Shown: positions 1 through 56,086 of the stretch, piece after piece
How the letters are laid out: each line of letters opens with the position of its first letter
Numbering within the stretch: position 1 is the stretch's first letter
Assembly: GCA_903868145.1 (NCBI GenBank)
Contig: CAIPTY010000044.1
Coordinates: 1-56,086 of the forward strand
Source of the DNA: an uncultured Desulfuromonadales bacterium
Lineage (GTDB): Bacteria > Desulfobacterota > Desulfuromonadia > Geobacterales > Pseudopelobacteraceae
Direction of reading: 5' to 3'
Length of the DNA stretch: 56,086 nt
Position numbers and translations under genes: made by a program
The notes under the pieces: model-generated
What the model saw: the letters and a program-made list of their open reading frames with translations, nothing else
What the model was told of the DNA's origin: nothing
The model's database searches: none

Positions 1-285
1 GTCGTCGGAATCTACGGCGGCTGGCTGGTTGGGGTCAAGCTGCTGGGGGTCAACCCCGGCGCGTATTTTTATGAAATGGAAAAGGCAACGGTCTGGCGTG
101 ACGTCTCATCCGGCATCATAAAATCGTTTTCATTCGGCGTGATTATTGCCTGGATCGGCTGCTACAAGGGATATTTTGCGGGACATGGCGCCGAGGGTGT
201 TTCACGCGCCACCACCGAATCCGTAGTCATGACATCTGTTCTGATCCTGGTGTGGGATTACTTCCTCACCTCGATACTGCTGTGA
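1..285 (+). CDS. mlaE: MlaE-type lipid ABC transporter permease (C-terminal part)
   Basis: The reading frame is open from base 1 and stops at 285, so only the last 94 residues are present. They hold hydrophobic segments of a MlaE/DUF140 permease, ending in a conserved-looking Ala-Thr-Thr-x-x-Val-Val stretch and a final membrane helix. MlaE is the inner-membrane permease of the Mla phospholipid transport complex, which works with MlaF (ATPase) and MlaD (MCE protein). The gene is 7 nt upstream of mlaF and clearly heads the same operon. The start lies outside the window. The identification rests on the fragment plus its neighbours. Confidence 0.85.
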   Translation, partial: VVGIYGGWLVGVKLLGVNPGAYFYEMEKATVWRDVSSGIIKSFSFGVIIAWIGCYKGYFAGHGAEGVSRATTESVVMTSVLILVWDYFLTSILL

Positions 286-292
286 GCTCCCC

Positions 293-1039
293 ATGATCAA
301 ACTGACCGATCTCCACAAGTCGTTCGGCGCACAGCAGGTTCTCGACGGCCTCAGCCTGACCATACCCGATGGGCGGATTACCGCCATAATCGGCCCCAGC
401 GGCGAGGGAAAAAGCGTTCTGCTCAGGCACATCATAGGCCTGATGCAGCCGGATAGCGGCCAGATCGAGGTGGATGGCGAAAGTATCCTCGGCATCCGCC
501 GTTCCCAGATGAACCGCATTCGCGAGAAGTTCGGCATGCTCTTTCAGAACGCAGCCCTGTTCGACTCCATGACGGTGTTCGAGAACGTTGCCTTTCCCCT
601 TCAGGAGAAAACCAGCCTCAGCCGTAGCGAGATTCGTGAACAGGTCATATCGGCCCTTGAGGATGTCGGCCTGAAAAATGTGGAACACAAGTTTCCGGAT
701 CAACTGTCCGGCGGCATGAAGAAGCGGGTTGGATTGGCACGGGCGCTGCTGCTCAAGCCGACCATCATCCTGTTTGATGAACCGACTACCGGACTCGACC
801 CGATCATTAAGCGCGCAATACACCAGTTAATCAGCGAAACTCACGAAAAGTTCGGCTTTACAGCGGTCATCGTCTCCCACGAGATACCGGACATTTTTGA
901 TATTGCTCAAAACGTTGCAATGCTGTATCAAGGAAAGATAGCGCAGTTCGGTACATCAGCCGAGATCCGGGATTCCGGCGTTCCTGTGGTGAAACAATTC
1001 ATCAGCGGCAGCCTTGACGGACCGATCCAAATGGTGTAA
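293..1039 (+). CDS. mlaF: MlaF-type ABC transporter ATP-binding protein
   Basis: A 248-residue ABC ATPase that energises phospholipid movement through the MlaE permease. Visible motifs in order are Walker A GPSGEGKS (about 34-41), the Q-loop glutamine near 85, the signature LSGGMKKR (138-145), Walker B IILFDEPTTGLDP (158-170) and a switch histidine in VSHE near 193. Its length is normal for MlaF. The gene sits between mlaE and mlaD with short gaps, as in other Mla operons. The protein is cytoplasmic and bound to the inner-membrane permease. Nothing looks broken. Confidence 0.93.
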   Translation: MIKLTDLHKSFGAQQVLDGLSLTIPDGRITAIIGPSGEGKSVLLRHIIGLMQPDSGQIEVDGESILGIRRSQMNRIREKFGMLFQNAALFDSMTVFENVAFPLQEKTSLSRSEIREQVISALEDVGLKNVEHKFPDQLSGGMKKRVGLARALLLKPTIILFDEPTTGLDPIIKRAIHQLISETHEKFGFTAVIVSHEIPDIFDIAQNVAMLYQGKIAQFGTSAEIRDSGVPVVKQFISGSLDGPIQMV

Positions 1040-1059
1040 AGAACTCCGGAGGTGTTTCA

Positions 1060-1509
1060 ATGAGTACTGCAAAAGTGGAGATGACCGTCGGCGTATTCAT
1101 GCTTGTCGGCATGTTCTGTCTGGCATATATTTCCATCAAGCTCGGCAAGATGGAGCTCGTCGGCGGTGATTATTACGCCGTCTCGGCTCAGTTTGATTCA
1201 GTTTCGGGGTTGAAGCCCGGAGCGCGCGTCGAGATCGCCGGCGTTGAAGTGGGCAAGGTTGATCGGATCTCTCTGGAACCAAAATCAGGTGACCGGGCCG
1301 TGGCGCTTCTCAAGATAAAGAGTGGTGTCAATATCACCGATGATGTAATTGCTTCGGTTCGGACAAGCGGAATAATCGGCGATAAATTCATCAAGCTCAA
1401 GCCGGGCGGTTCGGACAAGTTTCTCAAGAATAACAGCACAATCAGGGAAACAGAATCGTCTATCGACATTGAGGAGCTGGTCAGCAAATTTATTCACGGA
1501 AAGGTGTAA
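1060..1509 (+). CDS. mlaD: MlaD, MCE-domain lipid-binding protein
   Basis: A 149-residue protein with one N-terminal membrane anchor (about residues 9-30) and one MCE domain (about 37-115), recognisable by FDSVSGLKPGARVEIAGVEVG. MlaD hexamers form the periplasmic lipid channel on the MlaFE complex. A good ribosome binding site (GGAGG) lies 8 nt before the ATG. Its length matches the single-MCE MlaD class rather than the long PqiB/YebT class. It is followed 12 nt later by the TolC-like gene, so it is part of the same transcript. Confidence 0.93.
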   Translation: MSTAKVEMTVGVFMLVGMFCLAYISIKLGKMELVGGDYYAVSAQFDSVSGLKPGARVEIAGVEVGKVDRISLEPKSGDRAVALLKIKSGVNITDDVIASVRTSGIIGDKFIKLKPGGSDKFLKNNSTIRETESSIDIEELVSKFIHGKV

Positions 1510-1521
1510 TAGCGGGTTACC

Positions 1522-2910
1522 ATGATGAAATTATCTATTATTGCTGTCCTTGTTGCCGGGGTTCTGATTGCCAGCCCCACCATCTCCCACACAGCCGAGC
1601 CTCCAGCCAGCATACGTCTGGTTCTGGGAGTCGATGACTGCGTTCGCATCGCGCTGAAGTCGGCCCCCGAACTGGGTGAGGCCCAGGCCGACATCGAGGC
1701 ATCCGCCAGCAAACTGGATGAAGCTGCGGCTCACCGCTTTCCCCAGATTGAGGTGATCTCCCTGTTCGGGCCTGCTCCCAAAGCGCATCGGGAGGATATT
1801 TCGCCCCATGTGTTAACTGACAGGACATATGTCCGCTTCAACCAGCTCACCTGGTTTTCCAGCGCGGATGCCACCGTCATTCAGCCGCTCTACACCTTCG
1901 GTAAGATATCTGCAAACATGAAGGCTGCCGGTCACGGCATTGAGGTAGAAAGACACCGCAAGGTGCAGCGGGCCAACGAGGTTGCTCTTAAAGTCCGTGA
2001 GTATTACTACGGCCTGATGCTCGCTCGTGAGATGAAAGAGCTCGTGCTGGAGATTCAGGAAAACCTCGCGAATGCCAGAATCAAGGCGGTTAAACTGATC
2101 GAGCAGGGTTCCGATTCCGCTGATGAGATTGACCTGTACAAACTTGATGCCTTTTCCGGTGAAGTAGCCAAAAATCTGGAAGAAGCCAAAAAGGGTGAGG
2201 CGCTGGCGCTGGCGGCGCTCAAGTCTCGGCTTGGCCTTTCCGGTGACACCCAGTTGGAGATCAAGAACGAACGCCTGGTGTTTGATGGCGAAGTAGTACC
2301 GCCCTATGAATCTTTTGTGGATATGGCTCGTGGCAGGAGGCCTGAATTCCGGCAGATCGCCGAAGGCCTGAAGGCGCGCGCCGCTCTGGTAGAGGCTGCC
2401 AGGGCAAACTACTATCCCGACATCTTCTTGGGCGGCATTTTGTCGTGGGCATATGCCGATGAACGTGATCGCATCAACAACCCCTACGTAAACGACCGTT
2501 TTAAGCATTTCTACGGTGGTGTCGCACTGGGAGTTCGCTGGAAGCTTGATTTTGACATCACCTCCGCCAAGGTTGCGGGAGAAACCGCCCAGTACAATCG
2601 TCTGCTCAGCACCAAGGCGTTCGCAGATGCCAATATTCCACTTCAGGTACGCAGGTACTATCTGGATCTTCTCGAGGCTGAAAACAGTGTTGTTGCGACA
2701 AAATCAGCCTATTCCAACGCCAAAAAATGGGGTCTGGCGGCCATGGCCAATTTTGACTTCGGAGTTGGACCGGCCAAAGAGATTTTTGAAGCATTGCAGA
2801 GCTATGCCCGTATGCGGGCAGCCTATTTTCAATCCATTTACAATTATCGCATTGCGCGGGCAAACCTGGATTACTCCACCGGTGAGCTCCCTGTACAAAG
2901 CGACAAATAA
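1522..2910 (+). CDS. TolC-family outer membrane efflux protein
   Basis: A 462-residue protein with a signal peptide (about residues 1-25; ATG at 1522 or 1525) followed by long alpha-helical, Ala/Glu/Lys-rich repeats typical of the TolC/OEP fold. Proteins of this family form outer-membrane beta-barrels with a periplasmic helical tunnel. It lies between mlaD and mlaC with gaps of 12 nt on each side, so it should be co-expressed with the Mla system. I infer, but cannot show, that it replaces or adds to the outer-membrane part (MlaA) of lipid trafficking. It could instead be an efflux channel for another pump. No MlaA gene is visible here. Confidence 0.85.
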   Translation: MMKLSIIAVLVAGVLIASPTISHTAEPPASIRLVLGVDDCVRIALKSAPELGEAQADIEASASKLDEAAAHRFPQIEVISLFGPAPKAHREDISPHVLTDRTYVRFNQLTWFSSADATVIQPLYTFGKISANMKAAGHGIEVERHRKVQRANEVALKVREYYYGLMLAREMKELVLEIQENLANARIKAVKLIEQGSDSADEIDLYKLDAFSGEVAKNLEEAKKGEALALAALKSRLGLSGDTQLEIKNERLVFDGEVVPPYESFVDMARGRRPEFRQIAEGLKARAALVEAARANYYPDIFLGGILSWAYADERDRINNPYVNDRFKHFYGGVALGVRWKLDFDITSAKVAGETAQYNRLLSTKAFADANIPLQVRRYYLDLLEAENSVVATKSAYSNAKKWGLAAMANFDFGVGPAKEIFEALQSYARMRAAYFQSIYNYRIARANLDYSTGELPVQSDK

Positions 2911-2922
2911 CCGGAGGGGATC

Positions 2923-3513
2923 ATGCTGAAACGCTGCATATTACTTGCTGTGACGGGAATGTTTCTGGCATCGAATGCACTTGCAGGCGCTACCGACGAT
3001 GTCAAAAAGACCGTGGATGAGGTTGTCAGGATAGTCTCCGACAAAGAGCTGAAGAGAAGTGATACGAAGCGACGCCAGGCGTTGAAAAAAACCATCAGTT
3101 CTGTCTTCGATTACAGCGAGATGGCAAAGCGTTCTCTGGGCAAACACTGGAATCATCGCAGTGTAGCCGAGAAGAAACAGTTCGCAGATCTGTTCGCCTC
3201 GCTTCTGGAAAATTCATACACCAGCAAAATCGAATCATACAATAACGAAAAGATTGTCTATATGAGAGAACTGATTGACGGCGATCACGCCGAGGTCAAA
3301 TCCAAGGTGATTACTGCCAAGCGTGATGAGTTCGCGCTCGACTATCGCCTGCTCAAGGTGAACGGAAAATGGATGGTCTATGATGTTGTCATCGAAGGTG
3401 TCAGCCTGGTTTCCAATTATCGCTCCCAATTCAACAAAATTATACTTGCCAGCGGATACCCGGATCTGGTCAAAAAACTACAGTCAAAAACCAACGATTT
3501 AAAGGCTCTCTGA
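2923..3513 (+). CDS. mlaC: MlaC-type periplasmic phospholipid-binding protein
   Basis: A 196-residue protein with a cleavable signal peptide (about 1-22, ending LASNALA) and the MlaC/Ttg2D fold signatures: an alpha-helical N-terminal half with RRQALKKTISSVFDYSEMAKRSLG, then YNNEK..Y and an YDVVIEGVSLVSNYRSQF segment near 145-165. MlaC shuttles phospholipid through the periplasm between the outer membrane and the MlaFED complex. A GGAGGGG ribosome binding site precedes the ATG. It is the last gene of the operon; the next 195 nt are the promoter and leader of a separate cold-shock gene. Confidence 0.92.
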   Translation: MLKRCILLAVTGMFLASNALAGATDDVKKTVDEVVRIVSDKELKRSDTKRRQALKKTISSVFDYSEMAKRSLGKHWNHRSVAEKKQFADLFASLLENSYTSKIESYNNEKIVYMRELIDGDHAEVKSKVITAKRDEFALDYRLLKVNGKWMVYDVVIEGVSLVSNYRSQFNKIILASGYPDLVKKLQSKTNDLKAL

Positions 3514-3529
3514 CCACGTAATATTTTGC

Positions 3530-3557
3530 TTGACACCGGTTTTAAGCCTGTGATAAA
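3530..3557 (+). promoter_or_regulatory. Sigma-70-like promoter of the cold-shock gene
   Basis: A perfect -35 TTGACA (3530-3535) is separated by 16 nt from a -10-like GATAAA (3552-3557). This predicts a start near 3564 and a leader of about 145 nt before the cold-shock ATG at 3708. The prediction is from sequence only. Confidence 0.55.
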
Positions 3558-3563
3558 CGACAC

Positions 3564-3707
3564 GGGCAGCAAGTTTCGGAAGTTTTTGCAGAACGTTGAA
3601 GCAGCATGTTTAACCGGCTCTGCACTTTTCCTGCAACAAGACTCCGGAAACTTAAGCGGTAACCAACAGTTCCGGCGTAGCACCGGAGAAAAAAAGGAGG
3701 TAGGAAA
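3564..3707 (+). promoter_or_regulatory. Long structured 5' leader of the cold-shock gene
   Basis: The leader has mutually exclusive complementary segments. CTCCGG (3642-3647) can pair with CCGGAG (3683-3688), or CCGGAAACT (3644-3652) can pair with AGTTCCGG (3668-3675) with one bulge. The strong AGGAGG ribosome binding site (3695-3700) lies just after. Long structured leaders are known thermosensors in other cspA genes. Its role here is inference. Confidence 0.4.
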
Positions 3708-3911
3708 ATGGCACAGGGCAAAGTTAAATGGTTTAACGACACCAAGGGTTTTGGCTTCATCGAGCAGGAAGGTGGCGAAGACGTATTCGTTCACTTCTCC
3801 GCCATTCAGGGCGACGGTTTCAAATCGCTCGCAGAAGGTGACGCTGTCACGTTCGACATCACCCAGGGTCCAAAAGGTCTTCAGGCCGCAAACGTGCAGA
3901 AAGCACGCTAG
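3708..3911 (+). CDS. csp: Cold-shock domain protein (CspA family)
   Basis: A 67-residue single cold-shock domain, the usual length of CspA proteins. Both RNA-binding motifs are intact: RNP1 KGFGFI (about 13-18) and RNP2 VFVHF (about 26-30). Such proteins bind single-stranded RNA/DNA and melt mRNA structure, at low temperature or in general growth. It has its own promoter, a long leader, a very strong AGGAGG ribosome binding site 7 nt before the ATG, and a strong terminator directly after, so it is a highly expressed monocistronic gene. Which Csp paralogue it is cannot be told from the window. Confidence 0.97.
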
Positions 3912-3935
3912 TAAGACGTTCCATTGCTATCTGGA

Positions 3936-3966
3936 AAAGCCCGCTGGGATCAGCGGGCTTTTTTTA
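3936..3966 (+). terminator. Rho-independent terminator after the cold-shock gene
   Basis: A perfect GC-rich stem, AAAAGCCCGCTG pairing with CAGCGGGCTTTT around a 4-nt loop, is followed by a run of T. It lies 25 nt after the csp stop codon. Confidence 0.92.
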
Positions 3967-4036
3967 TTATGCGAGCCAGAATGTTTTTGAGGCACTGTAG
4001 CTGCCGGGCAGCTCGCATTCCGACGGGGGAAAAGAA

Positions 4037-4240
4037 ATGGATGAGCGTCTGACAGACCTTGAGTTGCGCTATATGCAGCAGGAGAGAACCATCAACGAGC
4101 TGAACGAGACAGTCTGCCGGCAGGAGCTGTCAATTGCACGACTTGAGCGGGAACTCGGACAGATACGGGAACAGTTTCTGACGCTGTCCCCTTCTCTCAA
4201 CAGAACTTCCGATGAGGACGAACTGCCGCCTCACTATTGA
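4037..4240 (+). CDS. slyX: SlyX-family coiled-coil protein
   Basis: A 67-residue acidic protein, almost entirely a predicted coiled coil (heptads from about residue 5 to 50), ending in the PPHY tail typical of the SlyX family. Its length fits the family. The function of SlyX is not established. An AAAG-type ribosome binding region precedes the ATG. It stands alone between the csp terminator and the convergent hflX gene. The call rests on the coiled coil plus the C-terminal motif. Confidence 0.8.
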   Translation: MDERLTDLELRYMQQERTINELNETVCRQELSIARLERELGQIREQFLTLSPSLNRTSDEDELPPHY

Positions 4241-4282
4241 TTTGTGCAGAATAGGCTCGTTAGCGGCAGATGCTGGAGGAGT

Positions 4283-5977
4283 TCAGGAAAGCGTTTGAGC
4301 ATCAGACAAACAATGTTCCTGTTCATCCTGCCAGAATCGCCGCTGGAGTTCATCCACCAGCGGTTTGAGGCTTGCGCGGTCCCGAGCCGATACGGTAATA
4401 CCTTTTTGAGTCCTGGCCGTCTGGCGAACCCGCAGAAATGCCACCGTATCCTTCTTTTTTATTTCATCCAGTATATCTGCTTTGTTAAAAACCAGCAGTT
4501 CCGCCTTATTCTCCAGTTTTAACTCCGCAAGAATAGCCCGTACCTGCATGATCTGATCCTCAAAGCGCGGATTTGAGGCATCAACCAGATGCAGCAGAAG
4601 GTCTGCGTCCAGCAGTTCCTCTAAAGTAGCCTTGAAGGCGCCCATAAGGGACTTGGGGAGTGAGCGGATGAAACCCACCGTGTCTGTGATAATTACTTCC
4701 CTCTCACGGGGAAAGCGGAGACGGCGGGTGGATGTATCAAGGGTCGCAAACAGCAGATCCTCGGTGAAAACGTCACTTTTTGTGAGGCTGTTCAGCAGAG
4801 TGGACTTTCCGGCGTTGGTATATCCGACAATTGAGATGATCGGCACCCCTGCCTTGACGCGCTGCCGGCGACGCTGGGAGCGACCGCGTGAGAGTTCCTT
4901 CAATTCACGTTCCAGGCTGGCAATGCGGTCACGAATACGCCGCCGGTCGGTTTCAAGTTTGGTTTCACCCGGGCCACGCCCGCCGATCCCCCCCATCAGG
5001 CGCGACATCTGGACTCCACGTCCCGTCAGGCGTGGCAAAAGATATTTAAGCTGGGCCAGTTCAACCTGAACCTTGCCGTCCAGGCTTTTGGCTCGACGTG
5101 CGAAGATATCAAGGATCAACTGACTGCGATCTATAACCTTCAGTTCGGTCATGGCCGAAATGGAGCGGATCTGGGCCGGCGTCAGCTCCTGATCAAAAAT
5201 CAGCATGCTCGCACCGCGCTGCAGAGCCCGGATAACCACATCACGCATTGTGCCTTCTCCCATCAGAAAGCGGGGATTCAGGCTACGAGGCCGCTGTATG
5301 AATTCGTCCAGTGCCTCCACCTGGGCCGTGCGAGCCAGTTCGCGCAGTTCAGCAATGGAATCTTCCGCCTGCTGGCGGGTTCCGCCGGTTGTGACGGAAA
5401 TCAGTATGGCTCTCTCCAGTGCATCCACCGCCTTTGACCTGGTACGCGCGGTTCGCTCCAGATCAGCCTCCAGCTCTGGGATGAAGTGCACGCAGTCGAT
5501 ATCCACCCTTTCCAGGGGGGTGGGAGGATTAGTGACGGTGGTAGGGCCGCCCGTTGCCGAAGAAATCCAGGCCAACTGGGCGGCAATCTGGCCTTTACCC
5601 GCAGTGAACAGCAGAACGGCCAAGAGGTCGAGCCTCAGAAGCGACAGGTCGGTCAGATCATCTTCGGTTATCGGTTCGTGGCGGAGGTGCGTATGGATAA
5701 GACGCAGCCCTCTCAGGGGACGCTTTCCCAGGGGGTAGTTCTGCAAAGTCGGGATGACCAGGCCCTTCTCATCACCTACGACAACGTACTCAACCATGCC
5801 GGAGCGGTTGACAAGGATGCCGATCTGGCGGCGGATATCGGTGGAGATTTCAACAAGCCGGGTGGCAAGTTCGTGGGTACAGAATTCGTCAGGCGGGATA
5901 CGCCGCCGGTAGAGGCGCTCGATAGTTTTAATGTCGCCCTGGCCAAGACCAGCGAGATTACCGAAGAGTTCTTTGAT
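4283..5977 (-). CDS. hflX: HflX ribosome-associated GTPase, probable non-canonical AUC start
   Basis: HflX is a GTPase that binds and splits stalled 70S ribosomes. The GTPase domain shows G1 GYTNAGKST, G3 DTVGF and G4 NKAD, preceded by the HflX glycine-rich GGRGPGETKLE linker. The first ATG is at 5797 (504 residues). Upstream, the frame stays open for 66 codons to a TAA at 5996-5998 and encodes residues typical of the family N-terminus (LFGNLAGL, IERLYRRRIPPDEF, ISTDIRRQIGILV). That stretch has no ATG, GTG or TTG. The only start-like site is ATC at 5975-5977, with CGGAG 7 nt upstream, giving 564 residues. A base error or mutation of ATG is equally possible. It follows fabI by 41 nt. Confidence 0.88.
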   Translation of the reverse strand: MKELFGNLAGLGQGDIKTIERLYRRRIPPDEFCTHELATRLVEISTDIRRQIGILVNRSGMVEYVVVGDEKGLVIPTLQNYPLGKRPLRGLRLIHTHLRHEPITEDDLTDLSLLRLDLLAVLLFTAGKGQIAAQLAWISSATGGPTTVTNPPTPLERVDIDCVHFIPELEADLERTARTRSKAVDALERAILISVTTGGTRQQAEDSIAELRELARTAQVEALDEFIQRPRSLNPRFLMGEGTMRDVVIRALQRGASMLIFDQELTPAQIRSISAMTELKVIDRSQLILDIFARRAKSLDGKVQVELAQLKYLLPRLTGRGVQMSRLMGGIGGRGPGETKLETDRRRIRDRIASLERELKELSRGRSQRRRQRVKAGVPIISIVGYTNAGKSTLLNSLTKSDVFTEDLLFATLDTSTRRLRFPREREVIITDTVGFIRSLPKSLMGAFKATLEELLDADLLLHLVDASNPRFEDQIMQVRAILAELKLENKAELLVFNKADILDEIKKKDTVAFLRVRQTARTQKGITVSARDRASLKPLVDELQRRFWQDEQEHCLSDAQTLS

Positions 5978-6018
5978 AGGATGACTCCGGAAGATTTATA
6001 TATTCTGGCACAGCGGGA

Positions 6019-6783
6019 TTATATGCCGATCACATTGTATCCGGCATCTACGTAATGCACTTCGCCGGTCACGCCGCTGGCCAGGTCGCTGCAGAGGTAG
6101 AGGGCGGACTTGGCTACTTCGTCCTGAGTCACATTACGGTGCAGGGGGGCACGTTCTTCCACAGTGGAGAGGATCTGGTTGAACCCTCCGACCCCGACAG
6201 CGGCCAGTGTCTTGATCGGCCCGGCGGAGATAGCGTTGATCCTGATGTCATCTGCCCCCAAACCGGCGGCAAGATAACGCACCGAGGCCTCCAGGGCAGC
6301 CTTGGCAATCCCCATGACGTTGTAGTTGGGAAATACTTTCACCGCTCCGTGGTACGAGAGAGTCAGTGCTGCAGAGGAACGTCCCGCCATAAGCGGATGA
6401 GCAGCCTTCAGAAGAGCGATAAACGAATAGGCACTTATGTCAAGAGCGGTCGCAAAACCCTGGCGAGTTGTTGAGAGGATGCTCCCCTTGAGTTCCTCCT
6501 TGTCGGCAAAAGCGACCGAATGTACGAGGAGGTCAAGCTGTCCCCAGCGTTTTTGTATGTCTGCCATTACGGCTTCAATCTCTTCATCACTGGTTACATT
6601 GCACGGCAGCACGGCGGCATCGATGGATTCGGCCAGAGGACGAACCCGCTTCTCGATGGCTTCCCCGGCAAATGTGAGAATCAGTTCCGCCCCCTGCTCC
6701 TTAAACTGTCGGGCAATGGCCCAGGCAATGCTTTTATCGTTTGCGACACCCAGAATCAGCGCTTTTTTTCCCTGCAACAACAT
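6019..6783 (-). CDS. fabI: Enoyl-[acyl-carrier-protein] reductase (NADH), FabI
   Basis: A 254-residue divergent short-chain dehydrogenase that reduces trans-2-enoyl-ACP in the last step of each fatty-acid elongation cycle. It has the FabI-type nucleotide motif GVANDKSIAWAIA (about 12-24) and the catalytic pattern Tyr144, Tyr154-x6-Lys161, where the second Tyr and Lys are the FabI dyad. Its length is typical (about 255-265). It is upstream of hflX on the same strand with a 41-nt gap, and 40 nt downstream of a small membrane protein gene. It is probably the main enoyl reductase and is cytoplasmic. Confidence 0.96.
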   Translation of the reverse strand: MLLQGKKALILGVANDKSIAWAIARQFKEQGAELILTFAGEAIEKRVRPLAESIDAAVLPCNVTSDEEIEAVMADIQKRWGQLDLLVHSVAFADKEELKGSILSTTRQGFATALDISAYSFIALLKAAHPLMAGRSSAALTLSYHGAVKVFPNYNVMGIAKAALEASVRYLAAGLGADDIRINAISAGPIKTLAAVGVGGFNQILSTVEERAPLHRNVTQDEVAKSALYLCSDLASGVTGEVHYVDAGYNVIGI

Positions 6784-6823
6784 GGTCTAACCCTCCAACC
6801 GGTGATTTTAGAACAAACAAGAA

Positions 6824-7075
6824 TCAGCTTTCTGGAAGCGGAACGGAGACCGTCTCGGTTCGCACGCCCCCTGCTGCCGGTGAATTCTCCACGTGAGGCT
6901 GGATCAGATGCTTTTCGAGTTCTGCAAGACGCTTGTCAATACCCTCAAGAATTTCGAGGGAGCGATCCTGCTTCCCCTTGATGGCGAAGACGACAAACGG
7001 CATGATCAGCCAGACCACAGCCAGGAAGAGGCCAATGATGCTCATCATTACCATGAAACCGCCAAAAATTTCCAT
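6824..7075 (-). CDS. Small membrane protein of unknown function
   Basis: An 83-residue protein with one or two N-terminal hydrophobic segments (about residues 5-33, Met/Ile/Leu/Val rich). A Lys/Arg/Glu-rich helix follows (about 34-60, likely short coiled coil, with GIDKRLAELEKHL) and then a flexible tail. I do not recognise a named family; small phage-shock or PspB-like proteins have a similar plan. It lies just upstream of fabI on the same strand and may share its transcript. A GGAG-type ribosome binding site precedes the ATG (ACAGGAGTCAGT). Confidence 0.7.
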   Translation of the reverse strand: MEIFGGFMVMMSIIGLFLAVVWLIMPFVVFAIKGKQDRSLEILEGIDKRLAELEKHLIQPHVENSPAAGGVRTETVSVPLPES

Positions 7076-7278
7076 ACTGACTCCTGTCCGGTTGATTCGG
7101 TACCTCTATAGCATAGGGCAGTCAGAATGTTAAGATGAAATGTACCGTTTCTGCCACAAACAACACCGGATAGAGGATGAAAATAGGGGCCTGATACAAA
7201 AATCAATGAAATTTTATGCTACTCTATGCTAGATTACCACGGATTTATACTGTGTGTTTCATCTGAAAAGGCTGCCGT

Positions 7279-7926
7279 GTGAATCTGATTCCCATAACTT
7301 CACCCTCTTTTCTCGATCCGGGACTGCTGGGCCGTCTGCCGGACTGGCGATCGATATTCAACACCGACAATCCCCTGGTGCTGGAGATCGGATGCGGTGT
7401 GGGGGATTTTGCCGCATCCATGGCCACTCTTCATCCCGAGTGGAACTACCTGGCGCTCGATTATTACAACAAGGGATGCCTGAAAACCTGCAAGCGTGCC
7501 GACAAGGCCGGCCTGAGCAACCTGCGGGTCGTGCGTGACGAGGCACGTTCTTTCATGGAACGCTGCATCGAGCCGGGTTCCCTGCGGGCGGTTATCATCA
7601 ACTGCCCCGACCCGTGGCCAAAGCTGCGCCATCGCAAACGACGGCTTGTGAATGCTGCATTCATCGCCTATCTCCGCGGATTCATGCAGTCGGGGGGCGA
7701 ACTGTTCTTTTCCACCGATTTTGTGGACTATGGTCTGGATGTGGCAGGCATGATGCCCGGCATACCGGGATTTGAGAATCTTCTCGCTCCCGACCTGTAC
7801 CGGCACAACCTGACCGGGTATCCCCTCTCAAAGTACATGATCAAGTTCATGGCCGAGGGGAAGCAAATACATTTTGTCCACTATCGCAAACATCCGCAGA
7901 CGGGGAGGATACATGCCGAAGGGTGA
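7279..7926 (+). CDS. trmB: tRNA (guanine-N7-)-methyltransferase
   Basis: A 215-residue class I SAM-dependent methyltransferase that makes m7G46 in tRNA variable loops. It has the SAM-binding loop [10 protein letters not shown] (about 35-44) and the TrmB hallmark [15 protein letters not shown] (about 108-122). The start is GTG at 7279; no better upstream start exists. The ribosome binding site is weak. It begins the plus-strand run to 11889, and its 3' end overlaps the next gene by 14 nt, so the two are probably translationally coupled. It is slightly shorter than the Escherichia coli enzyme at the N-terminus, which is normal. Confidence 0.94.
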
Positions 7927-8275
7927 GACGACGTACAGGGGCATAAACATATTCAAGCCACGCGGCACGACTATGCGCGCTCAGGTGAGGGTGATCGGAC
8001 TGGTACTGGGTGGGTGGCTGGTTGTGATAATCGGCTTCCAGTTGTTTGCCTATATGCTGGAGGTCAATTATTCCGAGCTGCTGCTCATGGAATTGACCTT
8101 CTTCAATCTGCCGATCCAGTTCTGGCTTACCGGTCACTTCCTGCCACTCTGGTTTATCATTCTCTGCGCACTCTTCAACCACTGGATGGATAGACACTCG
8201 GCACGCAATCTGGACGGTTCGCTGCGCTTCAGGGCGCGCAGTTCCGGAAAAAATTCGGAGGACTTACATGAATAG
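7913..8275 (+). CDS. DUF4212 small subunit of a sodium:solute symporter
   Basis: A 120-residue membrane protein with two hydrophobic helices (about 28-52 and 67-92) and the pattern of DUF4212 proteins, small partners of ActP-like sodium/solute symporters. An in-frame ATG at 7874 exists, but the ATG at 7913 has a GGGAGGAT ribosome binding site 5 nt upstream and gives the family's usual length. It overlaps trmB by 14 nt and the symporter gene by 8 nt. The pair probably forms one transport unit for a small organic acid such as acetate; the substrate is inference from family knowledge. Confidence 0.85.
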
Positions 8276-9794
8276 CTCAACAGTGCAACTGCTCCCGCTT
8301 GCAATCGTTGCAGGCATGTTTGTGCTGTTCATATTGTCTGGGTTGCGAACCCGTTCCCGTGAGGCAACCGATTATGGTTTCAGTGGGGGGTACAGTGGCC
8401 GTCTCGGCATCGGAGCCGCCATTGCAAGCAACTGGATGAGCGCGGCAAGCTTCATGGGTCTGGCAGGTATGTTCTATCTGAAGGGCTACTATGCCATGGC
8501 TTTTGTCGTCGGCTGGACCGGCGGGTATGTGCTGTTACTGGTGCTGATGGCCAGCCAGATCAGGCGGTTCGGTAAATTCACGGCGCCGGATTTTGTCGGA
8601 TTCCGTTATGAGTCCGACGCGGCACGCATGATGGCAGCCTGCATTTCCATCGCCATCACGGTCATCTACAGTGTGGCACAATTCAGAGGTATTGCCCTGC
8701 TCCTCTCCTGGCTATGCGGAATTGCTTATATTCCCGCTGTTGTCATTGGCGCCTCGCTGGTAGTCTCCATGGTGGTTGTTTCGGGCCTTCTGGGTGTTGC
8801 CCGCAACCAGAAACTGCAATATTTCGTGCTGATAATCACCTTTATTCTGCCGCTGATGCTTCTGACCCGCAAACTCGGTTATTTCTGGCTGCTGCCGCAA
8901 TTCGGCTACGGCGCTGCCATCAACGACCTTCAACAACAGTTTGGCTTTGCCTGGTCAGAACCTTTTTCGGGGGTTTCGCTGTTCCAGTGGCTGGCGCTCT
9001 GCTTTACACTCATGTTCGGCACTGCCGGCCTGCCACACGTACTGGCGCGATTCTACATGGTTCCTGGCATCCGGGATGCCCGATGGGGAGTTGTGTGGGG
9101 ACTGTTTTTCATCGCCCTGATCTATTGGTCGGCCCCAGCATATGGCGTGCTGGCGCGACTTTTCGAAGCCCGTGCACATATCCCGTATTCCGCAGATCCG
9201 GCCAGCGCCGACATGGTGATACTTTCCGCCGTCCGCAACGGCGGTCTGCCGCTCTGGGTAGTCGGACTCGTGGCCGCCGGGGGCATCAGCGCCGCCTTTT
9301 CAACGGTGGCCGGCATGATGCTGACCGGCGCCGCCTCATTCTCCCACGACATCTATCCGCGCCTGATCCGGCCCAACGCATCTGAAAGCGACAAGGTCTA
9401 TGCTGCCAAAGGATTTTTTCTGGCACTGGCAATTATTATCATGCTGCTGGCATTCAGGCCATGGGGCATGATTGCCGAAATTGCCGCCCTGGCCTTTGCC
9501 CTTGCCGGCAACACAATATTTCCCGCTTTTGTGCTGGGCATCTGGTGGGACCGTACCAATGCCTCAGGCGTCATGGCCGGAATGTTCGCGGGTGTCCTGA
9601 TAACCTTCCTGCCGATTGTGACCGGCAACAGCCTGCCGTTTATTTCGCAGATGTTTCCTTCCACATCTTCAGCCTTTATTGGCGCGCCGCTTGTCGCGCT
9701 GATCATGATAGTCGTCTCAATGCTTGGCGCACCTCCCTCCGAAAACGTTCGCAGGTTTCTTGCCCGTGATGTGCATGACTGCACGGAGGAGTGA
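8268..9794 (+). CDS. Sodium:solute symporter family protein (ActP/VC2705-like)
   Basis: A 508-residue inner-membrane transporter with about 13 hydrophobic helices and SSF-family signatures, including GAAIASNWMSAASFMG (about 39-54) and a central GTAGLPHVLARF motif (about 247-258). The latter is characteristic of ActP-like acetate/glycolate carriers. It follows its DUF4212 partner with an 8-nt overlap and a GGAGG ribosome binding site. Its stop TGA overlaps the ATG of the DUF294 gene. Acetate is a plausible substrate given the organism type and the CoA-transferase at 44917, but sequence alone does not settle it. Confidence 0.92.
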   Translation: MNSSTVQLLPLAIVAGMFVLFILSGLRTRSREATDYGFSGGYSGRLGIGAAIASNWMSAASFMGLAGMFYLKGYYAMAFVVGWTGGYVLLLVLMASQIRRFGKFTAPDFVGFRYESDAARMMAACISIAITVIYSVAQFRGIALLLSWLCGIAYIPAVVIGASLVVSMVVVSGLLGVARNQKLQYFVLIITFILPLMLLTRKLGYFWLLPQFGYGAAINDLQQQFGFAWSEPFSGVSLFQWLALCFTLMFGTAGLPHVLARFYMVPGIRDARWGVVWGLFFIALIYWSAPAYGVLARLFEARAHIPYSADPASADMVILSAVRNGGLPLWVVGLVAAGGISAAFSTVAGMMLTGAASFSHDIYPRLIRPNASESDKVYAAKGFFLALAIIIMLLAFRPWGMIAEIAALAFALAGNTIFPAFVLGIWWDRTNASGVMAGMFAGVLITFLPIVTGNSLPFISQMFPSTSSAFIGAPLVALIMIVVSMLGAPPSENVRRFLARDVHDCTEE

Positions 9795-11032
9795 TGGCGA
9801 TTCTGCTTTCTGCAAAAGGCAGTGATATTACTGCATGGCGAGCTGCCACTGATTTTTCCGCGCTCTTTCGGCAATCCCTGTTGAAGAGGCTGGAACACTG
9901 TGGGCCGGATGATGCGGAACAGCTATTGAGGCAGACAATCAGTGCCATTGAAGGTCTGGCGACCGCAAATGACGGGTTCTGTCAGAGGTGCGCACAACGG
10001 ATTGCAGACGTAAGCCACTGCTCGGAACCTGCACAACTCCGGGAGCTGACAACTGACTTTTATACGGACACCTACACCTATTTCGCTACCCATCACTCGG
10101 CCCCGGCATTTTACCAGGCAAGCTCCGCATTCCTGCAGGCGTTGGCCGGTGCGGTTCGGAGATACGCGGAGAACAGGATGGGGGCACTTTCCCGACATAT
10201 CCCCCGAATCGGACTGATCGCGCTGGGACCAGCCGGGCGCCAGGAGTTCTCCCCCTTCTGCCCGCTGCAGCTCATGATCGTCCATGGCCGCCCAGAGTGC
10301 CCTGATGCAGAGGCTGTTTCTCAGTTTGGCCATCTGATTCATGAGGGGTTTGAGGCATCCGGATTGCGGGTTGATAGCGCCATTACCCCTCGCAGCCCCC
10401 AGTGGCGCGGCAGCATGACGGAGTGGCATCAGCGCACGCTCACGACAATCGAGCGGGGTAAACCGCAAGAACTGATCGATCTGCTCAGACTCGCCGACCA
10501 GTCAACGCTTCTTGGCGAAGACGGCCTTGATGACGACTTCAGACTCTTCAGCAGATCGTTCCTGTTGGAAAGCCGTCCCACCCTTGCCATGTATGTAACC
10601 AGAATCATTGGAATATCTCATGGCATCGGGATCATGGGCGGTTTTCGATTGGTGAAAAGCGGGCCGTATCGTGGAAAATTTGCGATCCTTGAGAACGGTC
10701 TGATACCCCTCACCGCCGCTATTTCAGCGTTTGCATTGCTTAAGGGAGATGAGGCGCCTTCAACACCCGGCCGCATCCGCAATGGCCTTGCACGCCGGGA
10801 GTTGAGTGTGGATCTGGCCGAACGGATGCTGCACTCCTGGCATACCCTCAACGAACTGCGCCTGGAGCGGGAACTGCCTGTACAACCGGACTGGACGAAC
10901 GAGGCACCCCTGCACCTGGACATCGACCTTTTGAATGAGACCGAGCGGGAATCACTGCGAAGCTCGCTTGAAACGGCTGCAAGCGCCCAGCGGCAGGTCG
11001 TCCTCATTTTTAACGAGATGGAAACGGGGTGA
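9794..11032 (+). CDS. DUF294-type nucleotidyltransferase-like protein, apparently degenerate
   Basis: A 412-residue protein resembling the DUF294 nucleotidyltransferase and substrate-binding module (GlnD-like) often encoded downstream of ActP-type symporters. An N-terminal helical region (1-130) is followed by the nucleotidyltransferase-like segment with ALGPAGRQEFSP (about 149-160) and a C-terminal helical domain (about 290-412). Functional relatives have Gly-Ser-x-Gly-Arg-x-Glu and then Asp-x-Asp. Here the Ser is Pro and the Asp pair is replaced by CPLQL, so catalysis is doubtful. CBS and cyclic-nucleotide domains common in relatives are absent. The start could be GTG 9791 or ATG 9794; ATG overlaps the previous stop and is preferred. 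Confidence 0.8.
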   Translation: MAILLSAKGSDITAWRAATDFSALFRQSLLKRLEHCGPDDAEQLLRQTISAIEGLATANDGFCQRCAQRIADVSHCSEPAQLRELTTDFYTDTYTYFATHHSAPAFYQASSAFLQALAGAVRRYAENRMGALSRHIPRIGLIALGPAGRQEFSPFCPLQLMIVHGRPECPDAEAVSQFGHLIHEGFEASGLRVDSAITPRSPQWRGSMTEWHQRTLTTIERGKPQELIDLLRLADQSTLLGEDGLDDDFRLFSRSFLLESRPTLAMYVTRIIGISHGIGIMGGFRLVKSGPYRGKFAILENGLIPLTAAISAFALLKGDEAPSTPGRIRNGLARRELSVDLAERMLHSWHTLNELRLERELPVQPDWTNEAPLHLDIDLLNETERESLRSSLETAASAQRQVVLIFNEMETG

Positions 11033-11037
11033 TTGCC

Positions 11038-11889
11038 ATGCTCATCTCTCTTTCCACCGGTTCGCTGTTTACGCTTCCGCTTCAGAGGGTTTTTGAACTT
11101 TCCGCAGAGGCCGGATTTGACGGCGTTGAACTGATCATCAATCAGGACTTTCAGAAAGTTAATGCATACCGGCTGGTTTCGTCCCTTCAGAAGATCACAA
11201 CGATACACTCCATTCACGCGCCGTTCATGCCGCTGGACGGATGGGGCGGGCCTGACGAATCTCTCAGACTCTCCATCAAACTGGCTGCGGAGCAGGGCAT
11301 TCCACTGGTCAATTTTCACCCGCCATCCTGGATGGGGTTCGAGATCGGTTTTTTACGCTGGCTTTACAGCGTGCGGGATTTTCAGAAAGAGGTCGGATTG
11401 AACGGGCAGGTGCTCGTTACCCTGGAAAACATGCCCTGGGTCGGCAAAATGAAGATCAACCCCCATATCCTGTCTAATACACAACGGATGATCGATTTCA
11501 TTCATGAGCACAATCTTTTCCTTACGTTCGACTGCACACACATGGGATCGGGGAAGGCCAATTTCATCAATGACTTCTTTTTGTTCTACGAATCAGGCCG
11601 CATCAGGAATATCCATTTCTCCGACTATGGTCACGGTCGTGAACACCTGCTGCCGGGGCACGGCATTCTGCCCCTTACCCGTTTTCTCAATCACCTGCGA
11701 AGCACCGACTATCAGAGTACGGTGACGCTGGAACTTGACCCGAACGAGTTTCCCAAAGCTGAGGCAATTATTCTGGAGAGCCTGAAGGACATCCTGACAT
11801 ACCTCAGAATAGAAACCGGCAAGGAGAGTAATCTGGTGAGGGAATACGACCAGGAGTTTCAATCGGTACCAATGTCGGGAGCAGCCTGA
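11038..11889 (+). CDS. Sugar phosphate isomerase/epimerase-like TIM-barrel protein
   Basis: A 283-residue protein of the AP-endonuclease-2/xylose-isomerase-like TIM-barrel family. It shows the expected order of metal-site motifs: FDGVELIIN near 23-31, HSIHAPF near 57, VTLENMPW near 123, LTFDCTHMG near 159, NIHFSDYG near 188 and VTLELDPNEF near 223. Substrates in this family vary widely (sugars, myo-inositol compounds, abasic DNA), so the reaction is unknown. It overlaps or abuts the DUF294 gene. GTG at 11029 would add three residues; ATG 11038 is taken as start. Confidence 0.8.
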   Translation: MLISLSTGSLFTLPLQRVFELSAEAGFDGVELIINQDFQKVNAYRLVSSLQKITTIHSIHAPFMPLDGWGGPDESLRLSIKLAAEQGIPLVNFHPPSWMGFEIGFLRWLYSVRDFQKEVGLNGQVLVTLENMPWVGKMKINPHILSNTQRMIDFIHEHNLFLTFDCTHMGSGKANFINDFFLFYESGRIRNIHFSDYGHGREHLLPGHGILPLTRFLNHLRSTDYQSTVTLELDPNEFPKAEAIILESLKDILTYLRIETGKESNLVREYDQEFQSVPMSGAA

Positions 11890-11936
11890 TGCCATATCCT
11901 TTTCCTGTAGCGCGTGGTACTCTGTGATGCCCATCC

Positions 11937-12785
11937 ATGTCTGATAACTCTGTCGAAAAGTCATTTCTGTACCTCGTGGTGCTCTCTCTTCTGCTACATG
12001 CGGGAGTGATTGCGCTTGTATACTATCTGCCCGAAGTCAGGGCGCCAAAACCAAAAGATCCTGTTTTTATTGATCTTCAGAACATGCCGGAGCTTCCCGT
12101 GCCGGAGCAGCCCCGCCAACAGCAGACGCAACGCCAGTCCGACCGGCAGGTGAGGGTTGAGCGTGAGACTGCGCCGCGAGGCAGGGATATCCGCGACAGT
12201 TCCTCCCGTCCTGCTGCCCCGCCGCCAAGCGGACAACCCCAGCAGCCGCAACAGAGGGAAAGCCTTCTTATGCCTCAGCGCGAAAAGGTCGAACGTGGCG
12301 GGACACCGGTCGCCCCCGGCTCATCGGCATCCGGTCTGCTGAAACCACGAACTCCTTCAGTCGCCCCCCCCCAGCTTTTTCCGGGCGCCAACCGCATGGC
12401 AAAGCTGGAGGAGAACTATCGGAGGAAATTTGAGAATGAAATTGCCGAAGGTGACACCCGTTTTCTGAACAGTGACGACATCCAGTTCGGCTCGTTCCTG
12501 CGACGTTTTGAAAACGCGGTCTACGGCGTCTGGCGCTATCCCCAGGAGGCCGCCATGAAAGGCATCGAAGGGATAACGCCGGTGCGTATCACCTTCAACA
12601 GGCGGGGCGAAATCACGGGGGTCAAGTTATTGGAAAGCTCCGGAGCCAAAATTCTGGATGAAGAGGTAATCCGCACCCTGAAACTGATTGGCCCGATGGG
12701 GGGCTTTCCCAAAGGGTACGATAAAGAGGAGTTTAATCTGATTGCATTTTTTCAGTACGGCGGCTCCAGAAGGTCGTTGAGATGA
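11937..12785 (+). CDS. tonB: TonB-like energy transducer protein
   Basis: A 282-residue protein with the TonB plan: a short cytoplasmic start, one membrane anchor (about 10-29, with the SxxxH-like pattern SLLLHAG), a Pro/Gln/Arg-rich periplasmic spacer (about 35-135) and a C-terminal TonB domain (about 190-282, with VYGVWRYP, ITPVRITFNRRGEI and SSGAKILDEEVIRTLK). TonB proteins pass proton-motive energy to outer-membrane receptors. No exbB or exbD is nearby. Its TGA overlaps the ATG of a 17-codon micro-ORF. The nearby cobalamin/cobalt genes past the Hsd cluster might suggest a role in B12 uptake, which is only a guess. Confidence 0.85.
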   Translation: MSDNSVEKSFLYLVVLSLLLHAGVIALVYYLPEVRAPKPKDPVFIDLQNMPELPVPEQPRQQQTQRQSDRQVRVERETAPRGRDIRDSSSRPAAPPPSGQPQQPQQRESLLMPQREKVERGGTPVAPGSSASGLLKPRTPSVAPPQLFPGANRMAKLEENYRRKFENEIAEGDTRFLNSDDIQFGSFLRRFENAVYGVWRYPQEAAMKGIEGITPVRITFNRRGEITGVKLLESSGAKILDEEVIRTLKLIGPMGGFPKGYDKEEFNLIAFFQYGGSRRSLR

Positions 12786-12838
12786 TGTTTTTTCTTTCAG
12801 ACCGGTCTGACAATTCGGACTTGTCTGAAGGCTTTTAA
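12785..12838 (+). CDS. Possible 17-residue micro-ORF made of the SD-repeat module
   Basis: ATG at 12785-12787 overlaps the tonB stop (TGATG) and opens a frame reading MFFLSDRSDNSDLSEGF, ending at TAA 12836-12838, 12 nt before the hsdM start. Residues 5-17 are the same module found in HsdS and the four-helix-bundle protein. There is no ribosome binding site of its own, so translation would depend on coupling to tonB. It may simply be a repeat landing between genes. Confidence 0.3.
   Translation: MFFLSDRSDNSDLSEGF
12797..12838 (+). repeat. TCAGAC-NN-GTCTGA repeat module, copy 1 (between tonB and hsdM)
   Basis: The core palindrome TCAGACCGGTCTGA (12797-12810) is perfect over 14 bp. It is followed by CGGACTTGTCTGAAGGCTTT, the same order seen in the hsdS and four-helix-bundle copies. 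It fills the short gap upstream of hsdM. Confidence 0.85.
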
Positions 12839-12850
12839 CCAGGAGTTTCA

Positions 12851-14593
12851 ATGAATCATCAAGCCTTATCCTCCTTTATCTGGTCAGTAGCTGATCTTCT
12901 GCGCGGTGACTATAAACAATCCGATTATGGCAAGGTAATTCTTCCATTCACTGTGTTGCGCCGCCTTGACTGCGTTCTGGAACCATCCAAAGACGCAGTG
13001 CTGACAGAATATGCCGACAAGCAGCAAGCCGGACTGAATCCGGAACCATTTCTGCTGCGCACAGCCGGGCAGAGCTTCTACAACACATCGCCGCTGGATC
13101 TGAAAAAGCTGCTGGGAGACCAGGATCATATCCGCGAAAACCTGTTCAGCTACATCCAGGCTTTTTCACCTGAAGTACGCGACATCTTCGAGCGCTTCGA
13201 TTTCCATACTCAGGTGGAGCGCCTGGCAAAATCCGGGCTGCTGTATAAGGTGGCAGAGAAGTTTGCCACCATCGACCTGCACCCGGAAGTTGTTAGCAAC
13301 GGACAGATGGGGTTGGTTTTTGAAGAGCTGATCCGCAAGTTTGCCGAGATTTCAAATGAGACCGCCGGGGAGCACTTCACCCCACGTGAGGTTATCCGCC
13401 TGATGGTCAACCTGCTCTTTATCGAGGATGACGCTATTCTTGCCAGGCCGGGCATTGTCCGCACCATGTATGATCCGACTGCAGGAACAGGCGGAATGTT
13501 GTCCGTAGCCGGTGAACATCTGGCTGAGTTGAACCCACAGGCACGCCTGACCATGTTCGGTCAGGAATTGAATGATGAGTCCTACGCCATCTGCAAAGCC
13601 GATATGCTTATCAAGGGGCAGGATGTCGCCAATATCGTGGCCGGCAACACTCTCTCTGATGATGGCCATCCGCACCGGAAGTTCGATTATATGCTCTCCA
13701 ATCCCCCGTTTGGTGTGGAGTGGAAAAAAGTCGAAAAGGAGATCCGCAAAGAGCACGAACAGCAGGGATTCGATGGCCGCTTCGGTCCCGGACTGCCGCG
13801 TGTTTCTGATGGATCGATGCTGTTTCTGCTGCATCTGATTGCCAAGATGCGCCCGATTGCTGAAGGTGGCAGCAGATTCGGAATTGTCCTGAATGGTTCG
13901 CCACTCTTCACCGGTGGCGCTGGTTCTGGTGAAAGTGAAATCCGCCGTTACGTTCTTGAAAATGATCTGCTGGAGGCTATCATCGGTCTGCCAACGGATA
14001 TGTTCTACAACACCGGCATTTCCACCTACGTATGGATTGTCAGTAATCGCAAGCCGGAGGCCAGAAAAGGCAAGACGCAACTGATTGATGCTTCATCCTT
14101 CTGGCAGAAGATGCGCAAGAGTCTGGGGAGCAAGCGCAAGGAGCTTTCTGAAGAGCACATTGCCGAGATAACCAGGCTGTTTGGTGGTTTTGTGGAGACG
14201 GAGGCAGACGGCAAGCCGATCAGCCGCGTTTTTAAAAACAGCGACTTCGGCTATCGCACCATTACCGTAGAACGTCCGCTTCGGGATGAAACCGGCACTA
14301 TTGTTCTTGGGAGCAAAGGGAAGTTGAAAGGCAAGCAACAGCCGGACAGCGCCTTGCGTGATACGGAAAATGTGCCGCTGAATGAGGACGTGGATGTTTA
14401 CTTCAAGCGAGAAGTGCTGCCGCATGCACCGGATGCCTGGATTGATCATGAGAAGACAAAGGTTGGATATGAAATACCCTTCAATCGGCATTTCTATGTT
14501 TTCCAACCGCCGCGTGAGCTGGCTGCGATTGATGCTGACCTGAAACAGTGCACCGACCGGATCTTGACGATGATCAAGGGGTTGAGTGCATGA
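12851..14593 (+). CDS. hsdM: Type I restriction-modification DNA methyltransferase subunit
   Basis: A 580-residue N6-adenine methyltransferase subunit. It has an N-terminal HsdM helical domain, the SAM motif [10 protein letters not shown] (about 207-216) and the catalytic NPPF motif (about 283-286, SNPPFGVEW). With HsdS it methylates the host recognition sequence, and with HsdR added it restricts foreign DNA. Its length is typical. A CAGGAG ribosome binding site lies 6 nt before the ATG. Its stop overlaps the start of the DUF1016 gene by 4 nt. The frame is intact. Confidence 0.97.
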
Positions 14594-15693
14594 GTGATCA
14601 GAGGAAATCATTGGGAAGAAGCAAAAAAAATGTGATCGTGCCTGCGCCGCTTGAGAAAAGCGCTTTACCTGCCGACTACGGGGCCCTGCTGACGGAGCTG
14701 AAGTCGCGCATTCACCAGACACGCCTGAAAGCCGCACTTGCTGCAAACGCATCACTTGTCATGCTCTATTGGGAAATAGGCAATAGTGTCGCACTGCGCC
14801 AAAGCCAACACGGTTGGGGCGCAAAGGTAATAGATCGGTTATCGCACGACCTGCGCGAACTCTTTCCCGACATGAAGGGGTTTTCGCCAAGAAATCTCAA
14901 ATATATGCGTGCATTTGCCCTTGCTTGGCCTGATATTGCAATTGTGCAAGGGCTCCTTGCACAAATCCCCTGGTTTTCAAATATTGCTCTTCTCGAAAAG
15001 TTGAACGAACCGGAACTGCGAAAATGGTATGCCGCAAAAACCATTGAGCATGGCTGGTCACAGCCGGTTCTCTGTTTCCAGATTGCAAGCGCCTTGCACA
15101 ATCGAGAAGGGAAATCTGCAAACAACTTCCCTGATACCTTGCCACCACCACAGTCCGACATGGCCAACCAGATATTCAAAGACCCATATATTTTTGATTT
15201 TCTGGGCACCGATACGCCCCGCCGTGAACTTGACATCGAAAAGGGGTTGGTTTCACATGTGGAGAAGTTTCTGCTTGAGATGGGTGCCGGCTTTGCTTTT
15301 GTTGGACGGCAGGTTCTGCTTGAGGTCGGCTCGCGGGATTTCTACGTTGACCTGCTGTTTTATCACTTGAAACTTCGTTGCTATGTGATTGTGGAGCTGA
15401 AATCAGGTCGGTTTGAGCCAGGGCATCTCAGTCAGCTTACGTTTTATCTGAATGTAGTCGATGATCTGTTACGCCATCCTGATGACAAGCCATCGATCGG
15501 GCTTTTACTGGTCCGGGAAAAAGACCAGATGGTGGCAGAATATTGCCTGCGTGGCTACTCACAACCGGTAAGCATTTCAGAATGGCAGGACAAAATCACC
15601 AAATCCTTGCCGGAAGAGCTTCAGTCAAGCCTGCCGAGTATTGAAGACATCGAACGTGAACTTGGGAAAGACGTCGATGAGGTGCTGCCATGA
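14590..15693 (+). CDS. PDDEXK nuclease-domain protein (DUF1016/YhcG family)
   Basis: A 367-residue protein with the N-terminal DUF1016 helical region (about 30-170, with [12 protein letters not shown] and [14 protein letters not shown]) and a C-terminal PDDEXK-like nuclease domain (about 195-350). In the latter YVDLLFYH supplies the acidic residue and VIVELKSG the E-x-K motif. Such proteins often accompany type I restriction operons, but their job is not settled; a nuclease or accessory role in defence or recombination is plausible. An in-frame upstream ATG at 14548 exists. The ATG at 14590, overlapping the hsdM stop as ATGA, fits coupling and family length better. Confidence 0.9.
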
Positions 15694-17132
15694 GCTTCCC
15701 ACGATACGAGCATTACAAGGAGAGCGGGGTTGAGTGGCTGGGAGAGGTGCCGGTGGGGTGGGAGGTCGCTTCGCTTAAACGATATTTCAGAATAGTGGGT
15801 GGTTCAACACCAAAATCAGACCAAGAAGCGTATTGGGATGGTGAAATTATTTGGGTCACTCCTGCTGATTTAAGTAAACTTCAGTCACTTTACATCAATG
15901 ATTCTCAGAGAAAAATAACTGATAATGGTTTGGCTTCATGCGGAGCCAGTCTTGTTCCCGCTAACAGCATCATCCTCTCAACCAGAGCGCCAATTGGCTC
16001 TCTTGCAATTACCGATAACGAAATGTGTACAAATCAGGGTTGCAAATCACTCGTTCCTAATAATGAAGCAGATGCGAAGTATTATGGCTATCTGCTGGCA
16101 AACAGCTCTACAGAACTGAATATCCGTGGAAAAGGTACGACATTCCTAGAACTTTCAGGCGATGAACTTGGCGCATTTAAAATCCCTCTCCCTCCACTCC
16201 CCGAACAACACACCATCGCCGCCTTCCTCGACTGCGAAACCGGCAAGATTGATGAGCTGGTGGCGGAACAGGAGCGGCTGATTTCGCTGTTGAAGGAAAA
16301 ACGCCAGGCGACTATTTCTATTGCCGTGACCAAAGGACTGAACCCGGATGCACCGATGAAGGATTCGGGGATTGAGTGGCTGGGGGCGGTGCCGGTGGAG
16401 TGGGAGGTAGTGCGACTTAAACACATATCTCCATTTATCGCGGTTGGCATAGTTGTTAATCCGAGTGAATACTTGTCAGACGAAGGGTTGCCTTTCATTT
16501 ACGGAGGAGATATTCGAGAGGGTTCCATAGACTATAATGGTGCCCGCCGGATTAATTTTGAAAACAGTAAGAAGAATTCAAAAACAATTCTTAGGGCTGG
16601 AGATTTGTTGACTGTTCGAGTAGGTGCGCCTGGAGTGACTGCTGTAGTGCCATCTGAATGTGATGGTGGGAACTGTGCTTCGGTGATGCTTGTTCACCAA
16701 GGGGATTTTGACTCTCAGTGGCTATGTTACGTCATGAATAACCGTGTGGTTCGCTATCAAGTCGAGATCGTGCAGTATGGGGCAGCCCAGGAACAATTTA
16801 ACATCAGCCATGCAGTAAACTTTTTGATTATAACTCCTCCCAGACAAGAACAAACCACCATCTCCTCCTTCCTCGACAGTGAAACCGCCAAAATTGATGA
16901 ACTTGTGTGCGAAGCCCGGCAGGCCATCAGCCTGCTCAAGGAGCGTCGTAGCGCTCTGATCTCGGCGGCGGTTACCGGGAAGATCAAAGTAACAGACTCA
17001 GACAGGTCTGACTCGTCGGACTTGTCTGAAGGCTTTTGTCAGACTGGCTCGTCTGAAGGCCTTTGTCAGACAGGCTTGTCGGAAGGCTTTAGTCAGAGAG
17101 ACTTTTCAGAAGAATTCAGGGAGACCCCATGA
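15690..17132 (+). CDS. hsdS: Type I restriction-modification specificity subunit with repeat tail
   Basis: A 480-residue HsdS with two target-recognition domains (about 1-180 and 215-400). Each begins with a similar SGVEWLG or SGIEWLG..P..WE motif and ends in a conserved helical spacer (LPEQHTIAAFLD..KIDELV and RQEQTTISSFLD..KIDELV). HsdS fixes the bipartite recognition site of the enzyme. The C-terminus is extended by about 45 residues of SD-rich sequence and nine-residue repeats (LSEGFCQTG, SSEGLCQTG, LSEGFSQRD, FSEEFRETP) not expected in HsdS. It overlaps its neighbours by 4 nt on both sides. Specificity cannot be read from the sequence. Confidence 0.95.
   Translation: MSFPRYEHYKESGVEWLGEVPVGWEVASLKRYFRIVGGSTPKSDQEAYWDGEIIWVTPADLSKLQSLYINDSQRKITDNGLASCGASLVPANSIILSTRAPIGSLAITDNEMCTNQGCKSLVPNNEADAKYYGYLLANSSTELNIRGKGTTFLELSGDELGAFKIPLPPLPEQHTIAAFLDCETGKIDELVAEQERLISLLKEKRQATISIAVTKGLNPDAPMKDSGIEWLGAVPVEWEVVRLKHISPFIAVGIVVNPSEYLSDEGLPFIYGGDIREGSIDYNGARRINFENSKKNSKTILRAGDLLTVRVGAPGVTAVVPSECDGGNCASVMLVHQGDFDSQWLCYVMNNRVVRYQVEIVQYGAAQEQFNISHAVNFLIITPPRQEQTTISSFLDSETAKIDELVCEARQAISLLKERRSALISAAVTGKIKVTDSDRSDSSDLSEGFCQTGSSEGLCQTGLSEGFSQRDFSEEFRETP
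16998..17115 (+). repeat. Repeat module, copy 2: tandem 27-bp units in the hsdS tail
   Basis: The core TCAGACAGGTCTGA (16998-17011) is followed by about four tandem units of 27 bp related to TTGTCTGAAGGCTTTTGTCA. They encode nine-residue repeats at the end of HsdS. The unit length keeps the frame open. The units are imperfect, so the array is not a recent duplication. Confidence 0.85.
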
Positions 17133-17869
17133 ACAAACCTACCGACCTCATTCTGCCGCATGGCGGCTACCGAAAACTGCGCAGCTTTGTTGTGTCACTG
17201 GCGGCATACGACGGTACGGTTATCTTCTGCAATCGCTTTATTGACAAGCGTTCGCGCACTAACGACCAGATGGTTCAGGCGGCTCGCAGCGGGGTGCAGA
17301 ACATTGCCGAAGGCTCACTGGCATCGGGAACATCCAAGAAGACCGAACTGAAACTAACCAGCGTCGCTCGCGCCAGCCTGGGCGAGTTGATCCGCGACTA
17401 TGAAGACTATCTGCGGCAAAATAACCTGGAAATCTGGGAGAAAAATTCAGCGAGGGTGTTGGCAATGAGAGGGCGGCTTGCAGGCAAGATCAAAAAGCCT
17501 TCCGACCGGTCTGACAAGTCAGACTTGTCTGAAGGCATTTGTCAGACTGACTTGTCTGAAAGCTCTGACTTTGATGAGCCTCTACTGTCGGCACTTTGCG
17601 CCCTGAAAACTACCACCGCTGAAGTCAGCGCCAATATTCTGCTTTGCCTGACTCATCAGGCAACGTTTCTGCTTGCCCGTCAGATGGAGCGTCTGGAAAA
17701 AGATTTTGTCGAAAAAGGCGGGTTTACTGAACGACTGTACAGCTATCGCAAGGAACATCGCGGAGCTGGAAAAATTAAGGAAGAAGAGTCTGACTATAAG
17801 CCTTCAGACGAGTCTGACTTGTCCGACTTGTCTGAAAGCCTTTGTCAGAGCGACTTCTCAGAGTTTTAG
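17129..17869 (+). CDS. Four-helix-bundle protein with two SD-repeat tracts
   Basis: A 246-residue protein whose N-terminal half (about 10-125) matches the four-helix-bundle (23S rRNA intervening-sequence-protein-like) family, with NRFIDKRSRTNDQMVQAARSG and NIAEGS. A short C-terminal helical part follows (about 150-235). Two copies of the SD-rich module interrupt it: SDRSDKSDLSEGICQTD near 126-142 and SDESDLSDLSESLCQSD at the very end. Its function in a restriction operon is unknown. It overlaps hsdS by 4 nt and is 7 nt from hsdR, so it is co-translated with them. Confidence 0.85.
   Translation: MNKPTDLILPHGGYRKLRSFVVSLAAYDGTVIFCNRFIDKRSRTNDQMVQAARSGVQNIAEGSLASGTSKKTELKLTSVARASLGELIRDYEDYLRQNNLEIWEKNSARVLAMRGRLAGKIKKPSDRSDKSDLSEGICQTDLSESSDFDEPLLSALCALKTTTAEVSANILLCLTHQATFLLARQMERLEKDFVEKGGFTERLYSYRKEHRGAGKIKEEESDYKPSDESDLSDLSESLCQSDFSEF
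17501..17572 (+). repeat. Repeat module, copy 3 (inside the four-helix-bundle gene)
   Basis: TCCGACCGGTCTGACAAG leads into the palindrome TCAGACTTGTCTGA (17519-17532), then AAGGCATTTGTCAGACTGAC and a second TTGTCTGAAAGC. It is read in the same frame as the copies in hsdS and upstream of hsdM. Confidence 0.85.
17801..17866 (+). repeat. Repeat module, copy 4 (3' end of the four-helix-bundle gene)
   Basis: The core TCAGACGAGTCTGA (17804-17817) is followed by TTGTCCGACTTGTCTGAAAG and then CCTTTGTCAGAG. The left arm AAGCCTTCAGACGAGTC can pair with the right arm GACTTGTCTGAAAGCCTT, so the RNA could form a long hairpin just before the hsdR ribosome binding site. Confidence 0.85.
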
Positions 17870-17876
17870 GAGCCTT

Positions 17877-20800
17877 ATGACCCTCCACAAAGAAATCAAC
17901 TTCGAAAACGACCTCTGTAACCACCTCTCTGCCAACGGCTGGCTTCATGCCGAAGGTGATTCTGCCAGCTACTCCCGTGTTCACGCTCTTTTTCCTGCTG
18001 ATGTCATCGCCTGGGTACAAACCACCCAACCGAAAGCCTGGGAAACATTGGCCAAAAATCAGGGCGCAGTGGCAGAGGGAACTCTGCTGGATCGTATCCG
18101 CAAACAGCTTGACGACCGTGGTACATTGGACGTGCTGCGTCACGGTATTGAACTGCTGGGGCTGCGCCAACCGTTGCAACTGGCCCAGTTTAAGCCTGCC
18201 TTGGCCATGAATCCTGACCTGCAGGCCAAATACGCCGCCAACCGTCTGCGGGTAATCCGGCAGGTAAAATACTCAGTCCATAATGAAAACAGCATCGACC
18301 TGGTTCTATTCCTCAACGGTATCCCGGTTGCCACGGTGGAGCTGAAAAGCAACTTCACCCAGTCGGTGCAGGATGCGGTAAATCAATACCGCTTTGACCG
18401 CCACCCGCGTCCGAAAGGGCAAAACGGCGCTGAACCGCTACTGGATTTCCCCCGAGGTGCGCTGGTGCATTTTGCGGTGAGTAATTCCGAAGTGATGATG
18501 ACCACTCACTTGCAGGGGACAACCACAAAATTCCTCCCCTTCAATAAGGGGGATGATGGCGCAGCGGGCAATCCGCCCAATGAGCAGGGACACCGCACCG
18601 CATATTTGTGGGAACAGGTCTGGGAACGCGAGAGCTGGCTGGAGATCATCGGTCGTTATCTGGTAACAAAACGCAACAGCATGAAACAGATGGCCGGCGT
18701 TATCTTCCCTCGCTTTCATCAACTGGACGCCACTCGGAAATTGCTCGCAACAGTCCTTGAAGAAGGAGCCGGACATAAATATCTAATTCAACACTCTGCC
18801 GGTTCCGGAAAAACCAATTCAATCGCCTGGACCGCCCATTTTCTTGCCGGTATTCACGATGCCGATAACAAGAAAATGTTTGACACAGTGTTGGTTGTCT
18901 CCGACCGGACGGTATTGGATGACCAGTTGCAGGAAGCGATCTTTGACTTTGAACGCACCGTCGGCGTGGTTGCCACCATCACCGGGGAAAGCGCCAGTAA
19001 GAGCGGTGAGCTGGCCAAGGCTCTCTCCGGACGCAAGAAGATTGTTGTCTGTACCATCCAAACCTTCCCCTTTGCTCTTAAAGCTGTTCAGGAGCTGGCA
19101 GCAACTGAAGGAAAACGCTTTGCCGTGATTGCTGATGAGGCCCACAGCTCCCAGACCGGAGAAGCTGCCTCCAAGCTCAAGGCGGTTCTGTCTGCTGAAG
19201 AACTGAAGGATCTGAAAGACGGCGGCGAGATCAGCACCGAGGACATTCTGGTTGCCCGGATGGCGGCTCGGGCCAATGATGCGGGAATCACCTACGTTGC
19301 CTTTACTGCCACACCCAAGGCTAAAACCTTGGAGCTGTTCGGTAGACTCCCGAACCCCAAACTCCCAGCTAGTAAAGACAACCTTCCTGCCGCCTTTCAT
19401 GTGTACTCAATGCGGCAGGCAATTGAAGAGGGTTTCATACTGGATGTGCTGAAGAATTACACCCCCTACAACCTGGCTTTCAAGCTGGCCACCGGTGGCA
19501 AAGAACTGGATCAGACAGAGGTTGAACGGGATGAAGCTCTGAAGGGGATCATGCGCTGGGTACGGCTTCATCCGTACAACATCAGCCAGAAGGTGCAGAT
19601 CGTAGTGGAACATTTTCGTGAGAACGTGGCACCACTCCTCAACGGTCAGGCCAAAGCTATGGTAGTTGTCGGCAGCCGTCTTGAAGCGGTGCGCTGGAAG
19701 ATTGCGCTTGATAAATACATCAAGAGCCAGAAGGGGTGCAAGGTCAGCACTCTTGTGGCATTTTCCGGCGATGTGAACGATAAGGAGTCCGGTCCCGATC
19801 CTTTCAACGAAACCAGTAAAACACTCAATCCGAACCTGAAGGGGCGCGATATTCGCAAAGCTTTTGATACCGAAGAGTATCAGATACTGCTGGTTGCCAA
19901 CAAATTCCAGACAGGTTTTGATCAGCCGCTTTTGTGCGGAATGTACGTGGATAAGCGTCTGGCAGGTATTCAGGCTGTACAGACCCTTTCCCGTCTGAAC
20001 CGTGCCCATCCCGGCAAGGAGACCACCTATATTCTTGATTTTGTCAATGACCCGGCAGAAGTGCTGGCCTCTTTCAAGCCGTATTACCAGACGGCAGAGC
20101 TGGCGGGATTCACCGATCCGAACCTGGTGTATGATCTTAGGGCAAAACTGGATGCAACCGGCAATTATGATGACAACGAGGTTGAGCGGGTTGTCACAGT
20201 CGAGATGAATCCCACGGCACGTCAGGCCGAACTATCCGCCGCATTGGAGCCGGTTGCCGACCGACTGCTGAGGCGCTATAAGGCTGCTTATGAAAGACTG
20301 AAGGCGGCGCAAGCGATGAAAGATAAAGTCGCCGAAAAGAAAGCCAGGGCAGAGCTTGATGCGCTGATCCTGTTTAAACGCAATCTGGGATCATTTCAGC
20401 GGGTATATTCTTTCCTGTCACAGATATTTGACTACGGCAATACCGCAATTGAGAAGCGGGCCATCTTCTATCGGCGTCTGCTCCCTCTGTTGGATTTCGG
20501 GAGCGAACGTGAAGGGGTGGATCTCTCCAAGGTAATTCTCACTCATCACAAACTGAAGGATGAGGGCACACGTGATCTGCCGCTGGGAGCCGGTGAAAAG
20601 CTGAAACCGCTTACTGACACCGGTGGCGGTCAGATACGTGAGAAGGATAAAGTCTGGTTGGGCGTGATAATTGCCAAGGTAAATGAAATTTTCGGCAGTG
20701 ACACCACCGATGGCGATAAGCTTGCATGGCTTAACACCAAAAAAGAGAAGCTGTTGGAAAAGGATGTGCTGGTGCAGCAGGCACTTTCCAATACCGAGGA

Positions 20801-20984
20801 GCAATTTGCTGGATCTCCAGATCTGCAGAAGTTTTTCATGGATGCCCTGATTGAAAGCTATTCCGCTCAGAACGCTCTTGACCGGGCGGCGCTGAATTCT
20901 CCGGCGATTCAGGCAGATGTGCTGCACCTTTTGCTAGGACCGGCGCGGTTGTGGGAATCGCTGAGGGAGCGATCTTTGAGATGA
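17877..20984 (+). CDS. hsdR: Type I restriction endonuclease subunit R
   Basis: A 1035-residue translocase/nuclease. The N-terminal PDDEXK nuclease domain shows an [19 protein letters not shown] core (about 140-157). The helicase region has Walker [10 protein letters not shown] (about 305-313) and the DEAH box ADEAHSSQ (about 418-425), then motifs such as [15 protein letters not shown] and a C-terminal helical domain that joins the methylase core. It cuts DNA after ATP-driven translocation when the recognition site is unmethylated. The frame extends upstream, but the ATG at 17877 has an AGGAG site and agrees with family starts. Its stop overlaps the cobB start by 4 nt. Confidence 0.96.
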
Positions 20985-22390
20985 AACTACACGGTTTCCT
21001 GATAGCCGCACCCCAGAGCGGCAGTGGCAAGACCACCGTAAGTCTGGCGATTATGGCGGCGCTTGTGCGTCGTGGCATGCTGGTGGCCCCTTTCAAGTGC
21101 GGCCCCGATTTTATCGATCCGGGTTACCACCAAGTGATCACCGGCAACGCTTCGATCAACCTGGATGGCTGGATGTGCGCTGAAGAATTTGTGCTTAACA
21201 GCTTTCAGACAAGTCTGACTGGTCAGAAAAATCAGACAATCGCTGTCATCGAAGGAGCCATGGGCCTGTTCGATGGTTTGGGTGCTTCCAGCAGAGAAGG
21301 CAGCAGCGCCCAGATTGCGGGCATTACCGGTGTCCCGGTGGTGCTTGTGGTCAACGTCCGTGGCATGGCGGGCAGCGTTGCAGCGCTAGTCAGGGGGTTT
21401 GCCGGTTTTGATCCGCAGGTCGGGCTGGCCGGTGTGATCTTCAACAATGTGGGCAGCGAGTCTCACGGATTACTCCTGCGTGAGGCACTGGCAGCGACAC
21501 TGCCGGAGTTGCCGGTGTTCGGTTGTATCCTGCGTGATGATTCACTGTCGATTCCTTCGCGGCACCTGGGACTGGTTACGGCTGACGATAACCCGTTGTC
21601 AGAGAATTTTATTGACCGTCTGGCGGAGATGGCGGAGAGATGCCTGGATCTGGACCGATTGTGCCAGCTCCAAATCACCCCCGCCACCCCTTTTGCGAGG
21701 CGAAGTACGTTTGCGTGCGAGGTTTCTACTCCCACCTTTGTAATTGGAATTCGCATCGCCGTGGCCCGGGATGCCGCCTTCTGTTTCTGCTACGCGGACA
21801 ACCTGCGACTTTTACAGGAAGCAGGTGCAGAGATAGTTTTCTTTTCGCCGCTTGACGATACCAAATTGCCCGCACATATACAGGGCATCTACCTGCCGGG
21901 CGGCTATCCCGAATTATATGTCGAACAACTGACAGCCAATACGGGTATGCGCAACGCCATCCGCAGGGCGGTTGACGATGATATGCCGGTCTATGCCGAG
22001 TGTGGCGGTCTGATCTATCTGACGGAAGGGATGGAGGAGGGCGCTGATTTTGTCGGCATTTTTCCGGTTCGGGCCAGGATGCTGACGAAACGGAAGGCAC
22101 TGGGGTATCGCCAGATTGAGATCTGTGCCGACAGTATCCTTGGTATTGCCGGAACGGTTGCCAGGGGGCATGAATTCCACTATTCCGAGATCAGTCCCAT
22201 GCCTCAACACCTTGATCGCACCTTCAAAATCACGCGGCGCGGCGAGGACCTGGGACTGGAAGGGTATTGCCACCGCAACTGCCTGGCCACCTATATCCAC
22301 CTGCACTTCGGGAGCAATCCGGATATTGCGGCCGGGTTTGTACGTTCCTGCAGAAACTATGTAAGCCCTGGGGAAGTGAGCGTATCATGA
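20981..22390 (+). CDS. cobB: Cobyrinate a,c-diamide synthase
   Basis: A 469-residue CobB/CbiA glutamine amidotransferase that amidates the a and c side chains of cobyrinate in cobalamin synthesis, using ATP and glutamine. It has a P-loop-like [14 protein letters not shown] (about 9-22), [24 protein letters not shown], the glutaminase nucleophile in YAECGGL (about 341) and a C-terminal GHEFHYSE histidine motif. A repeat copy lies at 21205 in its ATPase domain, in a frame different from the other copies. The ATGA overlap with hsdR means it may be expressed from the restriction operon. cbiM follows with another ATGA overlap. Confidence 0.95.
21205..21240 (+). repeat. Repeat module, copy 5 (inside cobB)
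   Basis: The core TCAGACAAGTCTGA (21205-21218) is followed by CTGGTCAGAAAAATCAGACA. In cobB it is read as [12 protein letters not shown], a different frame from the SDxSD copies, between the substrate-binding segment and the [11 protein letters not shown] motif. It marks the downstream edge of the repeat distribution. Confidence 0.8.
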
Positions 22391-23139
22391 AGTACCATGG
22401 CATCTTCCTGCTGTCAGTTGTTCTGTCAGTTGTTTTGTCGCCATCCTCTGCAGTCGCCATGCATATTTCCGAAGGGATTCTGCCGTTTTCATGGGCTTTG
22501 TTCTGGTTTGCGGCCTCGTTACCGTTTCTGGCAGCGGGCCTGCGCACCCTGACCCGCCGCTCGGAGGCGGATCTCTCCAGCAAACCGCTGGTGGGTATGG
22601 TCGCAGCGGTAGTGTTCGTCATCTCCTGCATGCCGGTACCGGTGCCGCTGGCCGGTACCTGTTCCCACCCCTGCGGCACCGGTCTGGCTGCGATCCTGCT
22701 GGGCCCGACGCTTGGCGTTGTTGTCGCAGCGGTAGCGTTGCTGATCCAGGCCCTCTTCCTGTCGCATGGCGGGCTTTCCACGTGGGGTGCAAACCTTTTC
22801 GCCATGGGGGTACTTGGTTCATTCTCCGGTTATATCGTATTCCGTGGGTTGCGTGCCTGCGGGGTCAGTCTGGTTGTTGCTGCATTCGTGGCCGGGGTTG
22901 CAGCCGACTGGGCGACATATGCCGGCACCGCTCTTATCATGGCAGCCGGAATACGGGGGAACAGCGAATTCTGGCCGCTGGCCGGTAAAATAGCACTTGC
23001 GTTTGTACCGACACAGCTCCCGCTTGGGATCATCGAAGGCGCCATTACGGCTGGCATGATTTCGCTCCTGAGCAGAAAACGACCGGATCTGCTGGCCAGG
23101 ACAGCCATGTCAGGAATCGAGCAGGGGGCGCGATTATGA
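22387..23139 (+). CDS. cbiM: Cobalt/nickel ECF transporter substrate-binding subunit CbiM
   Basis: A 250-residue membrane protein with a signal peptide (about 1-24) followed by the family start MHISEGILP, whose N-terminal His binds the metal after processing. About six further helices follow. The segment [19 protein letters not shown] carries the conserved loop of CbiM proteins. It brings in Co2+ (or Ni2+), which the cobalamin genes, the [NiFe] hydrogenase or LarA could use. The ATG at 22387 overlaps the cobB stop. Energising subunits CbiQ and CbiO are not in the window. Confidence 0.93.
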
Positions 23140-23441
23140 AGGTCATGCGATTGGCGGTGATATGGGCGCTGCTCCTCTTCTGCTGGGTGGCTGATGCGTC
23201 GTGCGCCGAAGAAAAATGGCCGGGTATTGACGAGGCGGTTGTCAAGAAAATTGCGCGGGATCATGGCCGTGAAGCGCGAAAACCGCTGATCGACACCGGA
23301 GAGGGAGACCTGCAACTGTTCGTTTTTCTCGCGGCCGGGGCCGTGGGTGGCTTTATTGCCGGATATTACTGGAGAGTGCTGCTGGAGGGAAAGAGCAGGT
23401 TGAACAAGGGGCCTACAGATAACACGTCGACTAAAACCTGA
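23136..23441 (+). CDS. CbiN-like small membrane protein
   Basis: A 101-residue protein with a signal peptide (about 1-24) and one membrane helix (about 62-82, LFVFLAAGAVGGFIAGYYW). The short periplasmic stretch between them includes PGIDEAVVKKIARDHGREARKPLID. This plan and the position directly after cbiM (4-nt overlap) match the small accessory subunit CbiN or its analogues, which help metal loading into CbiM. Primary sequence similarity to classical CbiN is not obvious to me. Its 3' end overlaps the convergent tusA-like gene by 11 nt. Confidence 0.7.
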   Translation: MKVMRLAVIWALLLFCWVADASCAEEKWPGIDEAVVKKIARDHGREARKPLIDTGEGDLQLFVFLAAGAVGGFIAGYYWRVLLEGKSRLNKGPTDNTSTKT

Positions 23442-23655
23442 TCTGTACCCGTTTTTTCCCCTCACCCTCATTTTTGCACCACAGCAGCGTTTTTTTTGCA
23501 CGGGAGCACCAATCGCGCACGTCCTGTTCAAACGTCGGACAGTCGGCGAGCACTTCCATGGTGTCACCAGCGTGCATCTTGGTGGCCAGCACCGTAATCT
23601 TCAATGTCGGCTGAGGGCACTTGAGTCCCAGGCAGTCAAGGGTTTGCGTTGGCAT
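23431..23655 (-). CDS. TusA-family sulfurtransferase-like protein
   Basis: A 74-residue protein with the TusA/SirA fold pattern and the CPxP motif (Cys13-Pro-Gln-Pro) after DCLGLK. Family members carry sulfur as a persulfide on this cysteine, for tRNA thiolation, molybdenum cofactor or selenium/sulfur metabolism. Extra cysteines (Cys38, Cys49, Cys59) are present. It is the last gene of the minus-strand hydrogenase/Hdr cluster, 36 nt after mvhD, which suggests a link to redox or sulfur transfer there. The ribosome binding site is AAAGGAGA, 6 nt before ATG. Confidence 0.85.
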   Translation of the reverse strand: MPTQTLDCLGLKCPQPTLKITVLATKMHAGDTMEVLADCPTFEQDVRDWCSRAKKTLLWCKNEGEGKKRVQIRF

Positions 23656-23691
23656 ATCGTCGAATCTCCTTTAATGAGATAGGGAAACATA

Positions 23692-24135
23692 TCAGATTTG
23701 TGACACCTTCGCTACAAAATCGCGGGTCATCTGTGAAAATTTTTCCGCCTCGGCAGCAGAAACATAGGCGAAGCTGAAACGAAGGGGATTGATACCCAGT
23801 TGCGGCAGCATCCGCTCCAGAAGCTCCCCCCGGCAGAAAGCCCGCAGATTGCCTTCCTTGTAATGGCAATCGCCGGGATGGCAGGCAAGCACCATGACAC
23901 CGTCAGCTCCCTTCTGAAAGGCCTCAAGTATCAAGGCAGGTTCAACCCTTCCGGAGCACATTACCCGGATGACCGACAGCTCAGACGGCACCGGAAGCTG
24001 ACCCGCGCCCGCCTTGTCAGCCCCGGCGTAGGAACACCAGGTACAGAGAAACGCCACCACTTTGACCGGCCTGGTCGCGCGCTCGTCAGATATCGCCGGT
24101 TGTTTCAGATCGATCGGGCTGGTCTGGCAGCTCAT
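23692..24135 (-). CDS. mvhD: MvhD-type hydrogenase iron-sulfur subunit
   Basis: A 147-residue protein of the MvhD/FrhD family, a small [2Fe-2S] protein that passes electrons from an Mvh hydrogenase to HdrA. Conserved cysteines appear in order: FLCTWCSYAGAD (about 30-41), RVMCSGRVEP (about 57-66) and LACHPGDCHYKEGN (about 82-95). An N-terminal extension of about 25 residues precedes the domain. Its ATG overlaps the hdrA stop by 4 nt. The position next to hdrA and the hydrogenase subunits supports the role. Confidence 0.93.
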   Translation of the reverse strand: MSCQTSPIDLKQPAISDERATRPVKVVAFLCTWCSYAGADKAGAGQLPVPSELSVIRVMCSGRVEPALILEAFQKGADGVMVLACHPGDCHYKEGNLRAFCRGELLERMLPQLGINPLRFSFAYVSAAEAEKFSQMTRDFVAKVSQI

Positions 24136-26060
24136 GACAGCACCCCCTCAAGTTCGGCGCGCAGCATTTCCCGGGTAAACCCGCGTCCGCTGATAGCCCC
24201 TGAAGGACAGGCGGCAACACAGGTCCCGCAACCCCGGCAGAGAATATCGGAAATGTCCGAAATCTTTTCACGATCATTCCAGCTGATTGCCTTGTAGGGG
24301 CAGAGCGGGATGCAGGTTCTGCAACCGGCGCAGATAGTGGCATCCACAACCGCAACCTGCGGATCGACCACCAGATCCCGGCCTTCCACCAGTTCCGAAA
24401 GCGCCAGCCCGGCAGCTGCCGTCCCGGTTGCAAACGCCGCACGGATGTCATCAGGGCCACGGCAGGAACCTGCCAGATAGATGCCCTTCACGGACGTCTC
24501 ACAGGAACCGGACAGAGGGTGCAGTTGTGACGCAAAACCGGCCTGGTCGGTATCAAGCTCCAAAAGGGCTGTAATTATCGATGTGCCACTCCCCGGCGTT
24601 ACCGGTCGCATCAGCACGATCATCTCCGCCGACGCGCCGTTGCCGGAAGCGTTGCAGACGATGCGCCTGTCCGCACCTGATCCACTGACCGTAAGGGAAC
24701 TCATCCCGGCATAACGGACAACGGAACTTCCATCCTGATGGAACTGCCGACCCGCCTCGACGCCGGGTATAACCTGCTCCCGCACCAGACGGGTCACGAC
24801 AATTCCGGACGCTTTGAGTTGCGCCAGGTGGGCGAATTTTATGGCCGCGCGACAGCAGGTGCCAGAGCAGTAGGGCGCTTCAGAGGGATCGAGGGAACCG
24901 GCGCAGTGGATTATAACCAGGGAGCGGGGAATGGTTGCGACACTGGTGAGAAGCTCACCGCCGGTCGGCCCGTTCATGGCTAGTAACCGCTCAAAGCTGT
25001 AGCCGGTGTGCACATTGTCAAGCCCCGAAAAGAGGGGGGGAACGTCCTGTTTTTCCACTGAACCGGTAGCCAGAATGATGGCACCGGCCTGGATGGTTAT
25101 CTCCCGTCCGGCATCAGCGAAGTCAAGCGAACCTTCCACCGGGCAGGCGCTGACACAGGCTTCACACTCCTCTCCCCGAAGGCGCAGACAGCTTTCCGGA
25201 TCGATGTAAGGCAGGTTGGGCAGCGCCCCGGCAAAGGGTGCGTCTACCGCCGACAGGTTGCCCGAGCCGTTCCAGGGATGAGGGCGTTGGGCGGGACAGG
25301 CAGCGGCACATTCCATGCAGCCGATGCAGAGAGCGGAATTGATGAAGCGGGGGCGCTGCCGCACCGTCAGGTTCCAGTTGCCGAACTGTCCCGTAACTGA
25401 GGTCAACCCGGCCATGGTCAGCAGGCTGACGCGACCGCTGCCACTGCCGTGGAGCAGTTCGCCCATGATCGGCTCCAGCAGGCAGGGGCCGCAATCAAGA
25501 TTGGGAAACAGTTCTTCGAAACGAACCGGCAGGCCACCGATGAACGGTTCTTTCTCGATCAGGGTCACCTCTCTGCCGGCCTTTGCCAGGGTCAGAGCTG
25601 CCTGCATACCGGCCGGTCCGGCGCCGATAACGGCAACCCCCGTTTTCACCGGCACCGATCGCTCGCTGAGCGGTTCATGGCGCTGGACGCGATTCAGGGC
25701 TGCGGCCAGCAGGCGGGCGGCTTTGCTGGCAGCCTGAACAGGGTCTTCCGTCACCCAGACCACCTGCTCACGCACATTGACCATCTGCAGAAAGTAGGGA
25801 TTGATGCCTGCATCTTTCAGGAGTGCCCGGAAGGTGCCTTCGTGTTCGCGGGGTGAGCAGGCCGCCACGACCACCCGGTCGGGCTGCTCCTGTTTCAGGC
25901 AGGTTATCAGATGTTCCCGGCTGTCAAAGCCGCAAGCCAGTTCATCAGTCATGAAAACCGGGCGGACGGGATGGTTCTCCAATAACCGACGAACCGTATC
26001 CCAGTCGATTTTTTCAGTGATGATTCCGCTGCAGGTGCAAAGAATGACGACGGTCTTCAT
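24132..26060 (-). CDS. hdrA: HdrA-like FAD/iron-sulfur electron-transfer subunit
   Basis: A 642-residue flavoprotein of the heterodisulfide reductase A family. An N-terminal Cys-containing domain (CTCSG near 8-12, CSPREHEGTF near 69-78) is followed by the FAD-binding GAGPAG (146-151). Two internal cysteine sets come next (Cys245/248/251/255 and 291/299/302/306), then a C-terminal pair of ferredoxin motifs (Cys577/580/583/587 and 608/611/614/618). In methanogens HdrA bifurcates electrons between a heterodisulfide and ferredoxin. No HdrB or HdrC is in this cluster, so the acceptor here is open. It is translationally coupled on both sides. Confidence 0.93.
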   Translation of the reverse strand: MKTVVILCTCSGIITEKIDWDTVRRLLENHPVRPVFMTDELACGFDSREHLITCLKQEQPDRVVVAACSPREHEGTFRALLKDAGINPYFLQMVNVREQVVWVTEDPVQAASKAARLLAAALNRVQRHEPLSERSVPVKTGVAVIGAGPAGMQAALTLAKAGREVTLIEKEPFIGGLPVRFEELFPNLDCGPCLLEPIMGELLHGSGSGRVSLLTMAGLTSVTGQFGNWNLTVRQRPRFINSALCIGCMECAAACPAQRPHPWNGSGNLSAVDAPFAGALPNLPYIDPESCLRLRGEECEACVSACPVEGSLDFADAGREITIQAGAIILATGSVEKQDVPPLFSGLDNVHTGYSFERLLAMNGPTGGELLTSVATIPRSLVIIHCAGSLDPSEAPYCSGTCCRAAIKFAHLAQLKASGIVVTRLVREQVIPGVEAGRQFHQDGSSVVRYAGMSSLTVSGSGADRRIVCNASGNGASAEMIVLMRPVTPGSGTSIITALLELDTDQAGFASQLHPLSGSCETSVKGIYLAGSCRGPDDIRAAFATGTAAAGLALSELVEGRDLVVDPQVAVVDATICAGCRTCIPLCPYKAISWNDREKISDISDILCRGCGTCVAACPSGAISGRGFTREMLRAELEGVLS

Positions 26061-26533
26061 GACATCTCCCGTTGCCCGGATTGAAAATCACCAGCCAGGA
26101 TTTCCCTGACAGCAGAGCAGGCCCCGACCAGCGCAGCCTGGACCGGTGCGGTTAGCTGTTCGCTGAATGTGGTCACATCCCCGGCAGTAATGGCCACCAG
26201 ATGGATATGTTCATTGGCGGGAAGACTCAGCCCCATCGCCCTGCCCATGGCAAGTGCCTGGGTCAGGGTGCAGTCGTGCCCGCACGAGGCGTTACGGCTG
26301 TGGTTTTCCACTCCGCTTACGACCACCTCGCCCGGTTCACGACGGACATCGACAAGGGCATCGACGATAACCGCCCGCCGGGTTCCGGCCAGTTCCTCAA
26401 GCAGCAGCATCCCACCGGCGTGAGATTCGACGAGCCGGACGCCGTCACAGCCCTGCCGGACAAGCTCCCGGACAACGCGGGGACCAACGCTGTCGTCTGT
26501 CAGAAATGGCGATCCGAGTCCTATCACTATCAC
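26057..26533 (-). CDS. Hydrogenase maturation endopeptidase
   Basis: A 158-residue protein of the HyaD/HycI/HoxW family, nickel-dependent proteases that remove the C-terminal tail of the [NiFe] large subunit after metal insertion. It has GLGSPFLTDDSVGP (about 5-18), a D-containing VIVDALVDV segment near 55 and a C-terminal His-containing HLVAIT strand. It lies 2 nt after the large-subunit gene and overlaps hdrA by 4 nt. The large subunit has a 25-residue tail after its DPCxxCxxH motif, a matching substrate. Confidence 0.92.
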   Translation of the reverse strand: MIVIGLGSPFLTDDSVGPRVVRELVRQGCDGVRLVESHAGGMLLLEELAGTRRAVIVDALVDVRREPGEVVVSGVENHSRNASCGHDCTLTQALAMGRAMGLSLPANEHIHLVAITAGDVTTFSEQLTAPVQAALVGACSAVREILAGDFQSGQREMS

Positions 26534-26535
26534 CG

Positions 26536-28023
26536 TCAGTCCCTCGTAATCCTGTCCAGCAGGGATCCGTCAGATCTGCGGAGCGAGAGTTCAAGCGGCG
26601 CCTTGCCGAGGGCATGGGTGGCGCAGGAACAGCAGGGGTCGTAAAGCCTGAATGCCATTTCAACCCGGTTGAGAATACCGTCATTAAAAACACCACCCTT
26701 GATCAGTCCCGTTGCAGCCTTCATGATCGAAAGAGAAATCGGGGCGTTATTGTTGGTGGTGCCGACAATCATGTTGACTTTCTTCAACTGCCCGCGTTCG
26801 TCGGTCTCATAGTGGTGGAAAAGGGTGCCGCGCGGCGCCTCCACGCAACCGACGCCGACACCGGCCCGAGGCTCCACCTTCCCGCGTACGTTGGGGTCGC
26901 AGATGTCGGGATGATCCAGCAGTTCCACCATCCGTTCGGCCGCCTGCAACAGCTCGATCAGGCGTGCCCAGTGGGTTGCCAGGCGATGGTGTACCGGCAG
27001 GTTGCGGCCATGCGGCCCCGTGCCGCGAGCCTCGAAAGTCTCGAAAAAATGTTCGTATTCGGCCTGGGCCAGCGGGGTGGCCATGCGGTCAGCCACGTTG
27101 AGGCGCGCCAGCGGGGTGGCCTGGTAAATACCGCTCTCCTGCCCGTCCACAAATCCTTTCCAGCCGAATTGTTTGAGGTAAGGGAACTTCAGGTAACTCC
27201 AGGGCTCCACATGCTCGGCCAGATGCTCCAGGTAGTCCTGCGATTCGTACATCGTAACCTGATTGCCGACGGTATCAACCACCCGGATGGTGCCGTCGTA
27301 GAAATCAGGGGCAAAGTCGGCGTTGACGGTTCCCATGCTGTGGGTTTCGTTGCGGTAGAGGTCGGAGAGAAGCATGTCATGGTAGAGCGGGTTGCCGAGG
27401 ACGACATCCGCAAATACCGTGAGCGAGAATTGTGCAAAATCCACATTCTCACGGGCAGTCTGCCTGAAGTCTTGCCGCATGTCCGCCGTCAGCGGAACAG
27501 CCCAGCCACCCGGCAAGGCGCCGCAGAGATGTATCCCGCGTCCGCCAAGTCTCTTGATCAGGTCGTGGTTGCGCTTGCGGCATGCTATAACCTGCTGCCC
27601 CACATCCAGCCCAACCTTACGGATGACCCCGAGTATGTTGCGCTCCGCCGGCGGGGCATCGGGGCCGACGATGAAGTCGGGACCGCCCAGGCAGTAGAAG
27701 TGGGTGGTGTGGTCGGTGACAAAAAAGGCCATGTAGATCAGTTCGCGGATCCGGCGCGCCGCCGGGAGACATTCGAGGCCAAACGCTCTCTCCACCGCCT
27801 TGATGGCTGCCATGTGGTGAGCCTCGGGGCAGACCCCGCAGATACGGTTGGTGATGTTGGGCATCTCCTCGGCCTGCCGGCCGACGCAGAAAGACTCGAA
27901 ACCGCGCAGTTCGGGAACCTGGAAGTAGGCCGATGAGACGTTACCGGCATCGTCCAGAAATATCTCGATTTTGCCGTGCCCTTCCAGACGGGTGATCGGG
28001 TCGATGGTGATGCGCTGTTTCAT
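26536..28023 (-). CDS. mvhA: Mvh-type [NiFe] hydrogenase large subunit
   Basis: A 495-residue catalytic subunit of a cytoplasmic group 3 [NiFe] hydrogenase. Nickel ligands are present in the N-terminal RICGVCPEAHH (Cys62, Cys65) and the C-terminal DPCCSCATH (Cys464 or 465, Cys467; His470), followed by a 25-residue tail expected to be removed by the protease encoded next. No signal or Tat sequence is present. It takes up or makes H2 and feeds electrons to MvhG, MvhD and HdrA. The operon order is mvhG-mvhA-protease-hdrA-mvhD. It overlaps the small subunit gene by 4 nt. Confidence 0.95.
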   Translation of the reverse strand: MKQRITIDPITRLEGHGKIEIFLDDAGNVSSAYFQVPELRGFESFCVGRQAEEMPNITNRICGVCPEAHHMAAIKAVERAFGLECLPAARRIRELIYMAFFVTDHTTHFYCLGGPDFIVGPDAPPAERNILGVIRKVGLDVGQQVIACRKRNHDLIKRLGGRGIHLCGALPGGWAVPLTADMRQDFRQTARENVDFAQFSLTVFADVVLGNPLYHDMLLSDLYRNETHSMGTVNADFAPDFYDGTIRVVDTVGNQVTMYESQDYLEHLAEHVEPWSYLKFPYLKQFGWKGFVDGQESGIYQATPLARLNVADRMATPLAQAEYEHFFETFEARGTGPHGRNLPVHHRLATHWARLIELLQAAERMVELLDHPDICDPNVRGKVEPRAGVGVGCVEAPRGTLFHHYETDERGQLKKVNMIVGTTNNNAPISLSIMKAATGLIKGGVFNDGILNRVEMAFRLYDPCCSCATHALGKAPLELSLRRSDGSLLDRITRD

Positions 28024-29024
28024 CTCTCCACCTCCGGATTCCGGTCGGCGACAGAGGTCGATGCGAGTGAGTAGCGGTAGAAGGTTCCCAGCGGGTCTGT
28101 TATGCCGGAGAGTGCGCCCCTGAGATGGCGGTGCAGTTCCTCTTCATCGCTGCCCACGAGCCTGCCGGGTTCCAGAGCGGCGGCCAGTGTGGTGAGTGCA
28201 GATGCTCCGGGGTCTGCGTTGCGGTCAAGCGAACCGTAGCAGCCGCTGCAGGGCATGGCTACGGCCGGGCAGAGCGCCTGGCAGCCGCCCCGTGTGGCGC
28301 TTCCGAGACATCCGAAGCCCTGCTCAACCAGACACCACTCCGCCTCCGGAATCCCTTCGAACGGTCTGAGCATCTTGTGCGCCAGCACACTTCTCTTCTT
28401 CCGGGCACACTCGTCGCACACTGCCTTGTCCGTACATCCGATCAGCGAGCCTGACTGGGGCAGGGGCATCCCCGAGGCGATATGACGCACCACGGCAATG
28501 ATCTGCTCCGGTTCTGGCGGACAGCCCGGCATGGTGTAATCGACACTGACCGCCTCATGAACCGCGAGGACACGACTCAGAAAAGCAGGCAGTTCCAGTT
28601 CCCCATCCGGGACGCTGCTTGAGACTCCGGGGATGATCCGCTCCGGATTGTCCAGGCTGGCAGCGGTACAAAAAGCCGTTTCAAGCAGATCACGCAGACC
28701 GTGCTGATTAGCCAGGGCCGGGATGCCGCCCGATGCGGCGCAGCTTCCGAAGGCCACGAAGATCCGGGATTTTCTGCGGAGCAATCGAGCCATTTCCAGA
28801 TTTTCCGAGGTGCGCAGCGAACCGTTGAAGAGTGTCAGAAACAGTGCGGAGTCAGGCAGGGCTTCTATGTCTTTCTTTTTGGTATCCAGCAGGCAGGGGC
28901 AGAACATGAAATCAAAAAACTTGTCAACCTCGAAAATAGCCTCATGAATATTGGCCAGAGAAATCTCGCAGCCCCCGCATGATGCGGCCCAGTACATGGC
29001 CAGCTTGGGTTTTTCATTCGGCAT
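28020..29024 (-). CDS. mvhG: Mvh-type [NiFe] hydrogenase small subunit
   Basis: A 334-residue iron-sulfur subunit that relays electrons from the [NiFe] site. The N-terminal proximal-cluster motif is CGGCE (Cys16, Cys19). Further conserved cysteines include GSCAASGG, YTMPGCPPE and a C-terminal cluster-rich section (CTDKAVCDECARKK, GFGCLGSATRGGCQALCP, PCSGCYG) holding ferredoxin-like sites. It lacks a Tat signal, so the enzyme is cytoplasmic. A GGCAGG-type ribosome binding site precedes the ATG. It follows a 52-residue small gene by 30 nt. Confidence 0.94.
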   Translation of the reverse strand: MPNEKPKLAMYWAASCGGCEISLANIHEAIFEVDKFFDFMFCPCLLDTKKKDIEALPDSALFLTLFNGSLRTSENLEMARLLRRKSRIFVAFGSCAASGGIPALANQHGLRDLLETAFCTAASLDNPERIIPGVSSSVPDGELELPAFLSRVLAVHEAVSVDYTMPGCPPEPEQIIAVVRHIASGMPLPQSGSLIGCTDKAVCDECARKKRSVLAHKMLRPFEGIPEAEWCLVEQGFGCLGSATRGGCQALCPAVAMPCSGCYGSLDRNADPGASALTTLAAALEPGRLVGSDEEELHRHLRGALSGITDPLGTFYRYSLASTSVADRNPEVER

Positions 29025-29054
29025 GGCGACCTGCCTTTTCAGAGGTTCAAGAGT

Positions 29055-29213
29055 TCAGTAGATGATGATGTAGCCATGCTGTTCCGCTATCTTTCGAACC
29101 TCGTCCTTGTCCGTGATGTTATAGATCTTTCCCTCCAGGACGAAGATGAAACCACCATCTCCGTCCGGGCGGGCATCCTCAAGCAGCGCTTCAAACGTGG
29201 CCGTTTTTACCAT
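29055..29213 (-). CDS. Small conserved-looking protein of unknown function (52 residues)
   Basis: A 52-residue acidic protein starting MVKTATFEALLEDARPD and ending HGYIIIY. A GGAGG ribosome binding site lies 7 nt before its ATG, which is better than for many genes here. Longer versions of the frame run upstream but overlap the aldolase gene. It overlaps the 3' end of that gene by 23 nt and precedes mvhG by 30 nt, so it is placed to be co-expressed with the hydrogenase. I do not recognise the family. It may be a small regulatory or assembly protein. Confidence 0.6.
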   Translation of the reverse strand: MVKTATFEALLEDARPDGDGGFIFVLEGKIYNITDKDEVRKIAEQHGYIIIY

Positions 29214-30291
29214 GCGGAACCTCCGTTGGGCCGGCAGCAGCAGCCTGTACCGCCGATACAAGCATCCGCACATCCTGCTCCGTGGTCTGCCATGAGCACA
29301 TAAAACGGGCGCCGCCGGTGCCGATGAAGGAATAGAAGTGCCAGCCGGCTGCACGCAGGGCGGTGGTCATGTCATCGGGCATTTCTGCAAAAACCGCATT
29401 GGCCTGACAGGGAGACATCAGCAGGACGCCCGGTATCTTTTCCAGCTCGTCCGCAAGAATCCGCGCCATCCGGTTGGCGTGCGCAGCGTTTTTGAGCCAG
29501 GCCCCCCCCCTCAGCATCCCGATCCAGGGAGCTGAGATGAAACGCATCTTGGAAGCCAGCTGTCCTGCCTGCTTGCAGCGGAACTCAAACTCATGGGCCA
29601 GGCCACGATCAAAAAACACCACCGCTTCACCAATAGCCATGCCGTTCTTGGCGCCTCCCAGGCAGAGCACCTCCACACCTGCCTTCCAGGTGATGTCGGC
29701 TGGCGCGACCCCCAGCGCCGCCACCGCATTTGCGAAGCGGGCGCCGTCCATCTGAACCCGCAGGCCGTGACGACGGGCCAGTTCTCCGGCGGCCCCGATC
29801 TCTCGGGCAGTGTAAACCGTGCCCAGTTCGGTGGATTGGGTCAGACTCAGAACGCGCGGCTTTGGGTAGTGGATGTCGCTGCGACGGGTGATCGCCTGCT
29901 CGACGGCCGTCAGGTCGAGTTTTCCGCCCGATCCCGGTATGTGGAGGATCTTTGTGCCATTGGAGAAAAATTCCGGAGCGCCGCATTCATCGGTCTCAAC
30001 GTGGGCAAGTTCGTGACAGATAACGCTGTGATAGGAGCGGCAGAGCGCTGCAAGGGCCAGTGAATTGGCGGCTGTGCCATTGAATACGAAAAATACCTGG
30101 CAGTCGGTCTCAAAAACTTCCCGGATGCAGGAGCAGGCCTGCCCGGTCCAGTCGTCATCACCGTACGACGAGGCGAATCCGCAATTTGCCCGTTCCATCG
30201 CCTGCCACGCATCGGGACAGATACCGGCATAGTTGTCACTGGCAAATTGCTTGAAAACAGGTTGTATCGCTTCGATAATATCCGCCGCCAC
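29191..30291 (-). CDS. ltaE: Low-specificity L-threonine aldolase (beta-eliminating lyase fold)
   Basis: A PLP enzyme that cleaves L-threonine/allo-threonine to glycine and acetaldehyde. It shows the family opening FASDNYAGICPDAW, the phosphate-binding FNGTAANSLAL segment, HELAHVETDECGAPEF, RVQMDGARFANA and the PLP lysine in CLGGAKNG. The frame extends to an ATG at 30372, but that start has no ribosome binding site. GTG at 30291 follows GGGAGG by 7 nt and gives 366 residues, close to the usual 340-360. I prefer the GTG start but am not certain. It reads into the 52-residue gene and the hydrogenase operon. Confidence 0.88.
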   Translation of the reverse strand: MAADIIEAIQPVFKQFASDNYAGICPDAWQAMERANCGFASSYGDDDWTGQACSCIREVFETDCQVFFVFNGTAANSLALAALCRSYHSVICHELAHVETDECGAPEFFSNGTKILHIPGSGGKLDLTAVEQAITRRSDIHYPKPRVLSLTQSTELGTVYTAREIGAAGELARRHGLRVQMDGARFANAVAALGVAPADITWKAGVEVLCLGGAKNGMAIGEAVVFFDRGLAHEFEFRCKQAGQLASKMRFISAPWIGMLRGGAWLKNAAHANRMARILADELEKIPGVLLMSPCQANAVFAEMPDDMTTALRAAGWHFYSFIGTGGARFMCSWQTTEQDVRMLVSAVQAAAAGPTEVPHGKNGHV

Positions 30292-30565
30292 GCAGTCCCT
30301 CCCCCACCCGGTATTCAGGCTTGGAACAGTAGCACGTAACCGGCTGGTTTGCCAGAGATTCATCACCGGCATGCTTACTAATTGGTTGTATGTCCCTCAA
30401 AAAATGAATAGAATGGTCCCTCTGGAAGTTTCTGGTCACACGGATATCGCCTTGCGCTTTCATATCGGAGATAGATACAGTTTTCCGGCGGCTGAATGCG
30501 TTGTCGCGTCCGCAGTTTTTTGTCGCAGCACAATGTACTACTACCACGGCATACAGGAGGATTCC

Positions 30566-30997
30566 ATGAAACGGGCAGCATGTGTAGTATTGATGACAGC
30601 GGTTTTTGCAGCACCAGCCTCTGCCGCACGGCTTTACCTTAAGGAAGGCGGTTACATCCAGGCTAAGAGGGTTTGGAAAGAGGGGGGGAAGGTGTACGTG
30701 CTGGCCAATCGCGACACACTTACGTCGTTTGAAAAATCTGAAGTGAATATGAAACGAACCTTCGCCAGGAAACCACGACCCGCGAAAAAGCCCGATGCCG
30801 CGCTTCAGCAAACCGCAACGCCCAAGTCACAGGAGGCAGCCGCATCAGCAAAACCGGCTGTGAAAAAGACCGGAATAGCACTTCCCTCCCTGACGAAGCT
30901 GCCGGAAAGGTCCCCTGACAGCCTGGTGCCTTCCAGTGGCAGCGGCGGCGCAATCCGACAGCACAAAAAGGAAATGGCTGAAAAGACAGCTGAATAA
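30566..30997 (+). CDS. Secreted or periplasmic Lys/Pro/Ala-rich protein of unknown function
   Basis: A 143-residue protein with a clear signal peptide (about 1-20, ending ASAA). A short beta-rich stretch follows, ARLYLKEGGYIQAKRVWKEG and GKVYVLANRDTLTSF, which resembles small SH3-like or DUF4124-type periplasmic modules. The tail is low-complexity (Lys, Pro, Ala, Ser). The frame continues upstream, but ATG 30566 has an AGGAGG site 6 nt before it and starts the signal peptide. It converges with hemB. No function can be assigned. Confidence 0.75.
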   Translation: MKRAACVVLMTAVFAAPASAARLYLKEGGYIQAKRVWKEGGKVYVLANRDTLTSFEKSEVNMKRTFARKPRPAKKPDAALQQTATPKSQEAAASAKPAVKKTGIALPSLTKLPERSPDSLVPSSGSGGAIRQHKKEMAEKTAE

Positions 30998-31005
30998 ACT
31001 GGTTG

Positions 31006-31983
31006 TCAGTTCCCGTTCAGCCAGCGGGCAACGTCTTTGGCATGATAGCTGATGATGATATCTGCTCCGGCACGCTTGAATGAGGTCATGGTCTCCATGA
31101 CGACCCGTTTCTCGTCAATCCAGCCGTTAGCCGCTGCGCCCTTGATCATGCTGTATTCTCCCGAGACGTTGTAGACCGCCAGCGGCAGGTTGAACTCGTT
31201 GCGCAGGTCACGCACGATATCCAGATAGGGAAGGCCCGGTTTGACCATTATGATGTCGGCTCCCTCCTCTATGTCGGAAGCGGCTTCGCGCAGGGCCTCC
31301 AGCCGGTTTCCCGGATCCATCTGGTAGCTCCGCCGGTCACCGAACTGTGGTGTGGATTCGGCCGCCTCGCGAAAAGGGCCGTAATAGCCGGAAGCGTATT
31401 TGACTGCATAGCTCATGATCGGAATTTTGTCGAAACCGTTCTCATCAAGCGCCCCACGAATAGCGGCGACGCGCCCGTCCATCATGTCCGACGGAGCGAC
31501 CATATCTGCACCGGCTTTGGCATGGGAAACCGCCTCCCGCGCCAGCAACTCAAGCGTCGGGTCGTTGTCCACATCGCCATTATTGATAATGCCGCAATGA
31601 CCGTGATCGGTGTACTCGCACATACAGACATCCGTTATCACCGCCAGACCGGGCACCTCACGCTTGATGGCACGGATGGTCTGCTGGATGATGCCGGTAT
31701 CGGAATAGGCGTCACTCCCGACCGCATCCTTGGACTCGGGAATACCGAACAGCAGAACCGCCGGGATGCCCAGCGCGTGAACCTCTGCCGCTTCAACCAC
31801 GATCTGTTCTATGGACTGCTGATAGATGCCGGGCATGGAGGAAATTTCTTTTTTTATCCCGCGACCGAATGCTGAAAACATCGGATACACAAGGTCATTC
31901 ACTGAAAGCGCTGTTTCGCTGACCATCTTTCTGAACGATTCATTTCCACGAATCCTGCGTGCCCTGAATTGCGGGTAAAACAT
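31006..31983 (-). CDS. hemB: Porphobilinogen synthase (delta-aminolevulinate dehydratase)
   Basis: A 325-residue enzyme that condenses two 5-aminolevulinate molecules into porphobilinogen, an early step for haem and cobalamin. It has the zinc-binding triad in [13 protein letters not shown] (Cys120, Cys122, Cys130) and the two active-site lysines in [18 protein letters not shown] and [12 protein letters not shown]. The ATG at 31983 has GGGAGG 6 nt upstream; an ATG at 32049 would add 22 unlikely residues. It is a stand-alone gene in a genome that would need much haem for c-type cytochromes. Confidence 0.97.
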
Positions 31984-32145
31984 ATCAACCTCCCTCGGTC
32001 TCGTATGTGAAGCGCTGGAAATACTACCCAACAGCGTGTCAAATTGCAAGCTTCCGCTCAGCAGTATGGCATATATGACCGAGCAGAGCGGACCGTTTCT
32101 CTGCTATCATAAAGTGCTTCACGATATTTTGATCGTTTTGGGGGC

Positions 32146-32174
32146 TTGATTTTCAGGCCAATCTATTGTATACA
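32146..32174 (+). promoter_or_regulatory. Possible promoter of the OmpA-family gene
   Basis: TTGATT (32146-32151) and TATACA (32169-32174) are separated by 17 nt and lie 66 nt before the ATG at 32240. Both elements differ from consensus, so this is a moderate prediction. Confidence 0.4.
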
Positions 32175-32239
32175 GGTTACTCAGATTGATTTGTATGCTT
32201 GAGTCGGTGAATAAAATTTGCTACAGGAGGAAATGAAAC

Positions 32240-33427
32240 ATGAAAAAGTCCGTATTGCTTGCAGTTTTTGGAATCATTATGTGCGCAACGGTTGCTTCGG
32301 CAGCCAACAGGGAGGGCCAGTTCTCCGTCTCGCCGGTGATCGGCGGATACACCTTTGATGGTCGTCAGCACCTGGATACCAACCCGGTTTATGGTTTGAG
32401 ACTGGGATACAATTTCACGAACCACATCGGGATTGAAGCCCTTTTCGATTACGTCAATACCTCGCCTGAGCATAGCCGCAAAGACATTAACATGATACGT
32501 TACGGCGGCGAACTGCTGTACCATTTCTTCCCTTCCAAAGCCTTCGTTCCATACGTGGCGGCAGGTGTCGGCGGACTCAGCTATAACAACACCAACAACC
32601 TTGACTCAAAAAACCAGGCTGTATTCGACTACGGAGTCGGTGCCAAGTATTTTCTGATCGACTGCTTTGCGCTCCGTGCTGATGTCAGACATCTGATCAC
32701 GGCAGTCAATAGCCCGAAAAACAATGTGGAATATACCGTTGGCGCCTACATCCCGTTTGGCGGGGTTATGCCGGTGGTAAAACCGGTGGAGATTCCGGTA
32801 GAGCCGACAGCCAGGATCACGGCGGTTCCCGGTTCGATCCTGAAAGGTCAGAATTCTACCCTCAACTGGACATCAAATAACGCTACAAAGTGTGATATAG
32901 AGCCCGAGATCGGTCCTGTTGAGCTGCAGGGGAGCAAGGTTGTCACTCCCGGCGCAAGCACCGCCTACACCCTGAATTGTTCAAATCAATCCGCCAGAGT
33001 GAGCAGCGTTGCAGGTGTTGAGGTGAGCACGCCGCCGCCTGTTGTCATTGAAAGAAAGCCGGAGCCCCCCGTCCAGCGCTTCTGCAAACCCGCAGTACTG
33101 GATATCCATTTCGACACCGACAAGTCTGATATCAAGCCGATGTACGAAGGAGAGCTGAAGACGGTTGGCGCGTTTCTGACAGAGTTCCCGAAAGCCCATG
33201 GGGAGATTTCCGGCCACACCGATAACATCGCCAGCAAGAAGTATAATGAAAAGCTCTCTCAGCGTCGTGCCGCGAGCGTCAAAAAATACATTGTGGACAA
33301 GTTCGGCATAGCGCCTGACCGCATATCTGCAAAAGGGTATGGTCTGACAAAACCGATAGCCACCAACAAAACCAAGGAAGGCAGGGCCCAGAATCGTCGC
33401 ATTGAGGCTAATTTTACCTGCGAATAG
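32240..33427 (+). CDS. OmpA-family outer membrane protein
   Basis: A 395-residue protein with a signal peptide (about 1-21), an N-terminal eight-stranded beta-barrel (about 25-178, alternating aromatic/polar strands) and an Ig-like insert (about 190-262, with KGQNSTLNWTSNNATKCD). The C-terminal OmpA peptidoglycan-binding domain (about 285-395) has LDIHFDTDKSDIKP, ISGHTDNIASKKYNEKLSQR and the NRRIE ending. It ties the outer membrane to the cell wall. The Ig-like segment between barrel and OmpA domain is an addition to the basic plan. An AGGAGG site precedes the ATG and a strong terminator follows. Confidence 0.93.
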   Translation: MKKSVLLAVFGIIMCATVASAANREGQFSVSPVIGGYTFDGRQHLDTNPVYGLRLGYNFTNHIGIEALFDYVNTSPEHSRKDINMIRYGGELLYHFFPSKAFVPYVAAGVGGLSYNNTNNLDSKNQAVFDYGVGAKYFLIDCFALRADVRHLITAVNSPKNNVEYTVGAYIPFGGVMPVVKPVEIPVEPTARITAVPGSILKGQNSTLNWTSNNATKCDIEPEIGPVELQGSKVVTPGASTAYTLNCSNQSARVSSVAGVEVSTPPPVVIERKPEPPVQRFCKPAVLDIHFDTDKSDIKPMYEGELKTVGAFLTEFPKAHGEISGHTDNIASKKYNEKLSQRRAASVKKYIVDKFGIAPDRISAKGYGLTKPIATNKTKEGRAQNRRIEANFTCE

Positions 33428-33450
33428 ATTTCCCTGTTGAATAGCAAAAG

Positions 33451-33490
33451 AAAAAACCGCCTTTCAGATCCTCTGAATGGCGGTTTTTTT
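33451..33490 (+). terminator. Rho-independent terminator after the OmpA-family gene
   Basis: AAAAAACCGCC pairs with GGCGGTTTTTTT, with an inner TTCAG/CTGAA extension of the stem and a mostly T tail. It lies 24 nt after the stop codon. Confidence 0.9.
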
Positions 33491-33508
33491 ATTGATACGG
33501 GTGACGTT

Positions 33509-33633
33509 ATTCCGATTCCAGATCAAGGATGATATCAAGGCAGCGAGGATTGAGGCGGCGAGGCGTACGTGGCAGTACGTTGAGCTGCCGAAGACGAGCT
33601 AACGACGATAGGGCCTTGATGTGGAATTGGAAT
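33509..33633. repeat. Inverted-repeat-bounded REP/MITE-like element
   Basis: The left arm ATTCCGATTCCAGATCAAGG (33509-33528) is nearly the reverse complement of the right arm CCTTGATGTGGAATTGGAAT (33614-33633). Between them is a second imperfect hairpin (GGCGGC...CGTAC, then GTACG...GCTGCC, about 33554-33588). No gene is visible inside. The right arm reaches the stop codon of larA. It looks like a dispersed palindromic element; copy number cannot be judged here. Confidence 0.6.
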
Positions 33634-34895
33634 CAGACCGGCAGAATGCTGCCACCTTCCGGCATCACATATCCCTTCCAGTCTTTCGGCAGTAATCCCT
33701 CGGCAATCTGCATGGCCTGTTCGAGGGTCCTGGCCGGTATCATGCCCATTTCCTCTACCTGACCAGCCGAAAATTCCGACACCAGTATGATTCTGAAACG
33801 CTGTGCTTTCTGAAGTGTGGAATAGGCAGTCTGGCCGTTTATCTCGTACCGTTCCCGAAGCGCCGCCTCAAACTCGCTCAAACGTTTGTGCCGGAACCAG
33901 TCGAAGAAGGTTGGGTGGCCGAATCCGTCGCGGCACTCCGCCAGAAGGATCATGACCCCGTGCTCTTTCAGGGCTTGACTGGCGTATTCCATTGATTTGT
34001 GCGCCTGGATCAAATTGATGTCTTTGGGAAAGCCGCCAGTTGACACAATCACCAGATCTGACTTTTTCTCCAGCGGATATGAGAAGTGTTGCCGGTAGAA
34101 GTCACACCCCTTCTCATGGGCTTCCTGCCACTGCCCGCCGAAAGCGGCAATGATGCGTTTATCAGGCGAAAGCACCGTATTGAGGATGAAATCAGGTTTG
34201 GCCATGGCGCAGGCCTCCACCATGGCCTGATGCACCGGGTTGTCTGTCAGCTTTCCCGTCACGGCAGCGTCGTTTTTGCCACTCCCCGGACGGGTATTGA
34301 GCACGGCAAAGTGGCTGTCCATACAGGCCTGACGGCTTGCGATGCCGGGCAGTACCGATTTGCGCCCCCCGCCAAAACCTGCAAAATAGTGGAAGCCGAT
34401 CACCCCGGTCAGGATCAGGCGATCCGCCGCAACAGCTCTCCGGTTTATGGAGACATTGATACCGTTGGATGTCCTTCCGATAGATACGAGTTCCTGGGCA
34501 TTGTCGCAGTCGTGATCCCTGACCCGGATGCGACCGGAGAGCGAACCGAGAATTTTCGTATGTTCATCGTGAGTCTGCGTGCGATGGATGCCGAGGGCGA
34601 TCAGTACTTCGATATCAGTATCAGGTATACCCTGGCTGTTCAGGCGCTGCACCAGCAGCGGCAGATATATCTCGCTACCGGTGTAACGGGTTATGTCCGA
34701 CGTGACGATGATGACCGTGTCGCCGGGGACGAAACGGGAGATAGCAGCGTGACAATCGTCAAGGGCAGCATTGATGATCTTTTCGGGGGATGTGACGGTG
34801 GCAGGCACCAACGGCTCGATGATTCCTGCCAGGCGTGACGGGGGGAGTTCAAGTTTAAACGTGGTGGAGCCGTATTTGAGATCGATTGGTGGCAT
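33633..34895 (-). CDS. larA: LarA-family nickel-pincer lactate racemase-like protein
   Basis: A 420-residue protein of the LarA superfamily, which racemises or epimerises alpha-hydroxyacids using a nickel-pincer nucleotide bound to lysine. It shows ALGIHRTQTHDEH (about 100-112), GFHYFAGFGGGRKSVLPG (about 167-184, with the cofactor lysine near 179) and MDSH (His near 195), in the order of LarA His108/His174/Lys184/His200. No larB, larC or larE is nearby. The substrate may not be lactate, as the family is diverse. ATG 34895 is preferred over 34913 because the family usually starts there. The stop abuts the repeat at 33509-33633. Confidence 0.9.
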   Translation of the reverse strand: MPPIDLKYGSTTFKLELPPSRLAGIIEPLVPATVTSPEKIINAALDDCHAAISRFVPGDTVIIVTSDITRYTGSEIYLPLLVQRLNSQGIPDTDIEVLIALGIHRTQTHDEHTKILGSLSGRIRVRDHDCDNAQELVSIGRTSNGINVSINRRAVAADRLILTGVIGFHYFAGFGGGRKSVLPGIASRQACMDSHFAVLNTRPGSGKNDAAVTGKLTDNPVHQAMVEACAMAKPDFILNTVLSPDKRIIAAFGGQWQEAHEKGCDFYRQHFSYPLEKKSDLVIVSTGGFPKDINLIQAHKSMEYASQALKEHGVMILLAECRDGFGHPTFFDWFRHKRLSEFEAALRERYEINGQTAYSTLQKAQRFRIILVSEFSAGQVEEMGMIPARTLEQAMQIAEGLLPKDWKGYVMPEGGSILPV

Positions 34896-34920
34896 AGATT
34901 TACAGACATACAAAAGAGAC

Positions 34921-34953
34921 GGGCAGAAAACCGGATGCTCTCATCTTCTGCCC
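34921..34953 (-). terminator. Hairpin terminator after the YtxH-like gene
   Basis: GGGCAGAA (34921-34928) and TTCTGCCC (34946-34953) form a perfect 8-bp stem. On the minus strand it is followed by GTCTCTTTTGT, a weak U-rich tail. It separates the ytxH-like gene from larA. Confidence 0.55.
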
Positions 34954-34992
34954 ATCCCTGCTGATATTAAGAGGTTACGGGTTGCCGGACAT

Positions 34993-35238
34993 TCAGATCC
35001 AGGCGTCCCCGCCGTCATACTCATACCCGCCGGCCTTGCTTTTGGGAGTGACCTTGAATTTCGCTTCACGGGCAAGGCGTCTCACGTTGTCTGATGCTGA
35101 TTCACCAAGGCCTGACAGCCTTTTTCGTGCCTCGCTCCCGGTTGTGGGTGCAAGAAGCAGCGCGGCGACCGCACCGAGAGCGGCACCGGAAACAAAGGCT
35201 ATGACTGCTGCGGCAGCGTTATCGTTGTTGGTAGACAT
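34993..35238 (-). CDS. YtxH-domain small membrane-associated protein
   Basis: An 81-residue protein with an N-terminal glycine/alanine-rich membrane helix (about 10-29, FVSGAALGAVAALLLAPTTG) and a Ser-Glu-Ala-Arg helix after it. This matches the YtxH/GvpP-like family, linked loosely to stress. The C-terminal 25 residues are flexible and end in YEYDGGDAWI. It has a GGAG-type ribosome binding site and its own likely terminator. The exact role is unknown. Confidence 0.82.
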   Translation of the reverse strand: MSTNNDNAAAAVIAFVSGAALGAVAALLLAPTTGSEARKRLSGLGESASDNVRRLAREAKFKVTPKSKAGGYEYDGGDAWI

Positions 35239-35323
35239 GACGTGGCTCCTTTATCGTGGTGTCAAATATTTTCAAAATTCTGCTCCATATCTAGCACAGC
35301 CCGGCATGGCAGCAAAGCATTTT

Positions 35324-38302
35324 TTATCGCGCGGTTCTAGCCAGGTGGCGACGTATCATCTCTTCAAAGTCATCCTGACGGTTTCTGGTATAGACCAGAG
35401 ATGATCCTATCTCGGCGGCCAGGATGGCGGAAAGATATTTTCCCGGCAGTTTTCTGATCCGCTGACGGAAGGTTTTGTTTGCCGTCAGCATGTCCGGCAG
35501 GTGATGCAGGATCGCTCCCCTGAAGGGATCTTTGAGCCGCAGGTCGGGGTTTGCCTCGAAAAATGCGAACAGGCGGGCATAGTGGCGATTGATCTCCATG
35601 CTGATGGCATCGGAGATCTCGGTGCATAAAAGTTTCCCGTCGGACGCGTTCCTGCGGCGCAGAATAAGACGGGCCTCATCGGCAGCGCGCCTTTCCAGAA
35701 TAGCCAGCACGTCAACCACATACCTGTCCTTGTGCGCAAGAAACTCCTGCTCTGAAAGGAGCAGATTGGCAATGATCTCGTAAGAGGAAGAGATCACGCC
35801 GCATTTGTTGGCCGAAGCGTCGCGCATGATTATGACCCCCGCTTTCTGGAGCTGCTGGCGCGCTTCCGGAGTGATAAACGAGTTGGCACCTTCAATGATC
35901 ACCCGTGCGGACGGCACACCGTTGTCAGATATGAACTCACGCCAGTTCTGGCTGTCGACGGTTTCGGGCCGTCCGCCTGCGGGTATGAACAGATCGGTCT
36001 GTACGGAGAAAATAAGACTGCTGTAGGCTCTATTGAAGGCATCGATCTCCAGCCACTCCTCCGACAATCCCTCTGCCGTGCGACTGACTTTGCGATGAAG
36101 TTCCCTGAGACCTTCCATACGTCTGCCGGTGCGGAAAAGGATGAAGCCGCCCACCCCCAGGCAATTGGGATCAAAGGCGTCCAGGTCATGCGCCAGAACG
36201 ATCTGCGCCACTCCCTCTCGACTGATGCCGTTGGGATCAAACAGAGCGGCGGTGCCGTCCAGTATCAACCGGATCTGCATGCCCGGACAGCGCTCCAGGA
36301 GGATTCGCAGGCAATTGCCCGCCACATCTCCGTTGGGGCCACCGGTCATTTTGAGCGAAAAGGGGTCACGTGAGATATCGATACCAAGAACTTCCGCCAT
36401 GGTGATCTCGGCAAATTTCACCACACCCGTGGAGGTAACGCCGTATTCCTTGTGGTTGATGCCGATGCGCTTGCTTGACATGATGCCGATGCCGAGCAGA
36501 TAGCCGCGCCTGCGTGACAGATCGGCTATGGCCTCAATCATTCCGTCATGCATGTTTTCATCGGGTCCGATCTCGATCGGTTCATCATCGCCGTAATAGT
36601 CCACCACCCTCCTGTCCCGCGCATGCCCCCCCTCGGTCACGAAGATATCGAGGAAGGCGTTGGCAATACTGTACTGAAGCTTGTACAACCGGCACGTCTC
36701 CACCTCGCCGCCAGTCTGGTCCATGTCCGATGCATCCAGAACGAGAGCCATTTTGGAGCCCCCTTCGTAAATGTCCTTGTTCTTGAAGTGCTGGGTGTTA
36801 GCCAGGACATAGACCTCACGGAAGATGGTGTTGGCGGCGGTGATGAAATCATCGGCGCTGCGCGCGATAACCGTGCGCCAGCCTCCCCGTGCAATATCCG
36901 AAAAACCGATATGGTACCCGGCGCCAAAACGGCTGAAGAAGAACGTCACACGGAAAGGGAGCGCCTCCGGCAGATCCGCAGTAAAATCGTGCCCAAGTTC
37001 TCGCAGGTAGGCCGGGTCGATCCTGAATGCCAGCGCCTGCTTCTCGGTGACGAAGGCATTGGTTTTGAGGGTGTACGTGATCAGCAGCAGACAACAGCGA
37101 TACACGGACCGCCGAAGATCATCCAGCCAGCGATGCCCGGTGTTGTAGCCGTCCACCGCAGCACGGGTCTCGTCCAGAGCCTTCTGGTAGACATTTTCCC
37201 GCTCCGTAAGGGATGGATCGAAGCGTGTCCGGAAAAGCCTGATCAGCAGAAGCGCCATTTCGGGATGATCGTGGAATGACGTCTGAACGTCATCAAGTCC
37301 GAAACGTTCCGGCTGATTATGTGCCAGACTGGTATGGCAGAAAGAGATGAAGGCATTAACCAGGGCCGCATCCTCGCCGGACATCAGTCCCCTGGTGACC
37401 AGTTCCCGGTATGCGCTGGAAGTGGTGGAGAGAATCTGGGTAGTGGACAGTTCTCGTTTCAGGCGTGCTGCCAGATCACTGCCCGCCGAGACATCCTCGC
37501 CACGGCGGCTGATGACAAAGAATGCTCCCAGAAAATAGGGATGAATACCGTTGGAAACGGTAAGACAGTATGCCCTGCGGATCCCCACATCCAGACGGTT
37601 GAACACCTCCAGCACCTGGAGCAGGAAATCCTCCTGGGGCGGGTTTCCCACCGCGAACAGCACGCGGGTTTCAGTGCGCCCGTCCCGCTCAACTTCGGTA
37701 ATGTCCAGAAAAAGTCCGCCCGAAGCGTTGCCCCGCTCAAACAGCCAGACCAGCCAGGCGATTCGGCTCGCCGGTGACATGCGGATATAGTTCTCGTTAT
37801 TGAGCCACAGAATCTTGAGCAGCCGATCGAGCTTCTGAAGATCGAACTCCGGAAAACTGCGCCGCAGTTCGGCACGCACGTTGCGAACCAGTGCTGCGGG
37901 AATCTCAACCTCCCGTTTCAGGTCGATCTCCTGATTCCGGCGACGGTCGAATTCAAACCGCTGAACCTCCATCTCCTCGTCCGAGCCCGGCATGGTGGCA
38001 TTGGAGTGTGAAAACATGGCGTAGGATATCTCCCGTTCGCCGATGCGTCGCAGGGTGTCGTACAGGGAACCGGGGCGGTTGATGCAGGCCAGCACGAGCA
38101 ATTGGGCACGGTCTATGAGGATAACACGCTGATTGCGTCGCAGACTTCCCATCTCCCGCACCAGCAGAGCCAGGGCATCCTCCTCGTCGGCCATGGCCTG
38201 AAAAAAGTAGGGACTCATATGCTGTTGCAGCCAGTTGGCATACTCGACCGTTGTTGCACGTTCCGATGCAGCCTTGCGTCTGACAATGGCAGTCAGGTTC
38301 AT
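35324..38302 (-). CDS. NAD-specific glutamate dehydrogenase, large class
   Basis: A 992-residue protein of the large NAD-GDH family, which deaminates glutamate to 2-oxoglutarate. The N-terminal half is regulatory (about 1-420). The catalytic half has RGGWRTVIARSADDF, KNKDIYEGGSKMALVLD, GPDENMHDGMIEAIA and MTGGPNGDVAGN, the dinucleotide-binding part. It is shorter than the 180-kDa class (about 1600 residues) and fits the 115-kDa class. The frame extends to ATG 38389, but ATG 38302 has an AAGGAG site and a sensible N-terminus. It is monocistronic. Confidence 0.9.
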   Translation of the reverse strand: MNLTAIVRRKAASERATTVEYANWLQQHMSPYFFQAMADEEDALALLVREMGSLRRNQRVILIDRAQLLVLACINRPGSLYDTLRRIGEREISYAMFSHSNATMPGSDEEMEVQRFEFDRRRNQEIDLKREVEIPAALVRNVRAELRRSFPEFDLQKLDRLLKILWLNNENYIRMSPASRIAWLVWLFERGNASGGLFLDITEVERDGRTETRVLFAVGNPPQEDFLLQVLEVFNRLDVGIRRAYCLTVSNGIHPYFLGAFFVISRRGEDVSAGSDLAARLKRELSTTQILSTTSSAYRELVTRGLMSGEDAALVNAFISFCHTSLAHNQPERFGLDDVQTSFHDHPEMALLLIRLFRTRFDPSLTERENVYQKALDETRAAVDGYNTGHRWLDDLRRSVYRCCLLLITYTLKTNAFVTEKQALAFRIDPAYLRELGHDFTADLPEALPFRVTFFFSRFGAGYHIGFSDIARGGWRTVIARSADDFITAANTIFREVYVLANTQHFKNKDIYEGGSKMALVLDASDMDQTGGEVETCRLYKLQYSIANAFLDIFVTEGGHARDRRVVDYYGDDEPIEIGPDENMHDGMIEAIADLSRRRGYLLGIGIMSSKRIGINHKEYGVTSTGVVKFAEITMAEVLGIDISRDPFSLKMTGGPNGDVAGNCLRILLERCPGMQIRLILDGTAALFDPNGISREGVAQIVLAHDLDAFDPNCLGVGGFILFRTGRRMEGLRELHRKVSRTAEGLSEEWLEIDAFNRAYSSLIFSVQTDLFIPAGGRPETVDSQNWREFISDNGVPSARVIIEGANSFITPEARQQLQKAGVIIMRDASANKCGVISSSYEIIANLLLSEQEFLAHKDRYVVDVLAILERRAADEARLILRRRNASDGKLLCTEISDAISMEINRHYARLFAFFEANPDLRLKDPFRGAILHHLPDMLTANKTFRQRIRKLPGKYLSAILAAEIGSSLVYTRNRQDDFEEMIRRHLARTAR

Positions 38303-38550
38303 GATGGCTCCTTGCTTGTGGAATGTAAGGAATGTATATACGCTATATTGTGAGTAGCAACACATAAAGACTTTCAGCAAGATTGTCAATCGGCTTGTCT
38401 GGTTCTATCGGGTTTTTCAGATTTTCTCACCAGTATCGGTAAAATGTTACACACGTTTTGTGTGGATCCTGGACGAAATTCTTCGCACCGCTCAGCTCCC
38501 ATCTCGAATTAATCCTTGCTCCTGAAGAACCGCCCTTGTATCCTGGCACA

Positions 38551-39426
38551 ATGCCGCCGAACGACATAAAAACTGTTATGGACAAGCTCTATGCCGCCCG
38601 TTCCTGGCAGCACCTGGCCAACGACCCCCTCTCCTTCTGCCACCGATATTCGGATCCGGCTGACCGGGAAGTAGCGGCCGTTATCGCTTCCGCCTTTTCC
38701 TATGGCGGCATAAGGATCATACTGCGAACCCTGGATTCGATTTTTTCCGCGATGGGACCTTCACCACGCCGGTATGTAGAGAATTTCAGACCGAAACAGG
38801 CTCTGGGGGACTTCACCGGTTTCAGGCACCGCTTCAACAACGGCCGGGACCTGGTGGCACTGTTGTGGGGAATCCGGCTGATGATCAAGGATGCGGGAAG
38901 TGTCAACTCATTCTTCCTGCGCCACCACGACCACGATGCGGCGGATGTGACGTCGACATTGAACGCATTTTCCTCGGCAATTCTGAAACAGGACTATGGA
39001 CCGGTGTTCGCTTCCAGTTCTGCCCCGGCGGATTCATATTTCCCCTTCCTCTTTCCTGCCCCGTCCGCCGGTAGCGCCTGTAAACGGTTGTGCATGTTTC
39101 TGAGATGGGTTGTACGCCCGGCAGACGGCATCGACCTGGGGATCTGGGAGGGTATCTCTCCTTCCCAACTGATCATCCCGGTGGATACTCACATTACCCG
39201 CATCTGCGGCTACCTTGGGTTCACCGCCAGAAAGAGCGCCGATTGGCGCATGGCGACGGAAATCACAGCGGCGCTGCGCCTCCTGGATCCAAGCGACCCG
39301 GTCAAATACGACTTTTCACTGGCCCATCTGGGAATCTCGGAAGGATGCGACGGCAGCGGGGGTCTGCGCTGCACCGCCTGCCCCATCGCCGGGATTTGTC
39401 CACACTCCTGCTGTAAACCTGCATGA
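38551..39426 (+). CDS. TIGR02757/DUF2400 family protein
   Basis: A protein of about 291 residues of the TIGR02757 (DUF2400) family, whose function is unknown. It shows the family opening with DPLSFCHRYSDPADREVAAVIAS and continuous helical sequence. The VRPADGIDLGIW and IIPVDTHITRICGYLGF parts recall HhH-type DNA glycosylases. The tail is cysteine-rich (CTACPIAGICPHSC), a possible Fe-S or zinc site. The frame is open from 38458. ATG 38551 is chosen because the conserved part starts soon after, although no strong ribosome binding site is visible at either start. Confidence 0.8.
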   Translation: MPPNDIKTVMDKLYAARSWQHLANDPLSFCHRYSDPADREVAAVIASAFSYGGIRIILRTLDSIFSAMGPSPRRYVENFRPKQALGDFTGFRHRFNNGRDLVALLWGIRLMIKDAGSVNSFFLRHHDHDAADVTSTLNAFSSAILKQDYGPVFASSSAPADSYFPFLFPAPSAGSACKRLCMFLRWVVRPADGIDLGIWEGISPSQLIIPVDTHITRICGYLGFTARKSADWRMATEITAALRLLDPSDPVKYDFSLAHLGISEGCDGSGGLRCTACPIAGICPHSCCKPA

Positions 39427-39541
39427 AAGCCGCTTTAATAATTTGACACTCCGGTGTCATTCTGATATAGGAGACGGGCGATGTATCAGGCAATTCCAGC
39501 TATTTATTCGCCCAATTCCAGGCAAGACCGGGGAGTCGCGG

Positions 39542-40741
39542 ATGATTATCCAGTGTGAAAAGTGTCAGACAAAATTCAGGCTCGACGATGCCAGGGTAAA
39601 AGATACCGGTGTCAAGGTTCGTTGCGCCAAATGCAGAAATGTATTCACGGTAGTCAAAGACATTCCCGAACCGGTGCAGCGGCCCGACTTTGGATCGATG
39701 CTCACTGATTCGCTGGCTTCCGATGCCGCAGATTCATGTGCGACCGCCCGGGAACAGATTATAGAGACTCCGGTTCGACAGGAACTCCCGGATGTTGCGA
39801 CCGGGGGAGCTGTTTGGGGAGATTCCTTCGAAGGTGCGACTCCATTTGATTCAACGCTCGTGTCTGCACTGCAGGATGAAGCGGAAGAAAGAATACCCGA
39901 AAAGCCTGCTATTGATGACTTCACCCTTTCTCCATTGCAGGGCGACGGGATATCCGGGAAAAAGCAGAGCACATCTGAGGTAGATGTTCCGGGAGAGATT
40001 GACTTCGGCGGTTTTGATTTTGGTGAACCAGCCGCCCCTGTTCAGCCGGATGAGGTTGCGGTCGCCTTGAAGGCTGACGCTGCGGAACCGGAGGCGGTAC
40101 AGAATACCCGCGTGGAGCCGTTGGCAGCTCCAGAGGTCGCTCCCCGTACTGATACCGTCAGTGGTGGTATGCCGCCTGCCCCCGGAACTTTGCAGGAGGA
40201 GCCGCCGCCCCTTTCCATCGCGTCCCGTCGCAAGCGTGGACCATTCAGCACAGCCCTGATTGCTGTAATCGGGGTTATCGTCGTCGGAGCTCTGGCTTTC
40301 TTCGGTTACTCCCTGACAAATGGCAACAAGGAAAAACCGGCGCAGGAGACGGGCAAAATCTCCATACGCCGCGTGGATGCTGCTGTAGTAAAGAATCAGA
40401 CGGCCGGTGACCTGCTGGTAATCAGCGGTGAAGCAGCCAATGAATTCAGCAAGCCCCGCGCCGCTATTCAGGTAAAGGGCATGGTGTTCGGCGCTGACGG
40501 CAAAGTGATCGCAAGCAAGAATGCCTTCTGCGGGAATTCGCTGACTCCGCAACAACTTGCAACCATGCCGTTGGAGAAGATAGAGGCGGCAATGGCAAAC
40601 CAGTTCGGTGATTCGCTGGCCAACATGGACGTTGCGCCAGGCAAGACAATCCCGTTTGTGATTGTCCTGGCAAAACCTGACAAGGCAGCAAGCGATTATG
40701 GTGTCGAAGCTGCCGGATCAAGCGTGGCTGCGGTAAAATAG
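39542..40741 (+). CDS. Zinc-ribbon and DUF3426 membrane protein
   Basis: A 399-residue protein beginning with an MJ0042-type zinc ribbon (Cys5, Cys8, Cys28, Cys31: QCEKCQTKFRLDD and VRCAKCRNVF). An acidic disordered stretch follows (about 45-225), then one membrane helix (about 237-257) and a C-terminal DUF3426 domain (about 275-385). Proteins of this build are common in Geobacterales and myxobacteria, with unknown function. The frame extends upstream to 39215, but ATG 39542 starts the zinc ribbon exactly. It is followed by a terminator shared with the convergent FKBP gene. Confidence 0.85.
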   Translation: MIIQCEKCQTKFRLDDARVKDTGVKVRCAKCRNVFTVVKDIPEPVQRPDFGSMLTDSLASDAADSCATAREQIIETPVRQELPDVATGGAVWGDSFEGATPFDSTLVSALQDEAEERIPEKPAIDDFTLSPLQGDGISGKKQSTSEVDVPGEIDFGGFDFGEPAAPVQPDEVAVALKADAAEPEAVQNTRVEPLAAPEVAPRTDTVSGGMPPAPGTLQEEPPPLSIASRRKRGPFSTALIAVIGVIVVGALAFFGYSLTNGNKEKPAQETGKISIRRVDAAVVKNQTAGDLLVISGEAANEFSKPRAAIQVKGMVFGADGKVIASKNAFCGNSLTPQQLATMPLEKIEAAMANQFGDSLANMDVAPGKTIPFVIVLAKPDKAASDYGVEAAGSSVAAVK

Positions 40742-40785
40742 CTCACTGTTCATAACGGGGTTGCGTTCCCGTCATTTGCACGAAT

Positions 40786-40822
40786 AAAAGGGCCGCCGGC
40801 ATATATGTCAGCGGCCCTTTTC
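40786..40822. terminator. Bidirectional terminator between the DUF3426 and FKBP genes
   Basis: AAAAGGGCCGC pairs with GCGGCCCTTTT around a 14-nt loop. The A run on one side and T run on the other let it work for both converging genes. Confidence 0.9.
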
Positions 40823-40843
40823 TGTGATCGATCCGGGGAAGGG

Positions 40844-41365
40844 CTACACGATCTCAACCAGTTGGATATCGAAGGTCAGATCCAGACCTGCCAGCGGGTG
40901 GTTGGCGTCCAGGGTAATCTTTTCATCAGTCACCTCGGTCACCAGCACCGGCATCGGAGTGCCGTCCTGCAGTACGACTTCCATCTGGTCGCCGGCCTGC
41001 GGATTGACATTGGCAGGCACCTCGCTCCGTTCAATAACAGCCACCATCTCCTCGGCACGCTGGCCGTATGCCTCATCAGCCGCAATTTTGACCGTTACCC
41101 GCTGCCCCGGTTCAAGACCGATGACCGCCTCTTCAAATTTCGGGATCAGATTCCCCTTGCCTATCACGAACTCCATCGGACCGCCTGCACTGCCGCCGCA
41201 ACCACAGTCATGATCGGAACAGTCGTTTTCGTGATCTCCGCAGTCATCGGCACAATCATCGCCGCACGTGTTCCCGGGCGCCTCCGATGAATCGAATATG
41301 CTGCCGTCATCCAGCGTGCCGGTGTAGTGTACCCGGACTTTATCGCCGTTTTTTGCCTGTGCCAT
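40844..41365 (-). CDS. SlyD-like FKBP peptidyl-prolyl isomerase with Cys-rich insertion
   Basis: A 173-residue FKBP-type prolyl isomerase of the SlyD class: an opening KVRVHYTGTLDDGSIFDSS, a GPMEFVIGKGNLIPKFE core and an insert-in-flap domain (about 90-145, RVTVKIAADEAYG onwards). Near residues 29-62 it carries an extra stretch rich in Cys, Asp and His (Cys34, 38, 42, 49, 54, 56; His45, 52). In SlyD of Escherichia coli the metal-binding residues are in a C-terminal tail instead. Here the tail is short. It could bind nickel or zinc, possibly linked to hydrogenase assembly. ATG 41365 is preferred over 41398. Confidence 0.88.
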   Translation of the reverse strand: MAQAKNGDKVRVHYTGTLDDGSIFDSSEAPGNTCGDDCADDCGDHENDCSDHDCGCGGSAGGPMEFVIGKGNLIPKFEEAVIGLEPGQRVTVKIAADEAYGQRAEEMVAVIERSEVPANVNPQAGDQMEVVLQDGTPMPVLVTEVTDEKITLDANHPLAGLDLTFDIQLVEIV

Positions 41366-41394
41366 GTTGGTGTTTCCTTTCGTTTTTTTAGTGT

Positions 41395-41715
41395 TCATGT
41401 GTCTGCCAATGCCAGTTTTTCCACCATTCGTGCAAATTCTCCCGCGTTGCTGCCGCGTATAAAAACCCTCTTATGCCGTGACGTCTCTCCGGCAATGATC
41501 GCAACGGCTGATTTCGGAACATCGAAGATGTCGGCCAGAAATTCGCGACAGAGTTTGTTGGCTGCTCCATCCACAGGGGGCGAGGTCAGCCGGATCTTGA
41601 GAGCGTTATCCTGAACCCCGCAGACCTCGTTCTTCGATGCTCGCGGCTGGATGTGAAGAGAGAGGATAATGCCGTCTCCGCTGATCGTACAGAGCGGGTG
41701 TTCAGACCGGCTCAT
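41395..41715 (-). CDS. DUF167/YggU family protein
   Basis: A 106-residue protein of the DUF167 (YggU) family, with LHIQPRASKNEVCGV, LKIRLTSPPVDGAANKLC and SRHKRVFIRG, the conserved elements of this small alpha/beta fold. The function is unknown. It overlaps the divIVA-like gene by 14 nt and lies downstream of divIVA and yggT, a gene neighbourhood widely conserved in bacteria. Starts at 41736 and 41715 are both possible; the family begins near the second. Confidence 0.9.
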   Translation of the reverse strand: MSRSEHPLCTISGDGIILSLHIQPRASKNEVCGVQDNALKIRLTSPPVDGAANKLCREFLADIFDVPKSAVAIIAGETSRHKRVFIRGSNAGEFARMVEKLALADT

Positions 41716-42154
41716 CGCCTGCGAGTTGGCGTGCATAACTATCCAGAAGCGCCTTGAGACTCATCTCGAACTGTATCTTCTGCCGGCGGACATCCTCGAC
41801 GCGAGCCTTGAGATCGCCCAGTTGCCGTTCGGAATCCGCTATGATCCTTTCGGCCTTGAGCTCAGCCTCGGAGACGATCAGTTCGGCCTCCTTGCGGGCA
41901 TTGACCTTCATATCCTCGGTGATGCGCTGGGCTCCCAGCAGGATATCTCGCATCTCCTTCTCTTTCTCGGCGATACCAAGCATCTCCCTGCTCTGGCGGG
42001 CCTCCTGCTCCCTGAGTTCGTTATTTTCCCGAATCAGGCTCTCCATCTCAGACGCCACACTCTGGAGGAAGGCGTCAACATCCTCCTGATCAAGGCCCCC
42101 GAACATCTTGCCCTTGAACTGCTGCTGCTGGATATCAATCGGTGTGATGTGCAT
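41702..42154 (-). CDS. divIVA: DivIVA-domain coiled-coil protein
   Basis: A 150-residue protein with the DivIVA N-terminal signature (ITPIDIQQQQFKGKMFGGLDQEDVDAFL, positions about 3-30, with the conserved Phe-x-x-x-x-x-Gly-x-x-x-x-x-Val) followed by one long coiled coil (about 35-140). DivIVA proteins sense curved membranes and organise division or polar complexes. Position between yggT and DUF167 is the classical cluster linked to cell division. It is acidic/basic alternating in the coiled coil, with no obvious defects. Confidence 0.92.
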   Translation of the reverse strand: MHITPIDIQQQQFKGKMFGGLDQEDVDAFLQSVASEMESLIRENNELREQEARQSREMLGIAEKEKEMRDILLGAQRITEDMKVNARKEAELIVSEAELKAERIIADSERQLGDLKARVEDVRRQKIQFEMSLKALLDSYARQLAGDEPV

Positions 42155-42171
42155 GGAGCAACCTTTCGGTC

Positions 42172-42495
42172 TCAGCGCAGCTTCAGAGCCATGCTGGTCG
42201 TCATGAGATAGTGGTACGCCGTATTGAAAACAATGATCTGAATAATGTAGATGAACGCGAATGCCACCAGAGGTGAAAGGTCAAGCATCCCGGTATCAGG
42301 CATATGCCGCCTGATCCGGTTCAGAAGCGGGTCGGTGACGCGCTGGATGAAACTGACGATCGGATTGTAGGGGTCGGCATTTACCCACGAGATTATCACG
42401 CTGGCCAGCAGTATGTATTTGTAGATGGTCAGCAGGCCATCGGCAAGCTCCACTATCTTTGCCAGCGCCAGAAGTATGTTCCCCGTCAATACCAC
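42172..42495 (-). CDS. yggT: YggT family membrane protein
   Basis: A 107-residue integral membrane protein with two helical blocks (about 20-45 and 70-95) and the YggT motif SWVNADPYNPIVSFIQRVTDPLLNRIRR. The start is GTG at 42495 with an AAGGAG site 8 nt upstream. YggT proteins are linked to osmotic response or division-site organisation in some bacteria, but their role is not firmly known. It heads the yggT-divIVA-DUF167 operon, with a 17-nt gap before divIVA. Confidence 0.92.
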   Translation of the reverse strand: MVLTGNILLALAKIVELADGLLTIYKYILLASVIISWVNADPYNPIVSFIQRVTDPLLNRIRRHMPDTGMLDLSPLVAFAFIYIIQIIVFNTAYHYLMTTSMALKLR

Positions 42496-42646
42496 GCTTG
42501 GTACTCCTTGCTCGATAAATTAAGACGGGTGAAATATGCCCTAAAGCGTCCCTGATGTCAAAGCAGAAAGATTGCCTTCATTTTGAGGGTCTGATATACA
42601 GACTGCTGCAAAAACGATCTCATTCGGCCTCACGCAAGGAACTATC

Positions 42647-42976
42647 ATGAAACGACACCGGACTGCCATTCTCCTGAACGCCTTTGTCCTGCCCGGCATG
42701 GGGCAACTGTACCTGGGACGCAAAGTGACGGGAATAGTCATCATCCTGCTGGTGAACCTGTTGCTCCTGGTTACGGTGTTTGTCCTGCTTAAAGGTTTTG
42801 CCCCTGTGCTTGCAGCCCGGATGATGTCGGGCAGCTTCAACCCCGGCGTTCTGCTGGCTGCGCTACAGAGCATTGCAGGAGTCGGCAAGGCATTGATCGC
42901 AGGATTTGCCCTGGTGTGGCTGTTTTCCATCGTGGATATCCTGAGAAACCGCACCGGTGAAGAGCCGAACGAGTAG
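42647..42976 (+). CDS. Small TM2-like membrane protein of unknown function
   Basis: A 109-residue membrane protein. The opening (HRTAILLNAFVLPGMGQLYLGR) resembles the start of TM2-domain or DUF6677-type proteins (Gly-x-Gly-x-x-Tyr-x-Gly). Two to three helices follow (about 8-50 and 78-98). It ends in a charged tail. It is divergent from the yggT operon and has no clear ribosome binding site other than AAGGAA. A gene order link to function is not visible. Confidence 0.75.
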   Translation: MKRHRTAILLNAFVLPGMGQLYLGRKVTGIVIILLVNLLLLVTVFVLLKGFAPVLAARMMSGSFNPGVLLAALQSIAGVGKALIAGFALVWLFSIVDILRNRTGEEPNE

Positions 42977-43081
42977 CCTTGAGCATCGGCCAATCGTACC
43001 TGTTTTGCGGCATTGACAGCAGGCGGATGACAATGTATAGAAATCTACTCACCCCAATCGACTTATTTTCAAGGAGCCCCC

Positions 43082-43372
43082 ATGATCACTCACATAGTGC
43101 TGTTCAAATTGTCGGATCCATCCCCGGAAAATCTTGACGCCACGCGAGAAAAGCTTCTCAGCATGCAGGACAGAATCGATCTGTTGCGACACCTTGAGAC
43201 AGGCCTTGATGTCATCCGTTCCGAGCGCTCATACGACATTGCTTTGGTGACGCGGTTCGATACGCTGGAGGATCTGCAGGCCTATCAGATTCACCCGTAC
43301 CATGCCGGGGTGGTGGTGCCCCATATGAAACTGGTCTGTTCTTCGATTGTAGCGGTGGATTACGAGTCTTGA
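43082..43372 (+). CDS. Dabb (stress-responsive dimeric alpha/beta barrel) protein
   Basis: A 96-residue single Dabb domain, opening MITHIVLFKL and continuing with the helix-strand pattern up to HPYHAGVVVPHMKLVC. Such small barrels dimerise and are found in stress-linked and secondary-metabolite enzymes; no substrate can be inferred. An AAGGAG site precedes the ATG. It stands between two unrelated genes. Confidence 0.88.
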   Translation: MITHIVLFKLSDPSPENLDATREKLLSMQDRIDLLRHLETGLDVIRSERSYDIALVTRFDTLEDLQAYQIHPYHAGVVVPHMKLVCSSIVAVDYES

Positions 43373-43407
43373 TCCGAATCACCGTGTGAGAAGGGAAAAA
43401 CGGTATC

Positions 43408-44691
43408 ATGGCGGTACTCTTCCAGGCTGAACTTACTTTCATGCCGCTTCATGACATCCTTCAATGGATCGACATGAACCACCTGTCGTGCGTCGTTGCA
43501 ATACTTCGCGATGATAAGGAAGAAATGGCCTTTTTCATGGAGTCGGGACAGATTGCCTACGCCAATTCACCAAAGCATGGCATGAGGCTTGGTGATTTTC
43601 TGGTCAGGTCCGGGGCTCTCACTGTCTCGCAGATGTACACTGCTCTGAGAGAATCTAAGTGGGCGGAAGTTTCTTTAACCCGTCATCTTATTTCAAAAAG
43701 CCTGATCTCCAGCCACGACCTGACCGTCGTTTTTGCCCAGCAGATCGAAACGCTCCTGATTGATGCTCTTTCGAGTAAAGCCGGTTCTGTTTCAGTCACC
43801 AGCCCCCTTCCCGACTGGGTTCTGGGGGGTACTGTGCATCTGGAAACCGGTGGCGCCATCTTTGATGCCGTTCGGGTCATGGACGAAATGGAGAGGGATA
43901 CCCGTCAGCGGGACGAGGCCATCGAAGCGATCAGCCGCCGACTGTACCAGGAGGATTTTCAACTGCCGGTGATGCCCGGCGTCATGACCCAACTGGTCAG
44001 CCTGCTGTCAAACGAAAAAAGCACCTTTCATGATATGGCGCGATTGATCATGACCGATCAGGTGCTGATCTCCAACATCCTCAAAATCGCCAATTCCTCA
44101 TATTACGGCGGCTCCGGCCAGGTTGATTCGCTACAGTTTGCCATCGTCCGGCTGGGGATGCGCGAAATTGTGAATATCGTCACGGCTCTTCAGATAAGTT
44201 CCCTGAAATCAACTGATGTTCCTCAGGAACAGTTGCAGGCGATTCTCGATCATTCACTGAAAGTTGCATTCATGGCCAGCGGACTGGCCCGGGAATGCCG
44301 TCTTGATTCGGAAGAGGCGTTTCTGGGAGGCTTACTCCTTGATCTGGGGAAAACCGTTATACTGAGCGTCGCCAAGGACTACAGGATTGACCAGAGCCTG
44401 CTGGACGACCTTCTTACTACGCGTCACGCCGAAATCGGCGCGATGATCGCTAAAAAATGGAACTATCCTGAATCCATCCAGAAACTCATTCGCTATCACC
44501 ATAACCGGGGTTTCGGGGGGATCACCAACAAGATGGTCGATCTTATCCAGATTGCCGATCAAGCCGTAATGACAAACATCGAAGGCGATCCGGACGGAGA
44601 GCAGATGCAATCTCTCAGCCTCTCGTATGAAAGCTTGCTAGACGCCTACACCAAGGCAATGGAAACATTTGAACAGATCAAGTCCCTTTAG
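43408..44691 (+). CDS. DUF4388 plus HDOD domain signalling protein
   Basis: A 427-residue protein. The first 100 residues match the DUF4388/PATAN-like domain (MAVLFQAELTFMPLHDILQW). Residues about 185-390 form an HDOD domain, with LPVMPGVMTQLVSLLSNEKS, DQVLISNILKIANSSYYGG and LDLGKTVILSV. HDOD domains resemble HD phosphodiesterases but usually lack the catalytic His-Asp pair, acting as scaffolds in two-component and motility control. Geobacterales encode many. No sensor or receiver domain is present. Target and signal are unknown. Confidence 0.88.
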   Translation: MAVLFQAELTFMPLHDILQWIDMNHLSCVVAILRDDKEEMAFFMESGQIAYANSPKHGMRLGDFLVRSGALTVSQMYTALRESKWAEVSLTRHLISKSLISSHDLTVVFAQQIETLLIDALSSKAGSVSVTSPLPDWVLGGTVHLETGGAIFDAVRVMDEMERDTRQRDEAIEAISRRLYQEDFQLPVMPGVMTQLVSLLSNEKSTFHDMARLIMTDQVLISNILKIANSSYYGGSGQVDSLQFAIVRLGMREIVNIVTALQISSLKSTDVPQEQLQAILDHSLKVAFMASGLARECRLDSEEAFLGGLLLDLGKTVILSVAKDYRIDQSLLDDLLTTRHAEIGAMIAKKWNYPESIQKLIRYHHNRGFGGITNKMVDLIQIADQAVMTNIEGDPDGEQMQSLSLSYESLLDAYTKAMETFEQIKSL

Positions 44692-44742
44692 GTCTTTTCA
44701 GAACATCGGGGGTCTACCTGGCGGTGCTGTATACAAATTAAC

Positions 44743-44771
44743 TTGACTAAGCATAGCCGTATGAGTAAAAT
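44743..44771 (+). promoter_or_regulatory. Strong sigma-70-like promoter of the CoA-transferase gene
   Basis: TTGACT (44743-44748) and TAAAAT (44766-44771) are 17 nt apart, each one base from consensus. The predicted start near 44778 leaves a leader of about 140 nt. Confidence 0.6.
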
Positions 44772-44794
44772 TCGGTTTTACTTGAGGATCCTTG

Positions 44795-44836
44795 CAGCAT
44801 ATACGCGATAACATGCTGGAATAATTTGTTTTTTTT
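44795..44836 (+). promoter_or_regulatory. Hairpin with T tract in the CoA-transferase leader
   Basis: CAGCAT (44795-44800) pairs with ATGCTG (44813-44818) over a 12-nt loop, with a run of eight T at 44829-44836 soon after. It lies inside the predicted leader. It resembles a weak attenuator rather than a strong terminator. Confidence 0.35.
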
Positions 44837-44916
44837 GGTCTGAGTTCCCGCAGTTTTGTAATTTTCAGGACGTGCATTCGTGCCTGTAGACATCAAATAA
44901 AAACAGGAGGTAGGAA

Positions 44917-46512
44917 ATGTCAGATTACGGTACCCTGCAAGACCGCGTACGACACAAATCACTATTGAGCAAGGTTATGACGGCCGAAGAGACGGTTCAA
45001 TTCTTCAAGCCGGGCATGAACCTAGGCTGGTCAGGATTTACTCCGGCCGGTTACCCGAAGGTGGTTCCGATTGCCCTTGCCGAGCACGTTGAAAAAAACA
45101 ATCTCCAGGGCAAATGGAAGTTCAACCTGTTCATCGGCGCCTCCGTCGGTGCCGAAACCGAAGACCGCTGGGCAAAAAATGACATGATTGACCGCCGCTG
45201 GCCCTATCAGACCGGCAAGAACATCGCCGCCGGCATCAATGAAGGCCGCATCCGCATGGGCGACAAGCATCTTTCCCTCTTCGCCCAGGATCTGGGCTAC
45301 GGCTTCTATACCAAGGACTCTGAAACCGGCAGACTCGATCTGGCCATTATTGAGTGTTCAGCAATTACCGAGGACGGCGGGCTTGTGCCGACTTCATCCT
45401 GCGGCGTAATCCCTGAAATTCTTATGCAGTGCGACAGGATCATTGTCGAGATCAACACCGGTCAACCATCATTCGAAGGGATTCATGACCTTCTTACTCC
45501 GCTCACTCCGCCGAATCGCCAGGTGTTCAACATCACCAAGGCCAACTCCCGCATCGGCTCGACCTCGATCCCCTGCAACCCGAACAAGATCATCGCCGTG
45601 GTCGAGTCCAAACTCCGTGACCAGGGCCGTGCCTTCGCAGAACAGGATGATACTTCCGAGGCGATTGCCGGACACGTTATCGACTTCTTCACCCAGGAAG
45701 TTAAAGCTGGACGTCTGCCGGACAATCTGCTGCCGATTCAGTCCGGTGTCGGTTCCATCGCCAATGCTGTTATCGGCGGCCTTGCAAAAGGTCCCTTCTA
45801 CAACCTGTCAGTCTATACCGAAGTGCTTCAGGATACCATGCTTGACCTGTTTGACTCCGGCAAGCTCGACTGCGCTTCCTCCTGCTCGCTCTCGCTCTCC
45901 GCTGATCCGGGCTTCCCGAAATTCTTCGCCAACATGGACAAGTATTTCGACAAGATCACGCTGCGTCCGCTCTCCATCTCCAACGCACCGGAGCCGATCC
46001 GTCGGCTGGGATGTATCGCCATGAACACGCCTGTCGAAATCGATATTTACGCCCATGCGAACTCGACGCTGGTCGGCGGAACCCGCATGATCAACGGTTT
46101 GGGCGGTTCCGGCGACTTCCTGCGCAACGGCTACCTGAAGATGATGCATACCCCCTCGTCACGTCCGTCCAAGACCGACCCGAACGGTATATCATGTGTA
46201 GTTCCGCACTGCTCGCACATCGACCACACCGAGCACGACCTGGATTGCGTCATCACCGAGCAGGGACTGGCCGACCTTCGCGGTCTGGCACCGAAGGATC
46301 GCGCACGCCGCATCATCGAGAAGTGTGCACACCCGGATTACAAGGACCAGTTGACCGAGTACCTCAATATTGCCGAAGCAGACTGCCTCAGGCGTAAAGT
46401 CGGCCATGAGCCGCAGTTGTGGGATCGGGCCTTCAAAATGCATCTCAACCTTGAGAGAAACGGCACCATGAAACTGAAAAACTGGGATGTCAAGGTCGAC
46501 CTCTGCGAATAA
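44917..46512 (+). CDS. Acetyl-CoA hydrolase/transferase family: likely succinyl-CoA:acetate CoA-transferase
   Basis: A 531-residue class I-type CoA-transferase of the AarC/SucCD-replacing family, with LGWSGFTPAGYPKVVPIALAEH near its start, VGSIANAVIGGL in the middle and a C-terminal glycine-rich VGGTRMINGLGGSGDF. In acetate-oxidising Geobacter the enzyme activates acetate with succinyl-CoA, closing the TCA cycle without succinyl-CoA synthetase. An AGGAGG site and strong promoter suggest high expression. It may pair functionally with the ActP-like symporter at 8268. An acetyl-CoA hydrolase activity cannot be excluded from sequence. Confidence 0.9.
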   Translation: MSDYGTLQDRVRHKSLLSKVMTAEETVQFFKPGMNLGWSGFTPAGYPKVVPIALAEHVEKNNLQGKWKFNLFIGASVGAETEDRWAKNDMIDRRWPYQTGKNIAAGINEGRIRMGDKHLSLFAQDLGYGFYTKDSETGRLDLAIIECSAITEDGGLVPTSSCGVIPEILMQCDRIIVEINTGQPSFEGIHDLLTPLTPPNRQVFNITKANSRIGSTSIPCNPNKIIAVVESKLRDQGRAFAEQDDTSEAIAGHVIDFFTQEVKAGRLPDNLLPIQSGVGSIANAVIGGLAKGPFYNLSVYTEVLQDTMLDLFDSGKLDCASSCSLSLSADPGFPKFFANMDKYFDKITLRPLSISNAPEPIRRLGCIAMNTPVEIDIYAHANSTLVGGTRMINGLGGSGDFLRNGYLKMMHTPSSRPSKTDPNGISCVVPHCSHIDHTEHDLDCVITEQGLADLRGLAPKDRARRIIEKCAHPDYKDQLTEYLNIAEADCLRRKVGHEPQLWDRAFKMHLNLERNGTMKLKNWDVKVDLCE

Positions 46513-46535
46513 TCAATTAAGCAGTTGTTCCGTTT

Positions 46536-46572
46536 CAAGAAAGCCCCCCGGGAAACCGGCGGGGCTTTCTTG
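46536..46572. terminator. Terminator between the CoA-transferase and xerC-like genes
   Basis: CAAGAAAGCCCC pairs with GGGGCTTTCTTG, with inner CGG/CCG pairing. The stem is strong and lies 24 nt after the CoA-transferase stop and 7 nt from the converging recombinase stop. It can serve both. Confidence 0.85.
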
Positions 46573-46578
46573 TATGTT

Positions 46579-47484
46579 TTATTTCAAAGCGTGAGCCTTG
46601 GGATGTGCCTTGTCGTAGACCTCCATCAGACGATCGATGCCGACATGGGTGTATTTTTGGGTGGTGGAGAGCGAGGCGTGGCCGAGTAGTTCCTGAATGG
46701 CGCGCAGGTCTGCGCCCCCTTCCAGCATGTGGGTGGCAAAGGTGTGACGCAGGATGTGCGGCGAAATGCGTTTGAATGCGGCGATGCGCATCACGTGGGT
46801 ATCCACAATACGGGTGACACTGCGCCGGTTGATGCGTTGGCCGCGAGTGTTCAGAAACAGCACATCACTTCCGTTCGGGTTGTCACGCTTTGCCAGATAC
46901 TCCCGGACGGCTTCGATAGCACGGCCGCCAACCGGGACGATCCGCTCCTTCCCACCTTTGCCCATCACCCGCACCATGCCGCCCGAAAGATCCAGGTCGC
47001 CGATCATAAGGCCGGTCAGTTCCGAGACCCTCAGACCCGAGGAGTAGAGCATTTCCAGAATTGCCCGGTCGCGCAGGCCATATTTTTGATTTTCTGCCGG
47101 AGCCTCAACCAGGGTGGTTGCCTGGTCTATATCCAGATGAAACGGCAGGAGCTGCTCTTTTTTGGGTGTCGCAATAAGTTCTGCCGGGTTTTTAGCCAGC
47201 ACCCCCTGGCGGATCAGATACCGGAAAAAGCTCCGAATCGCGGCCAGCTTTCGCCCCATGGTGCTTTTTTTTGCCTTTTTGCCCAACAGCGCAAGGTAGC
47301 GACGTAACAGCAGATGGTTCACATCCGAGGTGGTTGCACTCTCCCCTTTTTCACGGGCTACAAAGTCCGCCAGTTGATCCAGATCCCGATGATATGCCTC
47401 AAGAGTGTGAGGCGAGACGTTGCGCTCCTCGTCCAGGTATCCGCAGAACATTTCGATATGTTTACTGAATGTTGTCACAGCCAC
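46579..47484 (-). CDS. xerC: Tyrosine recombinase XerC/XerD type
   Basis: A 301-residue tyrosine recombinase with an N-terminal SAM-like DNA-binding domain (about 5-90) and a catalytic domain holding the Arg in [10 protein letters not shown], Lys in [20 protein letters not shown], the second His in [14 protein letters not shown] and the Tyr in the same motif. Chromosome-dimer resolution at dif is the usual role; XerC or XerD cannot be separated with confidence. It starts at GTG 47484, right after the stop of the upstream lipoprotein-like gene, so the two may be coupled. Confidence 0.93.
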
Positions 47485-47907
47485 CTAATCGAATGCGGGG
47501 AGGGTGCTATTAACCTGCCACCCTTTTTTCTCATCAGTATCGATAAAAATCCATTTCTGGGTATAGGTCAATGATCTGACCCGGTTTGACGGCAAGGTGT
47601 AGTAATCAAATTCGACCATAGACTCGGCGGTGCCTTTTTCAGGAAGACACTCAGAGGTCAGAATGCGGTAGTCGGTTATGGATACCCCGCGTTTTCTGAT
47701 CGATGCGGCTGTCTTCATGAATGCATCCCGCTCTTTGGGGTCAAAATATTGCATCCCGGCATTTTCCACCTCCTGCCAGCGCAACATCTTGTTGTATCCT
47801 TTCATGCTCTTTTCAAACGAGTCGCGGCTGTTGGAATTTCTGATGGTCGCGCAGGAGCAGAGCATCAGCAGGCACAGCATGGTCATAAATCGGTAATACT
47901 GTTTCAT
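47485..47907 (-). CDS. Putative lipoprotein of unknown function
   Basis: A 140-residue protein with a lipoprotein signal (about 1-18; LMLCSC, with cysteine near 16 or 18 as the lipidation site). A helical region follows (FEKSMKGYNKMLRWQEVENAG) and then a beta-rich C-terminus (VEFDYYTLPSNRVRSLTYTQKW). It resembles small conserved lipoproteins of Geobacterales whose role is unknown. The adjacent stop and GTG start of the recombinase suggest co-transcription, probably without shared function. Confidence 0.78.
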   Translation of the reverse strand: MKQYYRFMTMLCLLMLCSCATIRNSNSRDSFEKSMKGYNKMLRWQEVENAGMQYFDPKERDAFMKTAASIRKRGVSITDYRILTSECLPEKGTAESMVEFDYYTLPSNRVRSLTYTQKWIFIDTDEKKGWQVNSTLPAFD

Positions 47908-48072
47908 GGAATTACTTCCTTTCTCCGTTCATGTGGTCGATACGTCCATCTGTAGCACGTGCAACATTCTGAATTCAAGGATTCATACGTGTCCGTAATG
48001 GCTTTCTGTTGCCCGAAACCCAAAGATAGGGTATAAGAGGCATCGCTGTTTCACCATAACACGGAGCGCTCA

Positions 48073-48675
48073 ATGCACACACTTGTTCAATGGCTTCTGG
48101 CCAGCATCGGCGCCATGGGGTACCCCGGCATCTTCCTTCTGATGGCCATGGAAAGCTCGGTTATTCCGATACCAAGCGAACTGGTCATGCCACCGGCCGG
48201 CTATCTGGCCTTTCAAGGAAAAATGAGCTTGAGCGGCGCCATCCTGTGCGGGACATTCGGCAGCCTGGTGGGTGCCTACGCCAATTATTTCGTCTCACAT
48301 TATCTTGGCCGACCGCTGATCCTCAAGTACGGCAGGTACGTGCTGATCCCCCCTGAAAAATTTGAACGGGTCGAGCGTTTTTTCCAGCAACACGGTGAGA
48401 TATCAACATTCATCGGCAGGCTGTTGCCGGTGGTCAGGCACCTCATCTCAATCCCGGCCGGACTTTCCGGCATGAACCATCTCAAGTTCTCCATCTACAC
48501 ACTGGCGGGAGCCGCAATCTGGTGCAGCATACTGGCGGGAATCGGCTATGTTATCGGCGAAAATCAGGCGCTGATTATGAAGTACTCCCGCACGGCTCTG
48601 GTGTGGGTCGTTCTGTGCAGTATCGCACTTGTTACGGTCTACATCTGGTGGCAGCGACGTCAGCGGAGACATTAA
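48073..48675 (+). CDS. DedA family membrane protein
   Basis: A 200-residue membrane protein of the DedA/VTT family, with FLLMAMESSVIPIPSELVMPPAGYLA (about 17-42), GSLVGAYANYFVSHYLGRP and the helix-end motif GRLLPVVRHLISIPAGLSGM. Recent work ties DedA proteins to undecaprenyl-phosphate or phospholipid flipping; that link is general to the family, not shown here. The gene stands alone. Its 3' end lies 47 nt from pgeF. Confidence 0.92.
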   Translation: MHTLVQWLLASIGAMGYPGIFLLMAMESSVIPIPSELVMPPAGYLAFQGKMSLSGAILCGTFGSLVGAYANYFVSHYLGRPLILKYGRYVLIPPEKFERVERFFQQHGEISTFIGRLLPVVRHLISIPAGLSGMNHLKFSIYTLAGAAIWCSILAGIGYVIGENQALIMKYSRTALVWVVLCSIALVTVYIWWQRRQRRH

Positions 48676-48722
48676 AGCCCAAAGCACACAAGAAGGCAAA
48701 AGGAATTTTGGAGTTTTACGCC

Positions 48723-49517
48723 ATGCAGATGAAACGTTCGGAACGCATTCACTATCTCGACGGGCAATTTACCGGCCCGCATTGCTCTGTTCAGGGTTTT
48801 ACCACCCGCCACGAAGGGGTGTCGAGAACGCCATACAACTCCCTGAACCTGGGAACGACCACCAATGATCAGCCACACGCCGTGGAAGGAAACCGAAACC
48901 TCCTGGCACGCGCATTCGGGATCAGTCATAATTCGCTCGTTACCATACGCCAGGTGCATGGCACGGATATACTGGTGATAGACGAGCCTAACGAAGACGT
49001 CGGCCATTTTCTGAGCGTCGAGGGCGATGCCATCATCACCAACCAGCCGGGAGTCATGATCGGGGTCTGCGTAGCCGATTGTGTTCCGATCCTGCTGCTG
49101 GATAATCAAAAGAGGATTGTGGCGGCAGTCCATGCGGGCTGGCAGGGAACCGCATCAAAGCTGGTGGCCAAGACCGTGTCAGCATTTATATCTTTGTTTG
49201 ACAGTAAACTGGAAGATCTGCAAGCCATCACAGGCCCCAGCATCGGCCCGTGTTGCTACGAGGTTGACACCCCGGTCAGGCAGGCCTTTGCCCAGAATAG
49301 CGCCCCATGGGAAAGCTGTACCGAGAAGGCTGGCGAGGGGAAGTGGCGTCTCGACCTTGGGGCAGCCAATCGGGAGCTCTTGATAAGCGCCGGTGTCCCG
49401 GCAGCGCATATCCAGGTTTCCGATATGTGTGTCTGCTGCCACCGGGAGCTGTTTTTTTCATATCGCCGGGATAATGGTGAAACCGGCAGGCAGATGGGGT
49501 TCATCATGCTACGGTAG
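48723..49517 (+). CDS. pgeF: Laccase-domain purine nucleosidase-like protein (PgeF/YfiH)
   Basis: A 264-residue protein of the YfiH/PgeF family. It has the conserved QVHGTDI, CVADCVPIL, AVHAGWQGT and SIGPCCYEVD motifs with the His/Cys ligands of the copper/zinc-binding site. Family members act as peptidoglycan-editing or purine-nucleoside-linked enzymes. The frame extends to 48522, but ATG 48723 gives the family length. It lies upstream of comM. Confidence 0.9.
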   Translation: MQMKRSERIHYLDGQFTGPHCSVQGFTTRHEGVSRTPYNSLNLGTTTNDQPHAVEGNRNLLARAFGISHNSLVTIRQVHGTDILVIDEPNEDVGHFLSVEGDAIITNQPGVMIGVCVADCVPILLLDNQKRIVAAVHAGWQGTASKLVAKTVSAFISLFDSKLEDLQAITGPSIGPCCYEVDTPVRQAFAQNSAPWESCTEKAGEGKWRLDLGAANRELLISAGVPAAHIQVSDMCVCCHRELFFSYRRDNGETGRQMGFIMLR

Positions 49518-49574
49518 AAAAACGTGCTGAGCTTGAAGAGTTTATGAGTTTACTCAGAAAACCAGAGGTCATAC

Positions 49575-50633
49575 ATGCTCGCAAAAGTTTTCAGCAGCGC
49601 CCTGATCGGTATCGATGCCATTCTGGTTGATGTGGAGGTTGATCTTGCCCCCGGATTACCTGCTTTTGCCACGGTCGGCCTACCCGACGGCGCCGTCAAG
49701 GAGAGCAAGGATCGCGTCAAGGCGGCGTTGAAAAACTCCGGGTATGATTTCCCGGCTCGCCGCATTACCGCAAACCTGGCGCCGGCTGATATCAAAAAAG
49801 AAGGGGCTGCCTACGATCTGCCCATCTCCATCGGCATCCTCGCAGCAACCGGGGTCATCAAGGGTGCGAAGCTCCACGAATATATCCTGCTGGGAGAGTT
49901 ATCGCTGGATGGCGGTTTAAAGCCGATTCGCGGTGCGTTATCCATGGCAGTTGCCGCCAAGAAAGCCGGCTTGATCGGTCTGATTCTGCCGGCGGAAAAC
50001 GCCCCCGAAGCGGCTGTTGTCTCAGGTATCGACGTTATAGGTGCCACATCCCTTTCGCAGGTGGTGGAGTTCTTAAGTGGCCGCGAGATTATCGAACCGT
50101 GCCGGGTTGATCTGCAGGCGCTTTTTTCCAGCGGCTGTGAATACGGTGAGGATTTCAGCGAGGTAAAGGGGCAGGAACACGCCAAGCGTGCGCTGGAAAT
50201 CGCCGCCAGTGGTTCACATAATATCCTGATGATCGGCCCGCCAGGCTCCGGAAAGACCATGATTGCCCGTCGTATCCCGACCATTCTCCCCCAGATGTCC
50301 TTTGATGAAGCCATCGAGACTACCAAAATATTCAGCGTCAGCGGTATGCTGGAGAAGGAACGCGCCCTGCTGGCGGTGCGTCCTTTCCGTTCACCGCATC
50401 ACACCATCTCCGATGTGGGGCTGATTGGCGGCGGCACGACACCCAAGCCGGGTGAGGTGTCACTGGCTCATAATGGCGTACTTTTTCTGGATGAGCTGCC
50501 GGAATTCAAGAAGAACGTTCTTGAAGTCCTGCGACAGCCACTGGAAGATGGCAAAGTCACCATTTCGCGTTCATTGCTGTCACTCACCTATCCGGCACGT
50601 GTCATGCTGGTGGCAGCCATGAACCCCTGTTGA
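49575..50633 (+). pseudogene. comM: comM/yifB Mg-chelatase-like ATPase, cut after 352 residues by an integrated element
   Basis: The 5' part of a YifB/ComM gene, which encodes a hexameric helicase-like AAA+ protein aiding branch migration in transformation. The N-terminal domain (about 1-180), Walker A GPPGSGKT (about 220-227), the AAA core and FLDELPEF (Walker B) are intact. Full-length relatives are about 505 residues and continue AAMNPCPCG. Here the frame reads AAMNPC and then stops at TGA, where foreign sequence begins near 50630. The missing 3' part is expected at the far end of the element, outside the window. Confidence 0.93.
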
Positions 50634-50636
50634 AGC
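50588..50636. other. Left attachment junction (attL) in comM
   Basis: The comM coding sequence AACCCCTGT (about 50623-50631), expected to continue into CCNTGC for Pro-Cys-Gly, is followed instead by TGAAGCGGTACTC, where it stops matching. The crossover is thus near 50626-50632. The exact core cannot be set without attR or an empty comM. Confidence 0.7.
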
Positions 50637-52105
50637 GGTACTCTTTTCATAGTAGATGCATCCAGCTCAGGTACATTCCGCAAAACAAAATTCAGGCAAT
50701 CATCCCCAACATCAATCTTTTCAATTAGTTCTGACAGCAGCTCTTGTTTTGCGCCATAACTCAGATCATTCCATATGGAAGAAAGCGATTTTATCCTGTC
50801 AATCACGTATTCTCTGCTTATCTGTTCGGTCTTGTAAAAATCAATTTCTGCTTGAAGTCTAGGGATTTCGTTATCAACAAGTTCCCTTCTTACACTTAAA
50901 GGCTCCACCCTTGAGGTGAAAAGGTCCTTTACAATTCGTCCCTCACCATAAAGTTCAAATAGCATATCTATCTTTTGATTGATCGATTTGAACTCTTTCC
51001 GCAGGATTTCCAACCTATCTGTTTTATCAACAATCTTATTTTCCAGATTGATTTCGCCTTCCAGCTCTTCGGGGTGAATGTTTATATTTTGAACCAAATC
51101 CAGAAAAGCGGCTTCTATGGCGTCCTCGTTAATTTTTCTCGTGCAAGAGCGACATATATACCGTGGTGTTTTCATTCCACTGTAAGGACTGACATACATT
51201 TTTTGCCCACAGTCACAAATCACCAGGCCTGAAAACAGATATGATCCTTTTTTGGGAACGGACTTCTGAACATTGTATCTTCGCTCGCTTGCGAAAAGCA
51301 TATTCTGAACTTTATCCCATGCTTCCTCAGAGATTAAGGGAGGTACGTCCGTAAACACCCAGTCAGTCTCTGGCTTGAGTTCCCAAGATTTCTTATTGCC
51401 CTTACTTCTTGAATAGTTTGCACGCCGAGTACCTTTATAGGCAGGGTCTGTAAGGACACGTTTTATAGTTGTTGCGGTAAAAACAGACTTCCTTGATCGC
51501 AAACCTTCTTGTGACATTATTTTGCACACAGTTTTTATTTTCCCGTGCTCCTCATAGAGCTCAAAGGCTCTCTTTACAACCGGAACCTCCTCTGGGTTAG
51601 GAATTAATTTACCTTCTACCCAGTGAAAACCAAAAGGGCCAACTCCACCAGTGTGTTTACCAAGTTTAGCTCTTATAGGGATTGATGCGGCGACACGAGC
51701 GGAGATTTCCTCTCTTTCCCATTGAGCGAGGGCACCGATGACAGTGTAAAGAAGACGACCAGCAGGAGAAGATGTGTCAATGCTTTCTTCAAGGCTGATA
51801 AGCGATGCATTATATTTTTGGAAGTATTCAGAAATGTCTAAAAGCTGTTTTGTATTTCGAGCGAGTCGGGCGAGTTTAGAGAATATTAAGGCCTTTATTC
51901 GACCAGAGGCAACATCCTCAAGCATCCTCTTTGCTTCAGGATTATCAAGTACGTTTTTCCCAGACACACCGGACAGATCATACAGTTCTACAATATTCCA
52001 CTGCTTTATTTCCGCGTACATCCTGGCACGAGCTTCGTGGTTTTTTGGAGACTCTCCCCGTGCCTGGTCTTCAGTTGAAACTCTAATCCATATTCCTACG
52101 TCCAT
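50588..52105 (-). CDS. int: Large serine recombinase (site-specific integrase)
   Basis: A 505-residue serine integrase. The resolvase catalytic domain (about 1-140) holds the nucleophile Ser in IRVSTEDQ (Ser10) and [10 protein letters not shown] recombinase domain (about 150-260) and a zinc ribbon (ICDCGQKM and YICRSC) follow, then a coiled-coil C-terminal region (about 350-430). ATG 52105 with GAGG 8 nt upstream is preferred over GTG 52114, which overlaps the ribosome binding site. Its last 14 to 15 codons read through the comM side of the junction, so the tail differs when the element is excised. It integrates and, with a partner factor, may excise the element. Confidence 0.94.
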
Positions 52106-52447
52106 ATGAATCACCTCACCAGCCTAAGTTATGAAGCCGATAATTTTAATACTTACTCGAAGCACAGCCAATTCAAACACACCATCAGAATCCACTCTCG
52201 AATATGTTCAGGACGTTACAAGGAATAAAAGCACAACTTTGATTAGCGTGGGCTTTTATTGAGAGGCACGACATTAGAAGTTAAAATAGCAAAATTCGGA
52301 CTGCGTATTAGCAGTCTGCCGTTATCCTGTTGGTGGTCTGTCAATTTGATACCACTAACAGTGGTAGTTTTCAATAATTATGCATCGTTCCGCATATAGC
52401 GAAACAGCCCTCATAACGGTATTTTCCAAAACGGAGATTTTATCGCT
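52106..52447. promoter_or_regulatory. Divergent regulatory region between integrase and XRE repressor
   Basis: No gene is visible in these 342 bases. They hold a 9-bp inverted repeat, AATAAAAGC (52224-52232) with GCTTTTATT (52252-52260), and a perfect operator-like palindrome, TACCACT-AAC-AGTGGTA (52350-52366), on the side of the repressor gene. Promoters for both directions are expected here. Confidence 0.6.
52350..52366. promoter_or_regulatory. Operator-like palindrome TACCACT-AAC-AGTGGTA
   Basis: A perfect 7-bp inverted repeat with a 3-bp centre, 82 nt upstream of the XRE gene start. Size and position fit the operator of a dimeric XRE regulator that controls itself and/or the integrase. 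Confidence 0.55.
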
Positions 52448-52783
52448 ATGAGTTCCATAATCGATAGCAAGGAAATTGGCCACCGAATCCGAGTATTCAG
52501 GCAAAAGGCCGGACTCAGTCAGGAAAGGTTGGCTGAAGCGATCGACATGTCATTCCAGCAGATCCAAAAGTATGAGAATGGCAAAAGCAAACTAAATACA
52601 AGCAGGCTCCAGTTAATCGCCGACGCTCTTGGAATAACAATCTATGCCTTTTTTGATGGCTACATTGATGCTCCATACAAACTTTCGTTAGATGAAAAGA
52701 AGTTGGTTGAAGCATTTCGCTCAATGAAAAGCAATTCCGCACGATGTGCTCTCCTAACGTTGGCAGAGCATTCTGAAAAGTGA
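52448..52783 (+). CDS. XRE-family transcriptional regulator (Cro/CI type)
   Basis: A 111-residue regulator with an N-terminal helix-turn-helix (about 11-65, IGHRIRVFRQKAGLSQERLA, FQQIQKYENGKSKLNTSRL) and a short C-terminal dimerisation part. It is divergent from the integrase, separated by the region with the palindrome at 52350. It probably keeps the element's excision or replication genes repressed. An AAAACGGAG site precedes the ATG. Confidence 0.9.
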   Translation: MSSIIDSKEIGHRIRVFRQKAGLSQERLAEAIDMSFQQIQKYENGKSKLNTSRLQLIADALGITIYAFFDGYIDAPYKLSLDEKKLVEAFRSMKSNSARCALLTLAEHSEK

Positions 52784-52870
52784 TCGTGCAATTCGATGTG
52801 GTGGATTTGAAGTGTGCCATAGCAAACTCAAGTCAATCCTACTCGTCATCTATTCTCACGTGGCGGTTCT

Positions 52871-53074
52871 ATGAAAGTAACATTTGAATTTAATAAATGT
52901 CACGGTTCCGAAGTAAGATGGCAGCGTATGCTGGATATCATCCGCCGGGATTTGGAAAAGCAAAGCATTGTGAGGTATTCGCAGTCTGATCTGGCAACAG
53001 CAACGCCCTCCACTCAAATCATTCCTCACAAACGTTCGAAAAAAGAATCGATTCCGGCAGTAAAAAATTCATGA
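52871..53074 (+). CDS. Hypothetical protein upstream of the replication initiator
   Basis: A 67-residue basic protein with no recognisable domain; it starts MKVTFEFNKCHG and ends in a Lys/Ser-rich tail. Its last codons overlap the ATG of the replication gene (ATGA), so it is co-translated with it. It could be a copy-control or accessory replication protein. The coding assignment rests mainly on the overlap. Confidence 0.55.
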   Translation: MKVTFEFNKCHGSEVRWQRMLDIIRRDLEKQSIVRYSQSDLATATPSTQIIPHKRSKKESIPAVKNS

Positions 53075-53856
53075 GCAGTTCAGGTTTCATCTTTCTGCCT
53101 GACGACATAAAGCTGCAACTCCCAGAGTGGGCAGACTCATTACGAGTATTACCTAACGAGGTTGTTCGTTCAGCTCTTTTCAATGTAGGGAACAGAAATC
53201 AACCAAGGCGTAACATTGAAAACGAGGAAATTGCCACTCTCGGGGATGGTTGTATCACATACACTGGCAAGGAATTACGTCAAGACGATGAGCTTGTATG
53301 GCTCAATATTCTCAATTTAATCAGAAAGCATCATCTCGGAGAGTGTGTGGAATTCTTGCCCTACTCGTTCCTACGCGAAATTAGCTGGCCAACAAATGGC
53401 GGTGGTGCTGAAAGATTGAGAAAATGCCTGTTAAGGATGTCTGTGACCGGTTTGACCATTTCATCAAAGCGACTCGGGATGGCAATTAACGTCTCTTTGA
53501 TCAGGAAATTTCTTTGGCGTGATGAATATACCGGCGAGCCATATAAGCAGTGGAAGGTGTGGCTTGAACCGGAGATATTATTATTGTTTGAGCCAAATTA
53601 TCTCACGTATCTCGACTGGCAAGTCAGGAAAAAGCTTCCAACAGGGATAGCTACTAGACTTTATGGATATTGGTCATCGCATCGTAAACCATTTCCAGAG
53701 GGGATATCTCGCTTAATGGTCGTGTGTGGGACCAAGATGCCAGTCAAACATTTCAAGGAGCAGCTAAAAGAAGCTTTGGCTGTGATGGAAACGGTCGGCT
53801 TTCTCTCCTCCTGGGAGATCTCAGCTAACGATGTAGTCAAGGTTATGCGTGCCTAG
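53071..53856 (+). CDS. TrfA-family plasmid replication initiator
   Basis: A 261-residue protein resembling TrfA of broad-host-range IncP plasmids: LPEWADSLRVLPNEVVRSALFNVG (about 15-38), ITYTGKELRQDDELVW, FLREISWPTNGGGAERLRKC, YLTYLDWQVRKKLPTG and LYGYWSSHRKPFPEGISRL, in the same order as TrfA. TrfA binds iterons and melts the origin. The gene is followed by eight iterons starting 4 nt after its stop. It overlaps the preceding small gene by 4 nt. The initiator strongly suggests plasmid-like replication of the element. Confidence 0.9.
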   Translation: MSSSGFIFLPDDIKLQLPEWADSLRVLPNEVVRSALFNVGNRNQPRRNIENEEIATLGDGCITYTGKELRQDDELVWLNILNLIRKHHLGECVEFLPYSFLREISWPTNGGGAERLRKCLLRMSVTGLTISSKRLGMAINVSLIRKFLWRDEYTGEPYKQWKVWLEPEILLLFEPNYLTYLDWQVRKKLPTGIATRLYGYWSSHRKPFPEGISRLMVVCGTKMPVKHFKEQLKEALAVMETVGFLSSWEISANDVVKVMRA

Positions 53857-53859
53857 TTT

Positions 53860-54147
53860 TCGACTTATGACCGATTAAGCCACAGTTTCAGGTGGTTGAA
53901 GCAGACATCCACCATTTGCCAGTTTTTTATCGACTTATGACCGACCATATTATGCAGCTTGAGACCAGGAAAATGAGGATTTGAGTGACTCGCTTTGAAA
54001 CGCTCTGGAATCTATCGACTTATGACCGACTCGATTGGGTCACTTTTCGACGTATGACCGGCAAGAATACGACTTATGACCGACCGCCATCGACTTTAGA
54101 CCGACAGGGAATCGACGTATGACCGGAGAGAAATCGACCTATGACCG
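53860..54147. repeat. Iteron array, eight copies of TCGACTTATGACCG
   Basis: Copies start at 53860, 53930, 54015, 54047, 54069, 54090, 54112 and 54134. Copies 1, 2 and 3 are perfect TCGACTTATGACCG; the others differ at one or two positions. The last five start 21 or 22 bp apart, two helical turns, so proteins bound there lie on one face. All point the same way. This is the classic make-up of an iteron replication origin. Confidence 0.92.
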
Positions 54148-54273
54148 GCAGGGGGTGTCTGAATTCATTCGTAATAATAGCAACTTTAAGAGTTGTCAAC
54201 AGCCCTATAACCTTTCTTTAACCTTTTTATAACCAAACCGTGTGCACGAAGGCAATGAAGGATTCCAATAGAT
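54148..54273. other. AT-rich region next to the iterons, probable origin melting region
   Basis: No gene is visible in this stretch. It is AT-rich and has three direct TAACC repeats (about 54210-54235, TAACCTTTCTTTAACC), a TTGTCAACA sequence loosely like a DnaA box, and a small CAACT/AGTTG hairpin (54181-54195). Together with the adjacent iterons it fits an oriV unwinding element. Confidence 0.6.
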
Positions 54274-54600
54274 ATGTTTTGTAAGAACAGCCCTAACAAT
54301 GAAATTTCGAGGATTGTGGTTAATCACTTGAAACACAATCGCCTGACCATTGAAGCTGATGAAGGCCGTTATTGGCTTACTGCTGGAACTCCAAATATCA
54401 ATTTGATCAACCAGGCATTTCAAGATGGGGCGATCAGAATTGAAGAAGATGGAGCGATCTCGATCTGCGGAGAAAGCATTCATCCTAGATGGGATACCCT
54501 CCGAATCCGGAGAAAAGTCGAAGACTACCTTCGAAAGTCAGCTTCAACAGCCGAAATTATCAAAACAGCAAGTTGCTTAGGAGTCAGCATCACCAGCTAG
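54274..54600 (+). CDS. Hypothetical protein of the mobile element
   Basis: A 108-residue protein, acidic, with NEISRIVVNHLKHNRLTIEADEG and a C-terminal helical region with a possible helix-turn-helix (KSASTAEIIKTASCLGVSI). I do not recognise the family. It lies just past the origin region and ends 69 nt before a terminator hairpin at 54669. The coding call rests on the open frame and codon-like composition. Confidence 0.55.
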   Translation: MFCKNSPNNEISRIVVNHLKHNRLTIEADEGRYWLTAGTPNINLINQAFQDGAIRIEEDGAISICGESIHPRWDTLRIRRKVEDYLRKSASTAEIIKTASCLGVSITS

Positions 54601-54668
54601 TCATTATTCAGTTCTGCACCAAATACGATGTAATGGCACGGCCAGTCGCTTACACAGCGCAATTAGTC

Positions 54669-54709
54669 AAAGCCGGTCTTAGGGATATGTCCTGGGACCG
54701 GCTTTTTTT
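54669..54709 (+). terminator. Rho-independent terminator between two element genes
   Basis: AAAGCCGGTC (54669-54678) pairs perfectly with GACCGGCTTT (54696-54705), followed by a T run. It ends the 54274 transcript and lies 17 nt before the ATG at 54726. Confidence 0.85.
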
Positions 54710-54725
54710 ATTCACAGGAGCTGAT

Positions 54726-55325
54726 ATGGATTTTGATGCGGCAGTTAAATGGGTAACTGAGAACAAGGCTCTTATTATTAAGAAAGCTCATCATTATTGC
54801 CAGTATGGCCCCTATGAGCCTGTTGACTACATACAGACGGCCTATGAAGCGTCTCTTGTCGCAGCTCTCCGTTGCCAGGCAAAAGATTTGGAATTCAGGC
54901 CGGTATTCTGGTCAATCTTCAAGACTATGGTCCGGGAGGTTACTCCATTCCCGATGGAAATACACGGGTCTAACTCGATCCCCTCTGATTTCTGTTCAAA
55001 TATTGAAGATGAAGATCTTTCCGCTGATTTTACGGATGCTGACGCGGAGCCTCTTGATTTTGTCGAATTGATGTACCAGTCGGTGTGCGACTACCTACCG
55101 AAAGTAGAGCGCGAGGTATTGGCTCTGTCCTTGGGGGTCACCGGGGAAGGTGCATTGAATAAACGTGAAATTGCTGAAAAACGTAAATGCACGCTGGAAA
55201 ACGTAAAGCAAACAATTCGACGGTCTCTGGTTAGAATTGAGTCATTGATTAACGAGGGGGTCATTGAGCCGATGAATATCCTGAAAGACGTGAACGCTCC
55301 AATTGGCTCCAAATTCGTTGATTAA
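54726..55325 (+). CDS. Sigma-70-like protein encoded by the mobile element
   Basis: A 199-residue protein with a region 2-like part (about 27-75, EPVDYIQTAYEASLVAALRC and FWSIFKTMVRE) and a region 4-like helix-turn-helix near the end (about 130-180, LPKVEREVLALSLGV, LNKREIAEKRKCTLENVKQT). The acidic stretch between them (about 95-120) is unusual. The frame extends upstream to 54489, but the ATG at 54726 has AGGAG 5 nt upstream and follows the terminator. It may direct transcription of the element's own genes. Confidence 0.75.
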   Translation: MDFDAAVKWVTENKALIIKKAHHYCQYGPYEPVDYIQTAYEASLVAALRCQAKDLEFRPVFWSIFKTMVREVTPFPMEIHGSNSIPSDFCSNIEDEDLSADFTDADAEPLDFVELMYQSVCDYLPKVEREVLALSLGVTGEGALNKREIAEKRKCTLENVKQTIRRSLVRIESLINEGVIEPMNILKDVNAPIGSKFVD

Positions 55326-55396
55326 GAGGTGAGGGAGTGCAGCTGGGTAGAAAACCACTGAGGGTCGTATTCAGTGGATTAAAAGGGAGAATCGAG

Positions 55397-55843
55397 ATGG
55401 GTACTGCAGACGATTTTGAGTTTTCGGAAAAAATCACCAGAAAGTTGGTGAGGGATGGACTGATTTCGCGTCGAATAACCGACGATGATCTCTATTTCAT
55501 GGGACTTTTGAAGAGGGTTTGGACTGATGAGTGGTATGTGGCTCAAATGTGCAAAAGGTTTCGCCCGGAGAAACGTGCAGTGATGCTGGCTTTTCCGGAT
55601 TTCAACAAGATCCAGCTATATATCCTTAATTCATATCTGAAACTCAAACCTGGAGTGAAACTGCGTGTACCGGTAGTAGTCGACAGAATCCATACATACC
55701 TTGGAGTAACAAATTATGACAAAGCCGACATAATTCGCATCCGCCAGATTGCCTACAACATTCGTAGAAACTCTAATCCAAAAATGAGGAAAGATAAAAT
55801 GATTGAGCTGGCTCTGTTGGAAAAAACATCCATTTTTACGTAA
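55397..55843 (+). CDS. Hypothetical protein of the mobile element
   Basis: A 148-residue protein with mixed alpha/beta composition (KLVRDGLISRRITDDDLYFMG, MLAFPDFNKIQLYILNSYLK) and a basic C-terminal part (RIRQIAYNIRRNSNPKMRKDK). No family is recognised. An upstream GTG at 55337 is possible, but ATG 55397 has a GGGAG site. It follows the sigma-like gene by 71 nt and may share its transcript. Confidence 0.55.
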   Translation: MGTADDFEFSEKITRKLVRDGLISRRITDDDLYFMGLLKRVWTDEWYVAQMCKRFRPEKRAVMLAFPDFNKIQLYILNSYLKLKPGVKLRVPVVVDRIHTYLGVTNYDKADIIRIRQIAYNIRRNSNPKMRKDKMIELALLEKTSIFT

Positions 55844-55868
55844 AAACGTCTGTCGAATTAGTCAAGTA

Positions 55869-55900
55869 ATATAAGGATGAAAAAAGTAACCACCTTATAT
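55869..55900. promoter_or_regulatory. Inverted repeat ATATAAGG / CCTTATAT upstream of the last gene
   Basis: A perfect 8-bp inverted repeat (55869-55876 and 55893-55900) with a 16-nt centre, in the 90-nt gap before the gene at 55934. It may be an operator or RNA hairpin. Confidence 0.4.
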
Positions 55901-55933
55901 GTATGTACCTCAAAATTTATTCAGGAGAAAACA

Positions 55934-56086
55934 ATGTCAAAATTATCAGAGTTAGAGGAAATATTGAATCGCCGGATTATCGACGCATATTTGGCTGGGT
56001 TGAGCGTGCTTGAAATTACCTTCGTCATAAATCGTAATAGTGCGGAGTACGTTCACAACCTTCTGCGTACTCGTGGCTATATAGAC
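55934..56086 (+). CDS. Partial hypothetical protein at the window edge
   Basis: The frame opens at ATG 55934 with AGGAG 6 nt upstream and is still open at base 56086 (51 codons). It reads MSKLSELEEILNRR and continues with an AYLAGLSVLEITFVINRN segment that looks like a helix-turn-helix. No family is recognised, and the end of the gene lies outside. Confidence 0.5.
   Translation, partial: MSKLSELEEILNRRIIDAYLAGLSVLEITFVINRNSAEYVHNLLRTRGYID

Follow-up and report, generated by a model that had tools for sequence, protein, structure and literature searches.

A TrfA-type iteron origin at the left end of a probable integrative and conjugative element in yifB of a Geobacteraceae-like bacterium

The 56,086-nucleotide stretch of DNA analysed here (the window) probably contains the left end of an integrative, and probably conjugative, element that lies in the gene yifB and uses an iteron replicon after excision. 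On the best reading, the host is a Geobacteraceae-like bacterium, and the element was inserted by its own large serine recombinase. The window holds what looks like a complete and well preserved TrfA-type iteron origin. A similar origin is present on related elements of many Geobacter-like bacteria, and therefore these elements are probably able to replicate as circles after excision. A sequence-only reading of the same DNA had proposed a TrfA-like initiator, an iteron origin and an integrated element, and these points are supported by the results; its interpretation as a whole, which included life as a plasmid, harm from firing in the integrated state and tight control, is partly supported. 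The coordinates of the features are collected in Table 1.

Table 1. Features of the yifB-inserted element and its left junction in the window
Feature	Coordinates	Strand	Evidence
yifB/comM-type gene, 5' part (352 codons), interrupted by the element	49575..50630	+	TIGR00368
Large serine recombinase, 508 aa (resolvase, recombinase and zinc-ribbon domains)	50588..52114	-	PF00239/PF07508/PF13408
attL: yifB AACCCCTG joined to attP arm GCGGTACTCTTTTCATAG	50622..50652	.	Comparison with intact yifB and contig C43
XRE/Cro-type regulator, 111 aa	52448..52783	+	HTH_3, 59.5 bits; 93% identical in L004, L005
67-aa ORF, its end overlapping the start of trfA	52871..53074	+	tblastn to L039, L042, L044, L045
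trfA, predicted replication initiator, 261 aa	53071..53856	+	PF07042 match; dN/dS 0.014 against L004
Three spaced iterons (53860, 53930, 54015)	53860..54028	+	Spacers diverge in relatives, iterons kept
Five iterons, phased 22, 21, 22, 22 bp	54047..54147	+	Repeat search, alignment
DnaA-box-like 9-mer TTGTCAACA, degenerate	54193..54201	+	TTTTCCACA, TTATCAACA or TTATTCACA at the equivalent place in relatives
Putative unwinding element: TAACC in three copies spaced by about 11 bp	54208..54234	+	32 of 37 loci
Conserved 108-aa protein	54274..54600	+	Conserved in relatives
Sigma-70-like protein, about 199 aa, weak	54726..55325	+	TIGR02937, 28 bits (cut-off 42.9); PF04545, 16.5 (24.1)
Conserved 148-aa protein	55397..55843	+	Comparison with relatives
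Conserved ORF of about 200 aa, start portion, cut by contig end	55934..56086	+	Actin-like gene (weak match) next in L005

The insertion into yifB can be followed at both ends of the element. The match of the yifB 5' part to TIGR00368 (478 bits) stops at profile position 348 of 499, and the genome of the window (G000) has one 5' half and one 3' half of the gene, the latter at G000:C43:20084-20557 (minus strand). The attR junction was found on contig C43, where the other arm, CTATGCAAAGAGTACCGC, is an inverted copy of GCGGTACTCTTTTCATAG with one mismatch. The arms of the two junctions form an 18 bp inverted repeat with one mismatch, as expected for the attP of a serine recombinase, and the proposal of an integrated element is borne out by both att sites. 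The recombinase scores 377.6 bits against a PHROG integrase. The element DNA in the window has a GC content of 43%, compared with 51-61% in the preceding 5-kb bins, and the contig end is reached 5.4 kb into the element. The sequence-only reading had spoken of integrases in the plural. This stands for the serine recombinase (50588-52114), but the tyrosine recombinase encoded at 46579-47484 exceeds the cut-off for XerC and is taken as the housekeeping enzyme, so that the element owns just the serine recombinase. The frame of the latter ends inside yifB (50588-50630), and its last codons consequently change upon integration; in G051 and G060 the two genes overlap likewise. In the chromosomal part of the window, HdrA-like and F420-non-reducing-hydrogenase-like genes adjoin each other (24132-28023), both below curated cut-offs.

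The same association of yifB with trfA was observed in related genomes. Of the 26 places with trfA in 76 genomes of the family, 11 have a yifB 5' half no more than 4.2 kb from trfA and a twelfth has one at 9.7 kb, the distances being obtained by subtracting coordinates. A relative of the recombinase is present in 13 of the 37 trfA loci of the order, which reach just 1.5 kb upstream. The two halves of yifB are separated by 54 kb in G051 (one contig), 130 kb in G060 (two contigs), 162 kb in G056 (one contig) and 141 kb in G014 (about 30 contigs), and a second yifB 3' half lies 14 kb further on in G060. We take G060 to be, very likely, G. lovleyi SZ, and G057 to be, probably, P. propionicus. No exact end overlap was found in contigs C28 and C2 of G031, C79 of G046, or C87, C44 and C43 of G000 (five of them with trfA), nor any overlap between contigs. 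The gene yifB appears as an insertion hotspot of the family: many matches end at codon 351-352 with a short frame, and others near 307-312 (G057, G031, G044, G072) or 214-232 (G058, G073), some of these short frames being contig edges. More than one 3' copy occurs in several genomes, e.g., G015, G016, G018 and G060, and one copy in G016 is situated about 9 kb downstream of the intact gene. On G051:C1 an intact yifB (4086306-4087829) lies about 31 kb before the interrupted one (18334-19386), if the contig is circular.

Judged from its sequence, the product of the 53071-53856 frame is a TrfA-family initiator. In line with the TrfA-like initiator of the sequence-only reading, it matches the Pfam TrfA profile PF07042, with 138.4 bits (cut-off 22; E=3.2e-40) over profile positions 38-278 of 282; a search of NCBIfam gave no model at E<=0.01. 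TrfA folds into two winged-helix domains. The AlphaFold model of the window protein, built with 4 sequences, is poor (mean pLDDT 40.5), and no solved structure related to it by sequence was found at E<=1. The gene is under strong purifying selection, with 71 synonymous and 5 non-synonymous changes between the window and L004 (dN/dS 0.014); in the comparison with L006 the synonymous sites are saturated. It is present in 20 of the 76 family genomes, and none of the 26 matches contains an internal stop, so that the frameshift in relatives which the sequence-only reading had named as a refutation was not encountered. Three of these matches are partial, namely G028 and G055, which lie at contig edges as judged from locus lengths, and a rearranged remnant in G044:C25. 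In the last of these (3923-4105, L028), the 3' part of trfA is fused to other sequence, and iterons and TAACC repeats are retained. At E<=1e-20, trfA was found in 33 of 141 genomes of the order, where three further partial matches occur (G078, G079, G094). In a tree of 44 TrfA rows, the order's 32 rows, apart from two distant ones of G044, cluster together (93/87, below the star level) and the window falls within a four-row clade (100/99); the long branches make the deeper joins unsure. One close relative, L005 (CAJAJL010000042.1, TrfA identity 98%), comes from a MAG labelled Chlorobiaceae, which may reflect cross-phylum transfer or a binning error.

The first of eight direct iterons (TCGACNTATGACCG) begins 3 bp past the trfA stop. 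They start at 53860, 53930, 54015, 54047, 54069, 54090, 54112 and 54134, all on the plus strand, with spacings of 70, 85, 32, 22, 21, 22 and 22 bp; six match exactly, and the other two deviate at 1 and 2 positions, respectively. When up to 2 mismatches are allowed, the 56-kb window contains these eight and no others, compared with a mean of 1.03 and a largest value of 5 in 100 shuffles; in 500 shuffles of just the 417-bp origin, never more than one iteron appeared. The array described earlier, directly after the initiator and with its last five copies at 21-22 bp, was thus recovered in full and far above the shuffled expectation. The AT-rich stretch that had also been pointed out lies at 54171-54230, where two 30-bp bins reach 70% AT, and it contains an ordered set of motifs that had not been described there, the box-like 9-mer and the TAACC repeats. 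The three-TAACC pattern occurs once in the window and was absent from 100 whole-window and 2000 local shuffles. A strict DnaA-box scan found none at the window origin; better boxes occupy the same position in many relatives, and within the window's own clade the box is degenerate. The iteron letters of RK2 differ from those of the window, as had been remarked from the sequence, and so does the order of its boxes: the box-like 9-mer of the window sits between the iterons and the TAACC repeats, unlike the boxes of RK2.

Conservation of this arrangement was examined at two depths. The origin of the window was aligned with those of L004 (G039:C166), L005, L006 (G031:C28) and L007 (G046:C79), whose TrfA identities are 98% (98% also in L005) and 90%; L004, L006 and L007 come from genomes of the window's family. 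The iterons, including the imperfect copy, and the block of box and TAACC repeats are kept in all of them, and the spacers between the first iterons vary. At 17 more distant loci (TrfA identity 47-53%), 5-7 iterons were counted in every case, mostly 21-23 bp apart, with consensus letters drawn from the same loci and no shuffle control; this count omits L024, L025, L026, L028 and L030 (contig edges, the remnant and two distant homologues). Three TAACC repeats follow trfA in 32 of 37 loci of the order, the window's included, although many of these loci are nearly identical and hence not independent. Two repeats occur at two loci and none at three, of which L026 stops at a contig edge, and L025 and L030 encode distantly related TrfA proteins (28% and 25%). 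In the loci with three repeats, the box-like 9-mer precedes them. By the stricter window consensus, no iteron was found in L025 and L030, both from G044, which carry repeats with letters of their own (11-12 copies in a loose count). As read from these loci, the iteron letters vary with the TrfA type, and G000 itself holds two types.

Comparison with plasmids places the module in a wider context. Of 72,556 plasmid records, 602 contain TrfA, in every case below 60% identity. The best match (44.9%) belongs to a Methylobacter plasmid (L151), and its TTGACTTATGACCCAC-type repeats, five unphased copies upstream of trfA, are the nearest to the window iterons among ten plasmid regions, so by its letters the window iteron is not isolated. 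In 5 of the 10 regions, trfA is followed by an array of at least five repeats spaced at about 20-23 bp (L152 Nitrosococcus, L153 Methylomagnum, L156 Chromobacterium, L158 P. aeruginosa and L159 P. putida). Three phased copies were found in L155 and an upstream array in L160; no clear repeat array was seen in L154 and L157. Three or four close TAACC repeats follow trfA in half of these ten plasmids (L152, L155, L156, L158, L159), and in L153 they are present in reverse orientation. Since phased iterons and TAACC repeats lie beside trfA on several of these circular plasmids, the window module appears to be an ordinary TrfA-plasmid origin with letters of its own. A phage origin was rejected: TrfA had no match in the phage collection, and none of the 14 stretches of viral contigs that fit a peptide pattern encodes a relative.

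The remaining genes of the element offer candidates for its control and maintenance. Between the recombinase and trfA, the window has an XRE/Cro-type regulator, G060 a CI/S24-type repressor and G051 an HTH protein; the window protein is a candidate regulator of either the replicon or excision. The 67-aa frame had no family match in profile searches, and its first 32-38 codons are recognisable in distant elements by tblastn. For the 108-aa protein no family match exceeded a cut-off. The start of the sigma-70-like frame is the in-frame ATG at which the alignment with a relative begins (54726), the profile searches having been run on 54711-55325. The start of the 148-aa frame was moved from 55337 because L005 and L006 carry an upstream stop. 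Its position had suggested an FlhD-like activator, but this idea gained no support: comparison with the single protein E. coli FlhD by BLAST and hhalign yielded no match, and the structure model is poor (pLDDT 56). Downstream of its replicon genes, L005 carries an actin-like gene (weak match) and a DsbC-like protein, where the transfer region begins. The actin-like and sigma-like matches fall below curated cut-offs.

Genes for F-type conjugation are carried by both full-span relatives examined, G060 and G051, and transfer genes are also present in G031:C28. In G060, Pfam models identify TraL, K, B, C, N, U, G and F, and NCBIfam models point, all below cut-off, to W, TrbC, H and a TraD-like ATPase. 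G051 has homologues of the G060 transfer genes at 28-44% identity, plus a TrwC-type relaxase with helicase. In the window's own genome, the sole TraU gene lies outside the window's contig, on C87, close to the genome's second trfA, whose iterons are TTGACCTATGACCG. The window copy may therefore lack or have lost a transfer apparatus, or contigs may be missing. C87 has no PF07508 or PF00589 match and was considered as a free plasmid, which was rejected: genes for ctp protease, trpE and gcvPB begin about 4 kb past the replicon, and because such chromosome-type genes come after it, this copy is more likely integrated as well. Three trfA loci with one shared iteron type were found in G031 (4% contamination). 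Loci of the same type are expected to be incompatible as free plasmids, and this fits a mainly integrated life, although the genome may mix strains.

These observations are consistent with the following course of events. While integrated, the element would be copied with the chromosome, and its replicon would be kept silent, probably by the nearby repressor-like gene together with iteron-bound TrfA. Excision would restore yifB and produce a circle, on which TrfA would bind the five phased iterons and the TAACC block would open. The circle would then replicate as a low-copy theta plasmid until re-integration or transfer, and the three spaced iterons would set its copy number. It is possible, on a more tentative view, that the order hosts a whole ICE family of plasmid-ICE hybrids, which alternate between yifB and a TrfA-driven, actin-segregated circle and whose iteron/TrfA pairs act as incompatibility groups. 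If so, integration would let several related replicons that are unable to coexist as plasmids share one cell.

Other explanations of the module have to be weighed against replication after excision. TrfA and its iterons could chiefly mediate incompatibility or exclusion, or have a regulatory function, without replicating the element. Such a role would suit the dependence of iteron type on TrfA type and the two types in G000, and the iterons adjoin trfA itself in elements that, when integrated, need no origin. The box and the TAACC block, however, would be dispensable for it and are nevertheless conserved in order and spacing, and the three loci of one iteron type in G031, for all that its 4% contamination may mix strains, do not fit either; this explanation is unlikely. 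The module could also be a relic of an ancestral plasmid turned island, with trfA and oriV no longer functional. This is quite improbable in view of the dN/dS value between the window and L004, the absence of internal stops from all 26 trfA matches, and the retention of iterons and TAACC block in relatives with 90% protein identity and, as modified versions, in those with about 50%. The facts that agree with decay are the integrated state in three one- or two-contig genomes with both junctions placed (G051, G056, G060), the single rearranged trfA remnant in G044:C25, and the degenerate DnaA box of the window copy. The middle of the element is absent from the contig, which ends within it, and an ordinary plasmid might have been fused to yifB by an assembly error; yet the identical junction occurs in other assemblies, one- and two-contig genomes among them, and the arms at the two ends correspond to each other as inverted repeats, which makes such an error extremely improbable.

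Summarizing, an integrated element whose iteron replicon is used after excision is the preferred reading, and it provides the ICEs of Geobacter-like metal-reducing and dehalogenating bacteria with a defined replicon and insertion site. The trfA-oriV fragment could become a native vector for Geobacteraceae. Among the matches listed from the open-licence PMC literature, no title or abstract start mentions a TrfA-iteron replicon in Geobacteraceae. G. lovleyi SZ, which is available in culture, is very likely G060 and would then carry such an element. Its 'Tr' island, a large chromosomal island with an F-type tra cluster, a resolvase at one flank and orthologues in Pelobacter propionicus, is very likely the G060 element; the main text of that report contains neither TrfA nor iteron nor 'integrat', and neither the yifB target nor the replicon is described in the portions of it drawn on here (PMC3403914).

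TrfA in integrative elements has already been published, and SGI1 and the TrfA-bearing Vibrio islands are precedents for the window element. In the published description, the SGI1 origin lies directly downstream of rep and comprises four 17-bp iterons, a DnaA box and three short repeats inside an AT-rich region (PMC7433901). The window element is likewise integrative, and its initiator gene directly precedes iterons, a DnaA-box-like 9-mer and three repeats in an AT-rich stretch, but it has TrfA and a yifB site, whereas SGI1 has a RepA_C initiator and a trmE site and is mobilised by helper plasmids (PMC7433901). Replication of SGI1 was detected with excision alone, and its authors left initiation in the integrated state possible (PMC7433901). 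Since the anatomy of the window is so close to that of SGI1 and the initiator is unrelated, use after excision is the most likely reading. The yicC-specific Vibrio islands and SGI1-like elements share a PF07042 TrfA within an integrative element, but are gammaproteobacterial, helper-dependent and inserted at another site; iterons are not among the features described in the portions of these reports drawn on here (PMC8409611, PMC9035990). RK2/IncP resembles the window in its TrfA, five-iteron minimal origin, short repeats in the unwinding element and, to the extent of one box-like 9-mer in the window, DnaA boxes, but is a plasmid with four 13-mers and four DnaA boxes, compared with the three TAACC repeats of the window (PMC4980987). 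The SXT/R391 ICEs share with the window family an ICE with replication and an actin-type partition locus, but their replication was proposed to start from oriT by the relaxase, in contrast to the iteron origin of the window element (PMC4489591). The window family would thus add evidence that the boundary between ICEs and plasmids is thin, by way of an iteron origin instead of relaxase-driven replication.
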